From: an uncultured Desulfovibrio sp.
Lineage (GTDB): Bacteria > Desulfobacterota > Desulfovibrionia > Desulfovibrionales > Desulfovibrionaceae
Direction of reading: 5' to 3'
Length of the DNA stretch: 59,427 nt
Assembly (NCBI RefSeq): GCF_944324935.1
Contig: NZ_CALUYG010000013.1
Span: 1-59,427 of the forward strand
The notes beneath the pieces are model-generated. The model worked only from the letters and a program-made list of their open reading frames with translations. It did not search any database and was not told where the DNA came from. Positions 1 to 59,427 of this stretch are shown in pieces. The translations under genes and the position numbers were made by a program. Each line of letters starts with the position of its first letter. Position 1 is the first letter of the stretch.

Positions 1-104
1 ACTGGATGCCTTGTTTCTGGGATTCATCATGTTTGCCTTAATCGTTGAGTCTCTTAAATAGTGTTAACAGGCCCTAGTCCGTAGACAGCCAGCGGGAGAA
101 CAGC

Positions 105-1019
105 ATGAAGATAACCGTATTCGGCGGCTCCGGTTTCCTGGGGTCGCACATTTGCGACAAACTTTCCGAAGCCGGGCACGAGGTCACCATCGTTGATGTG
201 CACCCCTCGCCCTGGCTGCGTCCCGATCAGCACATGCTGACCGGCAGCATCCTGGATGAGGCGCTGGTGGATCAGGCGGTCTCCGGGGCGGACGTGGTGT
301 TCAACTACGCCGGCATAGCGGACATAGGGGAGGCCAACCGCCGCCCTGTGGACACGGCCCGGCTCAATGTGCTGGGCAATGTTATGGCGCTGGAGGCCTG
401 CCGCAAGGCCGGGGTGCGGCGCTATGTCTTCGCCAGTTCGCTCTATGTCTATGGCAAGTCGGGCGGCTTTTACCGGTGCAGCAAGCAGGCGTGCGAGATC
501 TACATTGAAAATTATCAGGCCATGCACGGCCTGCCATATACCATCCTGCGCTACGGCTCCCTGTACGGGCCGCGCGCCGATGCCCGCAACGCCATCCACC
601 GCTTCGTGCAGGAGGCCCTGACCACGGGCAGCATCACCTATTACGGCGCGCCCACGGCCCTGCGCGAATATGTGCATGTGGACGACGCCTCCACGGCCAC
701 CGTGATGGTGCTGGAACCGGAGTTCGCCAATCAGAACATCATCATCTCGGGCAACCAGCCCATGCGCGTGGGCGATCTGTTCAAGATGATCGGCGAGATG
801 CTCGGTAGGGAGCTGACCATCAATTACCAGAACGACCCCAACAGCGGACATTACCAGATCACGCCGTACGCCTTCATGCCCAAGGTGGGTCGGAAGCTGG
901 TGCCGCCGCTGACCGTGGACCTGGGACAGGGCATCCTGCGTGTGATGGAGGCCGTGCACCGCGACGCGCATCCCGAATTGCAAAGCGAAGGCGGCTATCT
1001 GGTCGCCACCGACGACTAG
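105..1019 (+). CDS. NAD-dependent epimerase/dehydratase (extended SDR)
   Basis: A 304-residue extended short-chain dehydrogenase that probably epimerises or dehydrates a nucleotide-activated sugar in the cytoplasm. The N-terminus carries the NAD-binding glycine motif GGSGFLG (residues 7-13) after a beta strand. The catalytic Tyr-x3-Lys is visible as YRCSK near residue 122, and RYGSLYGP follows it as in the family. The start ATG has GGGAG 7-10 bases upstream. It is followed after 23 bases by a CMP-sugar synthetase and then by acyltransferases, so it belongs to a surface-polysaccharide operon that probably continues upstream of the window. The exact sugar substrate cannot be told from sequence. 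Confidence 0.88.
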   Translation: MKITVFGGSGFLGSHICDKLSEAGHEVTIVDVHPSPWLRPDQHMLTGSILDEALVDQAVSGADVVFNYAGIADIGEANRRPVDTARLNVLGNVMALEACRKAGVRRYVFASSLYVYGKSGGFYRCSKQACEIYIENYQAMHGLPYTILRYGSLYGPRADARNAIHRFVQEALTTGSITYYGAPTALREYVHVDDASTATVMVLEPEFANQNIIISGNQPMRVGDLFKMIGEMLGRELTINYQNDPNSGHYQITPYAFMPKVGRKLVPPLTVDLGQGILRVMEAVHRDAHPELQSEGGYLVATDD

Positions 1020-1042
1020 CCCGCACGGGCAAAGGAGCAGAC

Positions 1043-1813
1043 ATGAACATCATCGCCATCATTCCCGCCCGTATGGGATCGAGCCGCTATCCCGGCAAGC
1101 CGCTGGCCCTCATCCACGGCACGCCCATGGTGGGGCATGTGGCCTTTCGTACGGCCATGAGCGGCATCCTTTCCGACACCTATGTGGCGACCTGTGACGA
1201 GATCATCGAGAATTACTGCCGCGACGCCGGGCTCAAATGCGTTATGACCGGCGATCATCACGTCCGCTGCTCCACGCGGACGGCCGAGGCCCTGCTCAGG
1301 ATCGAAGCGCAGACCGGCAAAAAGGTGGACATCGTGGTCATGGTGCAGGGCGACGAACCCATGATCACACCGGACATGATCGACGCCGCCGTCCAGCCCA
1401 TGCTGGACGACCCGTCCATCAACGTGGTCAACCTCATGGCCGAGATGGAGACGGTGGAGGAGTTCGAGGATCCCAACGAGGTCAAAGTGGTCGTGGACTG
1501 CCACAATGACGCGCTCTACTTCTCCCGCGAGCCCATCCCGTCCCGCAAGAAGGGCTCGGACAAGGTTCCCATGCGTAAACAGGTCTGCATCATCCCCTTC
1601 CGCCGGGATTACCTCATCCGCTTCAACGAAATGGCGGAAATGCCGCTGGAGATCTATGAGTCCGTGGACATGATGCGCATCCTGGAGCACGGCGAAAAGG
1701 TACGCATGGTGCCGACGGACAAGCGCACCTTCAGCGTGGACACGCCGGAAGACCTGGCCCGCGTCACCCGGCTCATGGAAGGCGACACCCTGATGCAGGA
1801 GTACGGCAAATAG
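1043..1813 (+). CDS. kdsB: CMP-KDO synthetase-like cytidylyltransferase
   Basis: 256 residues, the usual length for 3-deoxy-manno-octulosonate cytidylyltransferase, which couples CTP and Kdo to CMP-Kdo for LPS core synthesis. Seen directly: the N-terminal nucleotide-binding signature IPARMGSSRYPGKPL (residues 7-21), the VQGDEP motif near residue 101, and YFSREPIPS near 159. AAAGGAG lies just before the ATG. The gene sits inside a glycan cluster rather than with lpxK or kdsA, and homologues in such clusters can activate Kdo-like or other acid sugars. The symbol therefore denotes the family; the sugar is inferred. Confidence 0.85.
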   Translation: MNIIAIIPARMGSSRYPGKPLALIHGTPMVGHVAFRTAMSGILSDTYVATCDEIIENYCRDAGLKCVMTGDHHVRCSTRTAEALLRIEAQTGKKVDIVVMVQGDEPMITPDMIDAAVQPMLDDPSINVVNLMAEMETVEEFEDPNEVKVVVDCHNDALYFSREPIPSRKKGSDKVPMRKQVCIIPFRRDYLIRFNEMAEMPLEIYESVDMMRILEHGEKVRMVPTDKRTFSVDTPEDLARVTRLMEGDTLMQEYGK

Positions 1814-2443
1814 ATGAAGGGCCATCAACGCCTTTTGCTGGCCCTTGAGGAGCTGTGGGTGTTCGCCTTCGGGTGGATACCCACGCCCCTGGGCCGTCTG
1901 GTGCGCCTCATCATGTGGCGCTGGATGTTCGCCCGCTGCGGGTCGGTGCGCTTCAATACGGGCATCGGCATGGTCGGCTGTCACAATATGCGGCTGGGCA
2001 ATCAGGTGCGTGTCGGCCGCAACTGCATCCTGACGGCGGGCAACGGCAAGCTGGAGCTGGCCGATCACGTCTCCCTCTCGCCAGGCGTCCACCTGTGCGC
2101 CGACGGCGGGAGCATCTTCATCGGCGTCAAGACGGCCATAGGGCCAGGCACCGTCATCCGTTCGGCCAACCATTGCTTCACCCGGCAGGATGTCCCCATC
2201 ATGGAACAGGGGCACGAGCCGGGTGTCGTCGTTATTGAGGATGACGTCTGGATCGCCGCCAACTGCACGGTGACGCCCAATGTGCGCATCGGGCGCGGCG
2301 CGGTGGTGGGCGCGGGCGCGGTGGTGACCCGCGACGTGCAGCCGTACGACATCGTGGCCGGCGTGCCTGCCCGGCCCATCGGCAAGCGCGGCAAGGACGA
2401 CTGTCTCAATCAGGTCGGCGAGATGGACGACGACATGTATTGA
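1814..2443 (+). CDS. hexapeptide-repeat acyltransferase
   Basis: 209 residues starting directly after the stop of the cytidylyltransferase gene, so translationally coupled. The middle and C-terminal parts show the left-handed beta-helix pattern of repeated hexapeptides (for example [13 protein letters not shown], and [15 protein letters not shown] near residue 157). An IAANC segment and a C-terminal [10 protein letters not shown] end are typical of the O-acetyltransferase/serine acetyltransferase superfamily. The role is probably acetyl- or acyl-CoA-dependent decoration of a glycan. A hydrophobic amphipathic N-terminus ([15 protein letters not shown]) is unusual and may bring the enzyme to the membrane. 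The acceptor is unknown. Confidence 0.82.
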
Positions 2444-2487
2444 CGGTAGTCCGACATATTCCAACCTGTCCGACAAGAGGAAGATCC

Positions 2488-3042
2488 ATGGAAGAAGTGC
2501 GTCTGGATACACGCAACATGCCGCCGGAACGGGTGGCCGAGGTGCGGCGCTGCGCTGAACTCTGCTTCAAAATCAATCATACGCCGCCCACCAGCCCGGA
2601 ATGCCGGAAACTCATCGACGAGCTTTTCCAGCATACGCTGGGCGAGGGGACGGTCATCCATCCGCCGGTGTTCACCATCTTGGGCGACACGGTGCGCATC
2701 GGGCGGAACGTGACCATCATGAACGGCTTCCACTGCATGTCCGCCGGGGGCCTTACCATCGAGGACGGCGTGATGATCGCCCTGAACTGCACGGTGCTGA
2801 CCAACAATCATGATATGTACGAGCGGGCGGTCATCACCTGCAAGCCGGTGCGCATCAAGCGAAACGTCTGGATCGGGGCCAATGCCACCATCCTGCCGGG
2901 CGTGACCATCGGGGAGAATGCCGTGGTCGGGGCCGGATCGGTGGTGACCAAGGATGTGCCGGACAATGCCGTGGTGGCGGGGAACCCCGCGCGCCTCATC
3001 CGCTTTCTGGATGCGGAACGGCTGGCCTCCCCTCAAGAATAG
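2488..3042 (+). CDS. maltose/galactoside O-acetyltransferase-like protein
   Basis: 184 residues from the ATG at 2488, which has AAGAGGA 6-12 bases upstream. An upstream TTG at 2440 lacks such a site and would overlap the previous gene. The N-terminal helical segment (residues 10-50) and the hexapeptide coil with [27 protein letters not shown] and [11 protein letters not shown] resemble the NodL/LacA/Maa acetyltransferases, including the His of the NNHD motif expected at the active site. It is the second acyltransferase of the cluster and probably acetylates a sugar. Its TAG stop lies inside the left end of a mobile-like repeat (3038-3189), so insertion of that element may have set the C-terminus. 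Confidence 0.82.
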
Positions 3043-3189
3043 AGCATTTTACCTTTGAAAAAGGCAAAACGCGAGGCGGCGGCACAGCGCCGTCCGGCCC
3101 GAAGTGAGCGGAAAAACCGCCCCTTTTCCGCGAAACGACAGGCCGCATGGTTTGAAACGCAGAGCGCTTCAAACAGAAATTGCGCTAAT
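3038..3189. repeat. MITE-like intergenic repeat, copy 1
   Basis: About 152 bp with imperfect terminal inverted repeats: AATAGAGCATTTTACCTTTG at the left (from 3038), and the complement of a closely related sequence at the right (ending AAATTGCGCTAAT at 3189). Internally there are several palindromes: GCGGAAAAACCGC, GGCGGCacagcGCCG and a TTTGAAACGC/GCGCTTCAAA stem. A second copy lies at 27173-27295 in the opposite orientation with roughly 80 percent identity by eye over about 115 bp. No coding potential is seen. Confidence 0.75.
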
Positions 3190-3272
3190 CCCGCTGCCGC
3201 GCGGAGCGGTTCTCTTTCCCGCGTCTGCCCCTCCGCCGCCCGGCAGGGGGATATTTTGCCTGTGGAGAATCT

Positions 3273-3908
3273 ATGCCCCTGCAAGCCATCGTTTTTGACT
3301 GTGACGGCGTCATCCTGGACAGCGTGCCGGTCAAGACCCGTGCCTTTGCCCGCCTTGCCGAGCCCTTCGGGGAAGAGGCGCGGGATCGTTTCGTCATGTA
3401 CCATACGGTCCACGGCGGCGTGAGCCGCTACCGGAAGTTCGAGTGGTTCTTCCATGAAGTGCTGGGCCGGGAGATCACGCCGGAGGAATCGAAGGAGTGG
3501 GGCGAGCGCTTTGCCGCCTATGCGCTGGACGAAGTGCGCCGCTGCGCGCTCATCCCCGGCATTGCCGGGGTGCTGGAAGACTGGTGGGAGCGTCTGCCGC
3601 TCTACGTCTGCTCCGGCGCGCCGCAGGAAGAGGTCCGCCTCGTCCTCGAAGAGCGGGGGGTGTCCGGCAAGTTTCGCGGCATCTTCGGCTCGCCGCCGGC
3701 CAAGGCCGCACTGCTGGCCCGCATCGTCAGCGCGGCGGGAGTTGATCCGGCGGATGTGCTCATGGTGGGCGATGCCGTCACCGACCGCAATGCCGCGGAA
3801 GAGGTCGGCACCCTGTTCTACGGTATAGGCGCGGAACTGCGCGGCGGCGACTTCCCGTGGGGCATGGACGCCACGGGCCTCTCCGCCTGGATCGCGGAGC
3901 ATGCGTAA
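3273..3908 (+). CDS. HAD-superfamily phosphatase
   Basis: 211 residues of the phosphoglycolate-phosphatase/beta-phosphoglucomutase-like HAD group. Motif I FDCDGVILDS is at residues 8-17 (nucleophile Asp plus general-acid Asp), motif II is the VCSGAPQEE region near 112-120, and motif IV MVGDAVTDRNAAE is near 165. The helical cap between motifs I and II is C1-type. It probably removes phosphate from a sugar phosphate or a similar metabolite; with the glycan genes upstream a biosynthetic phosphatase is plausible. The gene is separated from the acyltransferase by repeat copy 1 and overlaps the next gene by 8 bases. Confidence 0.85.
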   Translation: MPLQAIVFDCDGVILDSVPVKTRAFARLAEPFGEEARDRFVMYHTVHGGVSRYRKFEWFFHEVLGREITPEESKEWGERFAAYALDEVRRCALIPGIAGVLEDWWERLPLYVCSGAPQEEVRLVLEERGVSGKFRGIFGSPPAKAALLARIVSAAGVDPADVLMVGDAVTDRNAAEEVGTLFYGIGAELRGGDFPWGMDATGLSAWIAEHA

Positions 3909-4944
3909 CATGCGGCGGACAGGATACATGCGGCGCGGTCTGCTGCCCGCTGTCTGCCTCTGCGCGGCGCTGCTGCTGAGCGCCTGCGGCGATGACGGAA
4001 CCCCGCGGGAAAAAACGGCGGGAGGTACGCCCTCCGCCGCGCAGGACTCGCCGGCTGCCCCGTCCACGGAAAAAAAGAGCCCGTCCGCAACCGCGCCTAA
4101 GAGCTATCTGCCCGCCTCCCTCAAAGAGATACGGCAGGATGCCCCGGCGACGGAAGAGGCCCTGCGGGCGGCCAACGCCCAGCTGGCTTACGCCAACGGC
4201 GTTATGGACTGGCAGCTCGGCAAGGATGCCGGTTACGCGCTTTGGCTCTATCTTGGGGCGGATTTCTACCTCCGGGAAGCGGCCCTGCCCAAGCTTGCCA
4301 GGCGTCCGCCGCGCTTTGCCCGCGACAAGACGCTGCTGCCGCCCGCCGCATGGCCGAAAGAGTCGGCCGAAGCCATCCGCCAGGCGCTGCGGGAGATGGA
4401 TGCCGCCGTTGACGCCGAGCGCGAGCAGTACGAAAAGCTCGTGAAATATGCGCTGGACGAAAGCATCGTGGATGACGGCAAGCAGGGGCGGACCTACCTG
4501 AAAGCCATCCGGCAGCAGTGGGAAGCCTACGAAGACGCCCGCCGCGTGCTGCGCGGCGAGGTGGAGAGCGTCGCCCTCGCCGCGGAAGCCGTCACCCTGC
4601 AGGGGCATCCCCTGCGGTCGCAGATACTGGCGGTACGCATCCTTTTCCGCCGCATGAAGGAAGCCCGTGCCCTGCTGGGCGAGCGGGAGGCCGACAAGCA
4701 GACCATCGCCGCCTGGCGACGCGAGCTGGAAGGCATACTGGCGGAAGCGGCCTTCCTGCCCTTCAGCGTGGCGGGCGAGCCGGAACGGCTCTGGCGAGCC
4801 TTCCTGCGTACGGCGCAACGCTTCCCCGCCGCCGTGGCCCTGGGCGAGGCGCAAGGCTTCCACCCCGAAGTCCGCAAACAGCTCAACGCCGCCTACAACG
4901 ATAGCGAAAAAGCCTACAACGACTTCGTGGACAGCGTGCGCTGA
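3901..4944 (+). CDS. lipoprotein, DUF3829/YiiG-like
   Basis: 347 residues with a lipoprotein signal. A basic N-terminus and hydrophobic stretch end in the lipobox LLSAC (Cys near residue 29), so it is probably lipid-anchored to the envelope. After a Pro/Ser/Lys-rich linker the rest is helical, and the C-terminus (AAYNDSEKAYNDFVDS) resembles the Tyr-Asn repeats at the end of YiiG/DUF3829 lipoproteins. That family link is my judgement from pattern only. The start could be the ATG at 3901, 3910 or 3928; the first overlaps the HAD gene and suggests coupling. Function unknown. Confidence 0.7.
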   Translation: MRNMRRTGYMRRGLLPAVCLCAALLLSACGDDGTPREKTAGGTPSAAQDSPAAPSTEKKSPSATAPKSYLPASLKEIRQDAPATEEALRAANAQLAYANGVMDWQLGKDAGYALWLYLGADFYLREAALPKLARRPPRFARDKTLLPPAAWPKESAEAIRQALREMDAAVDAEREQYEKLVKYALDESIVDDGKQGRTYLKAIRQQWEAYEDARRVLRGEVESVALAAEAVTLQGHPLRSQILAVRILFRRMKEARALLGEREADKQTIAAWRRELEGILAEAAFLPFSVAGEPERLWRAFLRTAQRFPAAVALGEAQGFHPEVRKQLNAAYNDSEKAYNDFVDSVR

Positions 4945-4960
4945 CAAGGAGGATTGTTTT

Positions 4961-5048
4961 GTGGGGGGAAGGGGAACCCCCCGCCTCGCGCGGGCGGGGT
5001 TCCCCTTCCCCCCACACCCCCCAACCCTTCCCCGGCGCGCTTTGCTTG
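4961..5048. repeat. GTGGGGGGAAGG intergenic repeat, copy 1, with long hairpin
   Basis: Right after the lipoprotein gene, GTGGGGGGAAGGGGAACCCC (4961-4980) is followed 13 bases later by its near-complete complement (4993-5015), giving a roughly 23-bp GC-rich hairpin. It continues into ACCCCCCAACCCTTCC and GGCGCGCTTT. Related units occur at 49417, 51673 and 59089, always between genes. It could act as a transcription or RNA-decay barrier; no protein is encoded. Confidence 0.7.
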
Positions 5049-5093
5049 TGAGGATGAAAGGGAGCGGGCCGCTCGGCGGCAGGCGGACAGCGC

Positions 5094-5132
5094 AAAAGCG
5101 TTTCCCTGATGTGAGGAAACGCTTTCTTTTTC
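5094..5132 (+). terminator. rho-independent terminator
   Basis: AAAAGCGTTTCC, a 9-base loop, GGAAACGCTTT and then CTTTTT form a textbook terminator for the lipoprotein transcript. In reverse it can also serve the convergent gene that ends at 5192. Confidence 0.8.
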
Positions 5133-5191
5133 ATGCTGCCGGGGAACCGCCGGTCAGGGGATGCGCGGGGAGGGAAGATGTCCTTCCCTCT

Positions 5192-5860
5192 CTATTCTTC
5201 AAGCGCGGCGGCCTCGGCGGCGATGCGGGCGAAGAGCTCGTCGAGGTTGTCGATGCCGACCAGCATCACGCGGCCGTCGCGGCGGGCGAAGCGACCGACC
5301 ACGGGATAATCATTGCCGTTGCCCGCATCGAAGACGCGGAACGGCAGAATCCAGCCGCCGTCGTTGCGGGCGCGGGCCTTGCCGATGCCGTGGATCTCCT
5401 TACGGCCCAGGGAGGCATCGGCGAAGAGCGGGGCGATGAGGCCTTCGGACTGATAATCCCGGGCCGGGGCGCGTCCGGCAAAGGCTCCTGACACGATGCC
5501 GTTGCGGATGAAGGCCCGGGCCTCGCCGCGCAGCATCTTACGCACGCGTCCGCCGCCGTCGGCCAGAGCCGCGCCGGAAAACATGAGGTGCAGCATGGGG
5601 GGGAGCCTGTCGGCATTTTCGGGCCGGCGCGCCTCCACAAACAGTTTGTCCACAACGGTTTGCAGGATGCCGTCCACGTCCGCATGCTGTTCAAAAGCCG
5701 CCATGTCGGCGTCGGCGACGGCCTGGGCTATGGCTTCCAGACAGTCCCGCGGGGTGTCGGCGGCGGGCGTCGTGCGGGGCAGCAGCAGGAGGCAGACCAG
5801 CAGCGCGGGCAGCAGGAGGCACGGCAGCGGGGGCGGGCAAGGGGCAAAACGGCGGCGCAT
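5192..5860 (-). CDS. secreted protein of unknown function
   Basis: 222 residues from the ATG at 5860, chosen because GAGGTG lies 6 bases upstream; a GTG at 5869 is possible and overlaps the stop of the upstream gene. The N-terminus is a strong Sec signal peptide (Arg-rich, then a Leu/Pro-rich core, cleavage near AAD at about residue 34). The mature part has an alpha-helical start with alternating Asp/Ala (DADMAAFEQHADVDGI) reminiscent of small envelope proteins such as DUF2939, but I do not recognise it firmly. It is co-transcribed with the upstream Pro-rich membrane protein, so the two may work together in the envelope. Confidence 0.7.
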   Translation of the reverse strand: MRRRFAPCPPPLPCLLLPALLVCLLLLPRTTPAADTPRDCLEAIAQAVADADMAAFEQHADVDGILQTVVDKLFVEARRPENADRLPPMLHLMFSGAALADGGGRVRKMLRGEARAFIRNGIVSGAFAGRAPARDYQSEGLIAPLFADASLGRKEIHGIGKARARNDGGWILPFRVFDAGNGNDYPVVGRFARRDGRVMLVGIDNLDELFARIAAEAAALEE

Positions 5861-5865
5861 GGCAT

Positions 5866-7353
5866 TCACCTCGGCTGTCCGTCCGGGGACGAGACGGCGG
5901 GCGGGACACGCATCGGGGGGGTGACGGCTTCTTCCGATGGCGGCAGGGGCGGCGTGGCGGCAGGGGCGGGGGCCTGGGGCTGCGGGGGCCGGTAATCCGG
6001 CGAGCCCAGCGGGGCGCGCCGCGCCGGACGGGCGGGCGTCTGCGTAGCGGCGGACGGGGCCGGGACGCCCGGGACGGCCTGCGGGGGATTGGCTGCGGCA
6101 GGCGTCGTGCCGTCAGACGCCTGTGCAGGCTGGGCGGGCTGGGGGGAAGCCGCCGAGCGGGGCTGCACCAGTACGCCGCTGGCTCCTCCCTGGGCGAAAC
6201 GCCGGCCCAGATCGCGCAAAATGCCTATGCCGGCCTGGACGGCGGCCCGGGCTTCAGGATCCTGCTGCAGGCGTCTGTCCACCCAGCGTGCCATGAACAG
6301 GAGTGTATCTTCGTCCATGCCCTGCGCGCCCTGCGTCCTGACGGCATTGACAAGATCGCGGCGCACGGCGTCCTGTTCGTCCACCGCATGGCGGTAGCGG
6401 GTGCCGAGGCTGTCCACCGCCAGCTGGGCGGCCGCAAGTTCGGCTTCCGATGCGCCCTGCTGGCGCTGGTTGTCGAGTTCGTACACGGCGTCGGTCATCT
6501 GGCCGCCGACATCGCGTACGGCATCGGCCTTTTCCTGCAGGGCCGCCAGCCGGCCGCGCAGATCGGGGACTTTCAGCACGGCGTCAAGCGCCGTGGCCGT
6601 GGTGACCAGCCGGCCGGCGAAAACCATATACATCTGGCGGGCCTGGGCCTGGGTCAGCGTCCTTCCCTTATGCGGCTGCTGGCTTTCCAGGGCGACCGCT
6701 TCCAGGAAGCGGTCCACATACAGATTATAGAGCCCATGCAGCATGGTGGGATGGAAGGCATAGCGCAGCACGCCTTCCCGTCCGCCCTGCGCGCCGCCGT
6801 CCAGCCCCGTCAGGTTGACGCCGTAGCGGCTGTTGAGGCTTTGCGGACTGATGGACAGGCTGCCTCCGCGCGCACCGGGGGTATAGTTCTCCACAAGATA
6901 GGCCGCCAGATCGTCCACAAAGCCGAAGCGGACCCGGGTGTCCTCCACCACCTTGGGGGCGACGACCTGGGGGCCGCCGTCCTGCGGCGCGCCCGGCATC
7001 ATGGAGGTGTCCACGGGCGTGCCGACGCTGCCCTGCACCGTGGGACCGGAGAGCGTGCCCGGCGCCGTGGGCGGATTGAGCACGGAGGGCGGGGGCGGAG
7101 GCGGAGGCGGCGTCAGCAGGGTGCTGACCCCGGCAAGGGGCGTGCCTTCGGTGGCTTTGTCGATGGCGGTGGCGGCCTGCTGCCGCAGTGCCTCCCGCGT
7201 TTGGTCATCGCGCGTCAGCCAGTAGGCGGCGGCCGACACGACGAGCAGCGCCAGCACGGCCAGGAGGCCCAGGCGGAAACCGCCGCGGCCGGGCCTGGGC
7301 CTGGGCAGTTCGCTGATGTCGGTTGCGGGGGGCGTTCGGCGTTCCGTTTTCAT
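5866..7353 (-). CDS. single-span membrane protein with Pro-rich linkers
   Basis: 495 residues from the ATG at 7353, with AAGGA 8-12 bases upstream; longer upstream frames lack a ribosome site. A cytoplasmic Pro/Arg stretch (1-26) is followed by one membrane span (about 27-47), then a Pro-rich linker including eight consecutive prolines. A folded helical domain (about 150-380, with LYNLYVDRFLEAVALES and a coiled-coil-like Gln/Ala-rich part) comes next, and a Pro/Ala-rich tail of about 80 residues ends the protein. Topology suggests a periplasmic body anchored in the inner membrane. No family recognised. Its stop overlaps the start region of the secreted protein downstream. Confidence 0.7.
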   Translation of the reverse strand: MKTERRTPPATDISELPRPRPGRGGFRLGLLAVLALLVVSAAAYWLTRDDQTREALRQQAATAIDKATEGTPLAGVSTLLTPPPPPPPPSVLNPPTAPGTLSGPTVQGSVGTPVDTSMMPGAPQDGGPQVVAPKVVEDTRVRFGFVDDLAAYLVENYTPGARGGSLSISPQSLNSRYGVNLTGLDGGAQGGREGVLRYAFHPTMLHGLYNLYVDRFLEAVALESQQPHKGRTLTQAQARQMYMVFAGRLVTTATALDAVLKVPDLRGRLAALQEKADAVRDVGGQMTDAVYELDNQRQQGASEAELAAAQLAVDSLGTRYRHAVDEQDAVRRDLVNAVRTQGAQGMDEDTLLFMARWVDRRLQQDPEARAAVQAGIGILRDLGRRFAQGGASGVLVQPRSAASPQPAQPAQASDGTTPAAANPPQAVPGVPAPSAATQTPARPARRAPLGSPDYRPPQPQAPAPAATPPLPPSEEAVTPPMRVPPAVSSPDGQPR

Positions 7354-7608
7354 GGGGAGATCCTTGCTGTGAAGAAAGCGGAAAGGGGGTTGTCCGGTGG
7401 CAGTTGCCATACGCGCGGCAGCAGGCCCGACCACCAGGGAAAGCCCTGTTCCCGCCGCCGGGAGGGCGAGGGGCCGGCGCTTTTCGCGGGACGGGCAGCC
7501 ACGGGCAGGCGTCATGCACCCTAGCACTGCTCCCCGGCGCTGTGAAGGGCTTTTCCGGGGGGCGGGCGGACGGCGCGGCAAGCGGAGGATGATTGCACAG
7601 CCCTCGTC

Positions 7609-7637
7609 TTGACGGAGGCGGGGGGGCATGCTACGGG
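7609..7637 (+). promoter_or_regulatory. possible promoter of the CstA-type gene
   Basis: In the 358-base gap 7354-7711 between divergent genes, TTGACG (7609-7614) is followed 17 bases later by TACGGG, a weak -10. The rest of the gap is GC-rich with no gene or recognised motif. Confidence 0.3.
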
Positions 7638-7711
7638 AGAAACGTTCTCGATAGGCCGCAAACGGCGATTTTTCGACGTGTTGCGGCAAAATACTGTTCC
7701 AGGAGGCTCGT

Positions 7712-9154
7712 ATGCCTACATATTTGTACTTTATTCTTGCCGTGGTGGCGCTCCTTCTCGGATACGCCATCTACGGGACGCTGGTCACCAAGATCTTCGG
7801 GGCCGATCCCAAACGCCCCACGCCGGCCCAGACCATGGCCGACGGCGTGGACTATGTGGAAATGCCCATGTGGAAAGTCTGGCTCATCCAGTTGTTGAAC
7901 ATTGCGGGCGTGGGGCCGGTGTTCGGGCCCATCCTGGGGGCGCTCTACGGGCCGTCCGCGCTGATCTGGATCGTTATCGGCACCATTTTTGCCGGCGCCG
8001 TGCATGACTATTTTTCCGGCATGCTGTCGCTGCGCTACGGCGGGGCCAACGTGCCCACCATCGTGGGGTACAACCTCGGCAACATCGCCAAGAACATCAT
8101 GCGCGTCTTTTCCGTGGTGCTGCTCCTGCTGGTGGGGGTGGTCTTCGTGGCGGCTCCGGCCGGCCTGCTGGCCAAGCTGACGCCGGAATCCCTCAATCTC
8201 ACTTTCTGGATCGCGGTGATCTTCGTGTACTACTTCCTGGCCACCATCCTGCCCATCGACAAGATCATCGGGCGTCTCTACCCCATTTTCGGGGCGGTGC
8301 TCATTATCATGGCCGTGGGCATGACCGTGGGCATGTTCGTCTCCGGCAAGGAATTCTACAGCTGGCTGGAATGGCGCAACCCCAATCCTGACGGCCTGCC
8401 GATCTATCCGCTGGTCTTCATCACCATCGCCTGCGGCGCGCTTTCCGGCTTCCATGCCACGCAGTCGCCGCTTATGGCGCGCTGCCTCGCCAACGAACGG
8501 CAGGGCCGGGCCGTCTTCTACGGCGGCATGGTGGCCGAAGGGCTCATCGGCCTTGTCTGGGCCACGGTGGGCATGACCTTCTACCAGAGTCCCGATCTGC
8601 TCAATGCCGCCATCAAGGCCGGTGGTCCCGGCAACGTGGTGACCGAGACCTCCCTTGCCCTCATGGGTTCCTTTGGCGGCGTGCTGGCCATCCTCGGCGT
8701 GGTGGCCCTGCCCGTGACCTCCGGCGACACGGCTTTCCGCGCCGCGCGTCTGACCATTGCGGAAGTGTTCAACTTCTCGCAGCGTTCCATCGCTTCGCGT
8801 CTGATCATCGCCGTGCCCATCTTCGTCATCGGCATCATCCTGGCCAACGTGGACTTCAACATCATCTGGCGCTACTTCGGTTTCGCCAACCAGGCGCTGG
8901 CGGCCATCGTGCTCTGGGCGGCGGCGGGCTACCTCTACCGCAAGCACCTTCTGCACTGGATCTGCACCGTGCCCGCGGTCTTTATGACCTCGGTCTGCAT
9001 CTCCTACATCTGCTTCGAGCCGAACATGGGCTTCGGCATGACCATCGGCATCTCCGACACCATCGGCATCATCTGCGCGGTGGTGACGCTGGCGGCCTTC
9101 CTCGTGCTGGGGCGCAAGCCCATTGAGGGCGCGCCGGATATCGACAGCGTCTAG
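7712..9154 (+). CDS. cstA: CstA-family transporter (short form)
   Basis: 480-residue polytopic inner-membrane protein of the carbon-starvation CstA family, whose members take up pyruvate or peptides. Diagnostic segments are visible: an N-terminal span with [32 protein letters not shown] (residues 66-86, split here only for naming), [14 protein letters not shown] near 103, and [10 protein letters not shown] near 250. AGGAGG precedes the ATG. It is about 220 residues shorter than the E. coli protein, as in other anaerobe homologues. Pyruvate or amino-acid transport fits an organism that ferments or respires pyruvate and lactate; the substrate is inferred. Confidence 0.9.
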
Positions 9155-9172
9155 TTTCCGCCGGCGGCGGGA

Positions 9173-9201
9173 TTGCGCATCGACAACGGGCGGGCTATAG
9201 T
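9173..9201 (+). promoter_or_regulatory. sigma-70-type promoter for thiD
   Basis: TTGCGC, a 17-base spacer and TATAGT lie 77 bases before the thiD start, in the short gap after the transporter gene. Good match to a housekeeping promoter. Confidence 0.55.
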
Positions 9202-9277
9202 TGGCCCGCCCTTTGTCGTGTTGGCGGCAGGGGAGCTCAGGACTTTTGACAGCGTACCGAAGACAAGGAGCTTTCTC

Positions 9278-10078
9278 ATGTTGCAGCCTCCGAACATCCT
9301 CACCATCGCCGGATCGGACTCCGGCGGCGGGGCCGGCATCCAGGCCGACCTCAAGACCATCATGGCCCTCGGCGGCTACGGCATGAGCGTCATCACCGCA
9401 CTGACGGCCCAGAACGGACTGGGCGTGCGGGGCATCCATGCGCCGGAGCCGGAATTCGCCGTGCTCCAGCTGCGTACCGTGCTCGAGGGCTTTCCCGTCG
9501 CGGCGGCCAAGACGGGCATGCTTTTTTCGGCGGGCATCATCCGTGCTCTGGCGGCGGAGCTGCGCAAGGTCGCCTTCCCGCTGGTGGTGGACCCCGTTTC
9601 CATCAGTCAGAGCGGCAGCCCACTCCTGCAGGAAGACGCCATTGCCGCCCTGAAGGAAGAAATGATCCCCCTGAGCAGCCTGCTCACGCCCAACCGGCCC
9701 GAAGCCGAGGCCCTGACCGGCCTGAGCATCCGCTCCATCGAAGACGCCTTTGCCGCCGCGGAACGACTCATCGGCATGGGAGCGAAGGCGGTCCTCGTCA
9801 AGGGCGGTCACATGGAAAGCTCCGTCGTGGTGACGGACTGCCTGCTCGTCAGGGGCGAAGCGCCCAAAACGCTGCCGCAACCCAGGGTGGAGACCGAAAA
9901 CAATCACGGGACCGGCTGCACCCTGTCGGCCGCCATCGCGACGGGGCTGGGCAAGGGCGAACCGCTGCCGGTAGCCGTGAAGCACGCGCAAGAGTATCTC
10001 AATCTGGCGCTGCGCAAGAGCTATGCGCCCGGCAAGGGGTGCGGGCCGGTCAATCACGCGGCCCCGTTCGCGGGCTGA
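9278..10078 (+). CDS. thiD: hydroxymethylpyrimidine/phosphomethylpyrimidine kinase
   Basis: 266 residues, the standard ThiD length. It phosphorylates HMP and HMP-phosphate to HMP-pyrophosphate in thiamine synthesis. The N-terminal signature [18 protein letters not shown] (residues 6-23), VAAAKTGML near 75, [10 protein letters not shown] near 106 and the C-terminal anion-hole motif [14 protein letters not shown] near 208 mark the ribokinase-fold family. The start ATG at 9278 has AAGGAG 8 bases upstream; frame extension to 9173 has no ribosome site. No thiamine riboswitch is apparent and no other thi gene is near, so it may mainly serve salvage. Confidence 0.93.
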
Positions 10079-10211
10079 CGGAAGCGGAGGCCGTCGCGTC
10101 AGGCTTCCGGCGGCAGTGCCGCGCGGGGAGGCGCGGCGCGGGAGAGGTGTTTTTGCACGCATTTTGCAAAGGGTATGGACGTGCTTTGATACCGTCAAAA
10201 AGAAGGCGCCC

Positions 10212-10649
10212 ATGCCCTTTCATTTCAGCATGCAAAAGGTGCTCGACTACCGCGAGCAACTGGAAGAAGAGGCCAAGGTCAGGCTGGCCAGGGCCGAACA
10301 GCAGCGTAACGAGCTGCGTTCCCGGCTGGAGATCATCCGTAAGGATCTGATGGAGCAGGAAGAGCGTCTGTACACCCGGCCGCCGAGCGGGGCCGGGGAG
10401 CGCTGGCTGTTGGAGCATTTTGTCAGAGGGCTCAAGGCTGACATGGCCGCTACGGCGGTGCAGCTTCGCGCGGCGGAAACCATGGTGGAAGAATCGCGCC
10501 GGATTCTGGCGCAACGGGCTATGGATCGCAAGATCCTCGACAAGCTCAAGGAACGCCAGAAACAACATTATATGCACGATGAGCGTATGAAGGAGCAGCG
10601 CTTCAATGACGAAATCGCCACACTCCGTTACAAGGCTCCGACTTTTTAA
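10212..10649 (+). CDS. fliJ: flagellar FliJ protein
   Basis: 145 residues, almost all coiled coil. It begins MPFHFSMQKVLDYREQLEEE, the typical FliJ opening, followed by long Glu/Arg-rich heptads. FliJ is the central stalk-like component of the flagellar type III export ATPase and escorts chaperones. AGAAGG precedes the ATG at 10212; codons further upstream in the same frame give no family-like sequence. The last 44 bases overlap the motE-like gene, indicating coupling. No other flagellar export gene lies in the window, so this pair is detached from the main flagellar cluster or lies at its edge. Confidence 0.85.
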   Translation: MPFHFSMQKVLDYREQLEEEAKVRLARAEQQRNELRSRLEIIRKDLMEQEERLYTRPPSGAGERWLLEHFVRGLKADMAATAVQLRAAETMVEESRRILAQRAMDRKILDKLKERQKQHYMHDERMKEQRFNDEIATLRYKAPTF

Positions 10650-11832
10650 GCTGTACCGCCTGCTGGCGCTTTTGTGCGTCTTCAAGCTCTGCCTCTTCGG
10701 CGCGCTGCTGCTGGATGTGGACTGGAGCAGGGTCCACAGGGACGTCAGGGACATCGCCAGGGAAGATGTCCGTCTGGAGGATGATGCCGACGTGAAAGCG
10801 ATGACCGCTTCCCTTGAGGCGACGGATACGGCCGTGGCGTCGGAGGATGCCGTGCCGAAGGCGCTGGCGTCGGCCAGGAGCAAAGCGGAGGAAACCGCCG
10901 AAGGCGCTCCGGAAAAGGGCAGGGAACCGCAAGGGGCGGAAGCCGCCCGGCTGGCGGCGGAAGCCCGGCCCGCGCCGCGTCCGGCGACCATAGCCTCCGG
11001 TCTGGACGACAGCGTGGTCATGCCCGGGGGATCGGCGGCCAGTGCGGACGCCGGCGCGCCCGCCGCGGACGGCCCCTTTGTCCGCGCGCCGAAGCTTGCC
11101 GAACCGCCCCTGCTGGAAGCCGGCCTCGCCCGGAACGCCCGCCCGCGTGAAGAAGGCATCATGGACATGCTGGGGCTGAGCAATCTGCCCATCCCCCACC
11201 TTGGCAGCGTCAAGGCCGCGCATGCGGCGGCGCAGGATATGCCCGTGCCCGCGGTGGCGGATCGTGTGGGCAACACCTCCTTTGCTCCCGCCGCCCAGCA
11301 GAATGCCACCGTCATGCCGGGCGCGCCGGCCATCCCGTCCAATATCCCCCGGGGTGAGGACATCGCCTCCGGCAGAGCCGCCCGGCAGCCCGGCGCAGGC
11401 AACCTGCCGGAGCTGCCCGAGCGCACGTCGGATATCGCCAGGGCCCCGGCGCCGGCCATCCAGCCCATGACCCTGCCGGATGACCCCAATGAAAAAGCCC
11501 AGGATCTGGCCCGCCAGGAACAGGATATGCTGGTGCTCCGTCAGCAGATGGATCAGCGTCTCAAGGAGCTTGAGGGCGCCGAAAAGCGCATGCAGGAGCT
11601 GATACGGGATGCCCGTACCCTTGAGGATCAGAAAGTCCGCTCCCTTATCCAGATGTACGCCAACATGAAGCCCCGCGTGGCCGCCAAGGCGCTGGAAAAC
11701 ATGGATGAGCGCGTGGCCGTGCGCATCCTTTCCGGCATGGCCCCCAAGCAGTCCGGCGAGATCCTGACCTACACCAACCCTGAAAAGACGGCCAAGTTCA
11801 CCGAGATTATCACGCGCATGAGGACGCCCTAA
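10606..11832 (+). CDS. motE: MotE-type flagellar motility protein
   Basis: 408 residues: a short cytoplasmic N-terminus, one membrane span (about 14-36), a long low-complexity Ala/Pro/Glu-rich region (45-290), a coiled coil (about 298-340, QEQDMLVLRQQMDQRLKELE) and a C-terminal MgtE-N/FliG-like domain (about 345-408, with MKPRVAAKALENMDERVAVR). This arrangement matches MotE, which is needed for stator function in related bacteria. The disordered region makes it longer than most homologues. The 44-base overlap with fliJ supports a flagellar role. Confidence is high for the domain and moderate for the name. Confidence 0.75.
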   Translation: MTKSPHSVTRLRLFKLYRLLALLCVFKLCLFGALLLDVDWSRVHRDVRDIAREDVRLEDDADVKAMTASLEATDTAVASEDAVPKALASARSKAEETAEGAPEKGREPQGAEAARLAAEARPAPRPATIASGLDDSVVMPGGSAASADAGAPAADGPFVRAPKLAEPPLLEAGLARNARPREEGIMDMLGLSNLPIPHLGSVKAAHAAAQDMPVPAVADRVGNTSFAPAAQQNATVMPGAPAIPSNIPRGEDIASGRAARQPGAGNLPELPERTSDIARAPAPAIQPMTLPDDPNEKAQDLARQEQDMLVLRQQMDQRLKELEGAEKRMQELIRDARTLEDQKVRSLIQMYANMKPRVAAKALENMDERVAVRILSGMAPKQSGEILTYTNPEKTAKFTEIITRMRTP

Positions 11833-11834
11833 CG

Positions 11835-12674
11835 ATGCGCCTGCGGCTTCTGCTGGCGTATGACGGCAGTCGCTACAGCGGATGGCAGATCCAGGAGGCG
11901 GCCAAGGCCCCGCTCACCATTCAGGGAGAAGGTGAGAAGGCCCTTGGCCGCCTCTGCGCCTGTCCGGTGCGGCTGTTCGGCTCTGGCAGGACGGATGCGG
12001 GCGTCCATGCCCACGGGCAGGTGGCGCATGCGGACGTGCCGGACAGCCGGGCCGGGCTGCCGTGGCGGCATGCCCTCAATTGTCTTTTGCCGCCGGATAT
12101 CCGCGTGCTGGCGGCAGAGGCGGCGCATCCGCGCTTCCATGCCCGGCTGGATGCCCTGCACAAGACCTATGTCTACGATTTCTGGCAGGACAGGGCCTTC
12201 GTGCCGCCGCGCCTTGCCCCCTATGTCTGGGCCTGCGGGCCCCTGGCCCTGCCGCCCATGCGCGAGGCCCTGCACCATCTGCTCGGCGAACATGATTTTG
12301 CCAGCCTGCAAAATGCCGGCACGCCCGTGGAAGGAACCGTGCGGCGCATCCTTGATGCGGAGCTGACGGAATGCCCCGCCGAAGAGTTCCTGCCGCCGCA
12401 TCTGCCGCGTCTGCGCCTGCGCATCACGGCCAACGGTTTTCTTAAACAGATGGTCAGGAACATCGCCGGTCTGCTGGTGGCCTGCGGGACGGGCAGACTT
12501 GCGCCCGAGGCCATCCCCGGCCTGCTGGCCGCCGGCGACAGGCAGGCGCTGCCCACGCCCACGGCGCCGCCTCAGGGGCTGGCTCTGGCACGCGTGGTCT
12601 ACCCGGAAGCCCTGCCTGTCCAGAACGCCTCGGGATCGTCGGAGGCCCCGGAGGCGTCTTTCACGGCGGACTGA
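11835..12674 (+). CDS. truA: tRNA pseudouridine(38-40) synthase
   Basis: 279 residues of the TruA family, which converts U38-U40 of the tRNA anticodon arm to pseudouridine. The catalytic Asp lies in SGRTDAGVHA (about residues 51-60). LAYDGSRYSGWQ at the N-terminus, LHKTYVYDF near 109 and FLKQMVRNIAGLL near 203 are all family signatures. It begins 2 bases after the motE stop. A C-terminal Ser/Glu-rich tail of about 15 residues is extra. The terminator at 12693 ends this transcript. Confidence 0.95.
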   Translation: MRLRLLLAYDGSRYSGWQIQEAAKAPLTIQGEGEKALGRLCACPVRLFGSGRTDAGVHAHGQVAHADVPDSRAGLPWRHALNCLLPPDIRVLAAEAAHPRFHARLDALHKTYVYDFWQDRAFVPPRLAPYVWACGPLALPPMREALHHLLGEHDFASLQNAGTPVEGTVRRILDAELTECPAEEFLPPHLPRLRLRITANGFLKQMVRNIAGLLVACGTGRLAPEAIPGLLAAGDRQALPTPTAPPQGLALARVVYPEALPVQNASGSSEAPEASFTAD

Positions 12675-12692
12675 CGTTCGCTGGCCTTAGCG

Positions 12693-12713
12693 GAGACCGT
12701 CGCGGTCTTTTTG
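12693..12713 (+). terminator. short terminator after truA
   Basis: AGACCG, loop TCG, CGGTCT, then TTTTG: a small stem with a U-run 19 bases after the truA stop. Confidence 0.6.
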
Positions 12714-12911
12714 TTCTGTACTGCCGGCGGGCGGCCTGTCGTCGCCTCCCTCTGGTCGTGCAGGGGGCCCCGGCGGCGACGCGCGGCGTCGTGATGAAGC
12801 TGCCGTGTGTCGCGCCGCTTCACGTCGGACGGTGTATCGAAGATGCCACGGCAGACGTGCGGGGCGGGAAAAGGGCGGCGGAAAAGATGTACGGGGGAAG
12901 GCCCCAAACGG

Positions 12912-13050
12912 AAAAAACCCCGCTGAAGCGGGGTTTTCCGATGTGTTGGGCCGTGTGATGGGAGGGAAACCCAGCTCCGCCAATCGGAGCCCACATCAAG
13001 ACTTGGGAGCGGCGTTATCACTCCATGAGAAAAACCTAACCAAAAATTTT
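12912..13050 (-). ncRNA. candidate structured RNA with its own terminator
   Basis: A stretch with no believable gene folds well when read on the minus strand. GGTTTTTC (13036-13029) can pair with GGAAAACC (12939-12932). Inside that, GATGTG (12997-12992) pairs with CACATC (12945-12940), and an apical hairpin CTCCG/CGGAG lies at 12974-12990. The 3' end is a strong terminator (GGGGCGAAGTCGCCCC-like stem at 12914-12937, six Ts on the minus strand). The terminal pairing and the terminator stem exclude each other, as in an attenuator. However, truA downstream is on the other strand, so a free small RNA is more likely. Class not recognised; orientation inferred from the longer T-run. Confidence 0.4.
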
Positions 13051-13171
13051 TTTTTTGGCAAGGGAAAAAGAACAGACAGCATGTGCGTCCGTGCTCCGGC
13101 ATTCTCGCGTACCGGGATCATGCTGTCCGAACACCCGATGTTTCGGACAGCATGTCTGCATTTTCGGCATG

Positions 13172-13606
13172 TCAGATGATGGCTTCGCCCATGCGCCCTT
13201 CTTCTTGCAAGGTGCGGAAGCGCTGTTGCAGCATGAGCGGCAGGCCGTCCCGGTCATTGGGATCGTACTCGAACATGACCGCCGTGCCGTAGCAGGAGAA
13301 ATATTTGCTGCCGTCAGGATGGAAGGCCACGTTCTCGCTATAACCGACGATAGCCTGCGCCCCCTTGTTCATGGCCCGGCACGCCATGCCGAAAAAGGCT
13401 TCTTCCGAATCGAATCCCCGGCAGCAGACAAGACCGAGCACCTTGGCGATGCGGCGACCTTCCACATCGTCCGTCGTCACCACGGGAAAGCGTCCAGCCA
13501 TGAAGATCTCGCGCGCCCGATCCGTCATTTCGCCCATTTTGCGATGCTGCTTTCGTTCAGCCTTGCGGGCCTTCTTCTCACTATTGCCACCAAGCAGAAA
13601 AAACAT
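13172..13606 (-). CDS. YbjQ/UPF0145-like domain protein
   Basis: 144 residues from the ATG at 13606, preceded by GAGGTG; a GTG at 13612 is possible but less well placed. A lysine/arginine-rich N-terminus (about 35 residues, amphipathic) leads into a domain with VVTTDDVEGRRIAKVLGLV (residues 42-60), AQAIVGYSENV near 85 and a final YFSCYGTAVMFE beta hairpin. This resembles the YbjQ putative heavy-metal-binding family, which forms ring-like pentamers; the link is by motif order only. The gene is monocistronic. Function in the cell unknown. Confidence 0.6.
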   Translation of the reverse strand: MFFLLGGNSEKKARKAERKQHRKMGEMTDRAREIFMAGRFPVVTTDDVEGRRIAKVLGLVCCRGFDSEEAFFGMACRAMNKGAQAIVGYSENVAFHPDGSKYFSCYGTAVMFEYDPNDRDGLPLMLQQRFRTLQEEGRMGEAII

Positions 13607-13989
13607 GGACACCTCCCTCGGCTACCTGCTGTATGCCAGTGTGATGTCATGCCATATGCAATATGAGGGCCATTTGTGATAATTCATAGAAAACAAAGTA
13701 GTTACAGGTGTCGTGGCTGGTTCCGCCAAAAGGATGACAGCCCGTGACGGCCTCGTTTCGCCGTGAAAGGGCCTCCCGGCGGCCCGCGGGCGCGCAGCCA
13801 AAGGGGCAGCCGTCAAAAGGCTGCCAGTCAGGGGACGGCCGGGGGACGGCTAGGGCACGTCAGGAGCCGGATAGGGCGGATGCCGGCGGCAGGACGCCGG
13901 AAAACGCGGGATCGTCCGTATGGGCCTGCCGGCGGCCGGGCGTCTCCCGGCAGGGACGCCGTGCGGCCAGGGGGATGATCATCCCGGTT
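13607..13989. other. 383-base gap; holds a 14-bp palindrome next to the MFS stop
   Basis: The left part (13640-13715) is unusually AT-rich for this chromosome and should hold the promoter of the YbjQ-like gene. The right part is GC-rich without a gene. GGGATGATCATCCC, a perfect palindrome at 13972-13985, sits 4 bases past the stop of the MFS gene; it could be an RNA-end hairpin but has no T-run. Confidence 0.4.
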
Positions 13990-15255
13990 CTAGCGTTCCC
14001 AGGCACGCAGGCGCGTACGCTTGTCCTTGTGTTCCCACCAGGCCAGGCGCAGCCTGTCGAGGATCATGCTGGCGCCGCAGGCGGCGATGAGCACCGCCGC
14101 CGTACTGAACACGCCCCGGTAGCCCCAGCCCGCGTTGACGACCGCCCCGCCCAGCAGGGGGCCGATCATGCCGCTGGCGTCGAAGGTCAGCATCATGACG
14201 TTGGAATTGATGGAGCGGGTCTCCGGGGTGGAGCGGTCATAGACGGTGGCCGCCAGCAGGGGATAGAGCAGGCCCAGGCTGATGCCGTAGAAGCAGGCGC
14301 AGGGGATGAACAGACTGCGCGGGGCCCAGGCCAGGCCCAGCAGGCAGCAGACGAGCGTCAGCGCACAGATGGGCACGACCCGGTAGCGGGGCAGGGTGTC
14401 CAGCAGATGCCCGCCGAACAGACGGATGAGAATCATGGTGATGGTATAGGTCAGGAAGAACCATTCCGGGCGCGCGCCCGTCTCCACGCACAATCCCTTG
14501 ATGAAGTAGATGGCCAGGCTCACCATGATGCTGAAGGTGAGGCAGCCGAGGTAGATGAACGCCAGTCCCGAGTGGCTGGCCGCATGGATGAGCTTGCGGG
14601 CCGTGAGCTGTTCGGCCTCCGCGGGGGGGATCTCCGAGGCCCGCAGCTTGGGGGCCAGCGGCAGCAGCATGCAGAGTGCGGGGATGCCCAGCATGGCCGT
14701 GGCGGCAAAGAGATAGGGTTCGCCGCCCAGCAGAGGGAGGATGCGTTCGCCCACGGCGGGGATGATGGAATACGGCAAAAGCGTGGTCAGGGAAAAGAGG
14801 GCGAAGCCCCGGGCACTCTGCCCCCTGGGGATGCAGCTCACCATGACGGCCACCACGCAGCAGGAATAGACGGCCAGGGAAATGCCCTGCACGATGCGCA
14901 GCGTCCAGACCATGCCGACCACATGTTCCCTGGGAACCAGCGGATAGGCCAGCATGACGCAGCTTGAAAGGATGATGGTGCAGAGCAGCGGGGGCAGCTT
15001 GTTACGCTTGAGAAAAACCACGCTGGCCACCGGCCGGAACAGCAGCACCATGGCCGCCAGACTGGCCAGCAGGATGCCGCGCCAGTTGGGGCTGACGGCA
15101 AGGCCTTCCAGCCATTGCTCGAAGCAGTAGAAGACGGCAAGATAGCTGTTGCAGCACATGGACATGCAGAACAGCAGGATAAAGTCCCGGCTGAGCAGTT
15201 TTTCCTGGGGCTGCTGGCCTGAGAAGTCGCGAGGGCGGTTCGGGCGAAAGGGCAT
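13990..15255 (-). CDS. MFS transporter
   Basis: 421 residues with about 12 predicted membrane spans in two halves separated by a polar loop near residue 190-215. AGAGG lies upstream of the ATG at 15255; the longer frame upstream lacks a ribosome site. Visible features include WRGILLASLAAMVLLFRP in span 2 and the motif-A-like LFGGHLLDTLPRYR between spans 8 and 9. It is probably a proton-coupled exporter or importer of a small molecule; substrate not deducible. It stands alone, divergent from the SEC-C protein gene. Confidence 0.82.
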   Translation of the reverse strand: MPFRPNRPRDFSGQQPQEKLLSRDFILLFCMSMCCNSYLAVFYCFEQWLEGLAVSPNWRGILLASLAAMVLLFRPVASVVFLKRNKLPPLLCTIILSSCVMLAYPLVPREHVVGMVWTLRIVQGISLAVYSCCVVAVMVSCIPRGQSARGFALFSLTTLLPYSIIPAVGERILPLLGGEPYLFAATAMLGIPALCMLLPLAPKLRASEIPPAEAEQLTARKLIHAASHSGLAFIYLGCLTFSIMVSLAIYFIKGLCVETGARPEWFFLTYTITMILIRLFGGHLLDTLPRYRVVPICALTLVCCLLGLAWAPRSLFIPCACFYGISLGLLYPLLAATVYDRSTPETRSINSNVMMLTFDASGMIGPLLGGAVVNAGWGYRGVFSTAAVLIAACGASMILDRLRLAWWEHKDKRTRLRAWER

Positions 15256-15418
15256 GACTACCTCTGTCGACCGTCGGGCCCCGTGCAGGGGCGGGCGGCT
15301 GTGCGGGGCGGAGCTGCGCCCGCATGTTGGGGTGCGAAGGGGAAGATGCACCTTAGCACCGGCCGTGGACAAGGTAAAGTCCGGCGAAAGGCCCGCCCGG
15401 CGGCGAGCGGCGGAGCGC

Positions 15419-15447
15419 TTGCGGGACGGCGCGCTCTGGGCTATTAT
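15419..15447 (+). promoter_or_regulatory. sigma-70-type promoter of the SEC-C protein gene
   Basis: TTGCGG, 17 bases, TATTAT, in the 385-base divergent gap 15256-15640. Transcription would start about 185 bases before the gene, leaving a long GC-rich leader in which I see no known riboswitch. Confidence 0.5.
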
Positions 15448-15640
15448 AGACTACGGGGAGATTCTGCGGAAGCCATCCCGCCGCGTGCCTGGCGGGACTT
15501 CCCACGGCAGAGGCGAGTCCGGCGCGGCGCGACGAGCGCCGGAGAAACGCCGCGGCTTTCGTTTTCGGCGAAGGGGCGGCACGATCCGGCAGCGGGCCGC
15601 ATCGTGACGTGTTCGCCTTACCTCAGCAAAGGATACCGGC

Positions 15641-16159
<519 letters not shown>

Positions 16160-16275
16160 GGCGTTTGTCCTGACGGCGGGGCCCGGTCGTTCCAGACGGC
16201 GGGACGGGGCATGCCTCCGGTGCGGAGCCGCCCCTTGTCCGCCGTCTCGCGGGCAGGGAAGGAAGAGAGGCAGGT

Positions 16276-16632
16276 ATGGCAGGCGGCGGCAGCATCGCGT
16301 CCATCAGACGTTTCTGTCTTGAGTGTCAGGGAGATTCGCCCAGGGGTGTGCGGGAGTGCGCCGATACGGCCTGTCCCCTCTGGGCATGGCGCATGGCCGC
16401 GGCCCAGCCCGGCACGCAGGAACTGTGGCGCGGCCCGGACGCGCCGAGGCGCGCCCTGCGCGAGATCAGGCGGCAATGTCTGGCCTGTGCGGGCGGCCGG
16501 CGGGAGGTGCGTCAGTGCGCCGCCCGTGAGGCCTGTCCCCTGTGGCGCTGGCGCTTCGGCGTCCGCCCGCAGACGTACCGCGAGGTCCGGCAGCGCTTTT
16601 TCGCTCCCAGGCCCCTGAGCCTTTTCGACTGA
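16276..16632 (+). CDS. small protein with duplicated Cys module
   Basis: 118 residues built from two copies of the same unit. The first is RRFCLECQGD...VRECADTACPLWAWR (about residues 11-39), and the second is RRQCLACAGG...VRQCAAREACPLWRWR (about 66-94). Each has the spacing C-x2-C...C-x4/5-CPLW-x-WR. Single copies of this motif occur at the C-terminus of small phage and genomic-island proteins and probably bind zinc; the tandem form suggests internal duplication. Start at the ATG 16276 after GGCAGGT. No function assigned. It sits between the SEC-C protein and pgi on the same strand. Confidence 0.65.
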   Translation: MAGGGSIASIRRFCLECQGDSPRGVRECADTACPLWAWRMAAAQPGTQELWRGPDAPRRALREIRRQCLACAGGRREVRQCAAREACPLWRWRFGVRPQTYREVRQRFFAPRPLSLFD

Positions 16633-16703
16633 CGCCACCTGCCGGGAGACGGCCTGGCACGCGGCGCGCATGCGTAACGCCGTGCACAGCAGGAGATACG
16701 CAC

Positions 16704-18068
16704 ATGGCACATCATCTGGACTGGACTCATGCGGCAACCGGCCGGCTGACGGCTGCGGCCCTGCAACGGCCGCGTGCACGGGCGCGGGCCCTTGCCTCCC
16801 GGCTCGCCGGTGAGGCGGCACAGGGACGGCTCCCCTTCCTTGACCTGCCGTTCCGGCAGCGGCTGGAGCGGGAGTTGCCGCCGCTGCTGCCCCGTCTGAA
16901 GGCCAGGCGTCACATGCTCCTGCTGGGCATCGGCGGATCGGCTCTGGGCGCGCGCGCCCTGCAGCGCGCCTTTGCGCCGCAGCAGGACGAGCCGGGGCAC
17001 GACGGTCCCTGCCTCTGGATAGCCGACAACGTCTGCGAGGCCACCCTTGCGCGCTGGCTCGACCGGCTCCCTCCCGACGATACCGTCGTAGCGTGCGTGA
17101 GCAAATCCGGCGGCACCATCGAGACCGTGGCCCAGTACCTGCTGGTGCGGGACTGGCTGCGGGCCGCGCTGGGCGACGGCTGGCGGAACCACATGCTGCT
17201 TGTCACGGACGGCCGTCAGGGCTTTCTGCGCGAGGAGGCCGACCGCTTAGCGATCCCCTCTCTGGAAGTGCCGGATCATCTGGGGGGGCGCTATTCCGCT
17301 CTCTCGGCCGTGGGGCTCGTGCCGGCCGCCTTTTTGGGCATCGACTGGCGGGCCCTGCTGGACGGCGCGGCGGAAACGGGCGAAAGTCTCGTCCGGGCGG
17401 CCCATGCCGGGACGCTGGAGGCCCATCCGGCCTTTCGTCTGGCGGGCTGGGCGCACGAGCTGGAGGCCTGCGGCTACGATCAGCTTATTTTTTTCTGCTA
17501 CCTGCCGCAGTGGGCGGCCTTCGGGGCCTGGTTCGCCCAGCTCTGGGCCGAAAGCCTCGGCAAGGGGGGCACGGGCAGCCAGCCGCTGCCGGCTACCGGC
17601 GTGACGGATCAGCATTCCATCAACCAGATGTTCCTTGACGGGCCGCGCAACAAGGCCTGTCTCTTCCTGACCGGGCCGGATGTGGACGCACGCCAGGCGG
17701 ACGGCAGGGGGCCGCATTTTGCGAAGGACATACCGGAACGCTGGCAATGGCTGGCGGAGAGGCCGTTCGGCTGTCTGCTGGATGCCGAGGCGCTGGGGAC
17801 GCGCATGGCGTTGTGTCACAGCGGCCTGCCGCTGGTGCACATGGCGATGGAGAGCGCCACGCCGCGGGCCGCCGGCAACCTGATGGCCCTGCTGGAAGGG
17901 ACGACCCTGCTGACGGGCTGGCTCAACGGCATCGATCCGCTGGATCAGCCCGCGGTGGAACTGGGCAAGCGCCTGGCCAACGCCCGCCTCGGCGCGCCGG
18001 GCCTGACCGAGGAGGCGGAGGCCATGCGGGCCTTCCTGGCGCAGCAGGGCGAGCGTCAGACCTTCTGA
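16704..18068 (+). CDS. pgi: glucose-6-phosphate isomerase
   Basis: 454 residues, the compact bacterial form, interconverting glucose-6-phosphate and fructose-6-phosphate. LLGIGGSALGARAL (about residues 73-86), the phosphate-binding KSGGTIET near 134, the ESLGKGG segment near 288 and TDQHSINQMF near 302 (catalytic His) are all present. AGGAG precedes the ATG at 16704. The next gene, a histidine kinase, starts 20 bases after the stop. That is probably just co-transcription. Confidence 0.95.
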   Translation: MAHHLDWTHAATGRLTAAALQRPRARARALASRLAGEAAQGRLPFLDLPFRQRLERELPPLLPRLKARRHMLLLGIGGSALGARALQRAFAPQQDEPGHDGPCLWIADNVCEATLARWLDRLPPDDTVVACVSKSGGTIETVAQYLLVRDWLRAALGDGWRNHMLLVTDGRQGFLREEADRLAIPSLEVPDHLGGRYSALSAVGLVPAAFLGIDWRALLDGAAETGESLVRAAHAGTLEAHPAFRLAGWAHELEACGYDQLIFFCYLPQWAAFGAWFAQLWAESLGKGGTGSQPLPATGVTDQHSINQMFLDGPRNKACLFLTGPDVDARQADGRGPHFAKDIPERWQWLAERPFGCLLDAEALGTRMALCHSGLPLVHMAMESATPRAAGNLMALLEGTTLLTGWLNGIDPLDQPAVELGKRLANARLGAPGLTEEAEAMRAFLAQQGERQTF

Positions 18069-18088
18069 ACGCGGCGGAGCGGGAGCGT

Positions 18089-19606
18089 ATGCGGAATCTA
18101 CGGGAATGGCTGGGCCTGTCCCGGCCCACGGAGCCGGCGACATCCGGCACGCCGGCAACGGATCTGCCGCTCAGCTATGCGCGCACGCTTTCCTGGCTGT
18201 CGCTGGCGGTCATCCTGCTGACAAGCCTGGGGCTGTCCTTCTTCATATCCAATTCGGCGCGCCAGACGCTGCTCACCAAGCAGGAAGACTTCGCCCGTCT
18301 GCTGGCGGACAACCTCAATCACCAGATATTCCGCCGCTTCGCCCTGCCGACCATCCTCGCCCACGGGCGCATTGCCCTCCGCCAGCCCTCGCAGTACGAG
18401 CACCTCAATGAGGTGGTCGGGTCGGTCATCCACGGCCTGCCGGTGGAGAGGCTGCGCATCTATGACTTCTCCCGTCTGGTGGCCTTTTCCACCAACAAGG
18501 CAGATCTCGGCCGTACGGGGCTGGCCCCGGAAGGGCTGGAAGAGGTCCTGCGCGGCGGTCCGGCCCAGGTGGAGATCATCTCCGCCATCCCCGACTGGCA
18601 GGCCCCGTTCAACATCCCGCTCAAGCGCGGGACCTTCGTCCTGCGGCTGCTGTGCCCCCTGCGGGGGGAGGCGCTGGAGGCCGGCGGCGATCCCCCGCTC
18701 ATGGGCGCGCTGGAGCTGACCCAGGACATCACCGACGATTATGAGCAGGTGCTGGCCTTCCAGGGCATCATCGTGGTCATGTGTCTCTTGTCCTCGGTCA
18801 TCCTCTTTGCCCTGCTGCTCATGCTCATCCACCGTTCCGAGCGGGTGCTGGCCGAGCGCATGAACCGGAACCGCCAGCTGGAGAACGAGTTGCACAGCAA
18901 TGAAAAGCTGGCCAGCATGGGGCGGGTCATCGCCAGCATCGCCCACGAGATCCGTAATCCGCTGGGCATCATCCGCTCCAGCGCCGAACTTTTGCAACGC
19001 CGGACGGACAAGGCCGATGCGGGGACCCGGCGCATCCTTGACGCCATTTACGACGAGTCCGTACGCCTTTCTCAGACCGTCAACGACTTTCTGGACTATG
19101 CCCGGCCCAGGCAGCCCCGTCAGGACCTGGTGGACGTCAACCTGGTGCTGGACCAGGCGCTGGCCTTCCTGGAAGGGGAGTGGAACCGCTGCGGCGTGCG
19201 CCTTGAGCGGGACATGCCGCCCGGCCTGTACATACTGGGCGACAAGGACCTGCTCTACCGGGCCTTCTACAATATCCTGACCAACGGCCAGCAGGCCATG
19301 GACGGGCCCGGCGTCATGCGGGTAAGCGCCCGGCGGACGCCGGAGAAGATCCGCCTGGAGTTTTACGACAGCGGCCCCGGCATCGATGAAGCCATTTTGC
19401 CCAACCTGCTGGATCCCTTCTTTACCACCAAGGATGGCGGGACGGGGCTCGGGCTGCCCATCGTGCAGTCCATCATTGCCAGCCACGGCGGCCAGCTCCA
19501 TCTGGCCAACGGGACCGAGGGCGGCGCGGTGGTCACCGTCACCCTGCCGGCAGCGCAGTGCCCTGCCGGCCAGGCGGCGGAAGCGACAGGCAAGGAGAAC
19601 GCATGA
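18089..19606 (+). CDS. membrane sensor histidine kinase (NtrB/ZraS type)
   Basis: 505 residues. Two membrane spans (about 32-52 and 224-249) flank a roughly 170-residue periplasmic sensing domain that contains an RIYDFSRLVAFSTN segment of dCache/PAS-like character. The cytoplasmic part has HisKA with the phospho-acceptor in IAHEIRNPLG (His near 285). The ATPase domain follows, with an N box (FYNILTNGQQAMDG), G1 (DSGPGIDE) and G2 (GGTGLGLPIV). Its stop overlaps the response-regulator ATG by 4 bases, so the two form a pair. The signal is unknown; ZraS-like kinases respond to envelope or metal stress. Confidence 0.9.
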   Translation: MRNLREWLGLSRPTEPATSGTPATDLPLSYARTLSWLSLAVILLTSLGLSFFISNSARQTLLTKQEDFARLLADNLNHQIFRRFALPTILAHGRIALRQPSQYEHLNEVVGSVIHGLPVERLRIYDFSRLVAFSTNKADLGRTGLAPEGLEEVLRGGPAQVEIISAIPDWQAPFNIPLKRGTFVLRLLCPLRGEALEAGGDPPLMGALELTQDITDDYEQVLAFQGIIVVMCLLSSVILFALLLMLIHRSERVLAERMNRNRQLENELHSNEKLASMGRVIASIAHEIRNPLGIIRSSAELLQRRTDKADAGTRRILDAIYDESVRLSQTVNDFLDYARPRQPRQDLVDVNLVLDQALAFLEGEWNRCGVRLERDMPPGLYILGDKDLLYRAFYNILTNGQQAMDGPGVMRVSARRTPEKIRLEFYDSGPGIDEAILPNLLDPFFTTKDGGTGLGLPIVQSIIASHGGQLHLANGTEGGAVVTVTLPAAQCPAGQAAEATGKENA

Positions 19607-20982
19607 GCGAAAAATCGCATATCCTGATCATCGACGACGAAAAAAATTATCTGCTGGTGCTCCAGACCCTGCTGGAAGATGAGGGCTACGTCGTAACGGC
19701 CATCAGCGACCCGGAGACCGCGCTGGCCTTTCTGGAGGAAAGCGAGGTGGATGTGGTGGTGACGGACATGAAGATGCCGCGCGTCACCGGCCGCGAAGTG
19801 CTGCAACGGGTCAAGAAGAGCTGGCCCTACATCCCCGTGCTGATTATGACGGCTTTCGGTTCCATCGAAAGCGCCGTGGAGGTTATGAAGTACGGCGCGT
19901 TCGACTATATCACCAAGCCCTTTTCCAATGACGAACTGCTGCTTTCCCTGCACAACGCCACGGAACTGGCCCGGGCCCACCGCCAATACCGTCTCTTGCA
20001 GGAAGCGATGGAAGATCGCTACGGCGTCCACAAGATCGTGGGGCGCAGCCGGGCCATACGGGACGTGCTGGCCATGGTGGACAGGGCGGCCCCCAGCCGC
20101 TCCACGGTGCTCATCACCGGCGAGTCCGGCACGGGCAAGGAGCTGGTGGCCCGCGCCATCCATTATTCCAGCCCGCGCAAGGAAAAGCCCTTCGTGTCCG
20201 TCAACTGCATGGCGCTCAATCCCGGCGTGCTGGAAAGCGAGCTTTTCGGGCACGAAAAGGGCTCTTTCACCGGGGCCGTGGCCATGCGGCGCGGCCGCTT
20301 CGAGCAGGCGGACGGCGGCACGCTCTTCCTGGACGAGATCGCCGAGCTCACGCCCGAGCTCCAGGTCAAGCTGTTGCGGGTGCTGCAGGAGCGGCGCTTT
20401 GAACGGGTGGGCGGCAGCGAGGAGGTGGAGGTGGACATCCGCGTGGTGGCCGCCACCAACAAGGATCTGGCGGGCATGGTGGAGGCCGGGACCTTCCGCG
20501 ATGACCTGTACTACCGCCTCAACGTGGTGCAGATCCCTCTTCCGCCACTGCGTGAGCGCCGGGAGGACATCCCGCTGCTGGTGGCGCATTTTGTGGAAAA
20601 AGTGGCGGCGGACAACAACATGCCGCCCAAGACCTTCAGCACGGAAGCGCTGAACTATCTGACCGGCTACGAGTGGCCCGGCAATATCCGTCAGCTGGAG
20701 AATGTGGTGGAAAGCTGCATCGTGCTCGTGCCCGGCTCGGTCATCGAGGTGGACAATCTGCCCGCCGAGATCCGCGACGAGGACGCCCAGTTCAAAAGCG
20801 CCGTGGACTTGCTGCCGGTACAGCTCGACCTGGCGGACACGCTGGAAAAAATCGAGGCCGCCCTCATCCGGCGGGCTCTGGTGCGGGCGGATCTCGTGCA
20901 GGTCAAGGCCGCCGAACTCCTGGGCATTTCCAAGAGCCTCCTGCAATACAAGCTCAAGAAGTACGCCATTACCGGGCATTAG
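19603..20982 (+). CDS. sigma-54-dependent response regulator (NtrC type)
   Basis: 459 residues. The receiver domain (1-125) has its phospho-acceptor Asp in VVVTDMKMPR near 55 and Lys in YITKPFSND. The AAA+ domain (about 140-370) has Walker A GESGTGKE near 173, the sigma-54-contact loop as GSFTGA near 222 (Ser replaces Ala of the usual GAFTGA), Walker B GGTLFLDEIAEL, and an arginine finger in FRDDLYYRLNVV. The C-terminal Fis-type helix-turn-helix is near 425-455. It activates sigma-54 promoters in response to the upstream kinase. No consensus target promoter was found right around the pair. Confidence 0.93.
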   Translation: MSEKSHILIIDDEKNYLLVLQTLLEDEGYVVTAISDPETALAFLEESEVDVVVTDMKMPRVTGREVLQRVKKSWPYIPVLIMTAFGSIESAVEVMKYGAFDYITKPFSNDELLLSLHNATELARAHRQYRLLQEAMEDRYGVHKIVGRSRAIRDVLAMVDRAAPSRSTVLITGESGTGKELVARAIHYSSPRKEKPFVSVNCMALNPGVLESELFGHEKGSFTGAVAMRRGRFEQADGGTLFLDEIAELTPELQVKLLRVLQERRFERVGGSEEVEVDIRVVAATNKDLAGMVEAGTFRDDLYYRLNVVQIPLPPLRERREDIPLLVAHFVEKVAADNNMPPKTFSTEALNYLTGYEWPGNIRQLENVVESCIVLVPGSVIEVDNLPAEIRDEDAQFKSAVDLLPVQLDLADTLEKIEAALIRRALVRADLVQVKAAELLGISKSLLQYKLKKYAITGH

Positions 20983-21067
20983 GACCGGACCGCGTGCGCG
21001 CGCCGGCCGAGTGGGGGATGTTCGTTGTCCGGGGGAGCATTTTGCCGGTGGAACGGCGGATGTCGGC

Positions 21068-21946
21068 ATGCGGGCCGCCATGCAGCGAACCCGCGTGCCC
21101 GCCACGCACATGGGACACGCGGCCGGGGCAGCCTTTCCCCGGACCTTCGAGGAATGGGTGAGCATCGTCCATCCTGAAGACCTTGAGGCCGTGGACTTCC
21201 AACGGCATCTGGCCATCTATCCCGAATTCGGCGACAGCTTCGAATGTTCGATCAGGCTCAGACACAAGAGCGGACACTATATCTGGAGCATCGGCAAGGG
21301 CTTCGTCTCCCAGCGCAACCATCTCGGTCACGCCATATCCATTCGCGGAACGAACCAGAGCGTGGAAATAATACGTCGAACGTACGAGAACTCCTTGCAA
21401 AAGGGCATGCTCGATCCGTTGACGAACACCTGCAGCAGGGATTTCTTCACGAAAAAGCGGTATGAGGTCCCGAGCAGCGACGTCTGACCCATAAGCTTTT
21501 TGTATATCGATGTCTGCGGGCTGAAGATGGTCAACGACACCCCTGGACATGAACAGGGCGACAAGATGCTCCTGACGACCGTTGAGATCATCGACAAGGT
21601 CATCCAGATGCCCCAATTCACCATCAGGATGGGGGACGACGAGTTTCTCGGCGTTTTGCCGAACTGCACCTCGGCGCTGGCGGCGGAGTGCATAAAGAAT
21701 CTGAAAAAGGCGCAGGCGCAACGCGGCGACCAGGGGCTGCCCGTCCTCTTTTCCATCGGCAAGACGTCGATGATCATCAAGATGAACCTGCAGGAAATCG
21801 TATCGTCCGCCGCGCGGGAGATGCAACGCAACAAGGAGCATTCCCGCCGTGAGGATCGGGCTGTGCCGCCCGACGATATCGAACGCATCCGGGGAAAGAA
21901 GGTCGCGTACATCGATGATCGCATCGATGCCGGGGAGGCGGACTGA
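21068..21946 (+). pseudogene. PAS-GGDEF diguanylate cyclase remnant with internal stop
   Basis: One reading frame gives the C-terminal part of a PAS domain (FEEWVSIVHPEDLEAVDF, then HYIWSIGKGFVSQR) and the start of a GGDEF domain (DPLTNTCSRDFFTKKRYE). A TGA interrupts at 21485-21487. The same frame then resumes with PISFLYIDVCGLKMVNDTPGH and a degenerate active site, MGDDEF instead of GGEEF/GGDEF. The DPLT helix is also diverged (Thr-Asn-Thr-Cys-Ser in place of Gly-Leu-x-Asn), and the front of the PAS domain is missing. No hairpin suited to selenocysteine insertion follows the TGA. It is a decaying cyclic-di-GMP gene. Confidence 0.75.
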
Positions 21947-22480
21947 GGCTCCGGGATCAGTGGCGGCAGCGTCTTCGTCCCTGTTTTCGGTTCGTTTTCG
22001 TTCCGCTGCCGTGGCGTCGCCGGTCTGACGGCGGCAGCCCGCCCGCGGCGGCGGGATCAGGGCGGGCGTCGGCATGGGCAGCCCTTCTTTGCTGCCACGC
22101 GCCGGAGCAGGCGTCTCCCGAGGAGCGGGAGGGCCGCCGTCGTGTCCCCGTCCATGCTCCCGGGAGACGACAAGGCCCCGTCCGGGTATGGCGGACGGGG
22201 CCTACCGGCACGGAGGAGACATGCCGGACCGGAGGACAGAGCACAGGGCGACAGACCCTGTTCTCTCTGGCGGGTGCAGGAGGCGGGAAGGGAATGCCCG
22301 ATCATGCCGACGGGCCGTTCCCGCTCGGGCTTGCTCCGGCGGGGACCGGCCTCCCGGCGGCAGCGATGCCGCCGGGAACGGCCAGGCCTTGCGCGGAGCG
22401 AGATGTTTTGCCTGCCGCTCCTGTCCCTCCGCCGTACCGGTGGGAAAGGGCGGGAGCGGTGGGCACGCCATGAATGGCGG
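21947..22480. other. 534-base convergent gap with a strong hairpin
   Basis: No gene. AGGCCCCGTCC (22173-22183) and GGACGGGGCCT (22193-22203) form an 11-bp stem, probably the transcript end of the alcohol dehydrogenase gene on the minus strand, although the T-run is poor. ACAGGG/CCCTGT makes a smaller hairpin near 22250. The remainder is GC-rich with several short inverted repeats and nothing recognised. Confidence 0.45.
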
Positions 22481-23692
22481 TCAGCGCATGGGCGCCAGCG
22501 AGTTACGGTAGATGCGGGCGATACGTTCCCGGTTGCCTTCCACTGGCGCGAGCGAAACGAGCAGGCCCAGCGAGGGCGTCTTTTCCACCAGATCGCAGAG
22601 CGGTTCCACATCCGCTTCACTGAAGCCCACGGACGTGAGCTTTTCCGTCACGCCCAGTCCGAAGAGCCACTGCTCCACGGCGCGCGCCACCTTGGGCGCT
22701 TCATCGGGCATGCCGGAAAGACCGGGAACGATGGGCTTGAGGATGTGGGCCATGACCTGCGACCGGGCCGGATAGCATTCCTCGATGACGGCGGGCAGCA
22801 GCATGGCCAGCCCCAGGCCGTGCGCCAGGGTGGGTTTGAGGGCGCTGAGCGGATGCTCCAGGGCGTGCGTCAAATGCAGCATGCCGTTATCGAAGGCCGT
22901 CCCGCCCATCATGGCCGCGTAGGCAAGGTCGTAACGCGCCCGAAGATTATCGGGATGGGCGATGATGCGGGGCAGATTGGCATGGACGAGCCGGACCGTC
23001 TCCGCCGCCAGCATGACGGCAAAGGGGTTGGAGCATGTGGTGGTGGCCGCCTCCACCACATGGTTCACGGCGTCAATGGAGACATAGCGCGTCTGATTGG
23101 GGGAAAGCCCGCTCATCAGTGCCGGGTCGTCGATGGCGTAGCGCGGATAGATGCAGTCATAGGCGATGGCCGGCTTGTAGTTGAGGCGGGTGATGGTCGC
23201 CACGGCGAAGCGGTTCACTTCGCTGCCGGTGCCGTGCGTCAGATTGACGGCCACGATGGGCAGTGCGGCGCGGGGCGTGAATTTGTAGCAGTAGAGTTCT
23301 TCCGCCGTCTTGCCGGGATTGGCCAGCAGGATGGCGGCGCTCTTGCCGCAGTCTATGGGGCTGCCGCCGCCGATGCACAGCACGGCCCCGGCTCCGGCCT
23401 CGCGCCCAAGGGCGGCCGCTTCGTCCACGCTGTCGGTGGTGGGGTTGGGCGTCACCTTGTTGTACAGGGCAAGGCGCAGGCCGTGTCTGGCGGCCGCGGC
23501 TTCCACCTTATCCCACGCGCCGGTGAGCTTGTAGGAATGCCCGCCCGTGACGCAGAGAACGACCGAGATGCCCTCTTCCTTGAATTCGCCGAAAATGTCG
23601 TCGATCTTATCTATGGCGCCCACACCGAGATAGGTGGTGGTTTTGGTGCGGATTTCCCTTACCGTATCATACAGCATGCTTTCGTCCCACAT
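22481..23692 (-). CDS. iron-containing alcohol dehydrogenase
   Basis: 403 residues of the type III (iron-dependent) alcohol dehydrogenase family, which interconverts alcohols and aldehydes with NAD(H). The GGGSPIDCGKSAA dinucleotide motif is near 107. The metal-ligand region includes SIDAVNHVVEAA near 200 (Asp and His) and HALEHPLSAL plus AHGLGLAMLLP near 270-290 (two His). GGGAGG sits before the ATG at 23692. A Rex-type operator and a promoter-like TTGACC lie directly upstream, so expression probably follows the NADH/NAD ratio. Likely role: ethanol or other alcohol metabolism to dispose of or gain reductant. Confidence 0.92.
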   Translation of the reverse strand: MWDESMLYDTVREIRTKTTTYLGVGAIDKIDDIFGEFKEEGISVVLCVTGGHSYKLTGAWDKVEAAAARHGLRLALYNKVTPNPTTDSVDEAAALGREAGAGAVLCIGGGSPIDCGKSAAILLANPGKTAEELYCYKFTPRAALPIVAVNLTHGTGSEVNRFAVATITRLNYKPAIAYDCIYPRYAIDDPALMSGLSPNQTRYVSIDAVNHVVEAATTTCSNPFAVMLAAETVRLVHANLPRIIAHPDNLRARYDLAYAAMMGGTAFDNGMLHLTHALEHPLSALKPTLAHGLGLAMLLPAVIEECYPARSQVMAHILKPIVPGLSGMPDEAPKVARAVEQWLFGLGVTEKLTSVGFSEADVEPLCDLVEKTPSLGLLVSLAPVEGNRERIARIYRNSLAPMR

Positions 23693-23762
23693 GGGAACCT
23701 CCCTTGATTAATGGCTTTTGCCGAAAACGAGCCTAGGCCTGCCGCCGGCGAAGGTCAAGAGT

Positions 23763-23780
23763 TTGTGTTAATTTTCACAA
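23763..23780 (-). promoter_or_regulatory. Rex-type operator at the alcohol dehydrogenase promoter
   Basis: TTGTG, 8 bases, CACAA, extended to TTTGTG...CACAAA, is a perfect inverted repeat 71 bases upstream of the gene. Its geometry is that of the Rex box (TTGTGANNNNNNTCACAA). A minus-strand -35 (TTGACC, 23758-23753) begins 5 bases further on, with TAGGCT 17 bases later, so a bound repressor would cover the promoter. Confidence 0.65.
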
Positions 23781-24088
23781 AAAAATTTTGGGGAGAAATG
23801 AGAGAATGGGATAAAGAATGTTCTGAAAAGGGTATGATTTTTCAGAAGATAAAAATTTGCAGTGAGCATCTGCTGGATGAAGGCCCGTTATTATGTGGCA
23901 TTTGTGCCGGAAGGGACAATCGTTATCCTTGCCTTGCAGGGCCAGTACGCCTATGCTTCGGCAACGGCGGACGTCGTGTCGGGCGTCGCCGGCGCAAACG
24001 GCGTCCCGAGTCAGGGCGTCCGTCTGGCGGCGGGAAGGGCTCGCCGTGGCGGGTGCACTGGCTCACGCCATAGCCGCAAGGAGCGGAC
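23781..24088. other. 308-base gap without a clear gene
   Basis: The left half is AT-rich and belongs to the promoter of the divergent alcohol dehydrogenase. A short plus-strand frame from about 23877 (KARYYVAFVPEG...) runs to 24092 but resembles nothing I know and loses sense in its second half. It may be a decayed gene. Confidence 0.35.
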
Positions 24089-24466
24089 ATGAAAAAGAAA
24101 GTGGGCCTTATCCGTTGTCAGCAGACGGAAGATCTCTGCCCCGGCACCAAGGATTTTTGCTATGCGGCGGAGGGAAAGGGGGCGTTTGAACCCTTTGGCG
24201 AGTGTGAGGTGGTGGGTTTCGTTTCCTGCGGCGGCTGTCCCGGCAAACGGGCGGTGGCGCGGGCGCAGATGCTCAAGGACCGGGGCGCGGAAGTGGTGGC
24301 GCTCACCTCCTGCATCACCAAGGGAACGCCCATCGGCTTCCCCTGCCCCAACAAGGGGATGATGCTGCACGCCATACGCGCCAGACTGGGTGAGGATTTC
24401 CCGGTGCTGGACTATACGCATCCGTCCGCCGCGGAGCTCAAGGCGGCGGAACAGGCAAAAGCCTGA
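24089..24466 (+). CDS. CGGC-domain protein
   Basis: 125 residues of the CGGC family, small Cys-rich proteins of anaerobes thought to bind metal. Present are an N-terminal VGLIRCQQTEDLCPG, the eponymous SCGGCPGKRA near residue 47, and TSCITKGTPIGFPCPNKG near 72, giving conserved cysteines in each. AAGGAG lies upstream. It faces the flavodoxin-ferredoxin gene convergently. A role in metal or Fe-S handling is an inference from the cysteines; no enzyme activity is known. Confidence 0.82.
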   Translation: MKKKVGLIRCQQTEDLCPGTKDFCYAAEGKGAFEPFGECEVVGFVSCGGCPGKRAVARAQMLKDRGAEVVALTSCITKGTPIGFPCPNKGMMLHAIRARLGEDFPVLDYTHPSAAELKAAEQAKA

Positions 24467-24513
24467 ACCTGTTCGACAGGCGGACGGAGAGGCGTTCCCC
24501 GCCCGCCTGACCG

Positions 24514-25296
24514 TCAGAGATAGAGGGCGGGTTCGTCGCGCCGGTCCAGGCAGGGGCCCAGCTTTTCGGCCAGCAGCGCCACGACGGGCGCGGGCAGGGC
24601 GCGGGCATGGGCCGGGCAGATCTTGACGCAGCGCATGCAGAGGATGCAGCGTCCACGGTCGCTCGTCTGCGGGCGTTCCGGGTCGATGGCCTGCGCGGGG
24701 CAGCGGGAGGCGCAGAGGCCGCAGGCCGTACAGGCCACGGACGCTGTGGGCGTTACCTGCATGGCCTGCCACTGCCGGTAGGGGCGCGTGCCGGGCAGGC
24801 GCGGCGCGGGCACGGGAGCCGCGCGCAGATGCTCGGCGGCCTGCCGGCCGAGATCGCGCAGGGCCGCGGCATCTTCCGCGTCCGGGCGACCCGCCGCCAC
24901 GCTGCGGCACATGCTGTGTTCGGCAACGGCGGACAGACCGGCCATGACCGGCAGGCCGCAGGCGGTCGCCGTGTCGGCAAGTTCGAGCAGGGCGTCGTCA
25001 AAAGCACGGTTGCCGTAGACGACGAGGACGATGGTCGGAATCTGCCTGCCGTCCGCGAGCGGGCGCAGCGCCTCGAGCCGCTGCGCCATGAGGGCGGGGA
25101 TGCGCCCGCCGTAGACAGGGCCGGCCAGCAGCAGGACGTCGCCGGCGGCAAGAACCGGCCAGGCGATCTGCGGGGCGGCCAGTTCGCAGAGGGCGGTCGC
25201 CATGCCCAGCGTCTGCGCGACGGCTTCGCCCACCAGGCGGGCCGCACGCTCCACGCCGCCAGTGGGGCTGAAATGCAGGATATGACAGGTTGGCAT
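24514..25296 (-). CDS. flavodoxin-ferredoxin fusion (EFR1-type)
   Basis: 260 residues from the ATG at 25296, which has GGAGG 5 bases upstream. The N-terminal flavodoxin fold begins ILHFSPTGGVERAARLV with the FMN-phosphate loop (SPTGG) and contains LLAGPVYGGRIP near 73. The C-terminal part holds two [4Fe-4S] motifs, CTACGLCASRCP and CILCMRCVKICP (about 187-235). It is a cytoplasmic electron carrier that can shuttle electrons between flavin and ferredoxin partners. The physiological partner is unknown; the neighbours are metal-related (CGGC, molbindin). Confidence 0.88.
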   Translation of the reverse strand: MPTCHILHFSPTGGVERAARLVGEAVAQTLGMATALCELAAPQIAWPVLAAGDVLLLAGPVYGGRIPALMAQRLEALRPLADGRQIPTIVLVVYGNRAFDDALLELADTATACGLPVMAGLSAVAEHSMCRSVAAGRPDAEDAAALRDLGRQAAEHLRAAPVPAPRLPGTRPYRQWQAMQVTPTASVACTACGLCASRCPAQAIDPERPQTSDRGRCILCMRCVKICPAHARALPAPVVALLAEKLGPCLDRRDEPALYL

Positions 25297-25362
25297 ATTT
25301 CCTCCGGGCGCATGTGGACAGCCTGTGACCAAGCCTGCCCGCATGCGCATGACGACGCGGGA

Positions 25363-25791
25363 TTACTTCTGCACGGCAAGGATGACGCTGGACGCCTTGA
25401 CGGCCGCCGTCACCCGGGAGCCGGGCGCGAGGTGGAGCTTTTCGGCACTGGCGACCGTCACGATGGCGCAAAGCGTCTGGCCGCCGGGCAGTTCCATGTC
25501 CACTTCCGTGTTGACGGCGCCGGGGCGCACGGCCGTGACCGTGCCGCTGAACTGATTGCGGGTGGAGAGCAGCCAGTCGTCCGCCTCCTCAAGCAGGATG
25601 ACAAAACTGGCCTTGATGAGGGCCAGGGCCTTTTTGCCGGCGGCAAGGCCGAGGCGTTTCGTGCTGGCCTGGGTGATGGAGGCCACCACTTCCTGGCCGC
25701 CCTCCATGCTCAGGACGATCTCATCATTGACGGCCCCGCCGTGGACGGCGGTTACCGTGACCGGAAAGACATTACGGGCACTGGTCAGCAT
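25363..25791 (-). CDS. molbindin-like protein with two TOBE/Mop domains
   Basis: 142 residues from the ATG at 25791, preceded by GGAGGAAAT, the same site as the next gene. It consists of two repeats of the Mop domain: ARNVFPVTVTAVHGGAVNDEI...ASITQASTKRLGL (1-70) and TRNQFSGTVTAVRPGAVNTEV...AIVTVASAEKLHL (75-140). Such proteins bind molybdate or tungstate in the cytoplasm as storage or buffering devices. That fits an organism with Mo/W formate dehydrogenases, although no mod transport gene is in view. It is 66 bases from the flavodoxin-ferredoxin gene and probably co-transcribed. Confidence 0.88.
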   Translation of the reverse strand: MLTSARNVFPVTVTAVHGGAVNDEIVLSMEGGQEVVASITQASTKRLGLAAGKKALALIKASFVILLEEADDWLLSTRNQFSGTVTAVRPGAVNTEVDMELPGGQTLCAIVTVASAEKLHLAPGSRVTAAVKASSVILAVQK

Positions 25792-25912
25792 ATTTCCTCC
25801 TGTTGCGGCGCCGCTGGCGCCGATGGGTTGTCGCTGCGTCCCGCACACGCCGGCAAAAAGCCCGGCGGCAGGACGGACAGCGGAAAAGGGGGCATGACGC
25901 GTTACGCTCGTC

Positions 25913-26233
25913 TCAGGCGCTCAGCTTGAGCGTGATCACTCCGCCGAGGATGAGGGCCGCCCCCAGCAGGCGGCCCGGATGCAGGGGCTCGCCGAAGCAG
26001 AGCACGCCGAGGGCAAAGGTTCCCACCGCGCCAATGCCGGTCCAGACCACATAGGCCGTGCCCAGCGGGATGTGGCGCTGGGCGAGAAAGAGCAGATAGC
26101 CACTGAGCGCCATGCTGAGCACCGAGAAGGCCAGCCCGGGGAGACGCCACGCCGGCTGCTGCGCCAGCTTGAAGCCCAGCGGCCAGCCGATCTCGAGCAG
26201 CCCCGCGCCGATGAGCGTCAGCCACGGATTCAT
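25913..26233 (-). CDS. small multidrug resistance (SMR) family transporter
   Basis: 106 residues with four membrane spans. The essential Glu is in GAGLLEIGWPLGFK (residue about 14), the site of proton/substrate exchange. YVVWTGIGAVGTFALG near 61 and FGEPLHPGRLLGAALI near 80 are family signatures. SugE/Gdx proteins export guanidinium, whereas EmrE types export quaternary amines; the GW after the Glu is Gdx-like, so guanidinium export is the better guess. Its ATG overlaps the trmI stop by 4 bases. Confidence 0.85.
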   Translation of the reverse strand: MNPWLTLIGAGLLEIGWPLGFKLAQQPAWRLPGLAFSVLSMALSGYLLFLAQRHIPLGTAYVVWTGIGAVGTFALGVLCFGEPLHPGRLLGAALILGGVITLKLSA

Positions 26234-27120
26234 TTCCGTCCCTCCGCTTCCTCGTCGGCGTACGGATCCACGCCGGCCTCGGCCAGCCGGGCCTGACGAG
26301 CCGCTTCCTGCTTGCGCTGCCGTGTCCCCAGGGGGACAAAGGTCTCAAAAGCCTCGCTGCGCTCCTGCTGGCGGCAGAAGACCAGAAAGCCCGTGTGCGC
26401 GGTCATGCGGTCTTCGGGACGCAGGCGGTCGGCGACCGGCTTCCAGCGCCGGATAAGGATCTCGCAGACTTCCACCTCGGCAAAGGGGCGCCGCTCGATG
26501 CCGAGCAGAAGCTTGCTGACCTGATCCACCGTGGGCAGGAGGAAGCCGAACATGCCGCCGGGGCGCACGGCCCGCAGCGCATGGTCCAGATATTCCCAGG
26601 GCGTGCGCACGTCGAGAAAGAGCGCATCGGCCCCATCCACGCAAAAGCCGTCGGCAATGTCGCGATGATGGATGGTCACGTTGTCGCCAAGGCCCGCCCA
26701 GTCCAGATTGCGGCGGGCAAGCCTGGCGAACTCCTCGCGGGCCTCATGGCTGACGACGCGGCCCGTGGGCCCGCAGAACCAGGAAAGTCCGCAGGTCATG
26801 CCGCCGGAGCCGCAACCGGCCTCGATGATGGTACGTCCGGGGCCGGCCCCGAGGCGCAGGGCGATGTAGGCGATATCCTTGGCATAGATGACCTGCGTCT
26901 GCCGCTTGAGGCCCTGGAGGCGGTCAAAGAGCGTGGCTTCCAGCACGCGGATGGGCACATCCAGCGAGGTGCGGGCCTCGCCGCCGAAATGCAGTGCGTG
27001 CACCTGTGCGGCGGTCAGCACGCCGTCATTGCTGTGCCAGTCGTTGCCTTCTTCCAGCCGCTTGATGTAGCGCTTGCCGGTCGGGGTCACATATACCACA
27101 AGAGAGCCATAAGGGATCAT
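26230..27120 (-). CDS. trmI: tRNA (adenine-N1)-methyltransferase TrmI type
   Basis: 296 residues. The N-terminal small domain (1-95) includes YGSLVVYVTPTGKRYIK. The Rossmann methyltransferase has the SAM loop IIEAGCGSGGMTCGL near 104, an acidic SHEAREEF at the ribose site, and ADALFLDVRTPWEYLDHA near 165. The family methylates A58 (and A57 in archaea) of the T-loop, stabilising tRNA. The start ATG at 27120 has AAAGGA 7 bases upstream; further upstream lies repeat copy 2. A charged C-terminal tail of about 40 residues is extra. Coupled to the SMR gene. Confidence 0.88.
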   Translation of the reverse strand: MIPYGSLVVYVTPTGKRYIKRLEEGNDWHSNDGVLTAAQVHALHFGGEARTSLDVPIRVLEATLFDRLQGLKRQTQVIYAKDIAYIALRLGAGPGRTIIEAGCGSGGMTCGLSWFCGPTGRVVSHEAREEFARLARRNLDWAGLGDNVTIHHRDIADGFCVDGADALFLDVRTPWEYLDHALRAVRPGGMFGFLLPTVDQVSKLLLGIERRPFAEVEVCEILIRRWKPVADRLRPEDRMTAHTGFLVFCRQQERSEAFETFVPLGTRQRKQEAARQARLAEAGVDPYADEEAEGRK

Positions 27121-27172
27121 TGTCCGTCCTTTGCCGGGCGTTGAAGGAATATGGGACCTGGGGTCTCGGTAC

Positions 27173-27295
27173 AATAGAGCATTTTCCGTTTGAAACGCGT
27201 TGCGGTTCAAACCATACGGCCTGTCGTGTCACGGAAAAAAAGGCGGTTTTTCCGCTCCCTGCTGGCCGGGCGGCGCTGTGCCGCCGCTTCGCGCC
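27173..27295. repeat. MITE-like intergenic repeat, copy 2
   Basis: Begins AATAGAGCATTTTCCGTTTG and shares the internal palindromes of copy 1 (3038-3189) but in inverted orientation: TTCAAACCATACGGCCTGTC, GGCGGTTTTTCCGC and GGCGCTGTGCCGCC. The far end that would carry the second terminal repeat is not recognisable after about 27295. It lies 53 bases upstream of trmI and downstream of the PBP1A gene. Confidence 0.75.
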
Positions 27296-27473
27296 CCAGC
27301 CTCTTTCCTCGCTGAACGCGCGCAGGGGAAGGGGCGGGAGGCGCGGGGGGAAGGGAGCGGCCCACTGGCGGCCGCGGGTCGTGCCCGTCAGGCGACGCGG
27401 GAGCCTTGCGGGCATCGACGGCGGAACGAGGGTTTCCCTTCCCCCACGAGGCGACGAAGAATGTCGCCAGCCC

Positions 27474-29927
27474 CTAGAACATCTGCCGCATGAGGGCCTC
27501 GCCGCCGTCGGAGGTATCCATCATGCCGTCGCCCTCGCTGCCGGGGCTGCCGTCCAGGGCCGAAATGCCCGGTACGGGCTCTCCCTGGAAGGCCAGCCCG
27601 CCGGACATGGTGATGCCCGGAGGCATGGCGAATTCCTGCGGCTGATCCTTGTAGAGATCTTCCACGGCCGTCCGGTAATAGCGGAAGATGGGGGCTGCCG
27701 TGCGTCCGCCCTGTTCGAGGCGGCCCAGCGAGCGCACCTGGTCGAAGCCCACATAGACGCCGGTAGCCAGATAGGGCGTGAAGCCCACGAACCAGGTGTC
27801 CCTTTCCTCGTTGGTCGTACCGGTCTTGCCGGCGATGTTGGTGTGTCCTTCCACACGGGCGCGGCCGCCGGTGCCGGCGTTGACCACTTCCTTGAGCAGG
27901 GTCGCCATCTGGAAGGCGTTCTGCGGGCTGATGGCCTGCCAGTGCTCGGGATCCTGCCGGTAGAGCTCGCGCCCCCTGCTGTCGCGTATGGAGGTGATGA
28001 TGCGCGGCCGTACGCCCAGGCCGTTGTTGGCAAAGGCGGCATAGGCCTGCGTCAGGTTGAGCGGAGTCACGTCCACCGCGCCCAGGCAGATGGCGAGTTC
28101 CGCCGGGAAATTGGGTTCAAGGCCAAGGGCCTTGGCCCGCATGATGACGTTCTCGATGCCGATGGTATGGGCCACCCGCACGGTGGTCGTGTTGCGCGAG
28201 AGCGCCAGGGCCCGGTGCAGGGGCATGACGCCCTTGAAGTTGTGTTCGTAGTTGGAGGGCCGCCAGACTTCGTTGGTATAGGGGTTTACATAGACAAAGG
28301 GGCCGTCCAGCACTTCGGAGGTCGGGGTAAAGCCGAAATCCAGCGCCGCGGAGTAGACGATGGGCTTGAAGCTGGAACCGGGCTGCCGCCGGGCCTGCGT
28401 GGCCCGGTTGAAATGGCTGTTGCCGAACTGGTAGCCGCCGATGAGGGCCACCACGTCGCCGCTCTGGGGTTCGATGGAGGCAAGGGCCCCCTGCACTTCG
28501 GGGACCTGCTGCAGCAGCAGGGTGATGGGCGTGCCGGGCCGCACGCGACCGGAATCGTAGGGGACGGTCTCCGTCCGTTTTTTCCTGGTCTTGGGATCGG
28601 TCGTCGTCACCTTTTCTTCGGCGGCGGAGACCAGGATGACGTCGCCGGGCTTCAGCACCGGCCGGGCGTCCTTGATGGCCGGAGCATACATGCCCGCCAC
28701 CTTGGGGTTGGGCGTGCGGGCCCAGCTCATATTGGCGATGGGGATGACGCCCGTATAGCCCTTGCCGAAGGCCACTTCCGCCCGTTGCTGTTCGACCCTG
28801 GTGACCAGCGCTCTGGCCCAGGAGCCGCCCAGCAGGTTTTCCGGCGTAAAGTCGCTCTTGTCCAGGAATTCGCGCTGGTCATTGCTGGAAAGATGGGTGA
28901 GCGGGCCGCGCCAGCCCTGCCGCTTGTCCAGCTCTTCCAGGCCGCGGCGCAGGGCCGCGCCCGCCGCTTCCTGCTGCACGGGGTCCATGGCGGTATGGAC
29001 GGTCAGTCCCGCCTCATAGACGTAATCCTCGCCGTAGCGCGGCGTATCGATGCCGAGCGCCCGCAGGTTCTGTTCGGTAAAAAATTCGATGAGCAGGCGG
29101 CGCGCCTCTTCCAGATACCAGTCGGCAGCGCCGCCGCGCCCGTCGGGCATGCTCCAGTAGACAAGGGGCTCGCTGCAGGCGTTCTGGTATTCCTCCTCGC
29201 TGATCCATTGCAGCGTGCGCATGCGCTCCAGCACATAGCGCTGGCGGGCCTGCGCGGATTCAGGCCGGCGGAAGGGATTGTACTTGCTGGGGGCCTGCGG
29301 CAGTCCGGCGATGACGGCGCATTCGGCCAGCGTCAGATCGGCGGCATGCTTGCCGAAATAGGTGCGTGCCGCCGCTTCCACCCCGTAGGAGTGCTGGCCC
29401 AGATAGATATAGTTGAGATAGGTCAGCAGTATCTCGTCCTTGCTGAGGCTGTTTTCCAGCCGGTAGGCAAGGATGGCTTCCTTCATCTTGCGGGTATAGC
29501 TGCGCTCCGAGGTCAGGAGGAGCTGCTTGATGATCTGCTGGGTGATGGTGCTGCCGCCCTGTCCCGTGCCCCCGTGCTGCAGATTGTGGAGGGCCGCGCG
29601 GATGATGGCCACGATGTCGATGCCGGGATGCGTGTAGAAATTGTCGTCCTCGGCGGCCAGAAAGGCCATGGGCAGGTAGCGGGACATATCCGTCAACTTG
29701 ATGTCGTAGCGCTTTTCGTGCGCCAGCGTGCCGAGGATGGAACCGTCACGGGCCAGGATGGTGGTGGCCTGCGGCGCATCGTAGCTGATGAGCCTGTCCA
29801 GGTCGGGAAGATCGCGCGAGGCCCAGTAGAACAGGGCCGCCACGGCGCCCGCGGCCGTCAGGCCGCCAAGAACGATCAGCAGCAGAAAGACAAGCGCGGT
29901 GCGCTTCAGGATGCGAGAGAACTTCAT
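27474..29927 (-). CDS. mrcA: penicillin-binding protein 1A (bifunctional)
   Basis: 817 residues from the ATG at 29927. One N-terminal membrane anchor (about 10-35) is followed by a family 51 glycosyltransferase domain with EDDNFYTHPGID and GSTITQQIIKQLLL (about 85-140). An OB-like linker region follows. The transpeptidase has the active-site Ser in SSFK near 516, SRN near 574 and KTGTT near 700. It polymerises and cross-links peptidoglycan in the periplasm. A negatively charged Gly/Asp-rich tail ends the protein. Standard class A PBP length; no neighbour suggests a special role. Confidence 0.95.
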   Translation of the reverse strand: MKFSRILKRTALVFLLLIVLGGLTAAGAVAALFYWASRDLPDLDRLISYDAPQATTILARDGSILGTLAHEKRYDIKLTDMSRYLPMAFLAAEDDNFYTHPGIDIVAIIRAALHNLQHGGTGQGGSTITQQIIKQLLLTSERSYTRKMKEAILAYRLENSLSKDEILLTYLNYIYLGQHSYGVEAAARTYFGKHAADLTLAECAVIAGLPQAPSKYNPFRRPESAQARQRYVLERMRTLQWISEEEYQNACSEPLVYWSMPDGRGGAADWYLEEARRLLIEFFTEQNLRALGIDTPRYGEDYVYEAGLTVHTAMDPVQQEAAGAALRRGLEELDKRQGWRGPLTHLSSNDQREFLDKSDFTPENLLGGSWARALVTRVEQQRAEVAFGKGYTGVIPIANMSWARTPNPKVAGMYAPAIKDARPVLKPGDVILVSAAEEKVTTTDPKTRKKRTETVPYDSGRVRPGTPITLLLQQVPEVQGALASIEPQSGDVVALIGGYQFGNSHFNRATQARRQPGSSFKPIVYSAALDFGFTPTSEVLDGPFVYVNPYTNEVWRPSNYEHNFKGVMPLHRALALSRNTTTVRVAHTIGIENVIMRAKALGLEPNFPAELAICLGAVDVTPLNLTQAYAAFANNGLGVRPRIITSIRDSRGRELYRQDPEHWQAISPQNAFQMATLLKEVVNAGTGGRARVEGHTNIAGKTGTTNEERDTWFVGFTPYLATGVYVGFDQVRSLGRLEQGGRTAAPIFRYYRTAVEDLYKDQPQEFAMPPGITMSGGLAFQGEPVPGISALDGSPGSEGDGMMDTSDGGEALMRQMF

Positions 29928-30052
29928 GGCAGGGCGATACCGTTTTTTTGGCTCGAGGTAAAGGGGCAAGGGACGGCGGGCAGGCCGCCTGCGCGACAAG
30001 CGTCTGCCGCCCGGAGGGCCCATCCCGGCGGGCTTCCGCCGTGCGGTCGGGC

Positions 30053-30084
30053 AAAAAAAAAGGCGGAACCGAGGTTCCGCCTTT
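30053..30084 (-). terminator. terminator of dsrC
   Basis: AAAGGCGGAACC, a 2-3 base loop, GGTTCCGCCTTT and nine Ts on the minus strand, starting 18 bases past the dsrC stop. A very strong intrinsic terminator. Confidence 0.92.
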
Positions 30085-30101
30085 GAAAACGCCGGTGACG
30101 A

Positions 30102-30419
30102 CTACACGCAGCCGGTGGGCTTGGGCAGGCCGGCCATTTTGCAGGCGCCCTTACCGGGGCCGGAGGGGAAGAGCTCGTACACTTCCTTCAGCTTGTAGCC
30201 GGTGTTCTTGGAGAGGATACGCACCATGGGGGCGATGCCGTTTTTGCGGTAGTAATCCTGGAGGAAGTCAAGGATCTTCTGGTGATCAGGATTCAGTTCC
30301 GTGATCCCTTCGGATTCCTTCACATATTCCATCCATTCCGGGCACCACTCGTCGAAGTGGAGCAGGAAGCCGTCTTCGTCAACTTCAAAGGTTTTACCCT
30401 TATACGTGATTTCAGCCAT
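30102..30419 (-). CDS. dsrC: dissimilatory sulfite reductase sulfur carrier DsrC
   Basis: 105 residues, the normal DsrC length. It opens MAEITYKGKTFEVDEDGFL, and the flexible C-terminal arm carries the two redox cysteines as CKMAGLPKPTGCV, 11 residues apart with the second next to last. DsrC receives sulfur from sulfite at DsrAB as a trisulfide, which the DsrMKJOP membrane complex then reduces. GGAGG precedes the ATG at 30419. As in other Desulfovibrio it is monocistronic with its own strong terminator, consistent with very high expression. Confidence 0.97.
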   Translation of the reverse strand: MAEITYKGKTFEVDEDGFLLHFDEWCPEWMEYVKESEGITELNPDHQKILDFLQDYYRKNGIAPMVRILSKNTGYKLKEVYELFPSGPGKGACKMAGLPKPTGCV

Positions 30420-30604
30420 CGTGTCCTCCTTGGACATGTATTTCTCTCGCTCAGGGGCGATATGCCCCAAAGCCCGCCAGCCGATGAACGGCCGATTTCC
30501 CAGCGCTCGGCAAAGCGTATTCTGCTCCGCCACGAATTGCTTTGCCATAAATTTGCGTCATTGGCAAGTGCGGGGCGGCAAAGGCCGGAAGGCCCTCCCC
30601 GGGG

Positions 30605-31270
30605 CTACACGGGATCGCAGTGCAAAAAATCAAGGACCTTGGCCACACCGCGCAGGGCGTCGATGGTGGCGGCCTCCTGCGAGGGGCCGCTCATGGGCAT
30701 GGTACGGATGAAGACCTGACGTTTGCCGCCGCCTTCGGGAGTACGGCTCAGCACGGAGCTGATGCGGGCCCCCTGTTCGCGCAGCGTATCGAAGACAGGG
30801 CGCATGGCCCCGGGCCTGTCGTCCACTTCCAGGGCCACATAGAGCCCGCCGAGACGCGCGCCGGTGATGTCGATGAGCACCTTGAAGATGTCCTGATCGG
30901 TGATGATGCCGCACAGCCGGCCGTCATCCCCCACCACGGGCAGGCCGCCGATCTTCCTGTCCACCATGAGCACGGCGGCATTTTCCACCGTGGTCTCGGG
31001 TTTGACAGTGACGGGGGATGGCGTCATAATGTCGCGCGCCTTGATCTCGGCCAGGAGATACTGCATCTCATGCACTTCCAGCGCTGTGGCCTTGGAGGGG
31101 GAGGCGCTCTTGACGTCCCGGTCGGAAATGATGCCGATGACGTGGTTATCGTCATCCACCACGGGGACACGGCGAATATTTTTTTCCTTCATCAGGTTGC
31201 GGCACTTGAGCAGCGAAGTGTCGGCCTTGACGGTGATAACGTCGTTGGTCATCCAATGCTTGACGGCCAT
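30605..31270 (-). CDS. CBS-domain pair plus ACT domain protein
   Basis: 221 residues from the ATG at 31270 (AAGGAGG upstream). Two CBS domains (about 7-60 and 75-130) carry IRRVPVVDDDNHVIGIISDRD and IGGLPVVGDDGRLCGIITDQD, followed by an ACT-like domain (about 140-215). The layout is that of AcuB-type proteins. CBS pairs bind adenine nucleotides and ACT domains bind amino acids, so this is probably a cytoplasmic metabolic sensor. The partner enzyme is unknown. Confidence 0.82.
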   Translation of the reverse strand: MAVKHWMTNDVITVKADTSLLKCRNLMKEKNIRRVPVVDDDNHVIGIISDRDVKSASPSKATALEVHEMQYLLAEIKARDIMTPSPVTVKPETTVENAAVLMVDRKIGGLPVVGDDGRLCGIITDQDIFKVLIDITGARLGGLYVALEVDDRPGAMRPVFDTLREQGARISSVLSRTPEGGGKRQVFIRTMPMSGPSQEAATIDALRGVAKVLDFLHCDPV

Positions 31271-31527
31271 GCAGCCTCCTTGACGGTGAGGGTTGACGTG
31301 CGATGCGGCGGCATGCCGCCTGCGTGGGACGGTGCTGCCTTGCCGGCGGGCAGCCTGCTTTCCGGCCAGTGTCGCTCCCTGCCCGCCGGCGTCGCCGCAC
31401 ACGGCGGTCCGGCGCGGGAATATGGGCGTTTCCGCCAATGTCTTCTCAAGAGTATACACCAAGGGCGGCGGCTGTACAAGTCCGCCCGTTTTCCCGCTCC
31501 TGCGGAGCGGCCATGAGGTGCAGAACC

Positions 31528-32733
31528 ATGGAAATGTACTGGGATTGTGCAAACGGCATCAGCGGCGACATGACGCTTGCGGCGCTCGCGCATCTGGGGG
31601 TGGATTTCACCCCGCTGACGGCACGTCTGGCACAGGCGGGCGTCGCCTGCGTCGTGGAGTGCCGCGAGGAGGAGCGGGCGGGCGGTCCCGGTTTCCGGGT
31701 GGATGTCCGCTGGCAGGAGGAGGCGCAGCCGCTGCGCCATCCGGCGGACATCGCCGACATCTTCCGGCGGGTGACCGTGGCGGAGCGGGTGCGGGAGCGG
31801 GCGCTGGCGGTGCTGGACGCTCTGGCGCGGGCCGAGGCGCAGGCTCACCGGATCCCGGTGGAGGAGGTGCACTTCCACGAGGTCGGGGCCGTGGATACGC
31901 TGGTGGATATCCTCGGCGTCTGCTGGGGGCTGGAAGAGCTGGGCGTGGAACGGGTGACGGCCTCTCACCTGCCGTGGTTCGGCGGCAGCATCGACTGTGC
32001 GCACGGGCGTATCCCCCTGCCGGCTCCGGCCACGGCCTGTCTCATGCGGGGCAAGCCCGTCCGCCCGACCGGCGCGCAAACCGAGCTGGTGACGCCCACC
32101 GGGGCGGCGCTGGCGCACGCGCTGGTGGAGGACTTTTCCGACGGGCCGCGGGGGCGGCTTGGCCGGCTGGGGACAGGCTACGGCTCGCGCCCGGCCCCGG
32201 CGGGACTGCGCGTCTGGGAGGTGTTCCCCGCGTCTGGGGGCGCGCAGGTCTGCGGCGGCCGGGAAGAGGTCTGCCAGCTGGAATGCCATCTTGATCACCT
32301 GAGCGGCGAGGAGCTCGGGCAGGCCATCGAGGCGTTGGCCGCCGCGCCCGCCGTGCTGGACGTGCTCTGGCTCGCGGGAACCGGCAAGAAGAACCGGCCC
32401 TCCGGCGCACTGCGGATACTGTGCCTGCCGGAAGCGCAGGAAGAGGCGCTGCGGCTGGTCTTCCGGCATACGCACAGTCTGGGCGTGCGCGTCCTGCGGC
32501 TGGAGCGGGTCGTCCTGCCGCGCACGGCGGGCGCGGCTGTCTGCGACGGCGAACGCATGCCGGCCAAATGCTATGAGCTGGAGGGCCGCCCCTATGTCCG
32601 GCCGGAAGCCGATGCCCTGGCCCGTCATGCCGCCGGACAGGGGCTCGGCATGCCGGCCCTGCGCTTCAGCGGCGACGCCCGGCGGGCCATGATGCCGGAG
32701 GATGGGGAAAACGGCGAGCGTGCCGCCCAGTGA
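31528..32733 (+). CDS. larC: LarC-type nickel insertion protein
   Basis: 401 residues of the DUF111/LarC family. LarC inserts nickel into the pyridinium bisthiocarboxylate mononucleotide to form the nickel-pincer cofactor of lactate racemase and related enzymes. The N-terminus WDCANGISGDMTLAAL and EVHFHEVGAVDTLVDILG near 112 are signatures, as are the TPTGAALAHAL segment near 188 and the C-terminal ferredoxin-like part. GAGGTG precedes the ATG at 31528. larA, larB and larE are not nearby. In a lactate-using sulfate reducer a lactate racemase elsewhere is plausible. Confidence 0.88.
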   Translation: MEMYWDCANGISGDMTLAALAHLGVDFTPLTARLAQAGVACVVECREEERAGGPGFRVDVRWQEEAQPLRHPADIADIFRRVTVAERVRERALAVLDALARAEAQAHRIPVEEVHFHEVGAVDTLVDILGVCWGLEELGVERVTASHLPWFGGSIDCAHGRIPLPAPATACLMRGKPVRPTGAQTELVTPTGAALAHALVEDFSDGPRGRLGRLGTGYGSRPAPAGLRVWEVFPASGGAQVCGGREEVCQLECHLDHLSGEELGQAIEALAAAPAVLDVLWLAGTGKKNRPSGALRILCLPEAQEEALRLVFRHTHSLGVRVLRLERVVLPRTAGAAVCDGERMPAKCYELEGRPYVRPEADALARHAAGQGLGMPALRFSGDARRAMMPEDGENGERAAQ

Positions 32734-32883
32734 AGGCGTTTGTGAAACGTTTTGGGCGGATAGGGGCATGCGGATGCGCGTCATTGCCCTTTTGGGGCAA
32801 TGCGACGGAAGTGGGCAGACAGGGAGCTTCCGGCTCCCCGCTTGCCCGCTTTGAGGCGAAGGACGATGGGGCCCGCGCCGGCC

Positions 32884-34146
32884 TCAGCCCTCGGCCGGCT
32901 CCTCGCCGCGCAGCATGCGGCGTGCCCGTTCGATATCGATGGCATTTTCCCACCGGGCAACGACCACTGTGGCGACACAGTTACCGATCAGGTTGGTGGT
33001 CGCGCGTACCTCATTCAGGATCTTGTCGATGCCGATGACCAGCGTCATCCCGGCTACGGGGATGATGTGCGTGGACGAAAGCGTGGCCGCCAGCACGACC
33101 AGGGCGGCTCCCGTGACGCCCGCGCCGCCCTTCGACGTCAAGAGGAGGATGAGGAGCAGCCCGACCTGATGTTCCAGATCAAGATGGATGTCCATGGCCT
33201 GGGCGATAAAGGAGGCCGCCATGGTCAGGTAGATGGCCGCGCCGTCAAGGTTGAAGGAGTAGCCGGTGGGGAGGACCAGGCCGACGATGGATCGCTTGAT
33301 CCCCAGACGCTCCATCTTTTCCATGGTCTGGGGCAATACCGCTTCCGTGGAGGTCGTGCCGAGGGTGATGAGCACCTCTTCCTTCATATAGCAGATCAGC
33401 CGCCAGATGTTGATGCCGCAAAAGTGGCTCACCGCGCCGAGGATCAGAAAAACGAACAGTATGCTTGTCGCGTACAGGCAGGCGATGAGCTTGCCGTATG
33501 AGATCAGGGCATCCGCGCCATATTTGCCGATGGTGAAGGTAATGGCGCCAAAGGCCCCAATGGGCGCAAGCTTCATGACCAGGTTGATGACGCCAAGAAA
33601 GGCATGCCCGAACCTGTCCAGCGTATCCAGGATGGACGTCCTCACGCTCCCCATATGCGAGAGGGCCATGCCGAAAAGGATCGAGAACAGCAGCACCTGC
33701 AACAGGTTGCCATCGGCGAAGGCGCCGACGACACTGTTGGGGATGATGCCCATGATGAATTGCTGCGTCGTCTGTTGCCTTGCTTCGGCGAGTTTGCCGA
33801 GCGAGGAGGCGTCCATGGTGGCTGGGTCGGCATGGATGCCCGCTCCGGGCTGGAAGTAGTCAACGACGACCATGCCGATGATCAAGGCCAGCGTCGTCAT
33901 GATTTCAAAATAGATCAGCGTCTTGCCGCCAACTCGGCCCACTTCCTTCAGGTTGTCCATGCGGGCGATGCCAACGACCACCGTACAGAAAATGATCGGG
34001 GTGATGAGCATCTTGATCAGGTTGATGAAGGCATCGCCCAGCGGCTTCAACTTTACAGCGATCTGCGGCTCCAGCAAGCCAAAAACAATCCCCAGGATGA
34101 TCCCCAGCAAGACCTTGAAATAGAGTGCATGGAAGATTTTTGGCAT
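32884..34146 (-). CDS. dicarboxylate/amino acid:cation symporter (DctA/GltP family)
   Basis: 420 residues from the ATG at 34146 with GGAGGA 7 bases upstream. Family signatures: MLITPIIFCTVVVGIARM near 49, the serine-rich TLGTTSTEAVLPQT near 270 (re-entrant loop), LPTGYSFNLDGAAIYL near 300 with the NLDG substrate/cation motif, and LTSKGGAGVTGAALVVLA near 340. It imports C4-dicarboxylates or similar acids with Na+ or H+. On the same strand downstream of suyAB, separated only by a transposon relic, it may bring in sulfolactate or a related acid; that substrate is inferred from context. Confidence 0.85.
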   Translation of the reverse strand: MPKIFHALYFKVLLGIILGIVFGLLEPQIAVKLKPLGDAFINLIKMLITPIIFCTVVVGIARMDNLKEVGRVGGKTLIYFEIMTTLALIIGMVVVDYFQPGAGIHADPATMDASSLGKLAEARQQTTQQFIMGIIPNSVVGAFADGNLLQVLLFSILFGMALSHMGSVRTSILDTLDRFGHAFLGVINLVMKLAPIGAFGAITFTIGKYGADALISYGKLIACLYATSILFVFLILGAVSHFCGINIWRLICYMKEEVLITLGTTSTEAVLPQTMEKMERLGIKRSIVGLVLPTGYSFNLDGAAIYLTMAASFIAQAMDIHLDLEHQVGLLLILLLTSKGGAGVTGAALVVLAATLSSTHIIPVAGMTLVIGIDKILNEVRATTNLIGNCVATVVVARWENAIDIERARRMLRGEEPAEG

Positions 34147-34184
34147 ACAGTCCTCCATATGACAAAAAATTCTCGATGGAATGA

Positions 34185-34400
34185 GTACTGTCCTTGTCGT
34201 TTATATGTATTGCTTGTGGATTTGAGATCAACGCCGACCACAACGCGGCGTTAAACATTCTGGCGGCCGGGCAGGCCGTGACTGCCTGTGGAGCGGGAAG
34301 GGCTCAAGCGCCCGCGTTGAAGCAGGAACCCGCTTGTGGTGCGGCTCATGAGAGCCGTTACCGACAGGAACCCCCGACTTTAAGCGGGGGAGGATGTCAA
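34185..34400 (+). mobile_element. 3' relic of IS200/IS605 tnpB with right end
   Basis: The frame reading ICIACGFEINADHNAALNIL is the C-terminal zinc-ribbon and final RuvC motif of a TnpB/OrfB nuclease; a TGA at 34182-34184 cuts the frame just upstream and the rest of the gene is gone. After ALKQEP the sequence reaches CCCCCG (34371-34376), an ACTTTAAG loop and CGGGGG (34385-34390), then GAGGATGTCAA ending at 34400. That is the hairpin and TCAA end typical of IS605-type right ends and of the 3' part of TnpB guide RNA. The element lies between suyB and the symporter gene. Confidence 0.75.
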
Positions 34401-34539
34401 TTTGCGGACTGTGGGCCTGAGCAATTGCCGCAAAGGCTCCCACAGCGTCTTTTCCCTTGTAAAGTGTGTGCCGACATGCCCAGGCCGGGAGGCGGCGGCA
34501 GCCTTCCGTACAGCCGCCGCCTCCCGACTTTGCGAGATG

Positions 34540-35700
34540 CTAGGCGCTTTCATACAGGCGGGTCATGACAAATTCCACATGGCCCAAAGCTTCAGCACTG
34601 GTCCTGCGACCGTTGCAGGTGCGGATCATCATGTCGAGCAGCATGTCTCCCGCGGCATCCAGCCCGTATTCGCGTTGCAGCAGCCCGGTCACATCCACAT
34701 CGATATGCTCGCTCATGGTGCGCACCGTGCGGGGGTTGCCGGACAATTTGATGACGGGCAGGATGGGGTTGCCGATGACGTTGCCCTGTCCTGTGGGGAA
34801 GAGGTGCACCACGAAACCGGCGGCAGCCGCCAGGGTCACCATTTCCGCGGCGGCGGAAGAGGAGTCCATGAACCAGAGGCCGGGGCCGGTGGGGCTTTCC
34901 GCCTTGTCAAGGCAGCCGACGATGGGGGCCTTGCGTCCTATTTTCTGGATATTGCCCAGTGCCTTCTCCTCAATGGTCGTCAAGCCTCCTTCGATGTTCC
35001 CCTTGGTGGGCTGCGAGTCGCAAAGATCGTTGGTCTTGTGCTCGTCGACGACCTTGGCGTAGCGGTCAAAGAAATGCATGAACTTCTTGCGCGTTTCATC
35101 GTCGGCACAGCGTTCGGCGACGAGATGCTCTCCACCGGTGAGTTCGGTGGTTTCGCCGAACAGGGTGGTGGCGCCGGCTTCCCATAGCTTGTCAAAGGCG
35201 TTGCCCACGGTGGGATTGGCGGCAATGCCCGAAGTGGTGTCGGATTCGCCGCACTTGCAGGAGACCCACAGTTCCCTGATGTCACATTCCACGCGCCGCT
35301 GTTCACTCACCTGCTGGAGGAATTCCTTGGCCTTGCGGGAGGCGGCGGCGATGGTGGCGATGTCTCCATGCTTTTCGATGGCAAAACCGGCGACAGGCTT
35401 GCCGGTGGCGGCGATGCCGTCCACGATGCGCTGCGTCCATGCGGGCTCGATGCCGATGACGATCACCGCCGCGACATTGGGGTTGCGGCCCGTGCCAATA
35501 AGTGTGCGGAAATGCAGTTCGAGGTCTTCGCCGAACTGTAGCCGCCCATAATGATGAGGCAGCGCCATAGTCCCCTTGATGTTGTTGGCAACAGCCGTGC
35601 AAGCCGCATTGGACAGATCGTCCAGCGGCAGGATGACGACATGGTTACGAATGCCCACACGCCCATTTTCCCGCTTGTAGCCCCAGAAAGTCCTTTTCAT
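34540..35700 (-). CDS. suyB: probable (2R)-sulfolactate sulfo-lyase, large subunit
   Basis: 386 residues of the UxaA/GarD C-terminal family, starting [23 protein letters not shown] at 35700 has AAGGTGGT just before it. Altronate and galactarate dehydratases in this family are usually about 500 residues with the SAF domain fused. Here a separate small SAF subunit is encoded just upstream, the arrangement and sizes of SuyAB. SuyAB splits 3-sulfolactate to pyruvate and sulfite, useful to a sulfite-respiring organism. Altronate/galactarate dehydratase remains the alternative. Controlled by the sigma-54 promoter at 36064-36079. Confidence 0.72.
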
Positions 35701-35702
35701 CT

Positions 35703-35984
35703 TTACCACCTTTTCGTCTTTACATTGTGGACATGGACATGCTGCCCCTTCTTGATGGGCTGAACGACCTTTCCGATATCATGGCCATACTTTATGACCG
35801 TATCGCCGACAGCGAAGTCTTGCAGAGCAATTTTGTGACCGATGGCAATATCGTCCTTCGCTTCACATTCTATTGTTGTATCGCCATCCATAATCCATCC
35901 AGACAAGGCATCTCCCTTTTTCACATCTTCAACCACAACAACGCCAACGCCATCGCCTGGTTCATGTACCACGAACTGATTCAT
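35703..35984 (-). CDS. suyA: probable (2R)-sulfolactate sulfo-lyase, small SAF subunit
   Basis: 93 residues, a stand-alone SAF domain: [20 protein letters not shown] at the start and [22 protein letters not shown] near 50, the UxaA N-terminal pattern. The size (about 10 kDa) matches the small subunit of sulfolactate sulfo-lyase. It ends 2 bases before the suyB start. AAGGAG lies upstream of the ATG at 35984, which itself is about 80 bases downstream of a consensus sigma-54 promoter. Confidence 0.72.
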
Positions 35985-36063
35985 CACATCTTTCTCCTTG
36001 CAAATAAGTTTCGGGATGGAGCTGAACAGCGCTGGCCCGTCCACGCCCCTTGAACATAGGGAT

Positions 36064-36079
36064 TGCAATCGATGTGCCA
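36064..36079 (-). promoter_or_regulatory. sigma-54 promoter of suyAB
   Basis: Minus strand TGGCAC, 5 bases, TTGCA: a perfect match to the -24/-12 consensus TGGCACN5TTGCW. It faces suyA, and a sigma-54 activator gene begins about 125 bases away in the opposite direction. Near-palindromic AT-rich sequences at 36095-36120 and 36166-36190 (CACAAATATG/CATATGTG) are candidate activator sites. Confidence 0.9.
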
Positions 36080-36204
36080 TTAAGTTTTATTTGTATAACA
36101 TATTTATATAACAAGTTTTTTGTTCGATATGCCCAAGCGGGCTCACGGCAGGATGGACAACTTGGGCACAAATATGCTCATATGTGGGCAAGGGAGGATG
36201 AGGG

Positions 36205-37761
36205 ATGCTTCAGACGGATCGTTCAACTTCCGTGCGGTGGGATATGCTTCAGGACCTGACATCGCTGGCCGCGATGGAGGTGGATCGCAAGAGATTTTTC
36301 TCGCATTGCGCCAAGCTGCTGTACAGGCATTTCCGCTACGACAGATTTTGCGTCAACCTCTATGTCAACAAGGAACAGCTGACAGCTTACGCTCCTGCCT
36401 ACGGGGTGGCCATAGAGAGTTTGGACAACCATGCCAGAACCATCAAAAATACCGTGGCCGCAATGGTCATTGAATCTCGCAAGCCATTGTTCCTCAAAGA
36501 TATTTCTGTGCGAGGCATCGCCGAACGGTGTCCTATCCTGGCTGGTTCCGGCTTCAATTTCTCCCTGGCCTTCCCCCTGATCCTGGGTAACGAGATATTC
36601 GGCACCCTGCATATCTCCTACTTCCGTTGGCACGACGATATGGAGCAGCTGTTCATGCTTCTCACGGAGCTGTCGCCCGCTCTGGCCATCTGTCTTTTTA
36701 CGGTGCTGGAGCGAGAGCGGAGGGGGGCGCTTTCCTCCCCGGAGTCGGCGCTGAGCGCGTCACGGCGACCAGACATGGAGGGCCGACTGCTGGAAACGCG
36801 AGATATGGCCGGCGTCATGCATGTGGCGGCTAGAGTGGCTGGGCTGGATATCCCCGTACTGATCACCGGCGAGACCGGCACGGGGAAAAGTATGCTCGCG
36901 CGCTGGCTGCACAGGCGCAGTCCCAGACGGAATGCGGCCTTCGTCAAGGTCAATTGTCCCACCCTGTCTTCCAGCCTGTTTGAAAGCGAGATGTTCGGGC
37001 ATGTCAAAGGGGCCTTCACCGGGGCCGGGGGCAGTCGCATGGGTCGGCTGGAGGCCGCGGACAACGGGACCCTTTTCCTGGATGAGATCGGCGATCTTGC
37101 CACGGATATGCAGAGCAAGCTTCTTCAAGTCCTCGAAGAGGGCACTTTCGAACGCGTGGGGGAAACGCGGCCGCGGCATGTGGATGTGCGCGTCATTTCA
37201 GCCACCAATATCGACATCCCGCGCGCCATGAAGACGGGGACCCTGCGGCGCGACCTTTTTTATCGACTTGCGCCGGTCATCCTGCACCTGCCGCCCTTGC
37301 GCGAGCGTCGTGCCGACATCCCCGGGTGGGCCACCTGGTTCCTCAGTTCTCTTTCCCGCCAGTGGGCGCTTCAGCCGCCCCGCCTGTCCGTCAGGGTGCT
37401 GAAGATCCTTTCAGCGCATGACTGGCCCGGCAATTTGCGCGAGCTCCGCAATGTCATTGCCAGGATATTGCTGCATTCCCTTGACGGTGCGGTGGACGAG
37501 ACGTTTGTCGGTAGTCTCCTGCGGGAAGGACCCGGGGGCGAAGGCTATCCGGCCCCGGATGGTGACGCGGCTCGGCCGATGTCCGGTTTCCCCTCCCTGG
37601 AGGAGCACGAACGCGCACATATCCTGGAAGCCCTGCGCAGGACAGGTGGTCGCTTGTCTGGCACGCTTGGGGCCGCCGCATTGCTGGGCATCCCGCGTTC
37701 CACATTGCAACACCGGATGCGAAAGCTGGGCATAGGCCTCAGCCCAAAGGGCATCGCATGA
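36205..37761 (+). CDS. GAF-domain sigma-54 transcriptional activator
   Basis: 518 residues. An N-terminal GAF-like sensory domain (about 15-175) is followed by an AAA+ domain with Walker A GETGTGKS near 223, the GAFTGA loop near 270, Walker B GTLFLDEIGDL, and RRDLFYRLAPVIL with the arginine finger. A C-terminal Fis-type helix-turn-helix (GAAALLGIPRSTLQHRMRKLG) ends it. The start ATG has GGGAGGATGAGGG upstream. It is divergent from suyAB, whose promoter is sigma-54 dependent, so it is almost certainly the local activator; the GAF domain may bind the substrate. Confidence 0.92.
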   Translation: MLQTDRSTSVRWDMLQDLTSLAAMEVDRKRFFSHCAKLLYRHFRYDRFCVNLYVNKEQLTAYAPAYGVAIESLDNHARTIKNTVAAMVIESRKPLFLKDISVRGIAERCPILAGSGFNFSLAFPLILGNEIFGTLHISYFRWHDDMEQLFMLLTELSPALAICLFTVLERERRGALSSPESALSASRRPDMEGRLLETRDMAGVMHVAARVAGLDIPVLITGETGTGKSMLARWLHRRSPRRNAAFVKVNCPTLSSSLFESEMFGHVKGAFTGAGGSRMGRLEAADNGTLFLDEIGDLATDMQSKLLQVLEEGTFERVGETRPRHVDVRVISATNIDIPRAMKTGTLRRDLFYRLAPVILHLPPLRERRADIPGWATWFLSSLSRQWALQPPRLSVRVLKILSAHDWPGNLRELRNVIARILLHSLDGAVDETFVGSLLREGPGGEGYPAPDGDAARPMSGFPSLEEHERAHILEALRRTGGRLSGTLGAAALLGIPRSTLQHRMRKLGIGLSPKGIA

Positions 37762-37774
37762 CGTAGGCGCAGCC

Positions 37775-37812
37775 AAAAAAAGGAACCCCGCGGGAGCGGG
37801 GTTCCTTTTTTT
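37775..37812. terminator. bidirectional terminator
   Basis: Seven As, GGAACCCCGC, loop GGGA, GCGGGGTTCC, seven Ts. It serves both the sigma-54 activator gene and the convergent oxygen-reductase operon. Confidence 0.93.
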
Positions 37813-37833
37813 CGGCGATGCGATCGACAGGGC

Positions 37834-39039
37834 TTATTCGCCCTGGCACTTGCGCTTGAGCGCCTCGCCCACGGCCTTGCCAAGATCATGGCAGGCCTTG
37901 AGCGCCTCATGGCCGGGAGCCCAGTTGCACTTGACCGGTGCGGCGGGCATTTCCATGCCCATGCTTTCGAGCTGCTCATGGATGTACTTGGCCGATTCCC
38001 CCGACCAGCCGTAGGAGCCGAAGGCGCCGCCCACGCGGTTCCTGGGACGCAGGCCCTTCATGTAGGTCAGCTGGGCGGCCACCAGGGGCAGCACGGTGTT
38101 GTTGTGCGTGGGCGAACCGGCGAGCACCGCGCCGCAGTCGGCCAGTTCGGTCATAATCTGGCTGTGGTGGTTGTTCTTCACGGACATGAGGCGCGTGGGC
38201 ACGCCCGCTTCTTCCAGACCGCTGCAGGCGGCATAGGCCATCTTTTCCGTGGAGTGCCACATGGTGTCGTAGAAAATGACGGCGCGCTGCTGGGGCTTCT
38301 GCTCGGCAAGCTTGCGGTACATGTCGAGGATGAAGCGCACGGACTTTTCCCCGCGGTGGATGAGGCCGTGGTCGGGCGCGATCATATCGATGTCGAGGCC
38401 TTCCACGACGGGCAGGGTGGCCAGCACCTGCGGGGAGTAGGGCAGCACGATGTTGTAGTAGTATTCCTTGATGGCCCGCACGAAGTCGCCTTCGTCGTGT
38501 TCATCGGCATAGCGCCAGCTGCTGGCGATGTTCTGGCCGAAGGCGTCATTGCTGATCAGCAGCTTGTCCTGAGGGATGTAGGACACCATGCTGTCAGGCC
38601 AGTGCAGCATGCGGGTCTCCTGGAAAATGATGGTGCGCTTGCCGATCTCCAGCTTGTCGCCGCTCTTGACGGCGACGACGGGCCAGTCCCTGGTGTTGAA
38701 GTAACCCTGCATGGACTTGAGGCCAAGGGTTGAGCAGAAGATCTTCTCAGGTTTGCAGCGTTCCACGATCTGCGCCAGGGAGCCGGCATGGTCCAGCTCC
38801 ATGTGGTTGCAGACGATGTAGTCCACCTTTTCCGGCTCCATGACCTTGCCCAGCCGGCACAGCAGGGTGCCGGCGCAGCCCGGGGACACGGTATCCATCA
38901 GGACGTTCTTTTCGTCCTTGATGAGGTAGGCGTTGTAGGTGGTGCCTTCAGGCGAACGGGAGTAGCCGTGGAAATCGCGGTGGTCGTAATCGACGCAGCC
39001 GACCCAGTAGATATCTTTTTTCAGTTCAAAGGGCTGCAT
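37834..39039 (-). CDS. roo: rubredoxin:oxygen oxidoreductase (flavodiiron protein)
   Basis: 401 residues. The metallo-beta-lactamase-like domain holds the di-iron ligands in HMELDH (79-84), LHWPDSM near 146 and SNDAFG near 165. The C-terminal flavodoxin domain begins about residue 255 (VIFYDTMWHSTEKMA) and binds FMN. The enzyme reduces O2 to water (or NO to N2O) with electrons from rubredoxin. It is the last gene of dfx-rub-roo, a known Desulfovibrio oxygen-defence operon. The ATG at 39039 has GGAG upstream. Confidence 0.97.
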   Translation of the reverse strand: MQPFELKKDIYWVGCVDYDHRDFHGYSRSPEGTTYNAYLIKDEKNVLMDTVSPGCAGTLLCRLGKVMEPEKVDYIVCNHMELDHAGSLAQIVERCKPEKIFCSTLGLKSMQGYFNTRDWPVVAVKSGDKLEIGKRTIIFQETRMLHWPDSMVSYIPQDKLLISNDAFGQNIASSWRYADEHDEGDFVRAIKEYYYNIVLPYSPQVLATLPVVEGLDIDMIAPDHGLIHRGEKSVRFILDMYRKLAEQKPQQRAVIFYDTMWHSTEKMAYAACSGLEEAGVPTRLMSVKNNHHSQIMTELADCGAVLAGSPTHNNTVLPLVAAQLTYMKGLRPRNRVGGAFGSYGWSGESAKYIHEQLESMGMEMPAAPVKCNWAPGHEALKACHDLGKAVGEALKRKCQGE

Positions 39040-39142
39040 GGAAACTCCGTCAACAGCGTTTGGGGTTTTCGCAATACGCAAACAGGAAACGCCTGCCCCG
39101 TTTCAACAACAAGGCAGGCGTACGGTAGCCGGCTGGCTCAAC

Positions 39143-39283
39143 CTACTCAGCGGGGGAGAACTGATCCTTGCTCACGCCACAGACAGGGCAGGTCCAGTCG
39201 TCGGGGAGCTGGTCGAAGGGCACGTTGTCGTGTTCGGCAGGATCGTATTCAAAGCCGCAAACGCCGCAAACATATTTCTGCAT
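39143..39283 (-). CDS. rub: rubredoxin (short, 46-residue type)
   Basis: 46 residues with the [Fe(Cys)4] site as CGVCG (Cys 6 and 9) and CPVCG (Cys 32 and 35). The loop between the two Cys pairs is seven residues shorter than in the usual 52-54-residue rubredoxins. The known short rubredoxin of D. desulfuricans has this same shortening, and the sequence around it ([18 protein letters not shown]) is nearly that of D. desulfuricans. AAGGAG precedes the ATG at 39283. It delivers electrons to Roo encoded downstream and sits 30 bases after dfx. Confidence 0.97.
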
Positions 39284-39313
39284 GGGATCTCTCCTTATGG
39301 GATGTCGTGTGGA

Positions 39314-39694
39314 TTAGTTTTCCGCTTTCCAGTGGCCGTGCAGATTGCAGTATTCCCGGGCCGTCACCTTGGCGGCATCGGTCTTGAACACGGCTTCCGG
39401 CTTGTCGCCGGGTTTCAGGAAACAGGTGAGCACCTGGTTGTCGGCGATCAGTTCGATCCATTCGACATAATGCGCTTCTTCCATGGGGTGGGCCACGCTG
39501 CCCACGCTCACCTTGTAGCCGCCGTCGATCTTTTCGATGACGGGCACATGCTTTTCCTGAGCGCCGTCGGTGGAACCTTCGGCCATGTGTTTCATGGGCT
39601 GGCCACAGCAGGTGAGAGCGGCGGCGCCGCCGTGGAAGACTTCAACGATATTGCCGCAGTGCTGGCACTTGTAAATTTCGAGATGCTTGGGCAT
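39314..39694 (-). CDS. dfx: desulfoferrodoxin (superoxide reductase)
   Basis: 126 residues, the full two-domain form. An N-terminal desulforedoxin-like Fe(Cys)4 centre uses YKCQHCG and the adjacent TCCGQP cysteines. The C-terminal superoxide reductase domain has its Fe(His)4Cys site with HYVEWIEL (His near 69), and Cys and His in CNLHGHW near the end. It reduces superoxide to peroxide with electrons from rubredoxin. First gene of the dfx-rub-roo operon; GAGAGGA upstream of the ATG at 39694. Confidence 0.97.
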
Positions 39695-39731
39695 GGTGTC
39701 CTCTCGATGGTTGATTTGTTTGCTGGCGGCA

Positions 39732-39779
39732 CAGTCCGTCAATGACGGGACTGCCGTACCGACAGGACAAGTGTGTCCT
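39732..39779 (-). promoter_or_regulatory. palindrome and leader hairpin upstream of dfx
   Basis: AGGACA, 4 bases, TGTCCT at 39764-39779 is a perfect inverted repeat, a possible operator. Nearer the gene, CAGTCCGTCA and TGACGGGACTG (39732-39753) form a hairpin of about 10 pairs in the probable leader. No regulator family is assigned. Confidence 0.45.
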
Positions 39780-39840
39780 ATTCCGCGCCGCCTGTAAAGA
39801 CTTTTTAGTCATTAACAGGAATTTTTTTTAATAGGCCGCC

Positions 39841-40818
39841 TCAGCGACTGTTCTCGCGCGTTTCCGGTGACGGTGCGGCGGGGCGGCGGCGCGCCCCCAG
39901 CACGTTGGGTAGCGCGGCCCGGATGCTGCCCGCGGGCAGGAATTCCGTGGCGCTGCGCCCGTTGAATTCCCGCTCGAGGCCGTCCGCCCGCAGCACAAGA
40001 CCGGCCTGTCCGCCGCCTTCGACATACATGACCGCGCGCAGGCGCAGGGGCAGCCGCAGCAGGCCGTCGGCAAAGCTGTAGGCGTCGAGCGGTTCGCGGC
40101 AATGCAGGAAGAGGATGTGCCCCTCCGCGTCCGCCCCCACGGCGGAAATGGCGCTGCGCGGACCGCCGGGCTTCCAGAGGATGCGGCCGTCGCCGCTGAT
40201 GAGCCGGTAATTCTGGATGACCAGCCGGTATCGGGCAAGGCGTGCCTGCCAGTCCGGCTCATCCCGGTCGATGATGGTGGCGGCGGGCAGGGCGTCGTCA
40301 TCGGGGCCGGCCACGAAGAAGGCCCCGAAGCGTCTGGCCAGCCGGCTATTGTTGGCGTAAGAGCCCTCGCGCAGATAGCCTGTACTCGTCACGCCGTCCG
40401 GCAGGTACATGCTGGCGTTGATGGCGGCCTCCAGGCCTTCGCGCTGGGCCCACTGGCGCAGGGTGAGGGGAGGATGTTTGCCGCGACCCACGGCACAGAG
40501 GACGAAATCAAAGACGTCGGGGGACAGGCGCACCACGGCCACCCGCGGCCCCGGCCCGTCCCGCAGCGGCAGGGGAAGTTCGGCGAAGGCCAGCCCATCC
40601 TGTCGTATCCAGGGGATGTCGGGCGATGCCGCCGCATCCGCCGTTTCCGGCGGCACGGGCGGCGGGTCGGTCGCCGTCTGGTCGGCACGCGCCGGCAGGG
40701 GCTGCCGGACGCACAGGCAGAGCAGCCAGCCGCAGAGCAGCAGCAGCCCGAAAAAACGGCGGAGGGCCGGATGCCGGGGCCGCCGGCCCGCCGGCAGGAC
40801 AGGTGGACAGATTCCCAT
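39841..40818 (-). CDS. phosphodiester glycosidase-family exported protein
   Basis: 325 residues: a Sec signal or N-terminal anchor (about 20-45), a short Pro/Ala-rich linker, then the NAGPA/DUF2233 domain. Segments such as AAINASMYLPDGVTSTGYL near 130, RLISGDGRILWKPGGPRSAISAVG near 208 (named in part) and MYVEGGGQAGLVL near 268 match the Gly-rich pattern of phosphodiester glycosidases, which uncap phosphodiester-linked sugars. Likely periplasmic; the substrate is unknown. Monocistronic and divergent from folD. Confidence 0.78.
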   Translation of the reverse strand: MGICPPVLPAGRRPRHPALRRFFGLLLLCGWLLCLCVRQPLPARADQTATDPPPVPPETADAAASPDIPWIRQDGLAFAELPLPLRDGPGPRVAVVRLSPDVFDFVLCAVGRGKHPPLTLRQWAQREGLEAAINASMYLPDGVTSTGYLREGSYANNSRLARRFGAFFVAGPDDDALPAATIIDRDEPDWQARLARYRLVIQNYRLISGDGRILWKPGGPRSAISAVGADAEGHILFLHCREPLDAYSFADGLLRLPLRLRAVMYVEGGGQAGLVLRADGLEREFNGRSATEFLPAGSIRAALPNVLGARRRPAAPSPETRENSR

Positions 40819-40972
40819 TGCCCAAGCGTACGTCCCGGCTCATGTGAAAGCAAGGGCTTTTGCCCGCCGCCGGAACGGGGGCCGGGCGGCGACTTGAATC
40901 CGAAAGCGGAGGGGGATATAGTGACTCCCTCATTTTCTTGAAGGTTCCCCGAAAAACGAAGAGAGGCGTAAG

Positions 40973-41827
40973 ATGCTGCTGATAGACGGGAAAAAGGTTG
41001 CGCTGGAAATGCGCAAGGCGTTGCACAAGGTTATTGCCGGCGTCACAGCCAAGGGACGCCGCGCGCCCGGGCTGGCGGTCATCCTGGTGGGCGACGACCC
41101 TGCCTCGCAAATCTATGTGCGCAACAAGGAGCAGGCCTGCAAGGAAGCGGGCATCATCTCCCTGCCGTATCATCTGCCCGCGCATACCCGTCAGGAAGAG
41201 CTGCTGGCGCTCATCGCCGACCTCAACCACCGCAGCGACGTGGACGGCATCCTGCTCCAGCTGCCGTTGCCGAAGGGGCTCAACGCCACACAGTGTCTGC
41301 TGGCCATGAATCCGGCCAAGGATGTGGACGGCTTCCATCCCGAGAACGTGGGCCGCCTGTCCCTGGGGCTGCCGGGGCTCATGTCCTGCACGCCTGCCGG
41401 CGTCATCGAGCTGCTGCGCTACTACAAGCTGCCCACGCAGGGCAAGAAGGCCGTGGTGCTCGGCCGTTCGGACATCGTGGGCAAGCCGCTGGCCATGCTG
41501 CTGAGTCGTCCCGGCGAATACGGGGACGCCACGGTCACGGTCTGCCATTCGCGCACGCCCGACCTGGCCGAACATTGCCGCGACGCGGATTTCATCTTTC
41601 TGGCGGTGGGCAAGCCCAGGATGCTCACGGCCGATATGGTCAGCGAAAAGGCCGTCATCATCGATGTGGGCATCAACCGCACGCCGGAAGGGCTGTGCGG
41701 CGATGCCGACTTCGCCGCCCTCAAGGACAAGGTGGCGGCCATCACGCCGGTGCCGGGCGGCGTCGGGCCCATGACCATCGCCATGCTGCTCAAGAACACC
41801 GTGCAGTCCTGGCAGGAACATCGCTGA
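40973..41827 (+). CDS. folD: methylene-THF dehydrogenase/cyclohydrolase
   Basis: 284 residues, the standard FolD. It oxidises 5,10-methylene-THF to methenyl-THF with NADP and hydrolyses it to 10-formyl-THF. The catalytic Tyr and Lys are in [14 protein letters not shown] (about 42-55), QLPLPKGLN is near 98, [16 protein letters not shown] near 163 and the C-terminal [16 protein letters not shown] near 260. AGAGGCG lies upstream. Supports one-carbon metabolism. The following membrane-protein gene begins 42 bases on. Confidence 0.96.
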
Positions 41828-41869
41828 GGCGCTGGTGCTGCCCGTCATATTCAGCCACAAGGACATATC

Positions 41870-42994
41870 ATGCGCCTTTTGAGCGTCTGGAAACATTGTT
41901 TCGGCTCCGGTTTCCTGGAGCATGAAGGCCGGGCCGACCGGGAGGAGTTCTGGCTGTTCTCCCTGCTGGCCCTGCCGCTGGCCGTCCTGCTCGTCTGGCT
42001 CATGCTGGCGCTGGATCAGATGCTCCCCGGCCTCTGGTCACAGCCGCTGCCCGCCGGGGAGGAGATCCCGCGCCTGCTGCTGCGTCTGCTGCTGGTGGTC
42101 ATCTGGCTCGGTCTGCTGGCGCCGGCCGTGTGCGTCACCATCCGTCGTCTGCACGATATGGACGCCAGCGGCCGCTGGGTCATCGCCGCACTGGTGCCAG
42201 GGCTTGCCGCCCTGTGCTGCTGGCTGCTGACGTCCTGGCAGATCGTCGTCGATGACCTGCCGCGTATGGTGCTGGATATCTGCGCCGGCGGGCTGGCCGT
42301 GCTGGAAGCGCTGGCCGTGGTGTCGCTGGGGCTGGTCTTCCTGGGCGACGGGACGCACGGGAGCAATCGTTTCGGCGCGGATCCCCTGGGACGCGCGCCG
42401 CAGCATCTGCCGCCCACGGACGTCAACGGCGTGCCGCTGCATCTCGAGGACGACGAGGAAGAGGTCATCGATCTTGATGACGTGGCCTCCCCGGAATGGC
42501 ACGACGTGCCCCGCGTGGAGCTGGACAAGGAAACGGAGGAGGAGCTCCGGGCCGGCGAGCTGGCCCGTGAGGCCGCCCCTGCCGTCCAGGATGTGGTGAA
42601 GGTCGCCACCGCGGGACAGCCGGCCGCGCCGGCCCCCACCGAGGAATTTGCCCGGATGGTGGCCCAGGCGCTCCAGAAGACGGCCGCGGGCGTCGCCGCG
42701 ACCGCCGGGGCGCAGCCCGCTCCCGTGCCGGGTGCGCCCGTGCGCGGCGACTGGCCGCCGGCGGATATGTCGCCGGAGGAGATGTCGCTGGCCTCGCAGT
42801 CGCTGGCGGAACTGTCCGCCCAGGCCGAGACGCCCAGGGACGAGGAGCTGGTGGATTCCCTGCTGGAAGAGATGGAACAGGCCGAGGATGCCCGCCGTGA
42901 GGCGGCCTGCATCCGGCCCGGACAGACGGTGACCCAGGCCATGCGGCGGCTGGAGGAGCAGGGGCAGGACAATGAACAGGCCACGGGGCGTTGA
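41870..42994 (+). CDS. DUF805 membrane protein with long acidic C-terminal region
   Basis: 374 residues. The N-terminal about 160 residues are the DUF805 domain: an amphipathic start with GRADREEFWLFSLLALPL, several membrane spans, and the signature VCVTIRRLHDMDASG near 84. The remaining about 210 residues are hydrophilic, Ala/Pro/Glu-rich and acidic (DDEEEVIDLDDVAS), probably cytoplasmic and disordered, which is not part of the usual roughly 120-150-residue family members. Function unknown. Its 3' end overlaps the next gene by 23 bases. Confidence 0.75.
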   Translation: MRLLSVWKHCFGSGFLEHEGRADREEFWLFSLLALPLAVLLVWLMLALDQMLPGLWSQPLPAGEEIPRLLLRLLLVVIWLGLLAPAVCVTIRRLHDMDASGRWVIAALVPGLAALCCWLLTSWQIVVDDLPRMVLDICAGGLAVLEALAVVSLGLVFLGDGTHGSNRFGADPLGRAPQHLPPTDVNGVPLHLEDDEEEVIDLDDVASPEWHDVPRVELDKETEEELRAGELAREAAPAVQDVVKVATAGQPAAPAPTEEFARMVAQALQKTAAGVAATAGAQPAPVPGAPVRGDWPPADMSPEEMSLASQSLAELSAQAETPRDEELVDSLLEEMEQAEDARREAACIRPGQTVTQAMRRLEEQGQDNEQATGR

Positions 42995-43526
42995 GGCGTC
43001 GTCATCCCGCCGGCGCTGGGGGATCCCGCTGCTCTGCCTCCTGCTCTGGGGCTGGGGAGCGCCGCCGGCCCGGGCCGCCGGAGATCCGCCGGCCCTGGCG
43101 TCGCCCCCGTTGCCGGTCGTGTCCGGCATGGCGGCGGCAGCGGCGCGGCAGGACTGCGGCGATCTGCTGCGTGAGGCCGATATACGGCCGGACGGTCTGG
43201 AATTTCTTTTCTGCCGGAAGGAAGAGCGGGGCGGGCAGGCCCGCTTCACGGCCCGTTACCGGGTTCGCGGCAGCGAGGCGGCCCGCGTGGAACGGTTGCT
43301 GCATGAGCGCTGCGGCATGGGGATGCTCGTGCGCTCGCTCGGCATCTGGAGCGTCCCGGACGGCGCGGAAGGCCGTCTGCCTGCCGGGGCGGCGCGGGTC
43401 AGCATGGGCGAAGTGCCGCAGTCCGGCGTATTCGCCGCCGACAGGACCGCCTGGGCGCACATCGCCTGGTTCGCCGTACGGGTGGACATCCCCCTGCCAG
43501 GGGCCGTGCGGACGTCCTGTCCGTAA
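42972..43526 (+). CDS. secreted protein, DUF4952-like
   Basis: 184 residues with a Sec signal peptide (about 1-36, cleavage after ARAA). The mature part CGDLLREADIRPDGLEFLFC (two Cys), followed by ARYRVRGSEAARVERLL, has the order of motifs seen in DUF4952 proteins; the link is tentative. GGAGG occurs upstream, and the gene overlaps the DUF805 gene, so both are probably made together for the envelope. No enzymatic motif seen. Confidence 0.6.
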   Translation: MNRPRGVEASSSRRRWGIPLLCLLLWGWGAPPARAAGDPPALASPPLPVVSGMAAAAARQDCGDLLREADIRPDGLEFLFCRKEERGGQARFTARYRVRGSEAARVERLLHERCGMGMLVRSLGIWSVPDGAEGRLPAGAARVSMGEVPQSGVFAADRTAWAHIAWFAVRVDIPLPGAVRTSCP

Positions 43527-43687
43527 GTCCCGGAGCGCCCGTGCGGGGCTGTTGCGCGGCGCTGGCTCCGGCTGCCGGAAGGCCCGCCGTGCGCATCGGC
43601 GGCGACGGCCGGTCCGTGTTGACGCCGCCGGGAGGAAGGCGTAAGGAAGACTAACAGGCGTTAGGCAACTTCCCAGCGAGGCGAAAC

Positions 43688-44161
43688 ATGCAGACGGCCA
43701 GCACCGCCGCGACCGGCGTCGTCCAATTCGGCACATTCTTCCTTGACGGTCAGCTTTTCGGCGTTGACATCCTCAAAATGCGGGAGATACTCTTGCCGCA
43801 GGATATGACGCGCGTGCCGCGTGCCGGGCAGGAGATGGAAGGGGTCATCAATCTGCGCGGGCTGGTCATCCCGGTGGTCAGCCTGCGGGCTCGGCTGGGG
43901 ATTCCGCGCCGGCCCTACGACAAGCAGACACGCATCATCAATATGGAGATCGACGGCATGGTGGTGGGCTTCCTCGTGGATGCCATCGGCCATGTGCACA
44001 GCTACGCCGCCAGCGAGATCATGGAGCCGCCGTCGCTCTATGGCGGCGTGGAGGTCGAGGCCATCTCCGGCATGGTCATCACCGAGGCGGGCATGCTGGT
44101 GGTGCTGGACACGGCCCACCTTGTCTGTCCCGACAGCCTGCGGCAGGCGCTGGATCTCTGA
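43688..44161 (+). CDS. cheW: chemotaxis coupling protein CheW
   Basis: 157 residues of a single CheW domain linking chemoreceptors to the CheA kinase. FGTFFLDGQLFGVDILKMREIL at the start (named in part), GVINLRGLVIPVVSLRARLG near 51 and GFLVDAIGHVHSY near 93 are canonical. AGCGAGG precedes the ATG. No cheA or receptor gene is in the window. The next gene, a TetR regulator, starts 2 bases after the stop. Confidence 0.93.
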   Translation: MQTASTAATGVVQFGTFFLDGQLFGVDILKMREILLPQDMTRVPRAGQEMEGVINLRGLVIPVVSLRARLGIPRRPYDKQTRIINMEIDGMVVGFLVDAIGHVHSYAASEIMEPPSLYGGVEVEAISGMVITEAGMLVVLDTAHLVCPDSLRQALDL

Positions 44162-44163
44162 GC

Positions 44164-44739
44164 ATGTCCGCGGGGGACATCCGGCTGGCGGCCGTCCGCC
44201 TGTTCGCCCGGCAGGGGTACGAGGCCACGCCGCTTTCGGCCATCGCGGCCGCCGTCGGCATCAAGACACCATCCCTGTACGCGCATTTCCGCAGCAAGGA
44301 CGACCTGTTCCGCGCCGTCTTTGACGATGCCATCCGCGCGGAACTCCAGGAGCTGGCGACCGCCGTGTCGCCGGAGGAGGCCGCGACGGAGGGCTTGCGG
44401 CGCTATCTGCGGGAGACCGTGGAGCGCTACGCGGCCACGGCGCACCTGTCCTTTCTCTTGCGGAGCATCTATCTGCCGCCGGCCTCGCTGGCATCCCATA
44501 TCCGCGAGCGGGACAGGGTGTTTGCCGTCGAACTGACCAGGCGCGTGGAGCGGGCGCTCGTCCAGGGGACGGCGGCCGCTCCGCTGGGCCTGCCGCCGGA
44601 GGAGGCCGCGCTGGCCTTCATCGGCATATTGCGGGGGACTCACGCCGAATTGCTCTACGCCGGCCCTGAGGCGGCGCGGCGTCTGGGCCGGGCCCTCTGG
44701 AGCGCCTACGCCCGCGCCCTGCGGCCCGACGGCCGGTGA
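44164..44739 (+). CDS. TetR/AcrR-family regulator
   Basis: 191 residues. The N-terminal helix-turn-helix (about 1-50) reads AAVRLFARQGYEATPLSAIAAAVG and SLYAHFRSKDDLFRAVF (shown in pieces), the TetR DNA-binding pattern. The C-terminal ligand-binding helices follow with no recognisable ligand type. It starts 2 bases after cheW, so it is transcribed with it, though a functional link is not evident. Target genes unknown. Confidence 0.88.
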   Translation: MSAGDIRLAAVRLFARQGYEATPLSAIAAAVGIKTPSLYAHFRSKDDLFRAVFDDAIRAELQELATAVSPEEAATEGLRRYLRETVERYAATAHLSFLLRSIYLPPASLASHIRERDRVFAVELTRRVERALVQGTAAAPLGLPPEEAALAFIGILRGTHAELLYAGPEAARRLGRALWSAYARALRPDGR

Positions 44740-44754
44740 TGCGGGCGGTCGCCG

Positions 44755-45390
44755 TCAGTCAGGCGAGCCGGTCAGCGGTTCGCAGACAGCCCGGCCGTCG
44801 GTACGGCCGGCCAGCAGGGCGGTGAATTCCTCCTGCCGCGCGGCGGGCAGGGTGATGGTCAGACAGGCCTCGGCGTCGTAGCTTTCGTCCACCAGCCGGG
44901 CTTCCACCTCCGGCAAGAGGCGGTGCAGCCTGTCGAGATGGGCGAAGCCCACCCGCACGCGCAGACGGCAGCGGGGCACGCGTTCCTCTTGCGGCAGCTC
45001 GGCCAGTACAGCCCGCACGCTGTCCTGGTAGGCCCGCACGAGGCCTCCCGTGCCGAGCTTGACGCCGCCGAACCAGCGGGTCACCACCACGCAGATCTCG
45101 CCGAGGCCGCTGTGCAACAGCAGTTGCAGCATGGGCCGGCCGGCCGTGCCGTGGGGCTCGCCGTCGTCGGAAAAGCCGATCTCCGCCGTCTGTCCCGGCG
45201 GCCCGGCCACATAGGCCCAGCAATTGTGCGTGGCGTCGGCGTGCGCGGCCCGGATGCGCTCCACGAAGGCCCGCGCTTCGGCATGACCGGCGGTCCGGGC
45301 GCAGTGGGCCAGAAAGCGGCTGCGGCGGATGATGAGTTCGGCCTCGTGGGGCCGGTCGGGGCAAGCGGAGGGGACGGGATAGCGGCTCAT
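44755..45390 (-). CDS. YigZ/IMPACT-family protein
   Basis: 211 residues. The UPF0029 N-terminal domain contains IRRSRFLAHCART, HNCWAYVAG near 69, SDDGEPHGTAGRPML near 88 (the signature) and VVTRWFGGVKLGTGGLVRAY near 115. The C-terminal domain resembles elongation-factor G domain IV. Bacterial YigZ and its eukaryotic relative IMPACT are linked to translation control; the molecular role is unclear. The start is the ATG at 45390, and its ribosome site is weak. Confidence 0.88.
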   Translation of the reverse strand: MSRYPVPSACPDRPHEAELIIRRSRFLAHCARTAGHAEARAFVERIRAAHADATHNCWAYVAGPPGQTAEIGFSDDGEPHGTAGRPMLQLLLHSGLGEICVVVTRWFGGVKLGTGGLVRAYQDSVRAVLAELPQEERVPRCRLRVRVGFAHLDRLHRLLPEVEARLVDESYDAEACLTITLPAARQEEFTALLAGRTDGRAVCEPLTGSPD

Positions 45391-45567
45391 GCGGCACTGT
45401 CGTGGCTGACGGGCGGGTTGACGGCCTCGGGGTTGACGGCCTCGCCGGCGTCGGGCCGGCATCCCTGTATAGCCCGCCGCCGCCTTTCTGACAAGCTGCC
45501 GGCAGGCGCGGATACCCGAGAAAAAAATCACGGTTTTCGGGAAAAAAAGCTTTACAGCCAGGGAAGA

Positions 45568-45597
45568 TTCAAGTAAACAGGAATTGTTCCTGATAAT
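45568..45597 (+). promoter_or_regulatory. rubrerythrin promoter with 15-bp palindrome
   Basis: CAGGAATTGTTCCTG at 45578-45592 is a perfect palindrome around a central base, lying between a weak -35 (TTCAAG, 45568-45573) and GATAAT (45592-45597). A repressor bound here would block the promoter. The regulator is not identified; it does not match the PerR box. Confidence 0.5.
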
Positions 45598-45623
45598 AAC
45601 GAAACCCCTCAAGGAGACATACC

Positions 45624-46136
45624 ATGAGCAAGACCCAGGAAAATCTGATGGCCGCCTTTGCCGGCGAATCCCAGGCCAACCGTAAATATCTCGCCTTCGC
45701 CGCCGTGGCGGACAAGGAAGGCATGCCGCAGGTGGCCAAGCTCTTCCGCGCCGCCGCTGCCGCCGAGACCATCCATGCCCATGCCCACCTGAAAAATGCC
45801 GGGCTGATCGGCAGCACCGAAGAAAACCTCAAGGCCGCCATCGAAGGGGAAACCTACGAATTCACCAAGATGTACCCTGAAATGATCAAGGAAGCCGAAG
45901 CCGAAGGCAACACCGCCGTGGCCAAGTACTTCGACTTCGCCAACAAGGTGGAAGAAGTGCACGCCAACCTGTACAAGAAGGCGCTGGCCGATCCCAAGGG
46001 CCTGGCCGGCACCGACTACTATGTGTGCAAGGTCTGCGGCTACACCCACGAAGGCCCCTGTGATTCCTGCCCCGTGTGCGGCGGCGGCGCGGCCGGCTTC
46101 TTCAAGGTGGACGACACCTGCTGCCTGAACAAGTAA
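45624..46136 (+). CDS. rbr: rubrerythrin
   Basis: 170 residues. A ferritin-like four-helix domain (1-130) with di-iron Glu/His ligands (NLMAAFAGESQANRKYLAF, AAAAAETIHAHAHL, EAEAEGNTAVAKYF) is joined to a C-terminal rubredoxin-like Fe(Cys)4 domain (CKVCG and CPVCGG). It reduces hydrogen peroxide to water using rubredoxin electrons in anaerobes. It is about 20 residues shorter than the classical D. vulgaris protein. AAGGAG lies upstream of the ATG. It complements the superoxide and oxygen defences encoded at 37.8-39.7 kb. An 8-bp hairpin follows at 46142-46159. Confidence 0.95.
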   Translation: MSKTQENLMAAFAGESQANRKYLAFAAVADKEGMPQVAKLFRAAAAAETIHAHAHLKNAGLIGSTEENLKAAIEGETYEFTKMYPEMIKEAEAEGNTAVAKYFDFANKVEEVHANLYKKALADPKGLAGTDYYVCKVCGYTHEGPCDSCPVCGGGAAGFFKVDDTCCLNK

Positions 46137-46323
46137 TCCCGGCCGGCAGGACTGCCGGCAGGCATCATATGCGACGGCGCATGCGGCTTTCCGCCGTGTG
46201 CGCCGTCCCTTTTCGCGGGGGGGACGCGCCCCGGGCGCATTGCAATTTGAGGGGAAAGCGGGCAAGATTCAGGTTTCGTGCCCGCTCCGCGGTCAGACGG
46301 ACGGGCGATCAGGAGGCCTATCC

Positions 46324-47628
46324 ATGCGTATGCTATTTGTTCTGTGCAGCGCGCTGCTGAGCCTTGCGCTGCTTGGCGGCGGGTCAGCGCCGCGTGCCGC
46401 CGATGCGGCGTCTTCTCCCGATGCCAAATACGAGGACCTGCGGCGCTTCAGCCAGGTGCTCGATCTGGTGGAGCGCAACTACGTCAAGGACGTGAGCCGG
46501 TCGGACCTCATCAACGGGGCCTTGAAGGGCATGCTCTCGGCGCTTGATCCGCATTCCACCTTCATGACGCCGGAAGAATACAAGGAGATGCACGAGAACA
46601 CCGCCGGGGAATTCTTCGGCGTCGGCATCGAAATGACGCTGGAAAACGGACAGGTGACCGTACTCACCCCCATCGACGATACGCCGGCCTTCCGGGCGGG
46701 CGTGCAGCCCGGCGACCTCATCCTTTCCATCAACGGGCAGCCCACGCAGGAACTTTCCCTGTCCGAGGTCGCCTCGCGCATCCGCGGTCCCAAGGGGACG
46801 GAAGTGGAACTTACCCTGCTGCGCACCAATTCCAAGACGCCGCATACCGTGCGCATCGTGCGCGACGCCATCCCGCTGGTGAGCGTCAAGTCCCGCAAGC
46901 TGGAGGACGGCTATTACTGGGTGCGCCTCTCGCGCTTTGCCGAACCGACGTCCGACGAGCTGCGCAAGGCGCTGGCCCAGGCCGCCAAGGAAAGCAAGAA
47001 GGATGGCCTGCGCGGCATCGTGCTCGACTTGCGCAACAACCCCGGCGGCCTGCTTGATCAGGCCGTGGAAGTGACGGACATGTTCCTCTCCGCGGGCGAC
47101 ATCGTGTCCATCAAGGGGCGCGACAGCGCCATGCAGCGCGTGTACACGGCCCATCAGCAACCCGACGACATGGCCGACGTGCCGCTGGTGGTGCTCATCA
47201 ACGCCGGTTCGGCCTCGGCTTCGGAGATCGTGGCCGGCGCGCTGCGCGATCACAAGCGGGCGCTCATCGTGGGCGAGCGCTCCTTCGGCAAGGGCTCGGT
47301 CCAGAATCTCATCCCGCTCATGGACAAGTCCGGGCTCAAGCTGACCGTTGCCCTGTACTACACGCCCAACGGCAGCTCCATCCAGGCCGAGGGCATCGTG
47401 CCGGATGTGGATGTGCCCTTTGAGGCGCCGCGCGAGCAGGACAAGGAGGCCGAGCGCTTCCTCGTGCGGGAAAAGGATCTCAATCGTCATCTGGAAAACG
47501 GCAAGCAGGCCGGACAGGGCAAGAGCAAGGCGGCCAATGAGGGACGCGATCAGCTCGAGCGCGACAACCAGCTGCGCATGGCGCTCAATCTGGTGAAGAG
47601 CCTGCCCCGGATGCGTACCATCAAGTAA
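46324..47628 (+). CDS. ctpA: S41 C-terminal processing peptidase
   Basis: 434 residues with a signal peptide (about 1-23). A PDZ domain (about 90-175, GVGIEMTLENGQVTVLTPID) and the S41 protease domain follow, with the catalytic Ser in NAGSASASEIVAGAL near 300 and Lys in GERSFGKGSVQ near 325. It is a periplasmic protease that trims cell-wall-associated and membrane proteins. AGGAGG precedes the ATG at 46324. The yibQ-like gene follows after 12 bases, an order seen in many proteobacteria near envC. Confidence 0.95.
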   Translation: MRMLFVLCSALLSLALLGGGSAPRAADAASSPDAKYEDLRRFSQVLDLVERNYVKDVSRSDLINGALKGMLSALDPHSTFMTPEEYKEMHENTAGEFFGVGIEMTLENGQVTVLTPIDDTPAFRAGVQPGDLILSINGQPTQELSLSEVASRIRGPKGTEVELTLLRTNSKTPHTVRIVRDAIPLVSVKSRKLEDGYYWVRLSRFAEPTSDELRKALAQAAKESKKDGLRGIVLDLRNNPGGLLDQAVEVTDMFLSAGDIVSIKGRDSAMQRVYTAHQQPDDMADVPLVVLINAGSASASEIVAGALRDHKRALIVGERSFGKGSVQNLIPLMDKSGLKLTVALYYTPNGSSIQAEGIVPDVDVPFEAPREQDKEAERFLVREKDLNRHLENGKQAGQGKSKAANEGRDQLERDNQLRMALNLVKSLPRMRTIK

Positions 47629-47640
47629 CGGCCTGGCGTC

Positions 47641-48873
47641 ATGCGGAAAGTGGCCAGTTCCGCCGGAACATGCCGGACGGCAGGCGGGCGCGCGGCAAGG
47701 CGTCTGCTGCTGTTCGGCATGGTCTGGTTCGCTCTCTGCCTGGGCATCGGGCTCTGGTCGCTGGGGCAGGAAGGTCCCGGCGCGCCCCGGCAGCTCCGGG
47801 GACCGGACGGCCCGCGTCTCCAGGCGCTGCGGCAACGGGCCTTTCTGGCCGTGCTGGAACGCGCCGCGGCAGGCGTGCCGCATGCCCGTCTCTATCAGGA
47901 GCCCCGCTCCGGCGCTGACGATGTCCTGCAATACGTCATGGAAGGCGTGCGCGCCCCCCTGCGGCTGGCGCTGGGCATGCAGGAGCGGGTGGAGGTCTGG
48001 CGTCGCTCCATGCGCCCGGGCGCTGGATCCCCCCTGCTCCAGCCCGGGGAAGCGCCGCGGCTTGTCTGGCGCGATGACGGCAGCCTGGAGGTCTGCATCA
48101 ACGAACGGCCCGTCCTGCGCATCCGTTTTCCCGGGCAGGAGGCGCAGCTCGGCGCGCTGGCACGGCCGCTGGGGGAGGGGTCGCTCGTCATCGTCATCGA
48201 CGATATGGGGCAGCGGCTGGAAACGGCGGAGCAGCTTGCCGCCCTGCCGTTCCCGGTGACCTTTGCCGTCTGGCCCCATGCGCGCCGTGCTGGCGAAGTG
48301 GAACGGCTGGCGCGGGAACGCGGACTTGACGTCATCGTGCATCTGCCCATGCAGCCGTTGCGTCGCGAAGGCGGCAAACAGCCGGACGCAGGCCCCGGCG
48401 CCCTGACGGAGAGCATGAGCGCCGCCGAGATGCGCGCCGTGCTGGACGCCGCCTTCACGCGTCTGCCATCGGCCATCGGCTTCAACAATCACATGGGCTC
48501 GCGCTTTACCGGCAGTCGCAACGGCTGTCGCCTGCTGTGCAGCCAGTTACGCGGGCAGGGGCTGTTCGTGCTGGACAGCATGACCCAGAACCATTCCGTT
48601 CTTTGCAAGGAGGCCCTCCAGCAGGGTCTCGTAGGGGCCGAGCGCAGTGTTTTCCTGGACAACGAGCGCAAGGTCCCCGCCATCCTGGCCGCGCTGGACA
48701 TCGCGGCCGAAAAGGCGCGGCGGCATGGCCTGGCCATCGCCATCGGCCATCCCTATCCCGAGACCGTGCAGGCGCTCCGGCAATGGCCGCTGGCCGCCGG
48801 GCGGGAAGGGGTCGCCGTGGTGTCCCTGCGCCGTCTGGTCTGGCATCTGGCCACCCGCACTGACGGGGAGTGA
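47641..48873 (+). CDS. YibQ-family divergent polysaccharide deacetylase
   Basis: 410 residues. A membrane anchor or signal (about 20-42) and a variable linker region precede the DUF610/YibQ domain from about 175. That domain has VIVIDDMGQRL near 183, FPVTFAVWPHAR near 208, VIVHLPMQPL near 233, GFNNHMGSRFT near 281 and AIGHPYPET near 375, the NodB-like deacetylase fold with diverged metal site. Linked by position to ctpA and probably to cell-wall remodelling. The long N-terminal region is larger than in E. coli YibQ. Confidence 0.87.
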   Translation: MRKVASSAGTCRTAGGRAARRLLLFGMVWFALCLGIGLWSLGQEGPGAPRQLRGPDGPRLQALRQRAFLAVLERAAAGVPHARLYQEPRSGADDVLQYVMEGVRAPLRLALGMQERVEVWRRSMRPGAGSPLLQPGEAPRLVWRDDGSLEVCINERPVLRIRFPGQEAQLGALARPLGEGSLVIVIDDMGQRLETAEQLAALPFPVTFAVWPHARRAGEVERLARERGLDVIVHLPMQPLRREGGKQPDAGPGALTESMSAAEMRAVLDAAFTRLPSAIGFNNHMGSRFTGSRNGCRLLCSQLRGQGLFVLDSMTQNHSVLCKEALQQGLVGAERSVFLDNERKVPAILAALDIAAEKARRHGLAIAIGHPYPETVQALRQWPLAAGREGVAVVSLRRLVWHLATRTDGE

Positions 48874-48978
48874 GCCGGCCGGCCGCCTTTCTCGCGCCGC
48901 GCCTGCGCCGGGTCACGGCGTGCGCCCTGCCGGCATGGCATGCTGATGTATACACCTGCAACCCCACGGAGGTTTTCC

Positions 48979-49389
48979 ATGAAGTGGTTCGTCCATGTTT
49001 GTCTGGCGCTGGCCCTGCTGGCCGCGGGAGCGAGCGCCGCCCGTGCCGACGCCTACCAGCTCTCCACCCACATCCTCGACATCACCCGCGGCAAGCCTGT
49101 GCCGGGGGTGCAGATCCTCCTTTTCAAGATCGACACCACCAAGGACATCTGGGTCAAGGTGGCCGAAGGCCGGACGGACGAGAACGGCCGGGTGGGCAAC
49201 TTCCTCCCCGGCGTGGGCAATGACGGGACCTACAAGCTGCGTTTCGAGGTGGCCCCCTATTTCAAGGCCCATAACGAGCCCTCGCTCTACCCCTTTGTGG
49301 AGATCATCTTCGCCATCGAAGGGGCCGGACATTACCATATCCCCATCACCATGTCGGCCAACGGCTATTCCACCTATCGCGGCAACTAG
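48979..49389 (+). CDS. exported transthyretin-like protein (HIUase family)
   Basis: 136 residues: a signal peptide (about 1-24, AAGASAARAD) and a 5-hydroxyisourate hydrolase/transthyretin fold. The N-terminal LSTHILDITRGKPVPGVQI has the catalytic His. The C-terminus reads FAIEGAGHYHIPITMSANGYSTYRGN; the family end is YRGS, here YRGN. In urate breakdown HIUase opens 5-hydroxyisourate. Here there is no uricase or OHCU decarboxylase nearby and the protein is exported, so another periplasmic role is possible. GGAGG precedes the ATG at 48979. Confidence 0.85.
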   Translation: MKWFVHVCLALALLAAGASAARADAYQLSTHILDITRGKPVPGVQILLFKIDTTKDIWVKVAEGRTDENGRVGNFLPGVGNDGTYKLRFEVAPYFKAHNEPSLYPFVEIIFAIEGAGHYHIPITMSANGYSTYRGN

Positions 49390-49416
49390 GACCTGCCGAC
49401 ACGTCTTGCTGTTTGT

Positions 49417-49615
49417 GTGGGGGGAAGGGGAACCCCTCGCGTTGCTGTCGATGCCCGCAAGGCCTTGCGGCCCAACAGGCATGGCCTGCGGGCCGCCCGC
49501 TGGATCGCCGCCGGCGCGGGAGGGCCCAGCCTTTTCGCAGCGAAGCGAGAAAAGGCGTTCTCGCCATTCTTCCCCCCACGCTCTCCATCCCTCTTCCAGC
49601 GCGCTTTTATCGGGG
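49417..49615. repeat. GTGGGGGGAAGG intergenic repeat, copy 2
   Basis: Starts GTGGGGGGAAGGGGAACCCC like copy 1 but has about 150 extra bases in the middle, with stems such as GGCCTTGCGGCC and CTTTTCGCAGCGAAGCGAGAAAAG. It ends CTTCCCCCCAC (49569-49579) and then GCGCGCTTT, as copy 1. Part of the 529-base gap 49390-49918, which otherwise holds an AT-rich promoter-like patch near 49690-49715. Confidence 0.65.
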
Positions 49616-49764
49616 GAAGCGTCGAGAGAACACGGGGGACCCCCGCTCCATGGACACGCGGCGTGTGGACGGCTCGTTTGGCATATGGCGTAAAATTATT
49701 TATAAAATTTATGTTGTCAGCCCCTGGCCTGCCCCCGGCACCGGGGTTGCCCGCACAAAAGCGC

Positions 49765-49805
49765 AAAGGGCGCGCGGCGGAGAGCTCCGCCCGTGCCCTT
49801 TTTGA
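49765..49805 (+). terminator. terminator-like hairpin in the proC leader
   Basis: AAAGGGCGCG ... CGTGCCCTTTTT with an inner CGGCGGAG/CTCCGCC stem, 115 bases before proC. It either ends transcription from upstream or acts as an attenuator; no leader peptide is obvious. Confidence 0.55.
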
Positions 49806-49918
49806 CGACACCCCGCTGACGGCCGGACTGTTTGCGGCTGGCCGCGGCTGGACTTTCCCGCCGTGAGGGCGTAGCAGGGGAGACGACCCCGCCCCATGCG
49901 CGGGGAACAGGAGGAGAT

Positions 49919-50737
49919 ATGGCTACATGCACCATTGCCTGTATCGGCTGCGGCAACATGGGCGGCGCCATGCTGGGCGGCTGGCTCGCGGTGGCCGGCA
50001 AGCGGGACTACCGTCTGCTCGGCATGACGCGCACCCCCGCCCGGGCGGCGGCTCTTGTGGAGCGCGGGCTCACGCTGTGCGGAACGGCGGAAGAGGCCGC
50101 ACGGCAAGCGGATATCGTCGTGCTGGCCGTCAAACCCTATCAGGTGGCGGACGTGCTTGCCGGCCTGTCGCCCGCGCTCGACGCCGGCAAGCTGCTGGTT
50201 TCCGTGGCCGCCGGCGTGAGCGTGGAGCGTTTGCGCGCGGCTTCCGGCGGACGCTGCCCGGTGGCGCGCTGCATGCCCAACACGCCCGCGCTGGTGGGCA
50301 AGGGCGTCTTTGCGCTGTGTTTTGACGATCCGGCCCTGACGCCGGAGGCTCGGGAGCGCGTGCAGCGCCTCTTTGCCGATCTGGGCGTCTGCGTGGAGCT
50401 GCCCGAAGCGCGGATGACCGCCTTTTCCGCGCTGGTGGGCGCGGGGCCGGCCTATGTCTTCCAGATGATGCAGGGCCTTGTCCAGGCAGGGGCGACACAG
50501 GGCTTTTCCTGGGCGCAGTCGCGCGAGCTGGTGGCGGCCCTCTTTGAAGGCTGCGCCTGCATGGCCCGGCAAGAGACGACGCCTCTCATGGAGATGCGGG
50601 ACAACGTCTGCTCTCCGGCGGGGCTGACCATCGCGGGCGTCAACGTGCTCGACCGGGCGGGCCTCTCCGGCCTGCTGGTGGATGCCGTGCTGGCCGCCGA
50701 GCAGCGCGGCCGCGAGATGGAAGGCGGCAAGGCATGA
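49919..50737 (+). CDS. proC: pyrroline-5-carboxylate reductase
   Basis: 272 residues of ProC, the last step of proline synthesis (P5C to proline with NAD(P)H). The Rossmann motif IGCGNMGGAMLGGW (about residues 9-22), VLAVKPYQ near 68, RCMPNTPALVGKG near 117 and the C-terminal SPAGLTIAGVNVL near 222 (the usual SPGGTT replaced by SPAGLT) identify it. AGGAGG precedes the ATG at 49919. The SPAGLT variation is in the substrate loop and could slightly alter kinetics; otherwise ordinary. Confidence 0.93.
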   Translation: MATCTIACIGCGNMGGAMLGGWLAVAGKRDYRLLGMTRTPARAAALVERGLTLCGTAEEAARQADIVVLAVKPYQVADVLAGLSPALDAGKLLVSVAAGVSVERLRAASGGRCPVARCMPNTPALVGKGVFALCFDDPALTPEARERVQRLFADLGVCVELPEARMTAFSALVGAGPAYVFQMMQGLVQAGATQGFSWAQSRELVAALFEGCACMARQETTPLMEMRDNVCSPAGLTIAGVNVLDRAGLSGLLVDAVLAAEQRGREMEGGKA

Positions 50738-50913
50738 ACCGACCGGCGGGCGGCATGCGGAACCTCGGCCTGCTTGTCCGGCGGGAGGCTCCGCCGCTGC
50801 CCGTCTTCCAGACGACCCGCCTCCATGCCCGCTCAGTGAGCGTACGGGCGATGGCGGCGGAAGCAACGCACAACTGACGCGCTGCCTTTGACAGCGAAAA
50901 GGAGCGACCGACA

Positions 50914-51291
50914 ATGACCCTGAGCAATGTGGGCCTGCTGGCGCTGGCCGGGGCAATGGGCACGCTGGCCCGCTACGGGATCTCGGAGCTGGCCAGCCGG
51001 CTGGCCGGCGGCAACTATCCGCTGGGGACCTTCACGGTCAATGTGCTGGGATCCTTCCTCTTCGGCTTCATCTGGCATCTGGCGGCCGTGCGTCTGCTCA
51101 TCCCCGACCATGTGCGCATCATCCTGCTGGTGGGCTTCATGGGCTCGTTCACCACCTTTTCGTCCCTCATGTTCGATTCCTTCGCGCTGGGGCAGACGCG
51201 CCTTGTGCTGCTGTTCTTCAACATCGGGGCGCAGGTGGTGCTGGGCATGGGGGCGCTGCTGCTGGGCATGACGCTGGCCCGGCAGCTTTGA
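50914..51291 (+). CDS. crcB: fluoride ion channel CrcB/Fluc
   Basis: 125 residues, four membrane spans. The Fluc signatures are GTLARYGIS near 16, GTFTVNVLGSFLFGF near 38 (the conserved Asn), GFMGSFTTFSSLMFDS near 74 (the Phe-box and central Na+ site) and a final hydrophobic span. Dual-topology dimers let fluoride leave the cell. AAAGGAG is upstream. The leader contains GGGCGATGG and CTGACGC, which faintly recall the fluoride riboswitch. Confidence 0.95.
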   Translation: MTLSNVGLLALAGAMGTLARYGISELASRLAGGNYPLGTFTVNVLGSFLFGFIWHLAAVRLLIPDHVRIILLVGFMGSFTTFSSLMFDSFALGQTRLVLLFFNIGAQVVLGMGALLLGMTLARQL

Positions 51292-51298
51292 TGCACCG

Positions 51299-51643
51299 TT
51301 AATCCCCGCCGCCGCCTCCGTCGCAGCCTCCACAATCCCCCCCACCGTCGCCGTCGCCTCCATCGCCGTCCCCGCCAAAGAATCCCCCGCAATGAGGGCA
51401 GCGACCGCTTGTCGGGGCATGGGAATCGGGGGTGTCATCGAAAAAAGCGTCGTCCTTGCTCAGAGTGCCACCAGTACCGTCCACAGGGGCCCTCGAACCG
51501 AGGGCACGCTGTCTGGGGCGTCAGCCGCAGCGTTTTTTTATCATGTCGTCAAAGACAAGATATCGGAAGATGAAGTAAATCAGGAAGAGCAGAAAAACCA
51601 CGAGTAAAAATTTACCAAGCAAGCTGAGCAGTTCCCATATCAT
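51299..51643 (-). CDS. putative small membrane selenoprotein 1 (C-G-U motif)
   Basis: Read with the in-frame TGA at 51523-51521 as selenocysteine, the gene gives 114 residues. One membrane span (about 7-30) leads to DDMIKKRCG, then Sec41, RPRQRALGSRAP and a hydrophilic stretch with KDDAFFDDTP. A CPHCGG pair and a Gly/Asp-rich tail with CGGC end the protein at a TAA. The ATG at 51643 has GGAGG 5 bases upstream. Without recoding the product would be a 40-residue peptide ending Cys-Gly. Supporting recoding: a paralogue at 52245 conserves the same frame on both sides of its TGA, and a SECIS-like hairpin follows. Cys39-Gly40-Sec41 would be a redox motif. No known family recognised. Confidence 0.72.
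51483..51512 (-). promoter_or_regulatory. SECIS-like hairpin of selenoprotein 1
   Basis: Beginning 16 bases after the TGA: GCCCTCG, loop GTT, CGAGGGC (7 pairs), flanked by an outer ACAG/CTGT stem. The apical loop starts 23 bases after the TGA and begins with GU, as bacterial SECIS elements require for SelB binding. Confidence 0.7.
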
Positions 51644-51672
51644 GCAGGTCCTCCAGGTACAGGATTCCTTGT

Positions 51673-51845
51673 GTGTTTTTTGGGGGGGAGAAGTCTCCTC
51701 CTGCTGTGCTGGCGATGCCTGCCGGCGCGGCCCTGCGGGGCCCTCCCCGGAGCGTTGCCCTGCAGAAAGGCATTTTTTCCTCCGCACGCTCCTCCGCCTT
51801 TCCCCCACCCTCCGCCGGGGTGAGGAGGATGGGGCGCGAAGCATC
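51673..51845. repeat. GTGGGGGGAAGG-related intergenic repeat, copy 3
   Basis: A diverged unit between the two small selenoprotein genes: TTGGGGGGGAGAAG at the start, GGCCCTGCGGGGCCC stems inside, and CTTTCCCCCACCCTCCGCC at the end. Sequence order parallels copy 2 at 49417. AAAGGAA/TTCCTTT (51851-51872) just beyond is a small hairpin that may end the transcript of selenoprotein 2 in part. Confidence 0.5.
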
Positions 51846-51912
51846 CGTTCAAAGGAAAGAATATCTTCCTTTCCAGAGGGTCAGACTTCCCTCCTCGAGA
51901 TGGGGTGTCTGA

Positions 51913-52245
51913 TCATGCGTCCCGGCCCTGATGCCGTTCAATTCCCGCCGCCTCCGTCGCACGACGAACCGGCTGAGGATCCGCCCCGGCATGATCGCCG
52001 CCACGGTCACTGCCGGCGGGACGGGATGACGCGGCGGACGGCGTCCTTGCTCCGGGCGTGCCGTCGAAAAAGAAGCCGTCCTTGCGCGGGGGGTGTTCAT
52101 TGTCGTTCAGCGGATCCCTCAGACCGAGGGCGCGCAGGTTGGGGCGTCAGCCGCAGCCGTTGCCCGCCGCGCCGTTGCCGATGAGGCGGGACAGGCCAAA
52201 GCCCAGCAGGCCGCAAAGGAGCAGGGCGAGCACAAGTTCCAGCAT
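51913..52245 (-). CDS. putative small membrane selenoprotein 2 (C-G-U motif), tail probably frameshifted
   Basis: With TGA at 52149-52147 read as selenocysteine the product is 110 residues: a membrane span (3-21), a Gly/Asn-rich hinge GNGAAGNGCG, Sec33, RPNLRALGLRDP, then KDGFFFDGTP. The ATG at 52245 has GGAGG 5 bases upstream and lies 42 bases after hydF, so it is co-transcribed. From about residue 75 the frame departs from paralogue 1. The homologous Gly-rich end (SSCDGGGGN, then TGA at 51940-51938) lies in another frame, so an indel has occurred or the assembly has an error. Function unknown. Confidence 0.68.
52110..52135 (-). promoter_or_regulatory. SECIS-like hairpin of selenoprotein 2
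   Basis: CCCTCG, loop GTC, TGAGGG (six pairs including one G-T), with outer GCG/CGC pairs. The loop is again exactly 23 bases after the TGA. The outer pairs differ from copy 1 while pairing is kept. Confidence 0.68.
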
Positions 52246-52287
52246 GTGAACCTCCGTAAGGGGGGCGGCGGGCCGCCATTCTCTGCG

Positions 52288-53568
52288 TCAAGCATGCCGT
52301 TGTCGGGCGCTCTGGTCAAGGCAGGCTTCCCTGTAGGCGGCAAGGGCTTCGGGGAAAGGCGACAGCACCCGTTCCAGCACGCCCTGCGCCAGCGATATGG
52401 CCATACCGTAATTGGTCATGGGCAGATCGGCGCGCTGTGCCGTGATGAGACGGCGGGTCATCTGACGCCGGCTGAGGGTGCAGCCGCCGCAGTGCACCAC
52501 AACGCGGGCCTGCTGGATCGCGTCATAGTCCTGCCAGTGCCGGCCGGCCAGCAGGCGGCAGTCCAGCTCGCCGCCCGCCAGACGGGCCAGCAGACGCGGG
52601 ATCTTGACCCGGCCGATGTCGTCCTCCTGCGGATGGTGCGAGCAGGCCTCCTGGATGAGGACCGTGTCGCCGGGGCGCAAACTGTGGAGTGCCGCCGCGC
52701 CGCGCGCCAGCAAGGGCAGATCGCCCTTGAGGCGGGCCATGAGCACGGAAAAGGTGGTGAGCGGGATCTCCGGCGGCGCTGCGGCGGCCACGGGGGCAAT
52801 GACCTGGGAATCGCAGACGATGAGCTGCGGCGCTTCGCGCAGACTCTCCAGCGCCGCGCCGCATTCCTCGTCCGTGACCACGAGGCAGAGGGCGTGTCCG
52901 TCCAGCGCATCGCGGATGGCCTGTACCTGCGGCATGATCAGGCGGCCCTTGGGTGCGCTGCCGTCCTGCGGGCAGACGAGGAGCAGCCGCCCCCGCGGGG
53001 GGAGAAGATCGCGCAGCAGGGGAGGTTCCTCCTCCTGCGGACGCAGGCGCACCAGCAGCTCCCGCACCTCGTCCAGCGCGCCGGCGGGCGTGGACGTCCC
53101 GTCCAGCCGGCAGACGGCCAGCGGGATGGACGCGGGCAGGGCGAAGGTCTCCGGCCCCAGACGGCGGGCGGCCTGCTCCGCCGCCGCATCCCGGCAGTTG
53201 CAGACGACGCCGAACGGCACGTCCGCCGCCTGCAGGGCCGCGGCAAGCCGGGCCTCCGGCGGGCCCCAGAGGCTGTCCTCCAGTACGACCAGAGCCACAT
53301 CCACTTCCTCAAGCGTCCGCAGGCTGCGGGCCACGCGCTGCGCGCCCAGCTCGCCGGCATCATCGAGGCCGGGGGTATCCAGCAGCACCACAGGGCCCAG
53401 CGGGGCGAGCTCCATCACTTTTTCCACCGGGTCCGTGGTCGTGCCGGGCACGGGAGAGACCAGGGCCGCATCCTGGCCGCAAAGCGCGTTGCACAGACTG
53501 GATTTTCCGGCATTGCGGCGGCCGAAGAGGCCGATATGCAGCCGCTGGGGACGACGAGCATCAGACAT
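52288..53568 (-). CDS. hydF: [FeFe]-hydrogenase maturation GTPase HydF
   Basis: 426 residues. The N-terminal TrmE/Era-like GTPase domain has the P-loop GRRNAGKSSLCNALCGQ (about 15-31) and DTPGLDD as G3. The C-terminal part has the Fe-S ligand set of HydF: ACSHHPQEDD near 302 and HCGGCTLSRRQM near 360. HydF is the scaffold on which the di-iron subcluster is assembled before transfer to the hydrogenase. Its ATG overlaps hydE by 8 bases. hydG is not in the window. Confidence 0.96.
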   Translation of the reverse strand: MSDARRPQRLHIGLFGRRNAGKSSLCNALCGQDAALVSPVPGTTTDPVEKVMELAPLGPVVLLDTPGLDDAGELGAQRVARSLRTLEEVDVALVVLEDSLWGPPEARLAAALQAADVPFGVVCNCRDAAAEQAARRLGPETFALPASIPLAVCRLDGTSTPAGALDEVRELLVRLRPQEEEPPLLRDLLPPRGRLLLVCPQDGSAPKGRLIMPQVQAIRDALDGHALCLVVTDEECGAALESLREAPQLIVCDSQVIAPVAAAAPPEIPLTTFSVLMARLKGDLPLLARGAAALHSLRPGDTVLIQEACSHHPQEDDIGRVKIPRLLARLAGGELDCRLLAGRHWQDYDAIQQARVVVHCGGCTLSRRQMTRRLITAQRADLPMTNYGMAISLAQGVLERVLSPFPEALAAYREACLDQSARQRHA

Positions 53569-54541
53569 GGGCGGGATCTCCTGCCGGAGGGGCGGCGGGC
53601 AGACTGTGCCGCAGCCCCGCGGCGGTTATGGCGCGGCGGGCGGCCTCGAGGCTCACCTGTGCCTTGTTGTCGTAAATACGGTAGGCCGAACGGCAGGCGG
53701 GCGGCGTGAAGGACGGCATGAGCACATTGGCTCCGGCCAGCAGGCCCTGTCGTTGTCCGTCGGCGGGCGAGAGGCTGGCCAGTGCCGTGGTGGCGGGCAG
53801 ATGCGCCGTGGGCAGGACCAGCCGCAGGACGGCCAGCACCCGCAGCGTCAACGGCACGTCGCCACGGGGCGCATGGGCCAGCGGCGTGGCCGCCTGCGGG
53901 ATGAAGGGGCCCACGCCGCACATGGCCACGCCCAGTCGCTGCACCAGCAGGATGTCGTCCACGAGCGAGGTGGGACGCTGGCCCGGCACGCCTACCAGAA
54001 ACCCCGAGCCGACCTCGTAGCCCAGTTCGGCCAGCCATTCCAGCGCCCGTATGCGTTCCGCGAGCTGGTGACCGGGATGCAGACGGGCATACAGGGCCGC
54101 ATCCGCCGTCTCATGCCGCAGCAGGAAGCGGTCCGCGCCGGCCTCCCGCCAGCGGGCATAGTGTTCGCGCGGCACTTCGCCCACGCTGAGGGTGACGGCC
54201 AGGCTCAGCTCGGCCTTGACCTGCCGGATGATGCCGGCCAGCCAGTGCGGCGGGCGTTCCCATTCGCCGGATTGCAGGACAAGGGTGTCCACGCCGGCGG
54301 CGGCCGCCTGCCGGGCCGCGGCCAGTATCTGCCCCTCGGTCAGGCAGTAGCGGCCAAGTTCGCGGTTGGCGCGCTGCAAGCCGCAGTAGCGGCAGTTGCG
54401 GCGGCAGAGATTGGCAAATTCCAGCAGGCCGCGCACGAAGACGTGCCGTCCCACGGCGGCACGGCGCTGTCGTTGCGCCGCGGCCCGCAGTTCGGGCCAG
54501 GGCATGCGGAAAAGCAGCTCGAGGATCTGGCGACGGTCCAT
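53561..54541 (-). CDS. hydE: [FeFe]-hydrogenase maturation radical SAM enzyme HydE
   Basis: 326 residues from the ATG at 54541; a TTG 18 bases upstream is an alternative, and neither has a strong ribosome site. The radical-SAM motif is CRRNCRYCG (about residues 46-54). FANLCRRN before it, LVLQSGEW near 90, SVGEVPREHYARWREAGAD near 119 and HPGHQLAERIRALE near 150 match HydE/PylB-like enzymes. HydE helps build the dithiomethylamine-bridged di-iron unit from the HydG product. Located 80 bases after the hydrogenase gene. Confidence 0.95.
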   Translation of the reverse strand: MDRRQILELLFRMPWPELRAAAQRQRRAAVGRHVFVRGLLEFANLCRRNCRYCGLQRANRELGRYCLTEGQILAAARQAAAAGVDTLVLQSGEWERPPHWLAGIIRQVKAELSLAVTLSVGEVPREHYARWREAGADRFLLRHETADAALYARLHPGHQLAERIRALEWLAELGYEVGSGFLVGVPGQRPTSLVDDILLVQRLGVAMCGVGPFIPQAATPLAHAPRGDVPLTLRVLAVLRLVLPTAHLPATTALASLSPADGQRQGLLAGANVLMPSFTPPACRSAYRIYDNKAQVSLEAARRAITAAGLRHSLPAAPPAGDPAHV

Positions 54542-54621
54542 GACTGGGCGGAGAGGCAATGGCGGGGCGAAAGCGGCGGGGCCGGAGGTCGTCCGTACCG
54601 GGACGGCCCCCGGCCCGCGGC

Positions 54622-56076
54622 CTAGTCGTGCGGAGCGCTGTCCGGCGAGGACTGGGCAAAGCGGTCCACCAGGCGGGCCGCCTTGTCCGCTTCGGCCAGC
54701 ACGCCCGCGCCGCCCACGCAGCCGCCCACGCAGGTCATAACCTCGACGAGGTTGCCGGGGCAGCTGCCGTCGATATAGGATTGCATTTTACGCAGGGCCT
54801 GCAGGGAAAGGCCGTTGATAAAGATGGGCCGCACCTCTTCCCGGTCGCCCACGACCTTCTTGACCGCGGCCGCCACGCCGCCGGAAATGGCGTAGCCGCG
54901 TCCTGCGCCGGAGGCATTGCCGAGCTCGGCTTCGGCGCATTCCTCCACCACGATGCCCCTGGCGTCCAGCAGGGCCCCGACCTCTTCGAAGGTCAGCACG
55001 AAATCCACCAGCGGGTCGTTGAGCCCTTCCGTGCGCTTGGCCACGCAGGGGCCGAGAAAGACATTGATGGTGTCGGGCCGGGCCTGACGCGAGAGCTCGG
55101 CCGCGTAGTGCATGGGCGTACGCGTTTCCGAGACGAAGGGGAGCAGGTTGGGGGCGTGGCGGCGAACGGCCTCCACATAGGCCGGGCAGCAGGAGGTCGT
55201 CATAAACTTGTCGCCGCGCGCCATGCGCTCCACGAATTCCTCGGCTTCACGCCGGCTGGTGACGTCGGCGCCGGCGGCCACCTCCGCCACCTCGTCGAAG
55301 CCCAGCGCCTTGAGCGCGGTGATGATGCGCGGCAGCCCGCCCTTGAACTGGCCGACCATGGCCGGAGCCACCAGGGCCGTCACATGGGCGTCGCTGCGCA
55401 GGGCCAGCAGCACCTCCAGTACTTCGCTGCGCTCCATGACCGCGCCGAAGGGACAGGCGCGCATGCAGCGGCCGCAGCTCGTGCATTTGTCGAAGTCGAT
55501 CTCCGCCCGTCCCTCGGGGCCCTTGTGGATGGCCTGCACCGGGCAGGCCGCCTCGCAGGGGACATTCAGGCGCACGATGGCCTGGTAGGGGCAGTGGTCG
55601 TGGCATTGCCCGCAGTTGCGGCATTTGTTGGCGTCGATATAGGAACGCCCCTGCGCGAAGGAGATGGCCCCGAAGCGGCAGCTGCCGGCGCAGGAGCGGG
55701 CCACGCAGCCCTGACAGGCGTCGCTGACGAAGTAGCGGGCCTTCATGCAGCCGTGGCAGGCAATGTCGCAGACGGTCAGGATGGGCCAGTTGGGCGTCTG
55801 ATCGGCCAGCGCCTGTTCGGCAAAGTGACGCAGGGGCACGCTGTCGTCCGGCTGATCTTCCAGCCGGAAACCCAAGGCCGCGATGATGCGTTCGCGCAGG
55901 ATGGCCCGGTCCTTGTAGATGCAGCAGCGGGTCTGCTCGTTGCCGTTGCGCGGCCGCATGACGTAAGGGATGCTGTCGATGTGCTCGGCCAGGCGATCTT
56001 CCCAGAAAGCCCGGGCAATATGCCCGATGACGCCGAGCCGCAGGGCACAGACCATGTTCTTGTTTTGCAGGGTCAT
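54622..56076 (-). CDS. [FeFe] hydrogenase, group B-like, soluble
   Basis: 484 residues. A Cys-rich N-terminal domain (C103 to C133 region, CDIACHGC and CQGCVARSCAGSC) is followed by two [4Fe-4S] ferredoxin motifs (CRNCGQCHDHCP near 152 and CTSCGRCMRACP near 198), and then the H-cluster domain. Its ligands are present: TSCCP (Cys 296/297), GPCVAKR (Cys 344; Gly replaces the common Met) and EVMTCVGGC (Cys 449 and 453). There is no signal peptide, so it is cytoplasmic, probably ferredoxin-linked. GGAG precedes the ATG at 56076. hydE and hydF follow, supporting an active enzyme. Confidence 0.93.
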   Translation of the reverse strand: MTLQNKNMVCALRLGVIGHIARAFWEDRLAEHIDSIPYVMRPRNGNEQTRCCIYKDRAILRERIIAALGFRLEDQPDDSVPLRHFAEQALADQTPNWPILTVCDIACHGCMKARYFVSDACQGCVARSCAGSCRFGAISFAQGRSYIDANKCRNCGQCHDHCPYQAIVRLNVPCEAACPVQAIHKGPEGRAEIDFDKCTSCGRCMRACPFGAVMERSEVLEVLLALRSDAHVTALVAPAMVGQFKGGLPRIITALKALGFDEVAEVAAGADVTSRREAEEFVERMARGDKFMTTSCCPAYVEAVRRHAPNLLPFVSETRTPMHYAAELSRQARPDTINVFLGPCVAKRTEGLNDPLVDFVLTFEEVGALLDARGIVVEECAEAELGNASGAGRGYAISGGVAAAVKKVVGDREEVRPIFINGLSLQALRKMQSYIDGSCPGNLVEVMTCVGGCVGGAGVLAEADKAARLVDRFAQSSPDSAPHD

Positions 56077-56142
56077 GTTTTCTCCTGAAAAAAAAGAGGG
56101 GTAGGTAAAAGGAGGGCTCCTGTCCTGTAAAAATGCGGGCGC

Positions 56143-56922
56143 TCAACGCAAGACCGGTTTACGGCTCCGCAGCAGGGGCTTGCCGAGGCGCAGCTCTTCC
56201 ATGATGCGCGGGATCTCCGCCGCGCGCTCATCCGTGCCGCGCAGCAGAACCAGGACGAGATACAGCTTGCCGCTGCGCTCCATGCGGGTGCGGAGCCCGC
56301 GGCCTTCCAGCCGCTGACGCAGATCGTCCACCGAGGCTTCGTCCCGGAAGGCCCCTACCTGAAAAACGTAATCGTGCATGGTGGCCGGAGCGGGCGGCGG
56401 CGCCGTCCGTCCTTCGGGAACGGCGGCCTGCATGCCCGGCGGCATGGGCGGCACGGCGGCCGTCTGCGGGCTGCCGGGCGCGGGCTGGGCCGGGGCGGGC
56501 TGCGGCGGCACGGCCGGCGGCAGCGGCGGGCTGGCCAGCTCCACCGATTCGCCGGGAGCGGCGCGCAGCACCCGGGAGAAGCGCAGCTCCTCGGCGGACA
56601 GGATGCCCTCCGCCTCCCTGCCGGCATCGGACGATTCCGGGGCGGAGGCGGAGGCGCCGTCGTCTTCGCCGGCGCTCGCTTCCGCCGTTTCCGTGCCGTC
56701 ATCCGGGCGCACGTTGCGGGGCGCGTCGCTGCTGTCGGTACTCATGGGCGAACCGCTCTCCCACTGGCTGCGGCCAAACATGACGCCGACGAGGTAGGCG
56801 GAAGAAATGGCGACCAGCGCCAGAAAAAGCACGGCCAGCATGGAAGGCAGCGTCAGCGGGATGCCGGGACGCGTGCCTTCCTCCCTGCCGGGAGTCTTTT
56901 TCTGGCGGAGGGGATTGGACAT
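56143..56922 (-). CDS. SPOR-domain membrane protein
   Basis: 259 residues from the ATG at 56922 (AAGGAG upstream). A short cytoplasmic N-terminus, one membrane span (about 26-48), a Pro/Ala/Glu-rich linker (50-180) and a C-terminal SPOR domain (about 185-255, HDYVFQVGAFRDEASVDDLR) follow. SPOR domains bind denuded septal peptidoglycan, so a cell-division or wall role is likely. It lies 66 bases before the hydrogenase gene on the same strand; a functional link is not evident. Confidence 0.87.
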   Translation of the reverse strand: MSNPLRQKKTPGREEGTRPGIPLTLPSMLAVLFLALVAISSAYLVGVMFGRSQWESGSPMSTDSSDAPRNVRPDDGTETAEASAGEDDGASASAPESSDAGREAEGILSAEELRFSRVLRAAPGESVELASPPLPPAVPPQPAPAQPAPGSPQTAAVPPMPPGMQAAVPEGRTAPPPAPATMHDYVFQVGAFRDEASVDDLRQRLEGRGLRTRMERSGKLYLVLVLLRGTDERAAEIPRIMEELRLGKPLLRSRKPVLR

Positions 56923-57031
56923 GAAAGCTCCTTGGGCCGGTATCTCTTTGTTGACCGTCGTAAGACATAACCCGCCGGGTCGCGAAGGTAAAGAGAGGCC
57001 CGCGCAGGTTCGGGCGACGGCGTCAGCGGCA

Positions 57032-57059
57032 TTGACTTTGGGGCGCTTCAACGTACAAT
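57032..57059 (+). promoter_or_regulatory. sigma-70-type promoter of speA
   Basis: TTGACT, 16 bases, TACAAT, about 105 bases before the speA start. Strong match to housekeeping consensus. Confidence 0.65.
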
Positions 57060-57163
57060 GCGCGCACCAGTCGCTGCCTTGCCATCCCCGTTCGGACGGA
57101 TGGCAGGGCGCTCCTTGTTTACGGCGTCCGAGCCGAACATCCAGCCTCACGGGGGGAAGCAGA

Positions 57164-59080
57164 GTGGCGAAAAACCGTGCCTTGCAGCAGTGGCGTGTGG
57201 AAGATTCCATCGAACTTTACGGCATCCGCAACTGGGGGGCCGGATATTTCAATGTGGCCGACAACGGGGATGTGGTCATCTGTCCCCAGGGGCCCAAGGG
57301 ACCGCAGATCCCCATTTCGGAGATCATCGCCGGGCTGCATGCGCGCGGTTACGACATGCCGGTGCTCCTGCGCGTGGAAAACATCCTGGATGCGCGCATC
57401 AGCAACATCCACGATTCCTTCCGCAAGGCCATCAAGAATCTGGGCTACAAGGGCCAATACCGCGGCGTCTTCCCCATCAAGGTCAATCAACAGCAGCAGG
57501 TGGTGGAAAAGATCGCCCAGTTCGGGGCCAATTACCATCACGGGCTGGAAGTGGGCTCCAAGGCCGAGCTCATCGCCGCCATCTCCCTCATGCGGGATAC
57601 GGAAGCCTGCCTGATCTGCAACGGCTACAAGGACGAGGAATTTTTCGACCTCGGCCTGCAGGCCCAGCGGCTGGGCTTCAACGTACACTTCGTCATGGAG
57701 ATGCCCGGTGAACTGGACCTGCTGCTGGAACGCAGCAAGGCCCTCGGCGTGCGCCCCAATATCGGCGTGCGGGCCAAGCTGGCCGTCAAGGCCGGCGGGC
57801 ACTGGACCGATTCCGGCGGCGAGCGGTCCACCTTCGGCCTCGGGGCCTCGCAGATCGTGGATGTCGTGGACAAGCTCAAGGCCCATGACATGCTCGACTG
57901 TTTCCGCCTGCTGCACTACCATCTGGGCTCGCAGCTCTCCAATATCCGCGACATCCGGCGCGGCGTCATGGAAGGGGCGCGCCTCTATGTGGGCCTCGTG
58001 CAGGAAGGCGCGCCCATGGGCTACCTCGACCTTGGCGGCGGCCTGGCCGTGGACTATGACGGCTCCCACACCAACTACATCTCCTCCCGCAACTACACGC
58101 TGGACGAATACAGCACCGACGTGGTGGAAGCCATTATGAGCATCCTGGATGAGCAGGACATCCCCCACCCGCACATCATCACGGAATCCGGGCGCGCCAC
58201 CGTGGCGTATTATTCCGTCCTGCTCTTCAATATCCTCGACGTGAGCTCCGTGGAAGAAGTGCAGCTGCCCGAGACGCTGAGCGAAGAGACCCCCGAACCG
58301 GTCCGCAACCTGCGCGAGGTGCTCTCCGGTATCACGCTGCGCAATCTTCAGGAATGCTACAACGACGCCATCTATTACCGGGACGAGATGCGGCAGCTCT
58401 TTTCGGCCGGCCGCGTGAACCTGCGGCAACGCACGCTCTCCGAGCGCTTCTTCTGGGCCATCATGCTGCGCATCGCTGAAGAAAAACGCCGCCTCAAGAC
58501 CGTTCCCCGCGACCTGCAGGACATCGACGCCAGCCTTGCCGACATCTATTACGGCAATTTCAGCGTGTTCCAGTCCCTGCCGGACTCCTGGGCCATCAAT
58601 CAGCTCTTCCCCATCATGCCCGTCCACCGCCTGAACGAATTCCCCTCGCGGCAGGGCATCATTTCGGACATCACCTGCGATTCCGACGGCCGCATCGACC
58701 ACTTCATCGATTCACAGGGCCTCAAACATACCCTCGATCTCCACCCCCTGCGCGACGGCGAGGAGTATTACCTCGGAGCCTTCCTCGTGGGAGCGTATCA
58801 GGAGACCCTGGGCGACCTCCATAACCTCATGGGCGATACCAATGTGGTCTCCATCCGCTGCGGCGAGGACGGCAGCTACGAATATGTGCGCGAGATCCGC
58901 GGCGACTCCGTGGCCGATATCCTGAGCTATGTGGAATACGACCCGCGCCGCATCCTCGATGATCTGCGCAGTACGGCCGAACGCGCCGTGCGTGAAAAAC
59001 GCATCTCCCCCAGCGACCGTTACGCCATCCTCCAGAGTTTCGAAGACGGTCTGCGCGGCTATACCTATTTTGAAAGATAA
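57164..59080 (+). CDS. speA: biosynthetic arginine decarboxylase
   Basis: 638 residues from the GTG at 57164, preceded by GGGGGAAG; the longer frame upstream crosses the promoter. PLP-dependent fold III enzyme converting arginine to agmatine for polyamine synthesis. The PLP-lysine region GVFPIKVNQQQQVVEKI is near 98, HYHLGSQLSNIRDIRRG near 252, GYLDLGGGLAVDYDGS near 285, and CGEDGSYEYVREIRGDSVAD near the end is the SpeA-type C-terminus. Usual family length. Monocistronic, followed by an intergenic repeat and the IS30 element. Confidence 0.95.
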   Translation: MAKNRALQQWRVEDSIELYGIRNWGAGYFNVADNGDVVICPQGPKGPQIPISEIIAGLHARGYDMPVLLRVENILDARISNIHDSFRKAIKNLGYKGQYRGVFPIKVNQQQQVVEKIAQFGANYHHGLEVGSKAELIAAISLMRDTEACLICNGYKDEEFFDLGLQAQRLGFNVHFVMEMPGELDLLLERSKALGVRPNIGVRAKLAVKAGGHWTDSGGERSTFGLGASQIVDVVDKLKAHDMLDCFRLLHYHLGSQLSNIRDIRRGVMEGARLYVGLVQEGAPMGYLDLGGGLAVDYDGSHTNYISSRNYTLDEYSTDVVEAIMSILDEQDIPHPHIITESGRATVAYYSVLLFNILDVSSVEEVQLPETLSEETPEPVRNLREVLSGITLRNLQECYNDAIYYRDEMRQLFSAGRVNLRQRTLSERFFWAIMLRIAEEKRRLKTVPRDLQDIDASLADIYYGNFSVFQSLPDSWAINQLFPIMPVHRLNEFPSRQGIISDITCDSDGRIDHFIDSQGLKHTLDLHPLRDGEEYYLGAFLVGAYQETLGDLHNLMGDTNVVSIRCGEDGSYEYVREIRGDSVADILSYVEYDPRRILDDLRSTAERAVREKRISPSDRYAILQSFEDGLRGYTYFER

Positions 59081-59088
59081 AGGGAATC

Positions 59089-59112
59089 GTGGGGGGAAGG
59101 GCTCCTTTGTGG
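59089..59112. repeat. GTGGGGGGAAGG intergenic repeat, copy 4 (truncated)
   Basis: GTGGGGGGAAGGGCTCC after speA matches the start of the other units and then stops short next to the IS30-type element, suggesting insertion into or beside the repeat. Confidence 0.5.
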
Positions 59113-59123
59113 ACGGCAGATTG

Positions 59124-59427
59124 TCAAACGAAAGTTGACACAAGGAAGACCCCGTTTTCCCTCATTTTTTCCACAGTTGTCCTGTCACCGAACTTCTTGC
59201 GCGGGTGGTGGTTTATGAAGGCCACCGCCCGCGCTGTCTCGTGCTCCCCAAGGCCCCTGAAGTTTCGCATGCGGGGGAAAAATTGCCGGAGCAGTCCGTT
59301 TGTCTGCTCATTGAGCCCCCGCTCTCCGGGGCAGCCGGCGTGGCGGAAAGAGCTTGCCGTACCAAAATGCTGGTCTATCTGCTTGTAATTGAAAAATTCC
59401 TTGCCCTGGTCATAGGTGATGCTTTTG
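59124..59427 (-). CDS. IS30-family transposase, C-terminal part (runs off the window)
   Basis: The minus-strand frame entering at the window end encodes about 100 residues up to a TGA at 59126-59124. SITYDQGKEFFNYKQIDQHF contains the second Asp of the DDE triad, GCPGERGLNEQTNGLLRQFF the Glu, and FINHHPRKKFGDRTTVE the conserved IS30 C-terminal segment. The 5' end of the gene lies beyond the window. GATTGTCAAACGAAAGTTG around the stop may belong to the terminal inverted repeat of the element. Frame is open throughout the visible part. Confidence 0.88.
   Translation of the reverse strand, partial: KSITYDQGKEFFNYKQIDQHFGTASSFRHAGCPGERGLNEQTNGLLRQFFPRMRNFRGLGEHETARAVAFINHHPRKKFGDRTTVEKMRENGVFLVSTFV

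What the first reader, a model, noticed from the sequence alone, without database searches (positions are those of the whole stretch)
51299..52245. Two tandem, unannotated small membrane selenoproteins with a Cys-Gly-Sec motif
Each of two adjacent small genes has a membrane span, then Cys-Gly, then an in-frame TGA, then Arg-Pro. Past the TGA the two frames align without a gap for 36 codons with 16 identities (RP..RALG.R.P, KD..FFD.TP). Several identical residues use different third bases (CGT/CGC, CCT/CCG, GAT/GAC, ACC/ACG), the mark of protein-level selection beyond the TGA. Ordinary gene callers would report only 40- and 32-residue peptides or miss them. C-x-U is a classic redox arrangement. 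I know of no named family with this layout.
Basis: partly seen in the sequence, partly recalled or inferred. Interest (0 to 1): 0.95.

Follow-up and report, generated by a model that had tools for sequence, protein, structure and literature searches.

The report
New membrane selenoproteins beside hydrogenase genes
Gut Desulfovibrio bacteria carry an undescribed family of tiny membrane-anchored proteins that appear to contain the rare amino acid selenocysteine and whose genes sit beside the genes for a hydrogen enzyme, so that ordinary gene finders cut them short.

Summary
In detail: two small minus-strand genes (A, 52245-51913; B, 51643-51299), each with a membrane helix, Cys-Gly, an in-frame TGA and a continuing frame. 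Seven genomes of one genus, the window's included, keep the A/B layout; four more carry a second form (C) at the same place after hydF. All 13 copies have a 15-nt hairpin with a G-G-U apex exactly 16 nt after the UGA; three of its six pairs show compensatory changes. All 11 carriers have selB and tRNA-Sec; the window's genome also has a Sec-formate dehydrogenase. I conclude that A and B are genuine selenoproteins of an undescribed family; for C the frame evidence is thinner. No NCBIfam or Pfam model reached its cut-off, a 2026 catalogue of 119 families has no such entry, and no Cys homologue was recognised. New here: the genes end a group B1 [FeFe]-hydrogenase/maturase cluster, and the 11 carriers are all among the 18 of 79 congeneric genomes with that hydrogenase. 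Most likely a cytosol-facing, membrane-tethered Cys/Sec centre serving that hydrogenase; the function is inferred.

The parts
51913..52245 (-). Gene A: small membrane selenoprotein, read from ATG 52245 through the Sec TGA to the next TGA (51915-51913)
   Evidence: GGAGG before the ATG; homologues in six other genomes
52147..52149 (-). Sec UGA codon of gene A
   Evidence: TGA at the same place in all seven A-form copies
52116..52130 (-). SECIS-like hairpin of gene A, CCCTC-GGTCT-GAGGG, starting 16 nt after the UGA
51984..51987 (-). G run, one base shorter than in G186; the frame of the last part of A differs from that relative from here on
51299..51643 (-). Gene B: paralogue of A with a Gly/Asp/Cys-rich tail (includes CPHC and CGGC)
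   Evidence: (E 7.6e-9 to A)
51521..51523 (-). Sec UGA codon of gene B
51490..51504 (-). SECIS-like hairpin of gene B, CCCTCG-GTT-CGAGGG, starting 16 nt after the UGA
52288..53568 (-). hydF, H-cluster maturation GTPase, directly upstream of A
   Evidence: TIGR03918, 467.8 bits, cut-off 325.55
53561..54559 (-). hydE, radical SAM maturase
   Evidence: TIGR03956, 307.1 bits, cut-off 254.6
54622..56076 (-). monomeric group B1 [FeFe]-hydrogenase, first gene of the presumed cluster
   Evidence: TIGR04105, 543.4 bits, cut-off 450

Best explanation
Genes A and B are bSECIS-directed selenoprotein genes of an undescribed family. Shown by sequence: an N-terminal membrane helix, a Cys-Gly-Sec (in G126 Cys-Gly-Gly-Gly-Sec) site just after it, a conserved hairpin 16 nt past the UGA, and a place at the end of a group B1 [FeFe]-hydrogenase/maturase gene cluster. 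Inferred: that SelB uses the hairpin; that the Cys/Sec site lies on the cytosolic side, because Lys and Arg occur only after the helix; and that the selenol/thiol pair acts there as a membrane-tethered redox or iron-handling centre for the hydrogenase HydA-B1 (electron relay, membrane docking, or protection and repair) rather than as an H-cluster assembly factor. The confidence given is for the selenoprotein claim together with the hydrogenase link; the exact role I hold at about 0.3.
For: A/B form: UGA at one place in 7 genomes found with a profile that did not ask for it. Hairpin with G-G-U at exactly +16 in 13 of 13 copies of A, B and C, against 3 of 1382 TGAs in the window, 2 of them A and B. 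In 7 distinct hairpins 42 of 42 cells pair and three of six pairs change on both sides; partners slid by 1-3 columns give at most 66.7% paired and at most one such pair. In G126 one compensatory pair change is silent on both sides: GCC and AGG against GCT and AGA. Synonymous recodings of five copies kept the hairpin in 0, 1, 0, 15 and 18 of 2000. tRNA-Sec and selB over their cut-offs in 11 of 11 carriers; a formate dehydrogenase frame with V-U-HGPT in the same genome. UGA-to-FF distance is 24, 25 or 26 codons across A, G185, G126 and B, so the length changes are whole codons. Pooled pN/pS for codons 13-36 is 0.52 in the Sec frame, 0.83 and 2.28 in the others. Hydrogenase link: same order hydA, hydE, hydF, A in 6 of 7 A/B genomes; in G200 hydA, hydG, hydE, hydF, C, with C 39 nt after hydF; all 11 carriers among the 18 of 79 genomes with HydA-B1.
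Against: No Cys homologue was recognised, the usual support for a new selenoprotein. Selection on codons 13-36 of A is borderline (p 0.05), and the tail past about codon 36 is hardly constrained. By Nei-Gojobori the A pairs give 0.35-0.69 after the UGA, but 1.83 for window against G186, and the part before the UGA gives 0.45-0.96, so constraint is loose throughout. For C: G153 differs from the other three by 4 non-silent and 0 silent changes after the UGA; its Sec frame ends after 26 codons while frames 1 and 2 run 48 and 39; it was found by looking for a TGA; and it shares no clear protein sequence with A after the UGA. Hairpin energy alone is not striking: 1 to 16% of synonymous recodings fold at least as well. 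By my contiguous-stem version of the published bSECIS model all seven A-form hairpins fail the energy limit, while 225 of 1382 window TGAs pass. The 11 carriers are related; collapsed to three lineages the hydrogenase link has p 0.01. No such gene was found near hydF or hydA in seven HydA-B1 genomes. No expression or selenium data exist here.
Confidence: 0.75

Rival explanations
1. The UGA is an ordinary stop: the genes make 28-40-residue single-helix membrane peptides that end in Cys-Gly (Gly-Gly in G126), and the downstream hairpin is a regulatory or mRNA-stability element.
For: Identity among A genes peaks at the UGA and hairpin and falls to background after about +100 nt; A against B is nearly as similar in the other frames; the C form shows no sign of selection after the UGA.
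Against: The hairpin has a fixed distance and G-G-U apex as expected of a bSECIS, and it covaries; length changes between UGA and the FF motif are whole codons; in the A and B copies listed frame 0 stays open for 60 codons (34 in G126) while frame 1 stops at 8 or 19 and frame 2 at 13-42; all 11 carriers have selB and tRNA-Sec.
Confidence: 0.12
2. They are Sec versions of FeoB-associated Cys-rich membrane proteins (PF12669) with a role in ferrous iron handling, and the hydrogenase neighbourhood is incidental.
For: Same layout: helix, basic residues, then G-C-G-C; profile comparison gives 96.2% probability over 34 columns; G126 scores 17.2 bits, E 0.0065, against PF12669. An iron role would suit an iron-rich hydrogenase.
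Against: None of the seven copies given to Pfam reaches the cut-off of 27 bits; the match is a helix plus Gly/Cys, which chance can give; no feoB among the neighbours scanned.
Confidence: 0.3
3. The protein is an accessory factor of H-cluster assembly, docking HydF at the membrane or delivering reduced sulfur or iron to it.
For: It follows hydF in 10 of 11 carriers.
Against: G126 has no hydF match and no HydG of the 883-921-bit kind (its 319-bit match, over the cut-off of 312.15, is of a kind that other carriers have as a second copy), and its HydA differs at two H-cluster-region residues, yet it keeps the gene directly after hydA; 43 of the 53 genomes with hydF are not known to carry it.
Confidence: 0.2

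Closest known systems
Bacterial selenoproteins with a bSECIS (for example the FdhA frame of the same genome)
   Same: In-frame UGA; downstream hairpin with G in the apical loop 16-37 nt away (model in PMC13188914, section 5); selB and tRNA-Sec present
   Different: PMC13188914 (section 7) says that most characterised selenoproteins have a Trx-like fold; this is a 55-118-residue single-helix protein with no confident fold and no Cys homologue recognised
[quoted passage not shown]
   Same: Short protein, N-terminal helix, then a Gly/Cys cluster; weak profile similarity
   Different: Below the Pfam cut-off; Sec in place of a Cys; RALG and an FF motif with a following D after it in the A/B form; hydrogenase neighbours instead of feoB
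PP0621 family protein (NF041023)
   Same: Gene B only: helix plus a later C-x-x-C (12.5 bits)
   Different: Far below the cut-off of 45 bits; none of the nine other copies given matches

Membership tests
bSECIS-dependent selenoprotein gene | UGA at one conserved place with the frame continuing | tested here: met
   All seven A-form copies and both B copies. The four C copies have it too but were found by it
bSECIS-dependent selenoprotein gene | Hairpin with G in the first two apical positions, 16-37 nt from the UGA | tested here: met
   15-nt hairpin at +16 with GGU in 13 of 13 copies; loop from +21 or +22 in 12 of 13 lowest-energy hairpins, G185 folding otherwise; covarying pairs
bSECIS-dependent selenoprotein gene | Hairpin energy at most -7.5 kcal/mol | tested here: inconclusive
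   B and C pass; all seven A-form copies fail when only the contiguous stem is counted, but fold at -10.2 or lower with outer pairs (for G185 this is a different fold)
bSECIS-dependent selenoprotein gene | Sec machinery in the genome | tested here: met
   tRNA-Sec and selB in 11 of 11 carriers; selA and selD not searched
bSECIS-dependent selenoprotein gene | Cys homologues aligned at the Sec position (supporting evidence in the field rather than a definition) | tested here: not met
   None recognised with A2 in 348 genomes or A3 in 287. 42 and 31 genomes had matches at the E limits; those under E 1e-5 are known copies or, in G213, a C fragment. Weaker ones were looked at only where a locus was held, (A2); those were not inspected apart from L144
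bSECIS-dependent selenoprotein gene | Selenium in the protein | not testable with these tools
   needs 75Se or mass spectrometry
PF12669 FeoB_associated | Score over the curated cut-off of 27 bits | tested here: not met
   best 17.2 bits (G126), 12.2 bits (G186 A); 7 of 13 copies were given whole or nearly whole
PF12669 FeoB_associated | Gene beside feoB | tested here: not met
   neighbours are hydF and crcB in the window and in five A-form relatives
Thioredoxin-fold selenoproteins | Trx-like fold | tested here: inconclusive
   AlphaFold2 on G186 A gives one helix 2-23 and no other element, mean pLDDT 54.3, 7 sequences only
Catalogued selenoprotein families (119, Table 1 of PMC13188914) | Match to one of the listed descriptions or to a family model | tested here: not met
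   table read; NCBIfam scan of 10 of the 13 copies gives no match up to E 10 except 0.13 for gene B

The most novel reading that the evidence does not exclude
A dedicated membrane-anchored selenoprotein partner of group B1 [FeFe]-hydrogenase: a Sec/Cys centre that ties a soluble gut hydrogenase to the cytoplasmic membrane and passes electrons to it, shields it or supplies its metal. As far as I recall it would be the first selenoprotein tied to an [FeFe]-hydrogenase; the literature searches listed nothing of the kind. It stayed unseen because it has no recognisable Cys homologue.
Probability: 0.33. Interest if true: 0.85.

Novelty: new variant of a known kind. Interest (0 to 1): 0.66.

Why it matters
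Selenoprotein finders often lean on Cys homologues; the authors of deep-Sep say that their method may miss selenoproteins without them (passage of PMC12013277). This family looks like such a case, found by its frame and hairpin. It also gives selenium a possible role at group B [FeFe]-hydrogenases, which a 2025 paper names as the main driver of gut hydrogen production (start of the abstract of PMC12578642; its main text does not mention Desulfovibrio or selenium). If the reading is right, selenium-poor conditions would leave only truncated membrane peptides, a testable link between selenium supply and hydrogen turnover in the gut.

Tried and rejected
Rejected: ordinary stop plus unrelated downstream DNA (hairpin, frame and covariation data). 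Not taken as homologues: the 14 weak matches outside the window's genome (E 0.009 to 0.1; one search read most of them, the minus-strand ones in the wrong orientation, so the judgement rests, where none of these loci scored below iE 2 against profile A2); the 14 other genomes at E 3e-5 to 0.04; the G245 frame (E 8e-5; frame with another TGA and no helix by eye); the Mesorhizobium match (three codons before the TGA, no helix). FeoB_associated-like proteins of other genera (iE 1e-4 to 0.1) were treated as an analogy.

Led nowhere: viral-contig scan with B; genome-contig scan with A2 (its pattern put a Cys codon at the TGA, so it could not match); Rfam on the region (four matches far below their gathering scores); Pfam scans, all below cut-off; structure prediction (helix only). 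Fold searches were not run because the model is of low confidence. Names of the C-form genomes and of G126 were not obtained.

Not done: selA and selD search, genome-wide hydE search, metagenome contigs, a phylogeny, the hydF loci beyond the 30 returned for 53 genomes, inspection of most weak matches.

Full report
What is there. The window is contig C13 (59427 bases) of a 2.7-Mb genome. On the minus strand lie a monomeric group B1 [FeFe]-hydrogenase, hydE, hydF, gene A and gene B, then crcB on the other strand. A and B each encode a membrane helix, Cys-Gly, TGA, Arg-Pro and a continuing frame.

A weak point of the finding. Comparing A with B in the other two frames gives 14 and 15 identities, and base identity by codon position is 26, 22 and 22 of 36. 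The four silent third-base differences therefore do not prove selection on the protein. Half of the 16 identities lie in the first 12 codons, which contain the conserved RNA hairpin.

Relatives. A profile of A and B with Cys at the Sec place matched 21 of 288 genomes of the family at E up to 0.05. Seven of them (G000, G186, G185, G204, G213, G215, G126), all in the window's genus, have the layout with TGA at the same place, E from 4e-48 to 4e-8; the other 14 (E 3e-5 to 0.04) were not taken as homologues. The search of 348 genomes of the order gave 42 genomes with matches; the same seven, then nothing better than E 8e-5. Of the 30 hydF loci read, only the window's and that of G186 show the tandem pair. 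G126 is divergent: GCGGG-U-GVNLRALGLRDP...FFHD and then a stop soon after; the match there also ran over that TAG. Reading the DNA behind 30 hydF loci (53 of 79 congeneric genomes have hydF) for a TGA shortly after a Cys brought a second form, C, in G200, G212, G153 and G193; in G200 it reads MPGPLFAVIGIIVMFFAMRWVFKNGGCG-U-MPRRPAPGPGEKRLEEFSARRKEEDR. Its profile matched 31 of 287 genomes at E up to 0.02: these four (E below 1e-38), a 26-residue fragment at a contig edge in G213 (2e-13), and weaker matches from E 8e-4 that I did not inspect. No form with Cys at the Sec place was recognised.

The hairpin. In all 13 copies a 15-nt hairpin begins exactly 16 nt after the UGA, with G-G-U at its apex. 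Only 3 of 1382 TGAs in the window show it, among them A and B; the third, at 24187 on the plus strand, is followed by a short frame of five codons. In the 7 distinct sequences all 42 cells pair; pairs 2, 4 and 5 change on both sides; sliding the partner by 1-3 columns never exceeds 66.7% paired. In the shuffle control 0 of 500 reach the cells paired, the cells with double changes or the covariation score, but 30 of 500 reach the number of pairs with double changes and 378 of 500 the number of further pair types. In G126 the changed pair is silent on both sides (GCC and AGG against GCT and AGA), so RNA and peptide are kept together. Recoding five copies with synonymous codons kept the hairpin in 0, 1, 0, 15 and 18 of 2000; by energy alone 1 to 16% of the recodings fold as well. 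The published bSECIS model is not specific here: 225 of 1382 TGAs pass my version of it, and all seven A-form copies fail its energy limit when only the contiguous stem is counted. With outer pairs the A-form hairpins at this place reach -10.2 to -17.4 kcal/mol; the best fold of G185 is a different one. From memory, the loop GGUCU equals that of E. coli fdhF.

The frame after the hairpin. In G186, G204, G213 and G215 the variable columns by codon position are 0, 0, 2 (codons 1-12), 10, 6, 12 (13-36) and 12, 12, 14 (37-56). For codons 13-36 pN/pS is 0.52 in the Sec frame and 0.83 and 2.28 in the others; the excess of variable third over second positions has a permutation p of 0.05, and 0.03 for codons 1-56. 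By Nei-Gojobori 14 of 15 A pairs give 0.35-0.69 after the UGA, window against G186 gives 1.83 (six changes), and the part before the UGA gives 0.45-0.96 where defined. Distances from UGA to the FF motif are 24 (four relatives and the window), 26 (G185), 25 (G126) and 25 (B) codons. Identity along five A genes is 1.00 around the UGA, 0.93 over the hairpin, 0.70-0.76 to +99 and near background after that. So the core to the FF motif is kept, the tail hardly. For C there is no such support: G153 differs from the other three by 4 non-silent and no silent changes after the UGA, and the Sec frame (26 codons) is shorter than the open stretches of the other frames (48 and 39). C rests on its hairpin, its helix with Gly-Cys-Gly-UGA and its place after hydF.

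Sec machinery. tRNA-Sec is in 56 of 79 genomes of the genus and in all 11 carriers (p 0.016 for 11 of 11, ignoring relatedness); selB is over its cut-off in 11 of 11 carriers. The window's genome also encodes a formate dehydrogenase frame with V-U-HGPT.

The hydrogenase link. Six A/B genomes, the window's included, keep the order hydA-B1, hydE, hydF, A. In G200 the order is hydA, hydG, hydE, hydF, C. All 11 carriers are among the 18 of 79 genomes with HydA-B1 at E up to 1e-60; the hypergeometric p of 3.5e-9 ignores relatedness, and with three lineages it is 0.01. In the seven other HydA-B1 genomes no small helix gene was found in the 0.6-1.6 kb read behind hydF or hydA. G126 has no hydF match; its HydG match of 319 bits is over the cut-off of 312.15 but of a kind that other carriers have as a second copy. 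Its HydA has Phe for the first Cys of TSCCP and Gln for Lys of GPCxAK (their roles at the H-cluster are recalled), yet the selenoprotein gene follows it directly. This single case points to a partnership with HydA rather than with the maturases; decay of the whole locus is the alternative.

What it may do. Lys and Arg are absent before the helix and number 2-7 in the 20 residues after it in 13 of 13 copies, so by the positive-inside rule (recalled) the Sec site faces the cytosol. AlphaFold2 gives a helix at 2-23 and nothing else, mean pLDDT 54.3. A short flexible Cys/Sec site beside the membrane suits a thiol/selenol relay or a metal-binding tether. The profile similarity to FeoB-associated Cys-rich proteins (96.2%) is a lead toward iron; membership fails at the Pfam cut-off. 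[quoted passage not shown]

Known or new. Of PMC13188914 I read the outline, section 5, parts 1-2 of 3 of section 7 (the whole table) and passages: its 119 families include no entry described as a small single-helix protein of this kind. NCBIfam gave no match for nine of the 10 copies scanned, of 13, and an insignificant one for gene B. PMC12013277 (passages) names three hypothetical families, found in Desulfosediminicola and Desulfosarcina. The literature searches listed no paper on such a protein; several listings were capped (for example 20 of 1511), and most subscription papers and all preprints are outside that library.

Noticed in passing
L176 / L103 (G126): HydA-B1 with two H-cluster-region residues replaced (TSCC to TSFC, GPCVAK to GPCVAQ) in a genome without a hydF match, yet open and 77% identical: perhaps a former hydrogenase with a new use, or a decaying locus.
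   Followed up: partly
18 HydA-B1 genomes: Two classes of best HydG match: 883-921 bits in the ten carriers with hydF, 485-509 bits in the seven HydA-B1 genomes without the selenoprotein; G126 has 319.
   Followed up: no
L106:3103-3105 (G204): Gene A of G204 meets a second TGA about where G213 has Cys (SC-DGGGGD against S-TGA-DGSGRD): a stop or a second Sec.
   Followed up: no
window 51984-51987: G run one base shorter than in G186; real frameshift or assembly error in the window's gene A.
   Followed up: partly
L144 (G213:C163): Contig edge that begins exactly at the first codon after the UGA of a C-form gene, in a genome that also has the A form; contamination or a second locus.
   Followed up: partly
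L196 2763-4757 (G186:C6): selB lies about 9 kb upstream of the selenoprotein genes on the same contig in G186.
   Followed up: partly
window 48940-49389: Hydroxyisourate hydrolase (TIGR02962) with what looks by eye like a signal peptide, between a deacetylase-like gene and proC.
   Followed up: no
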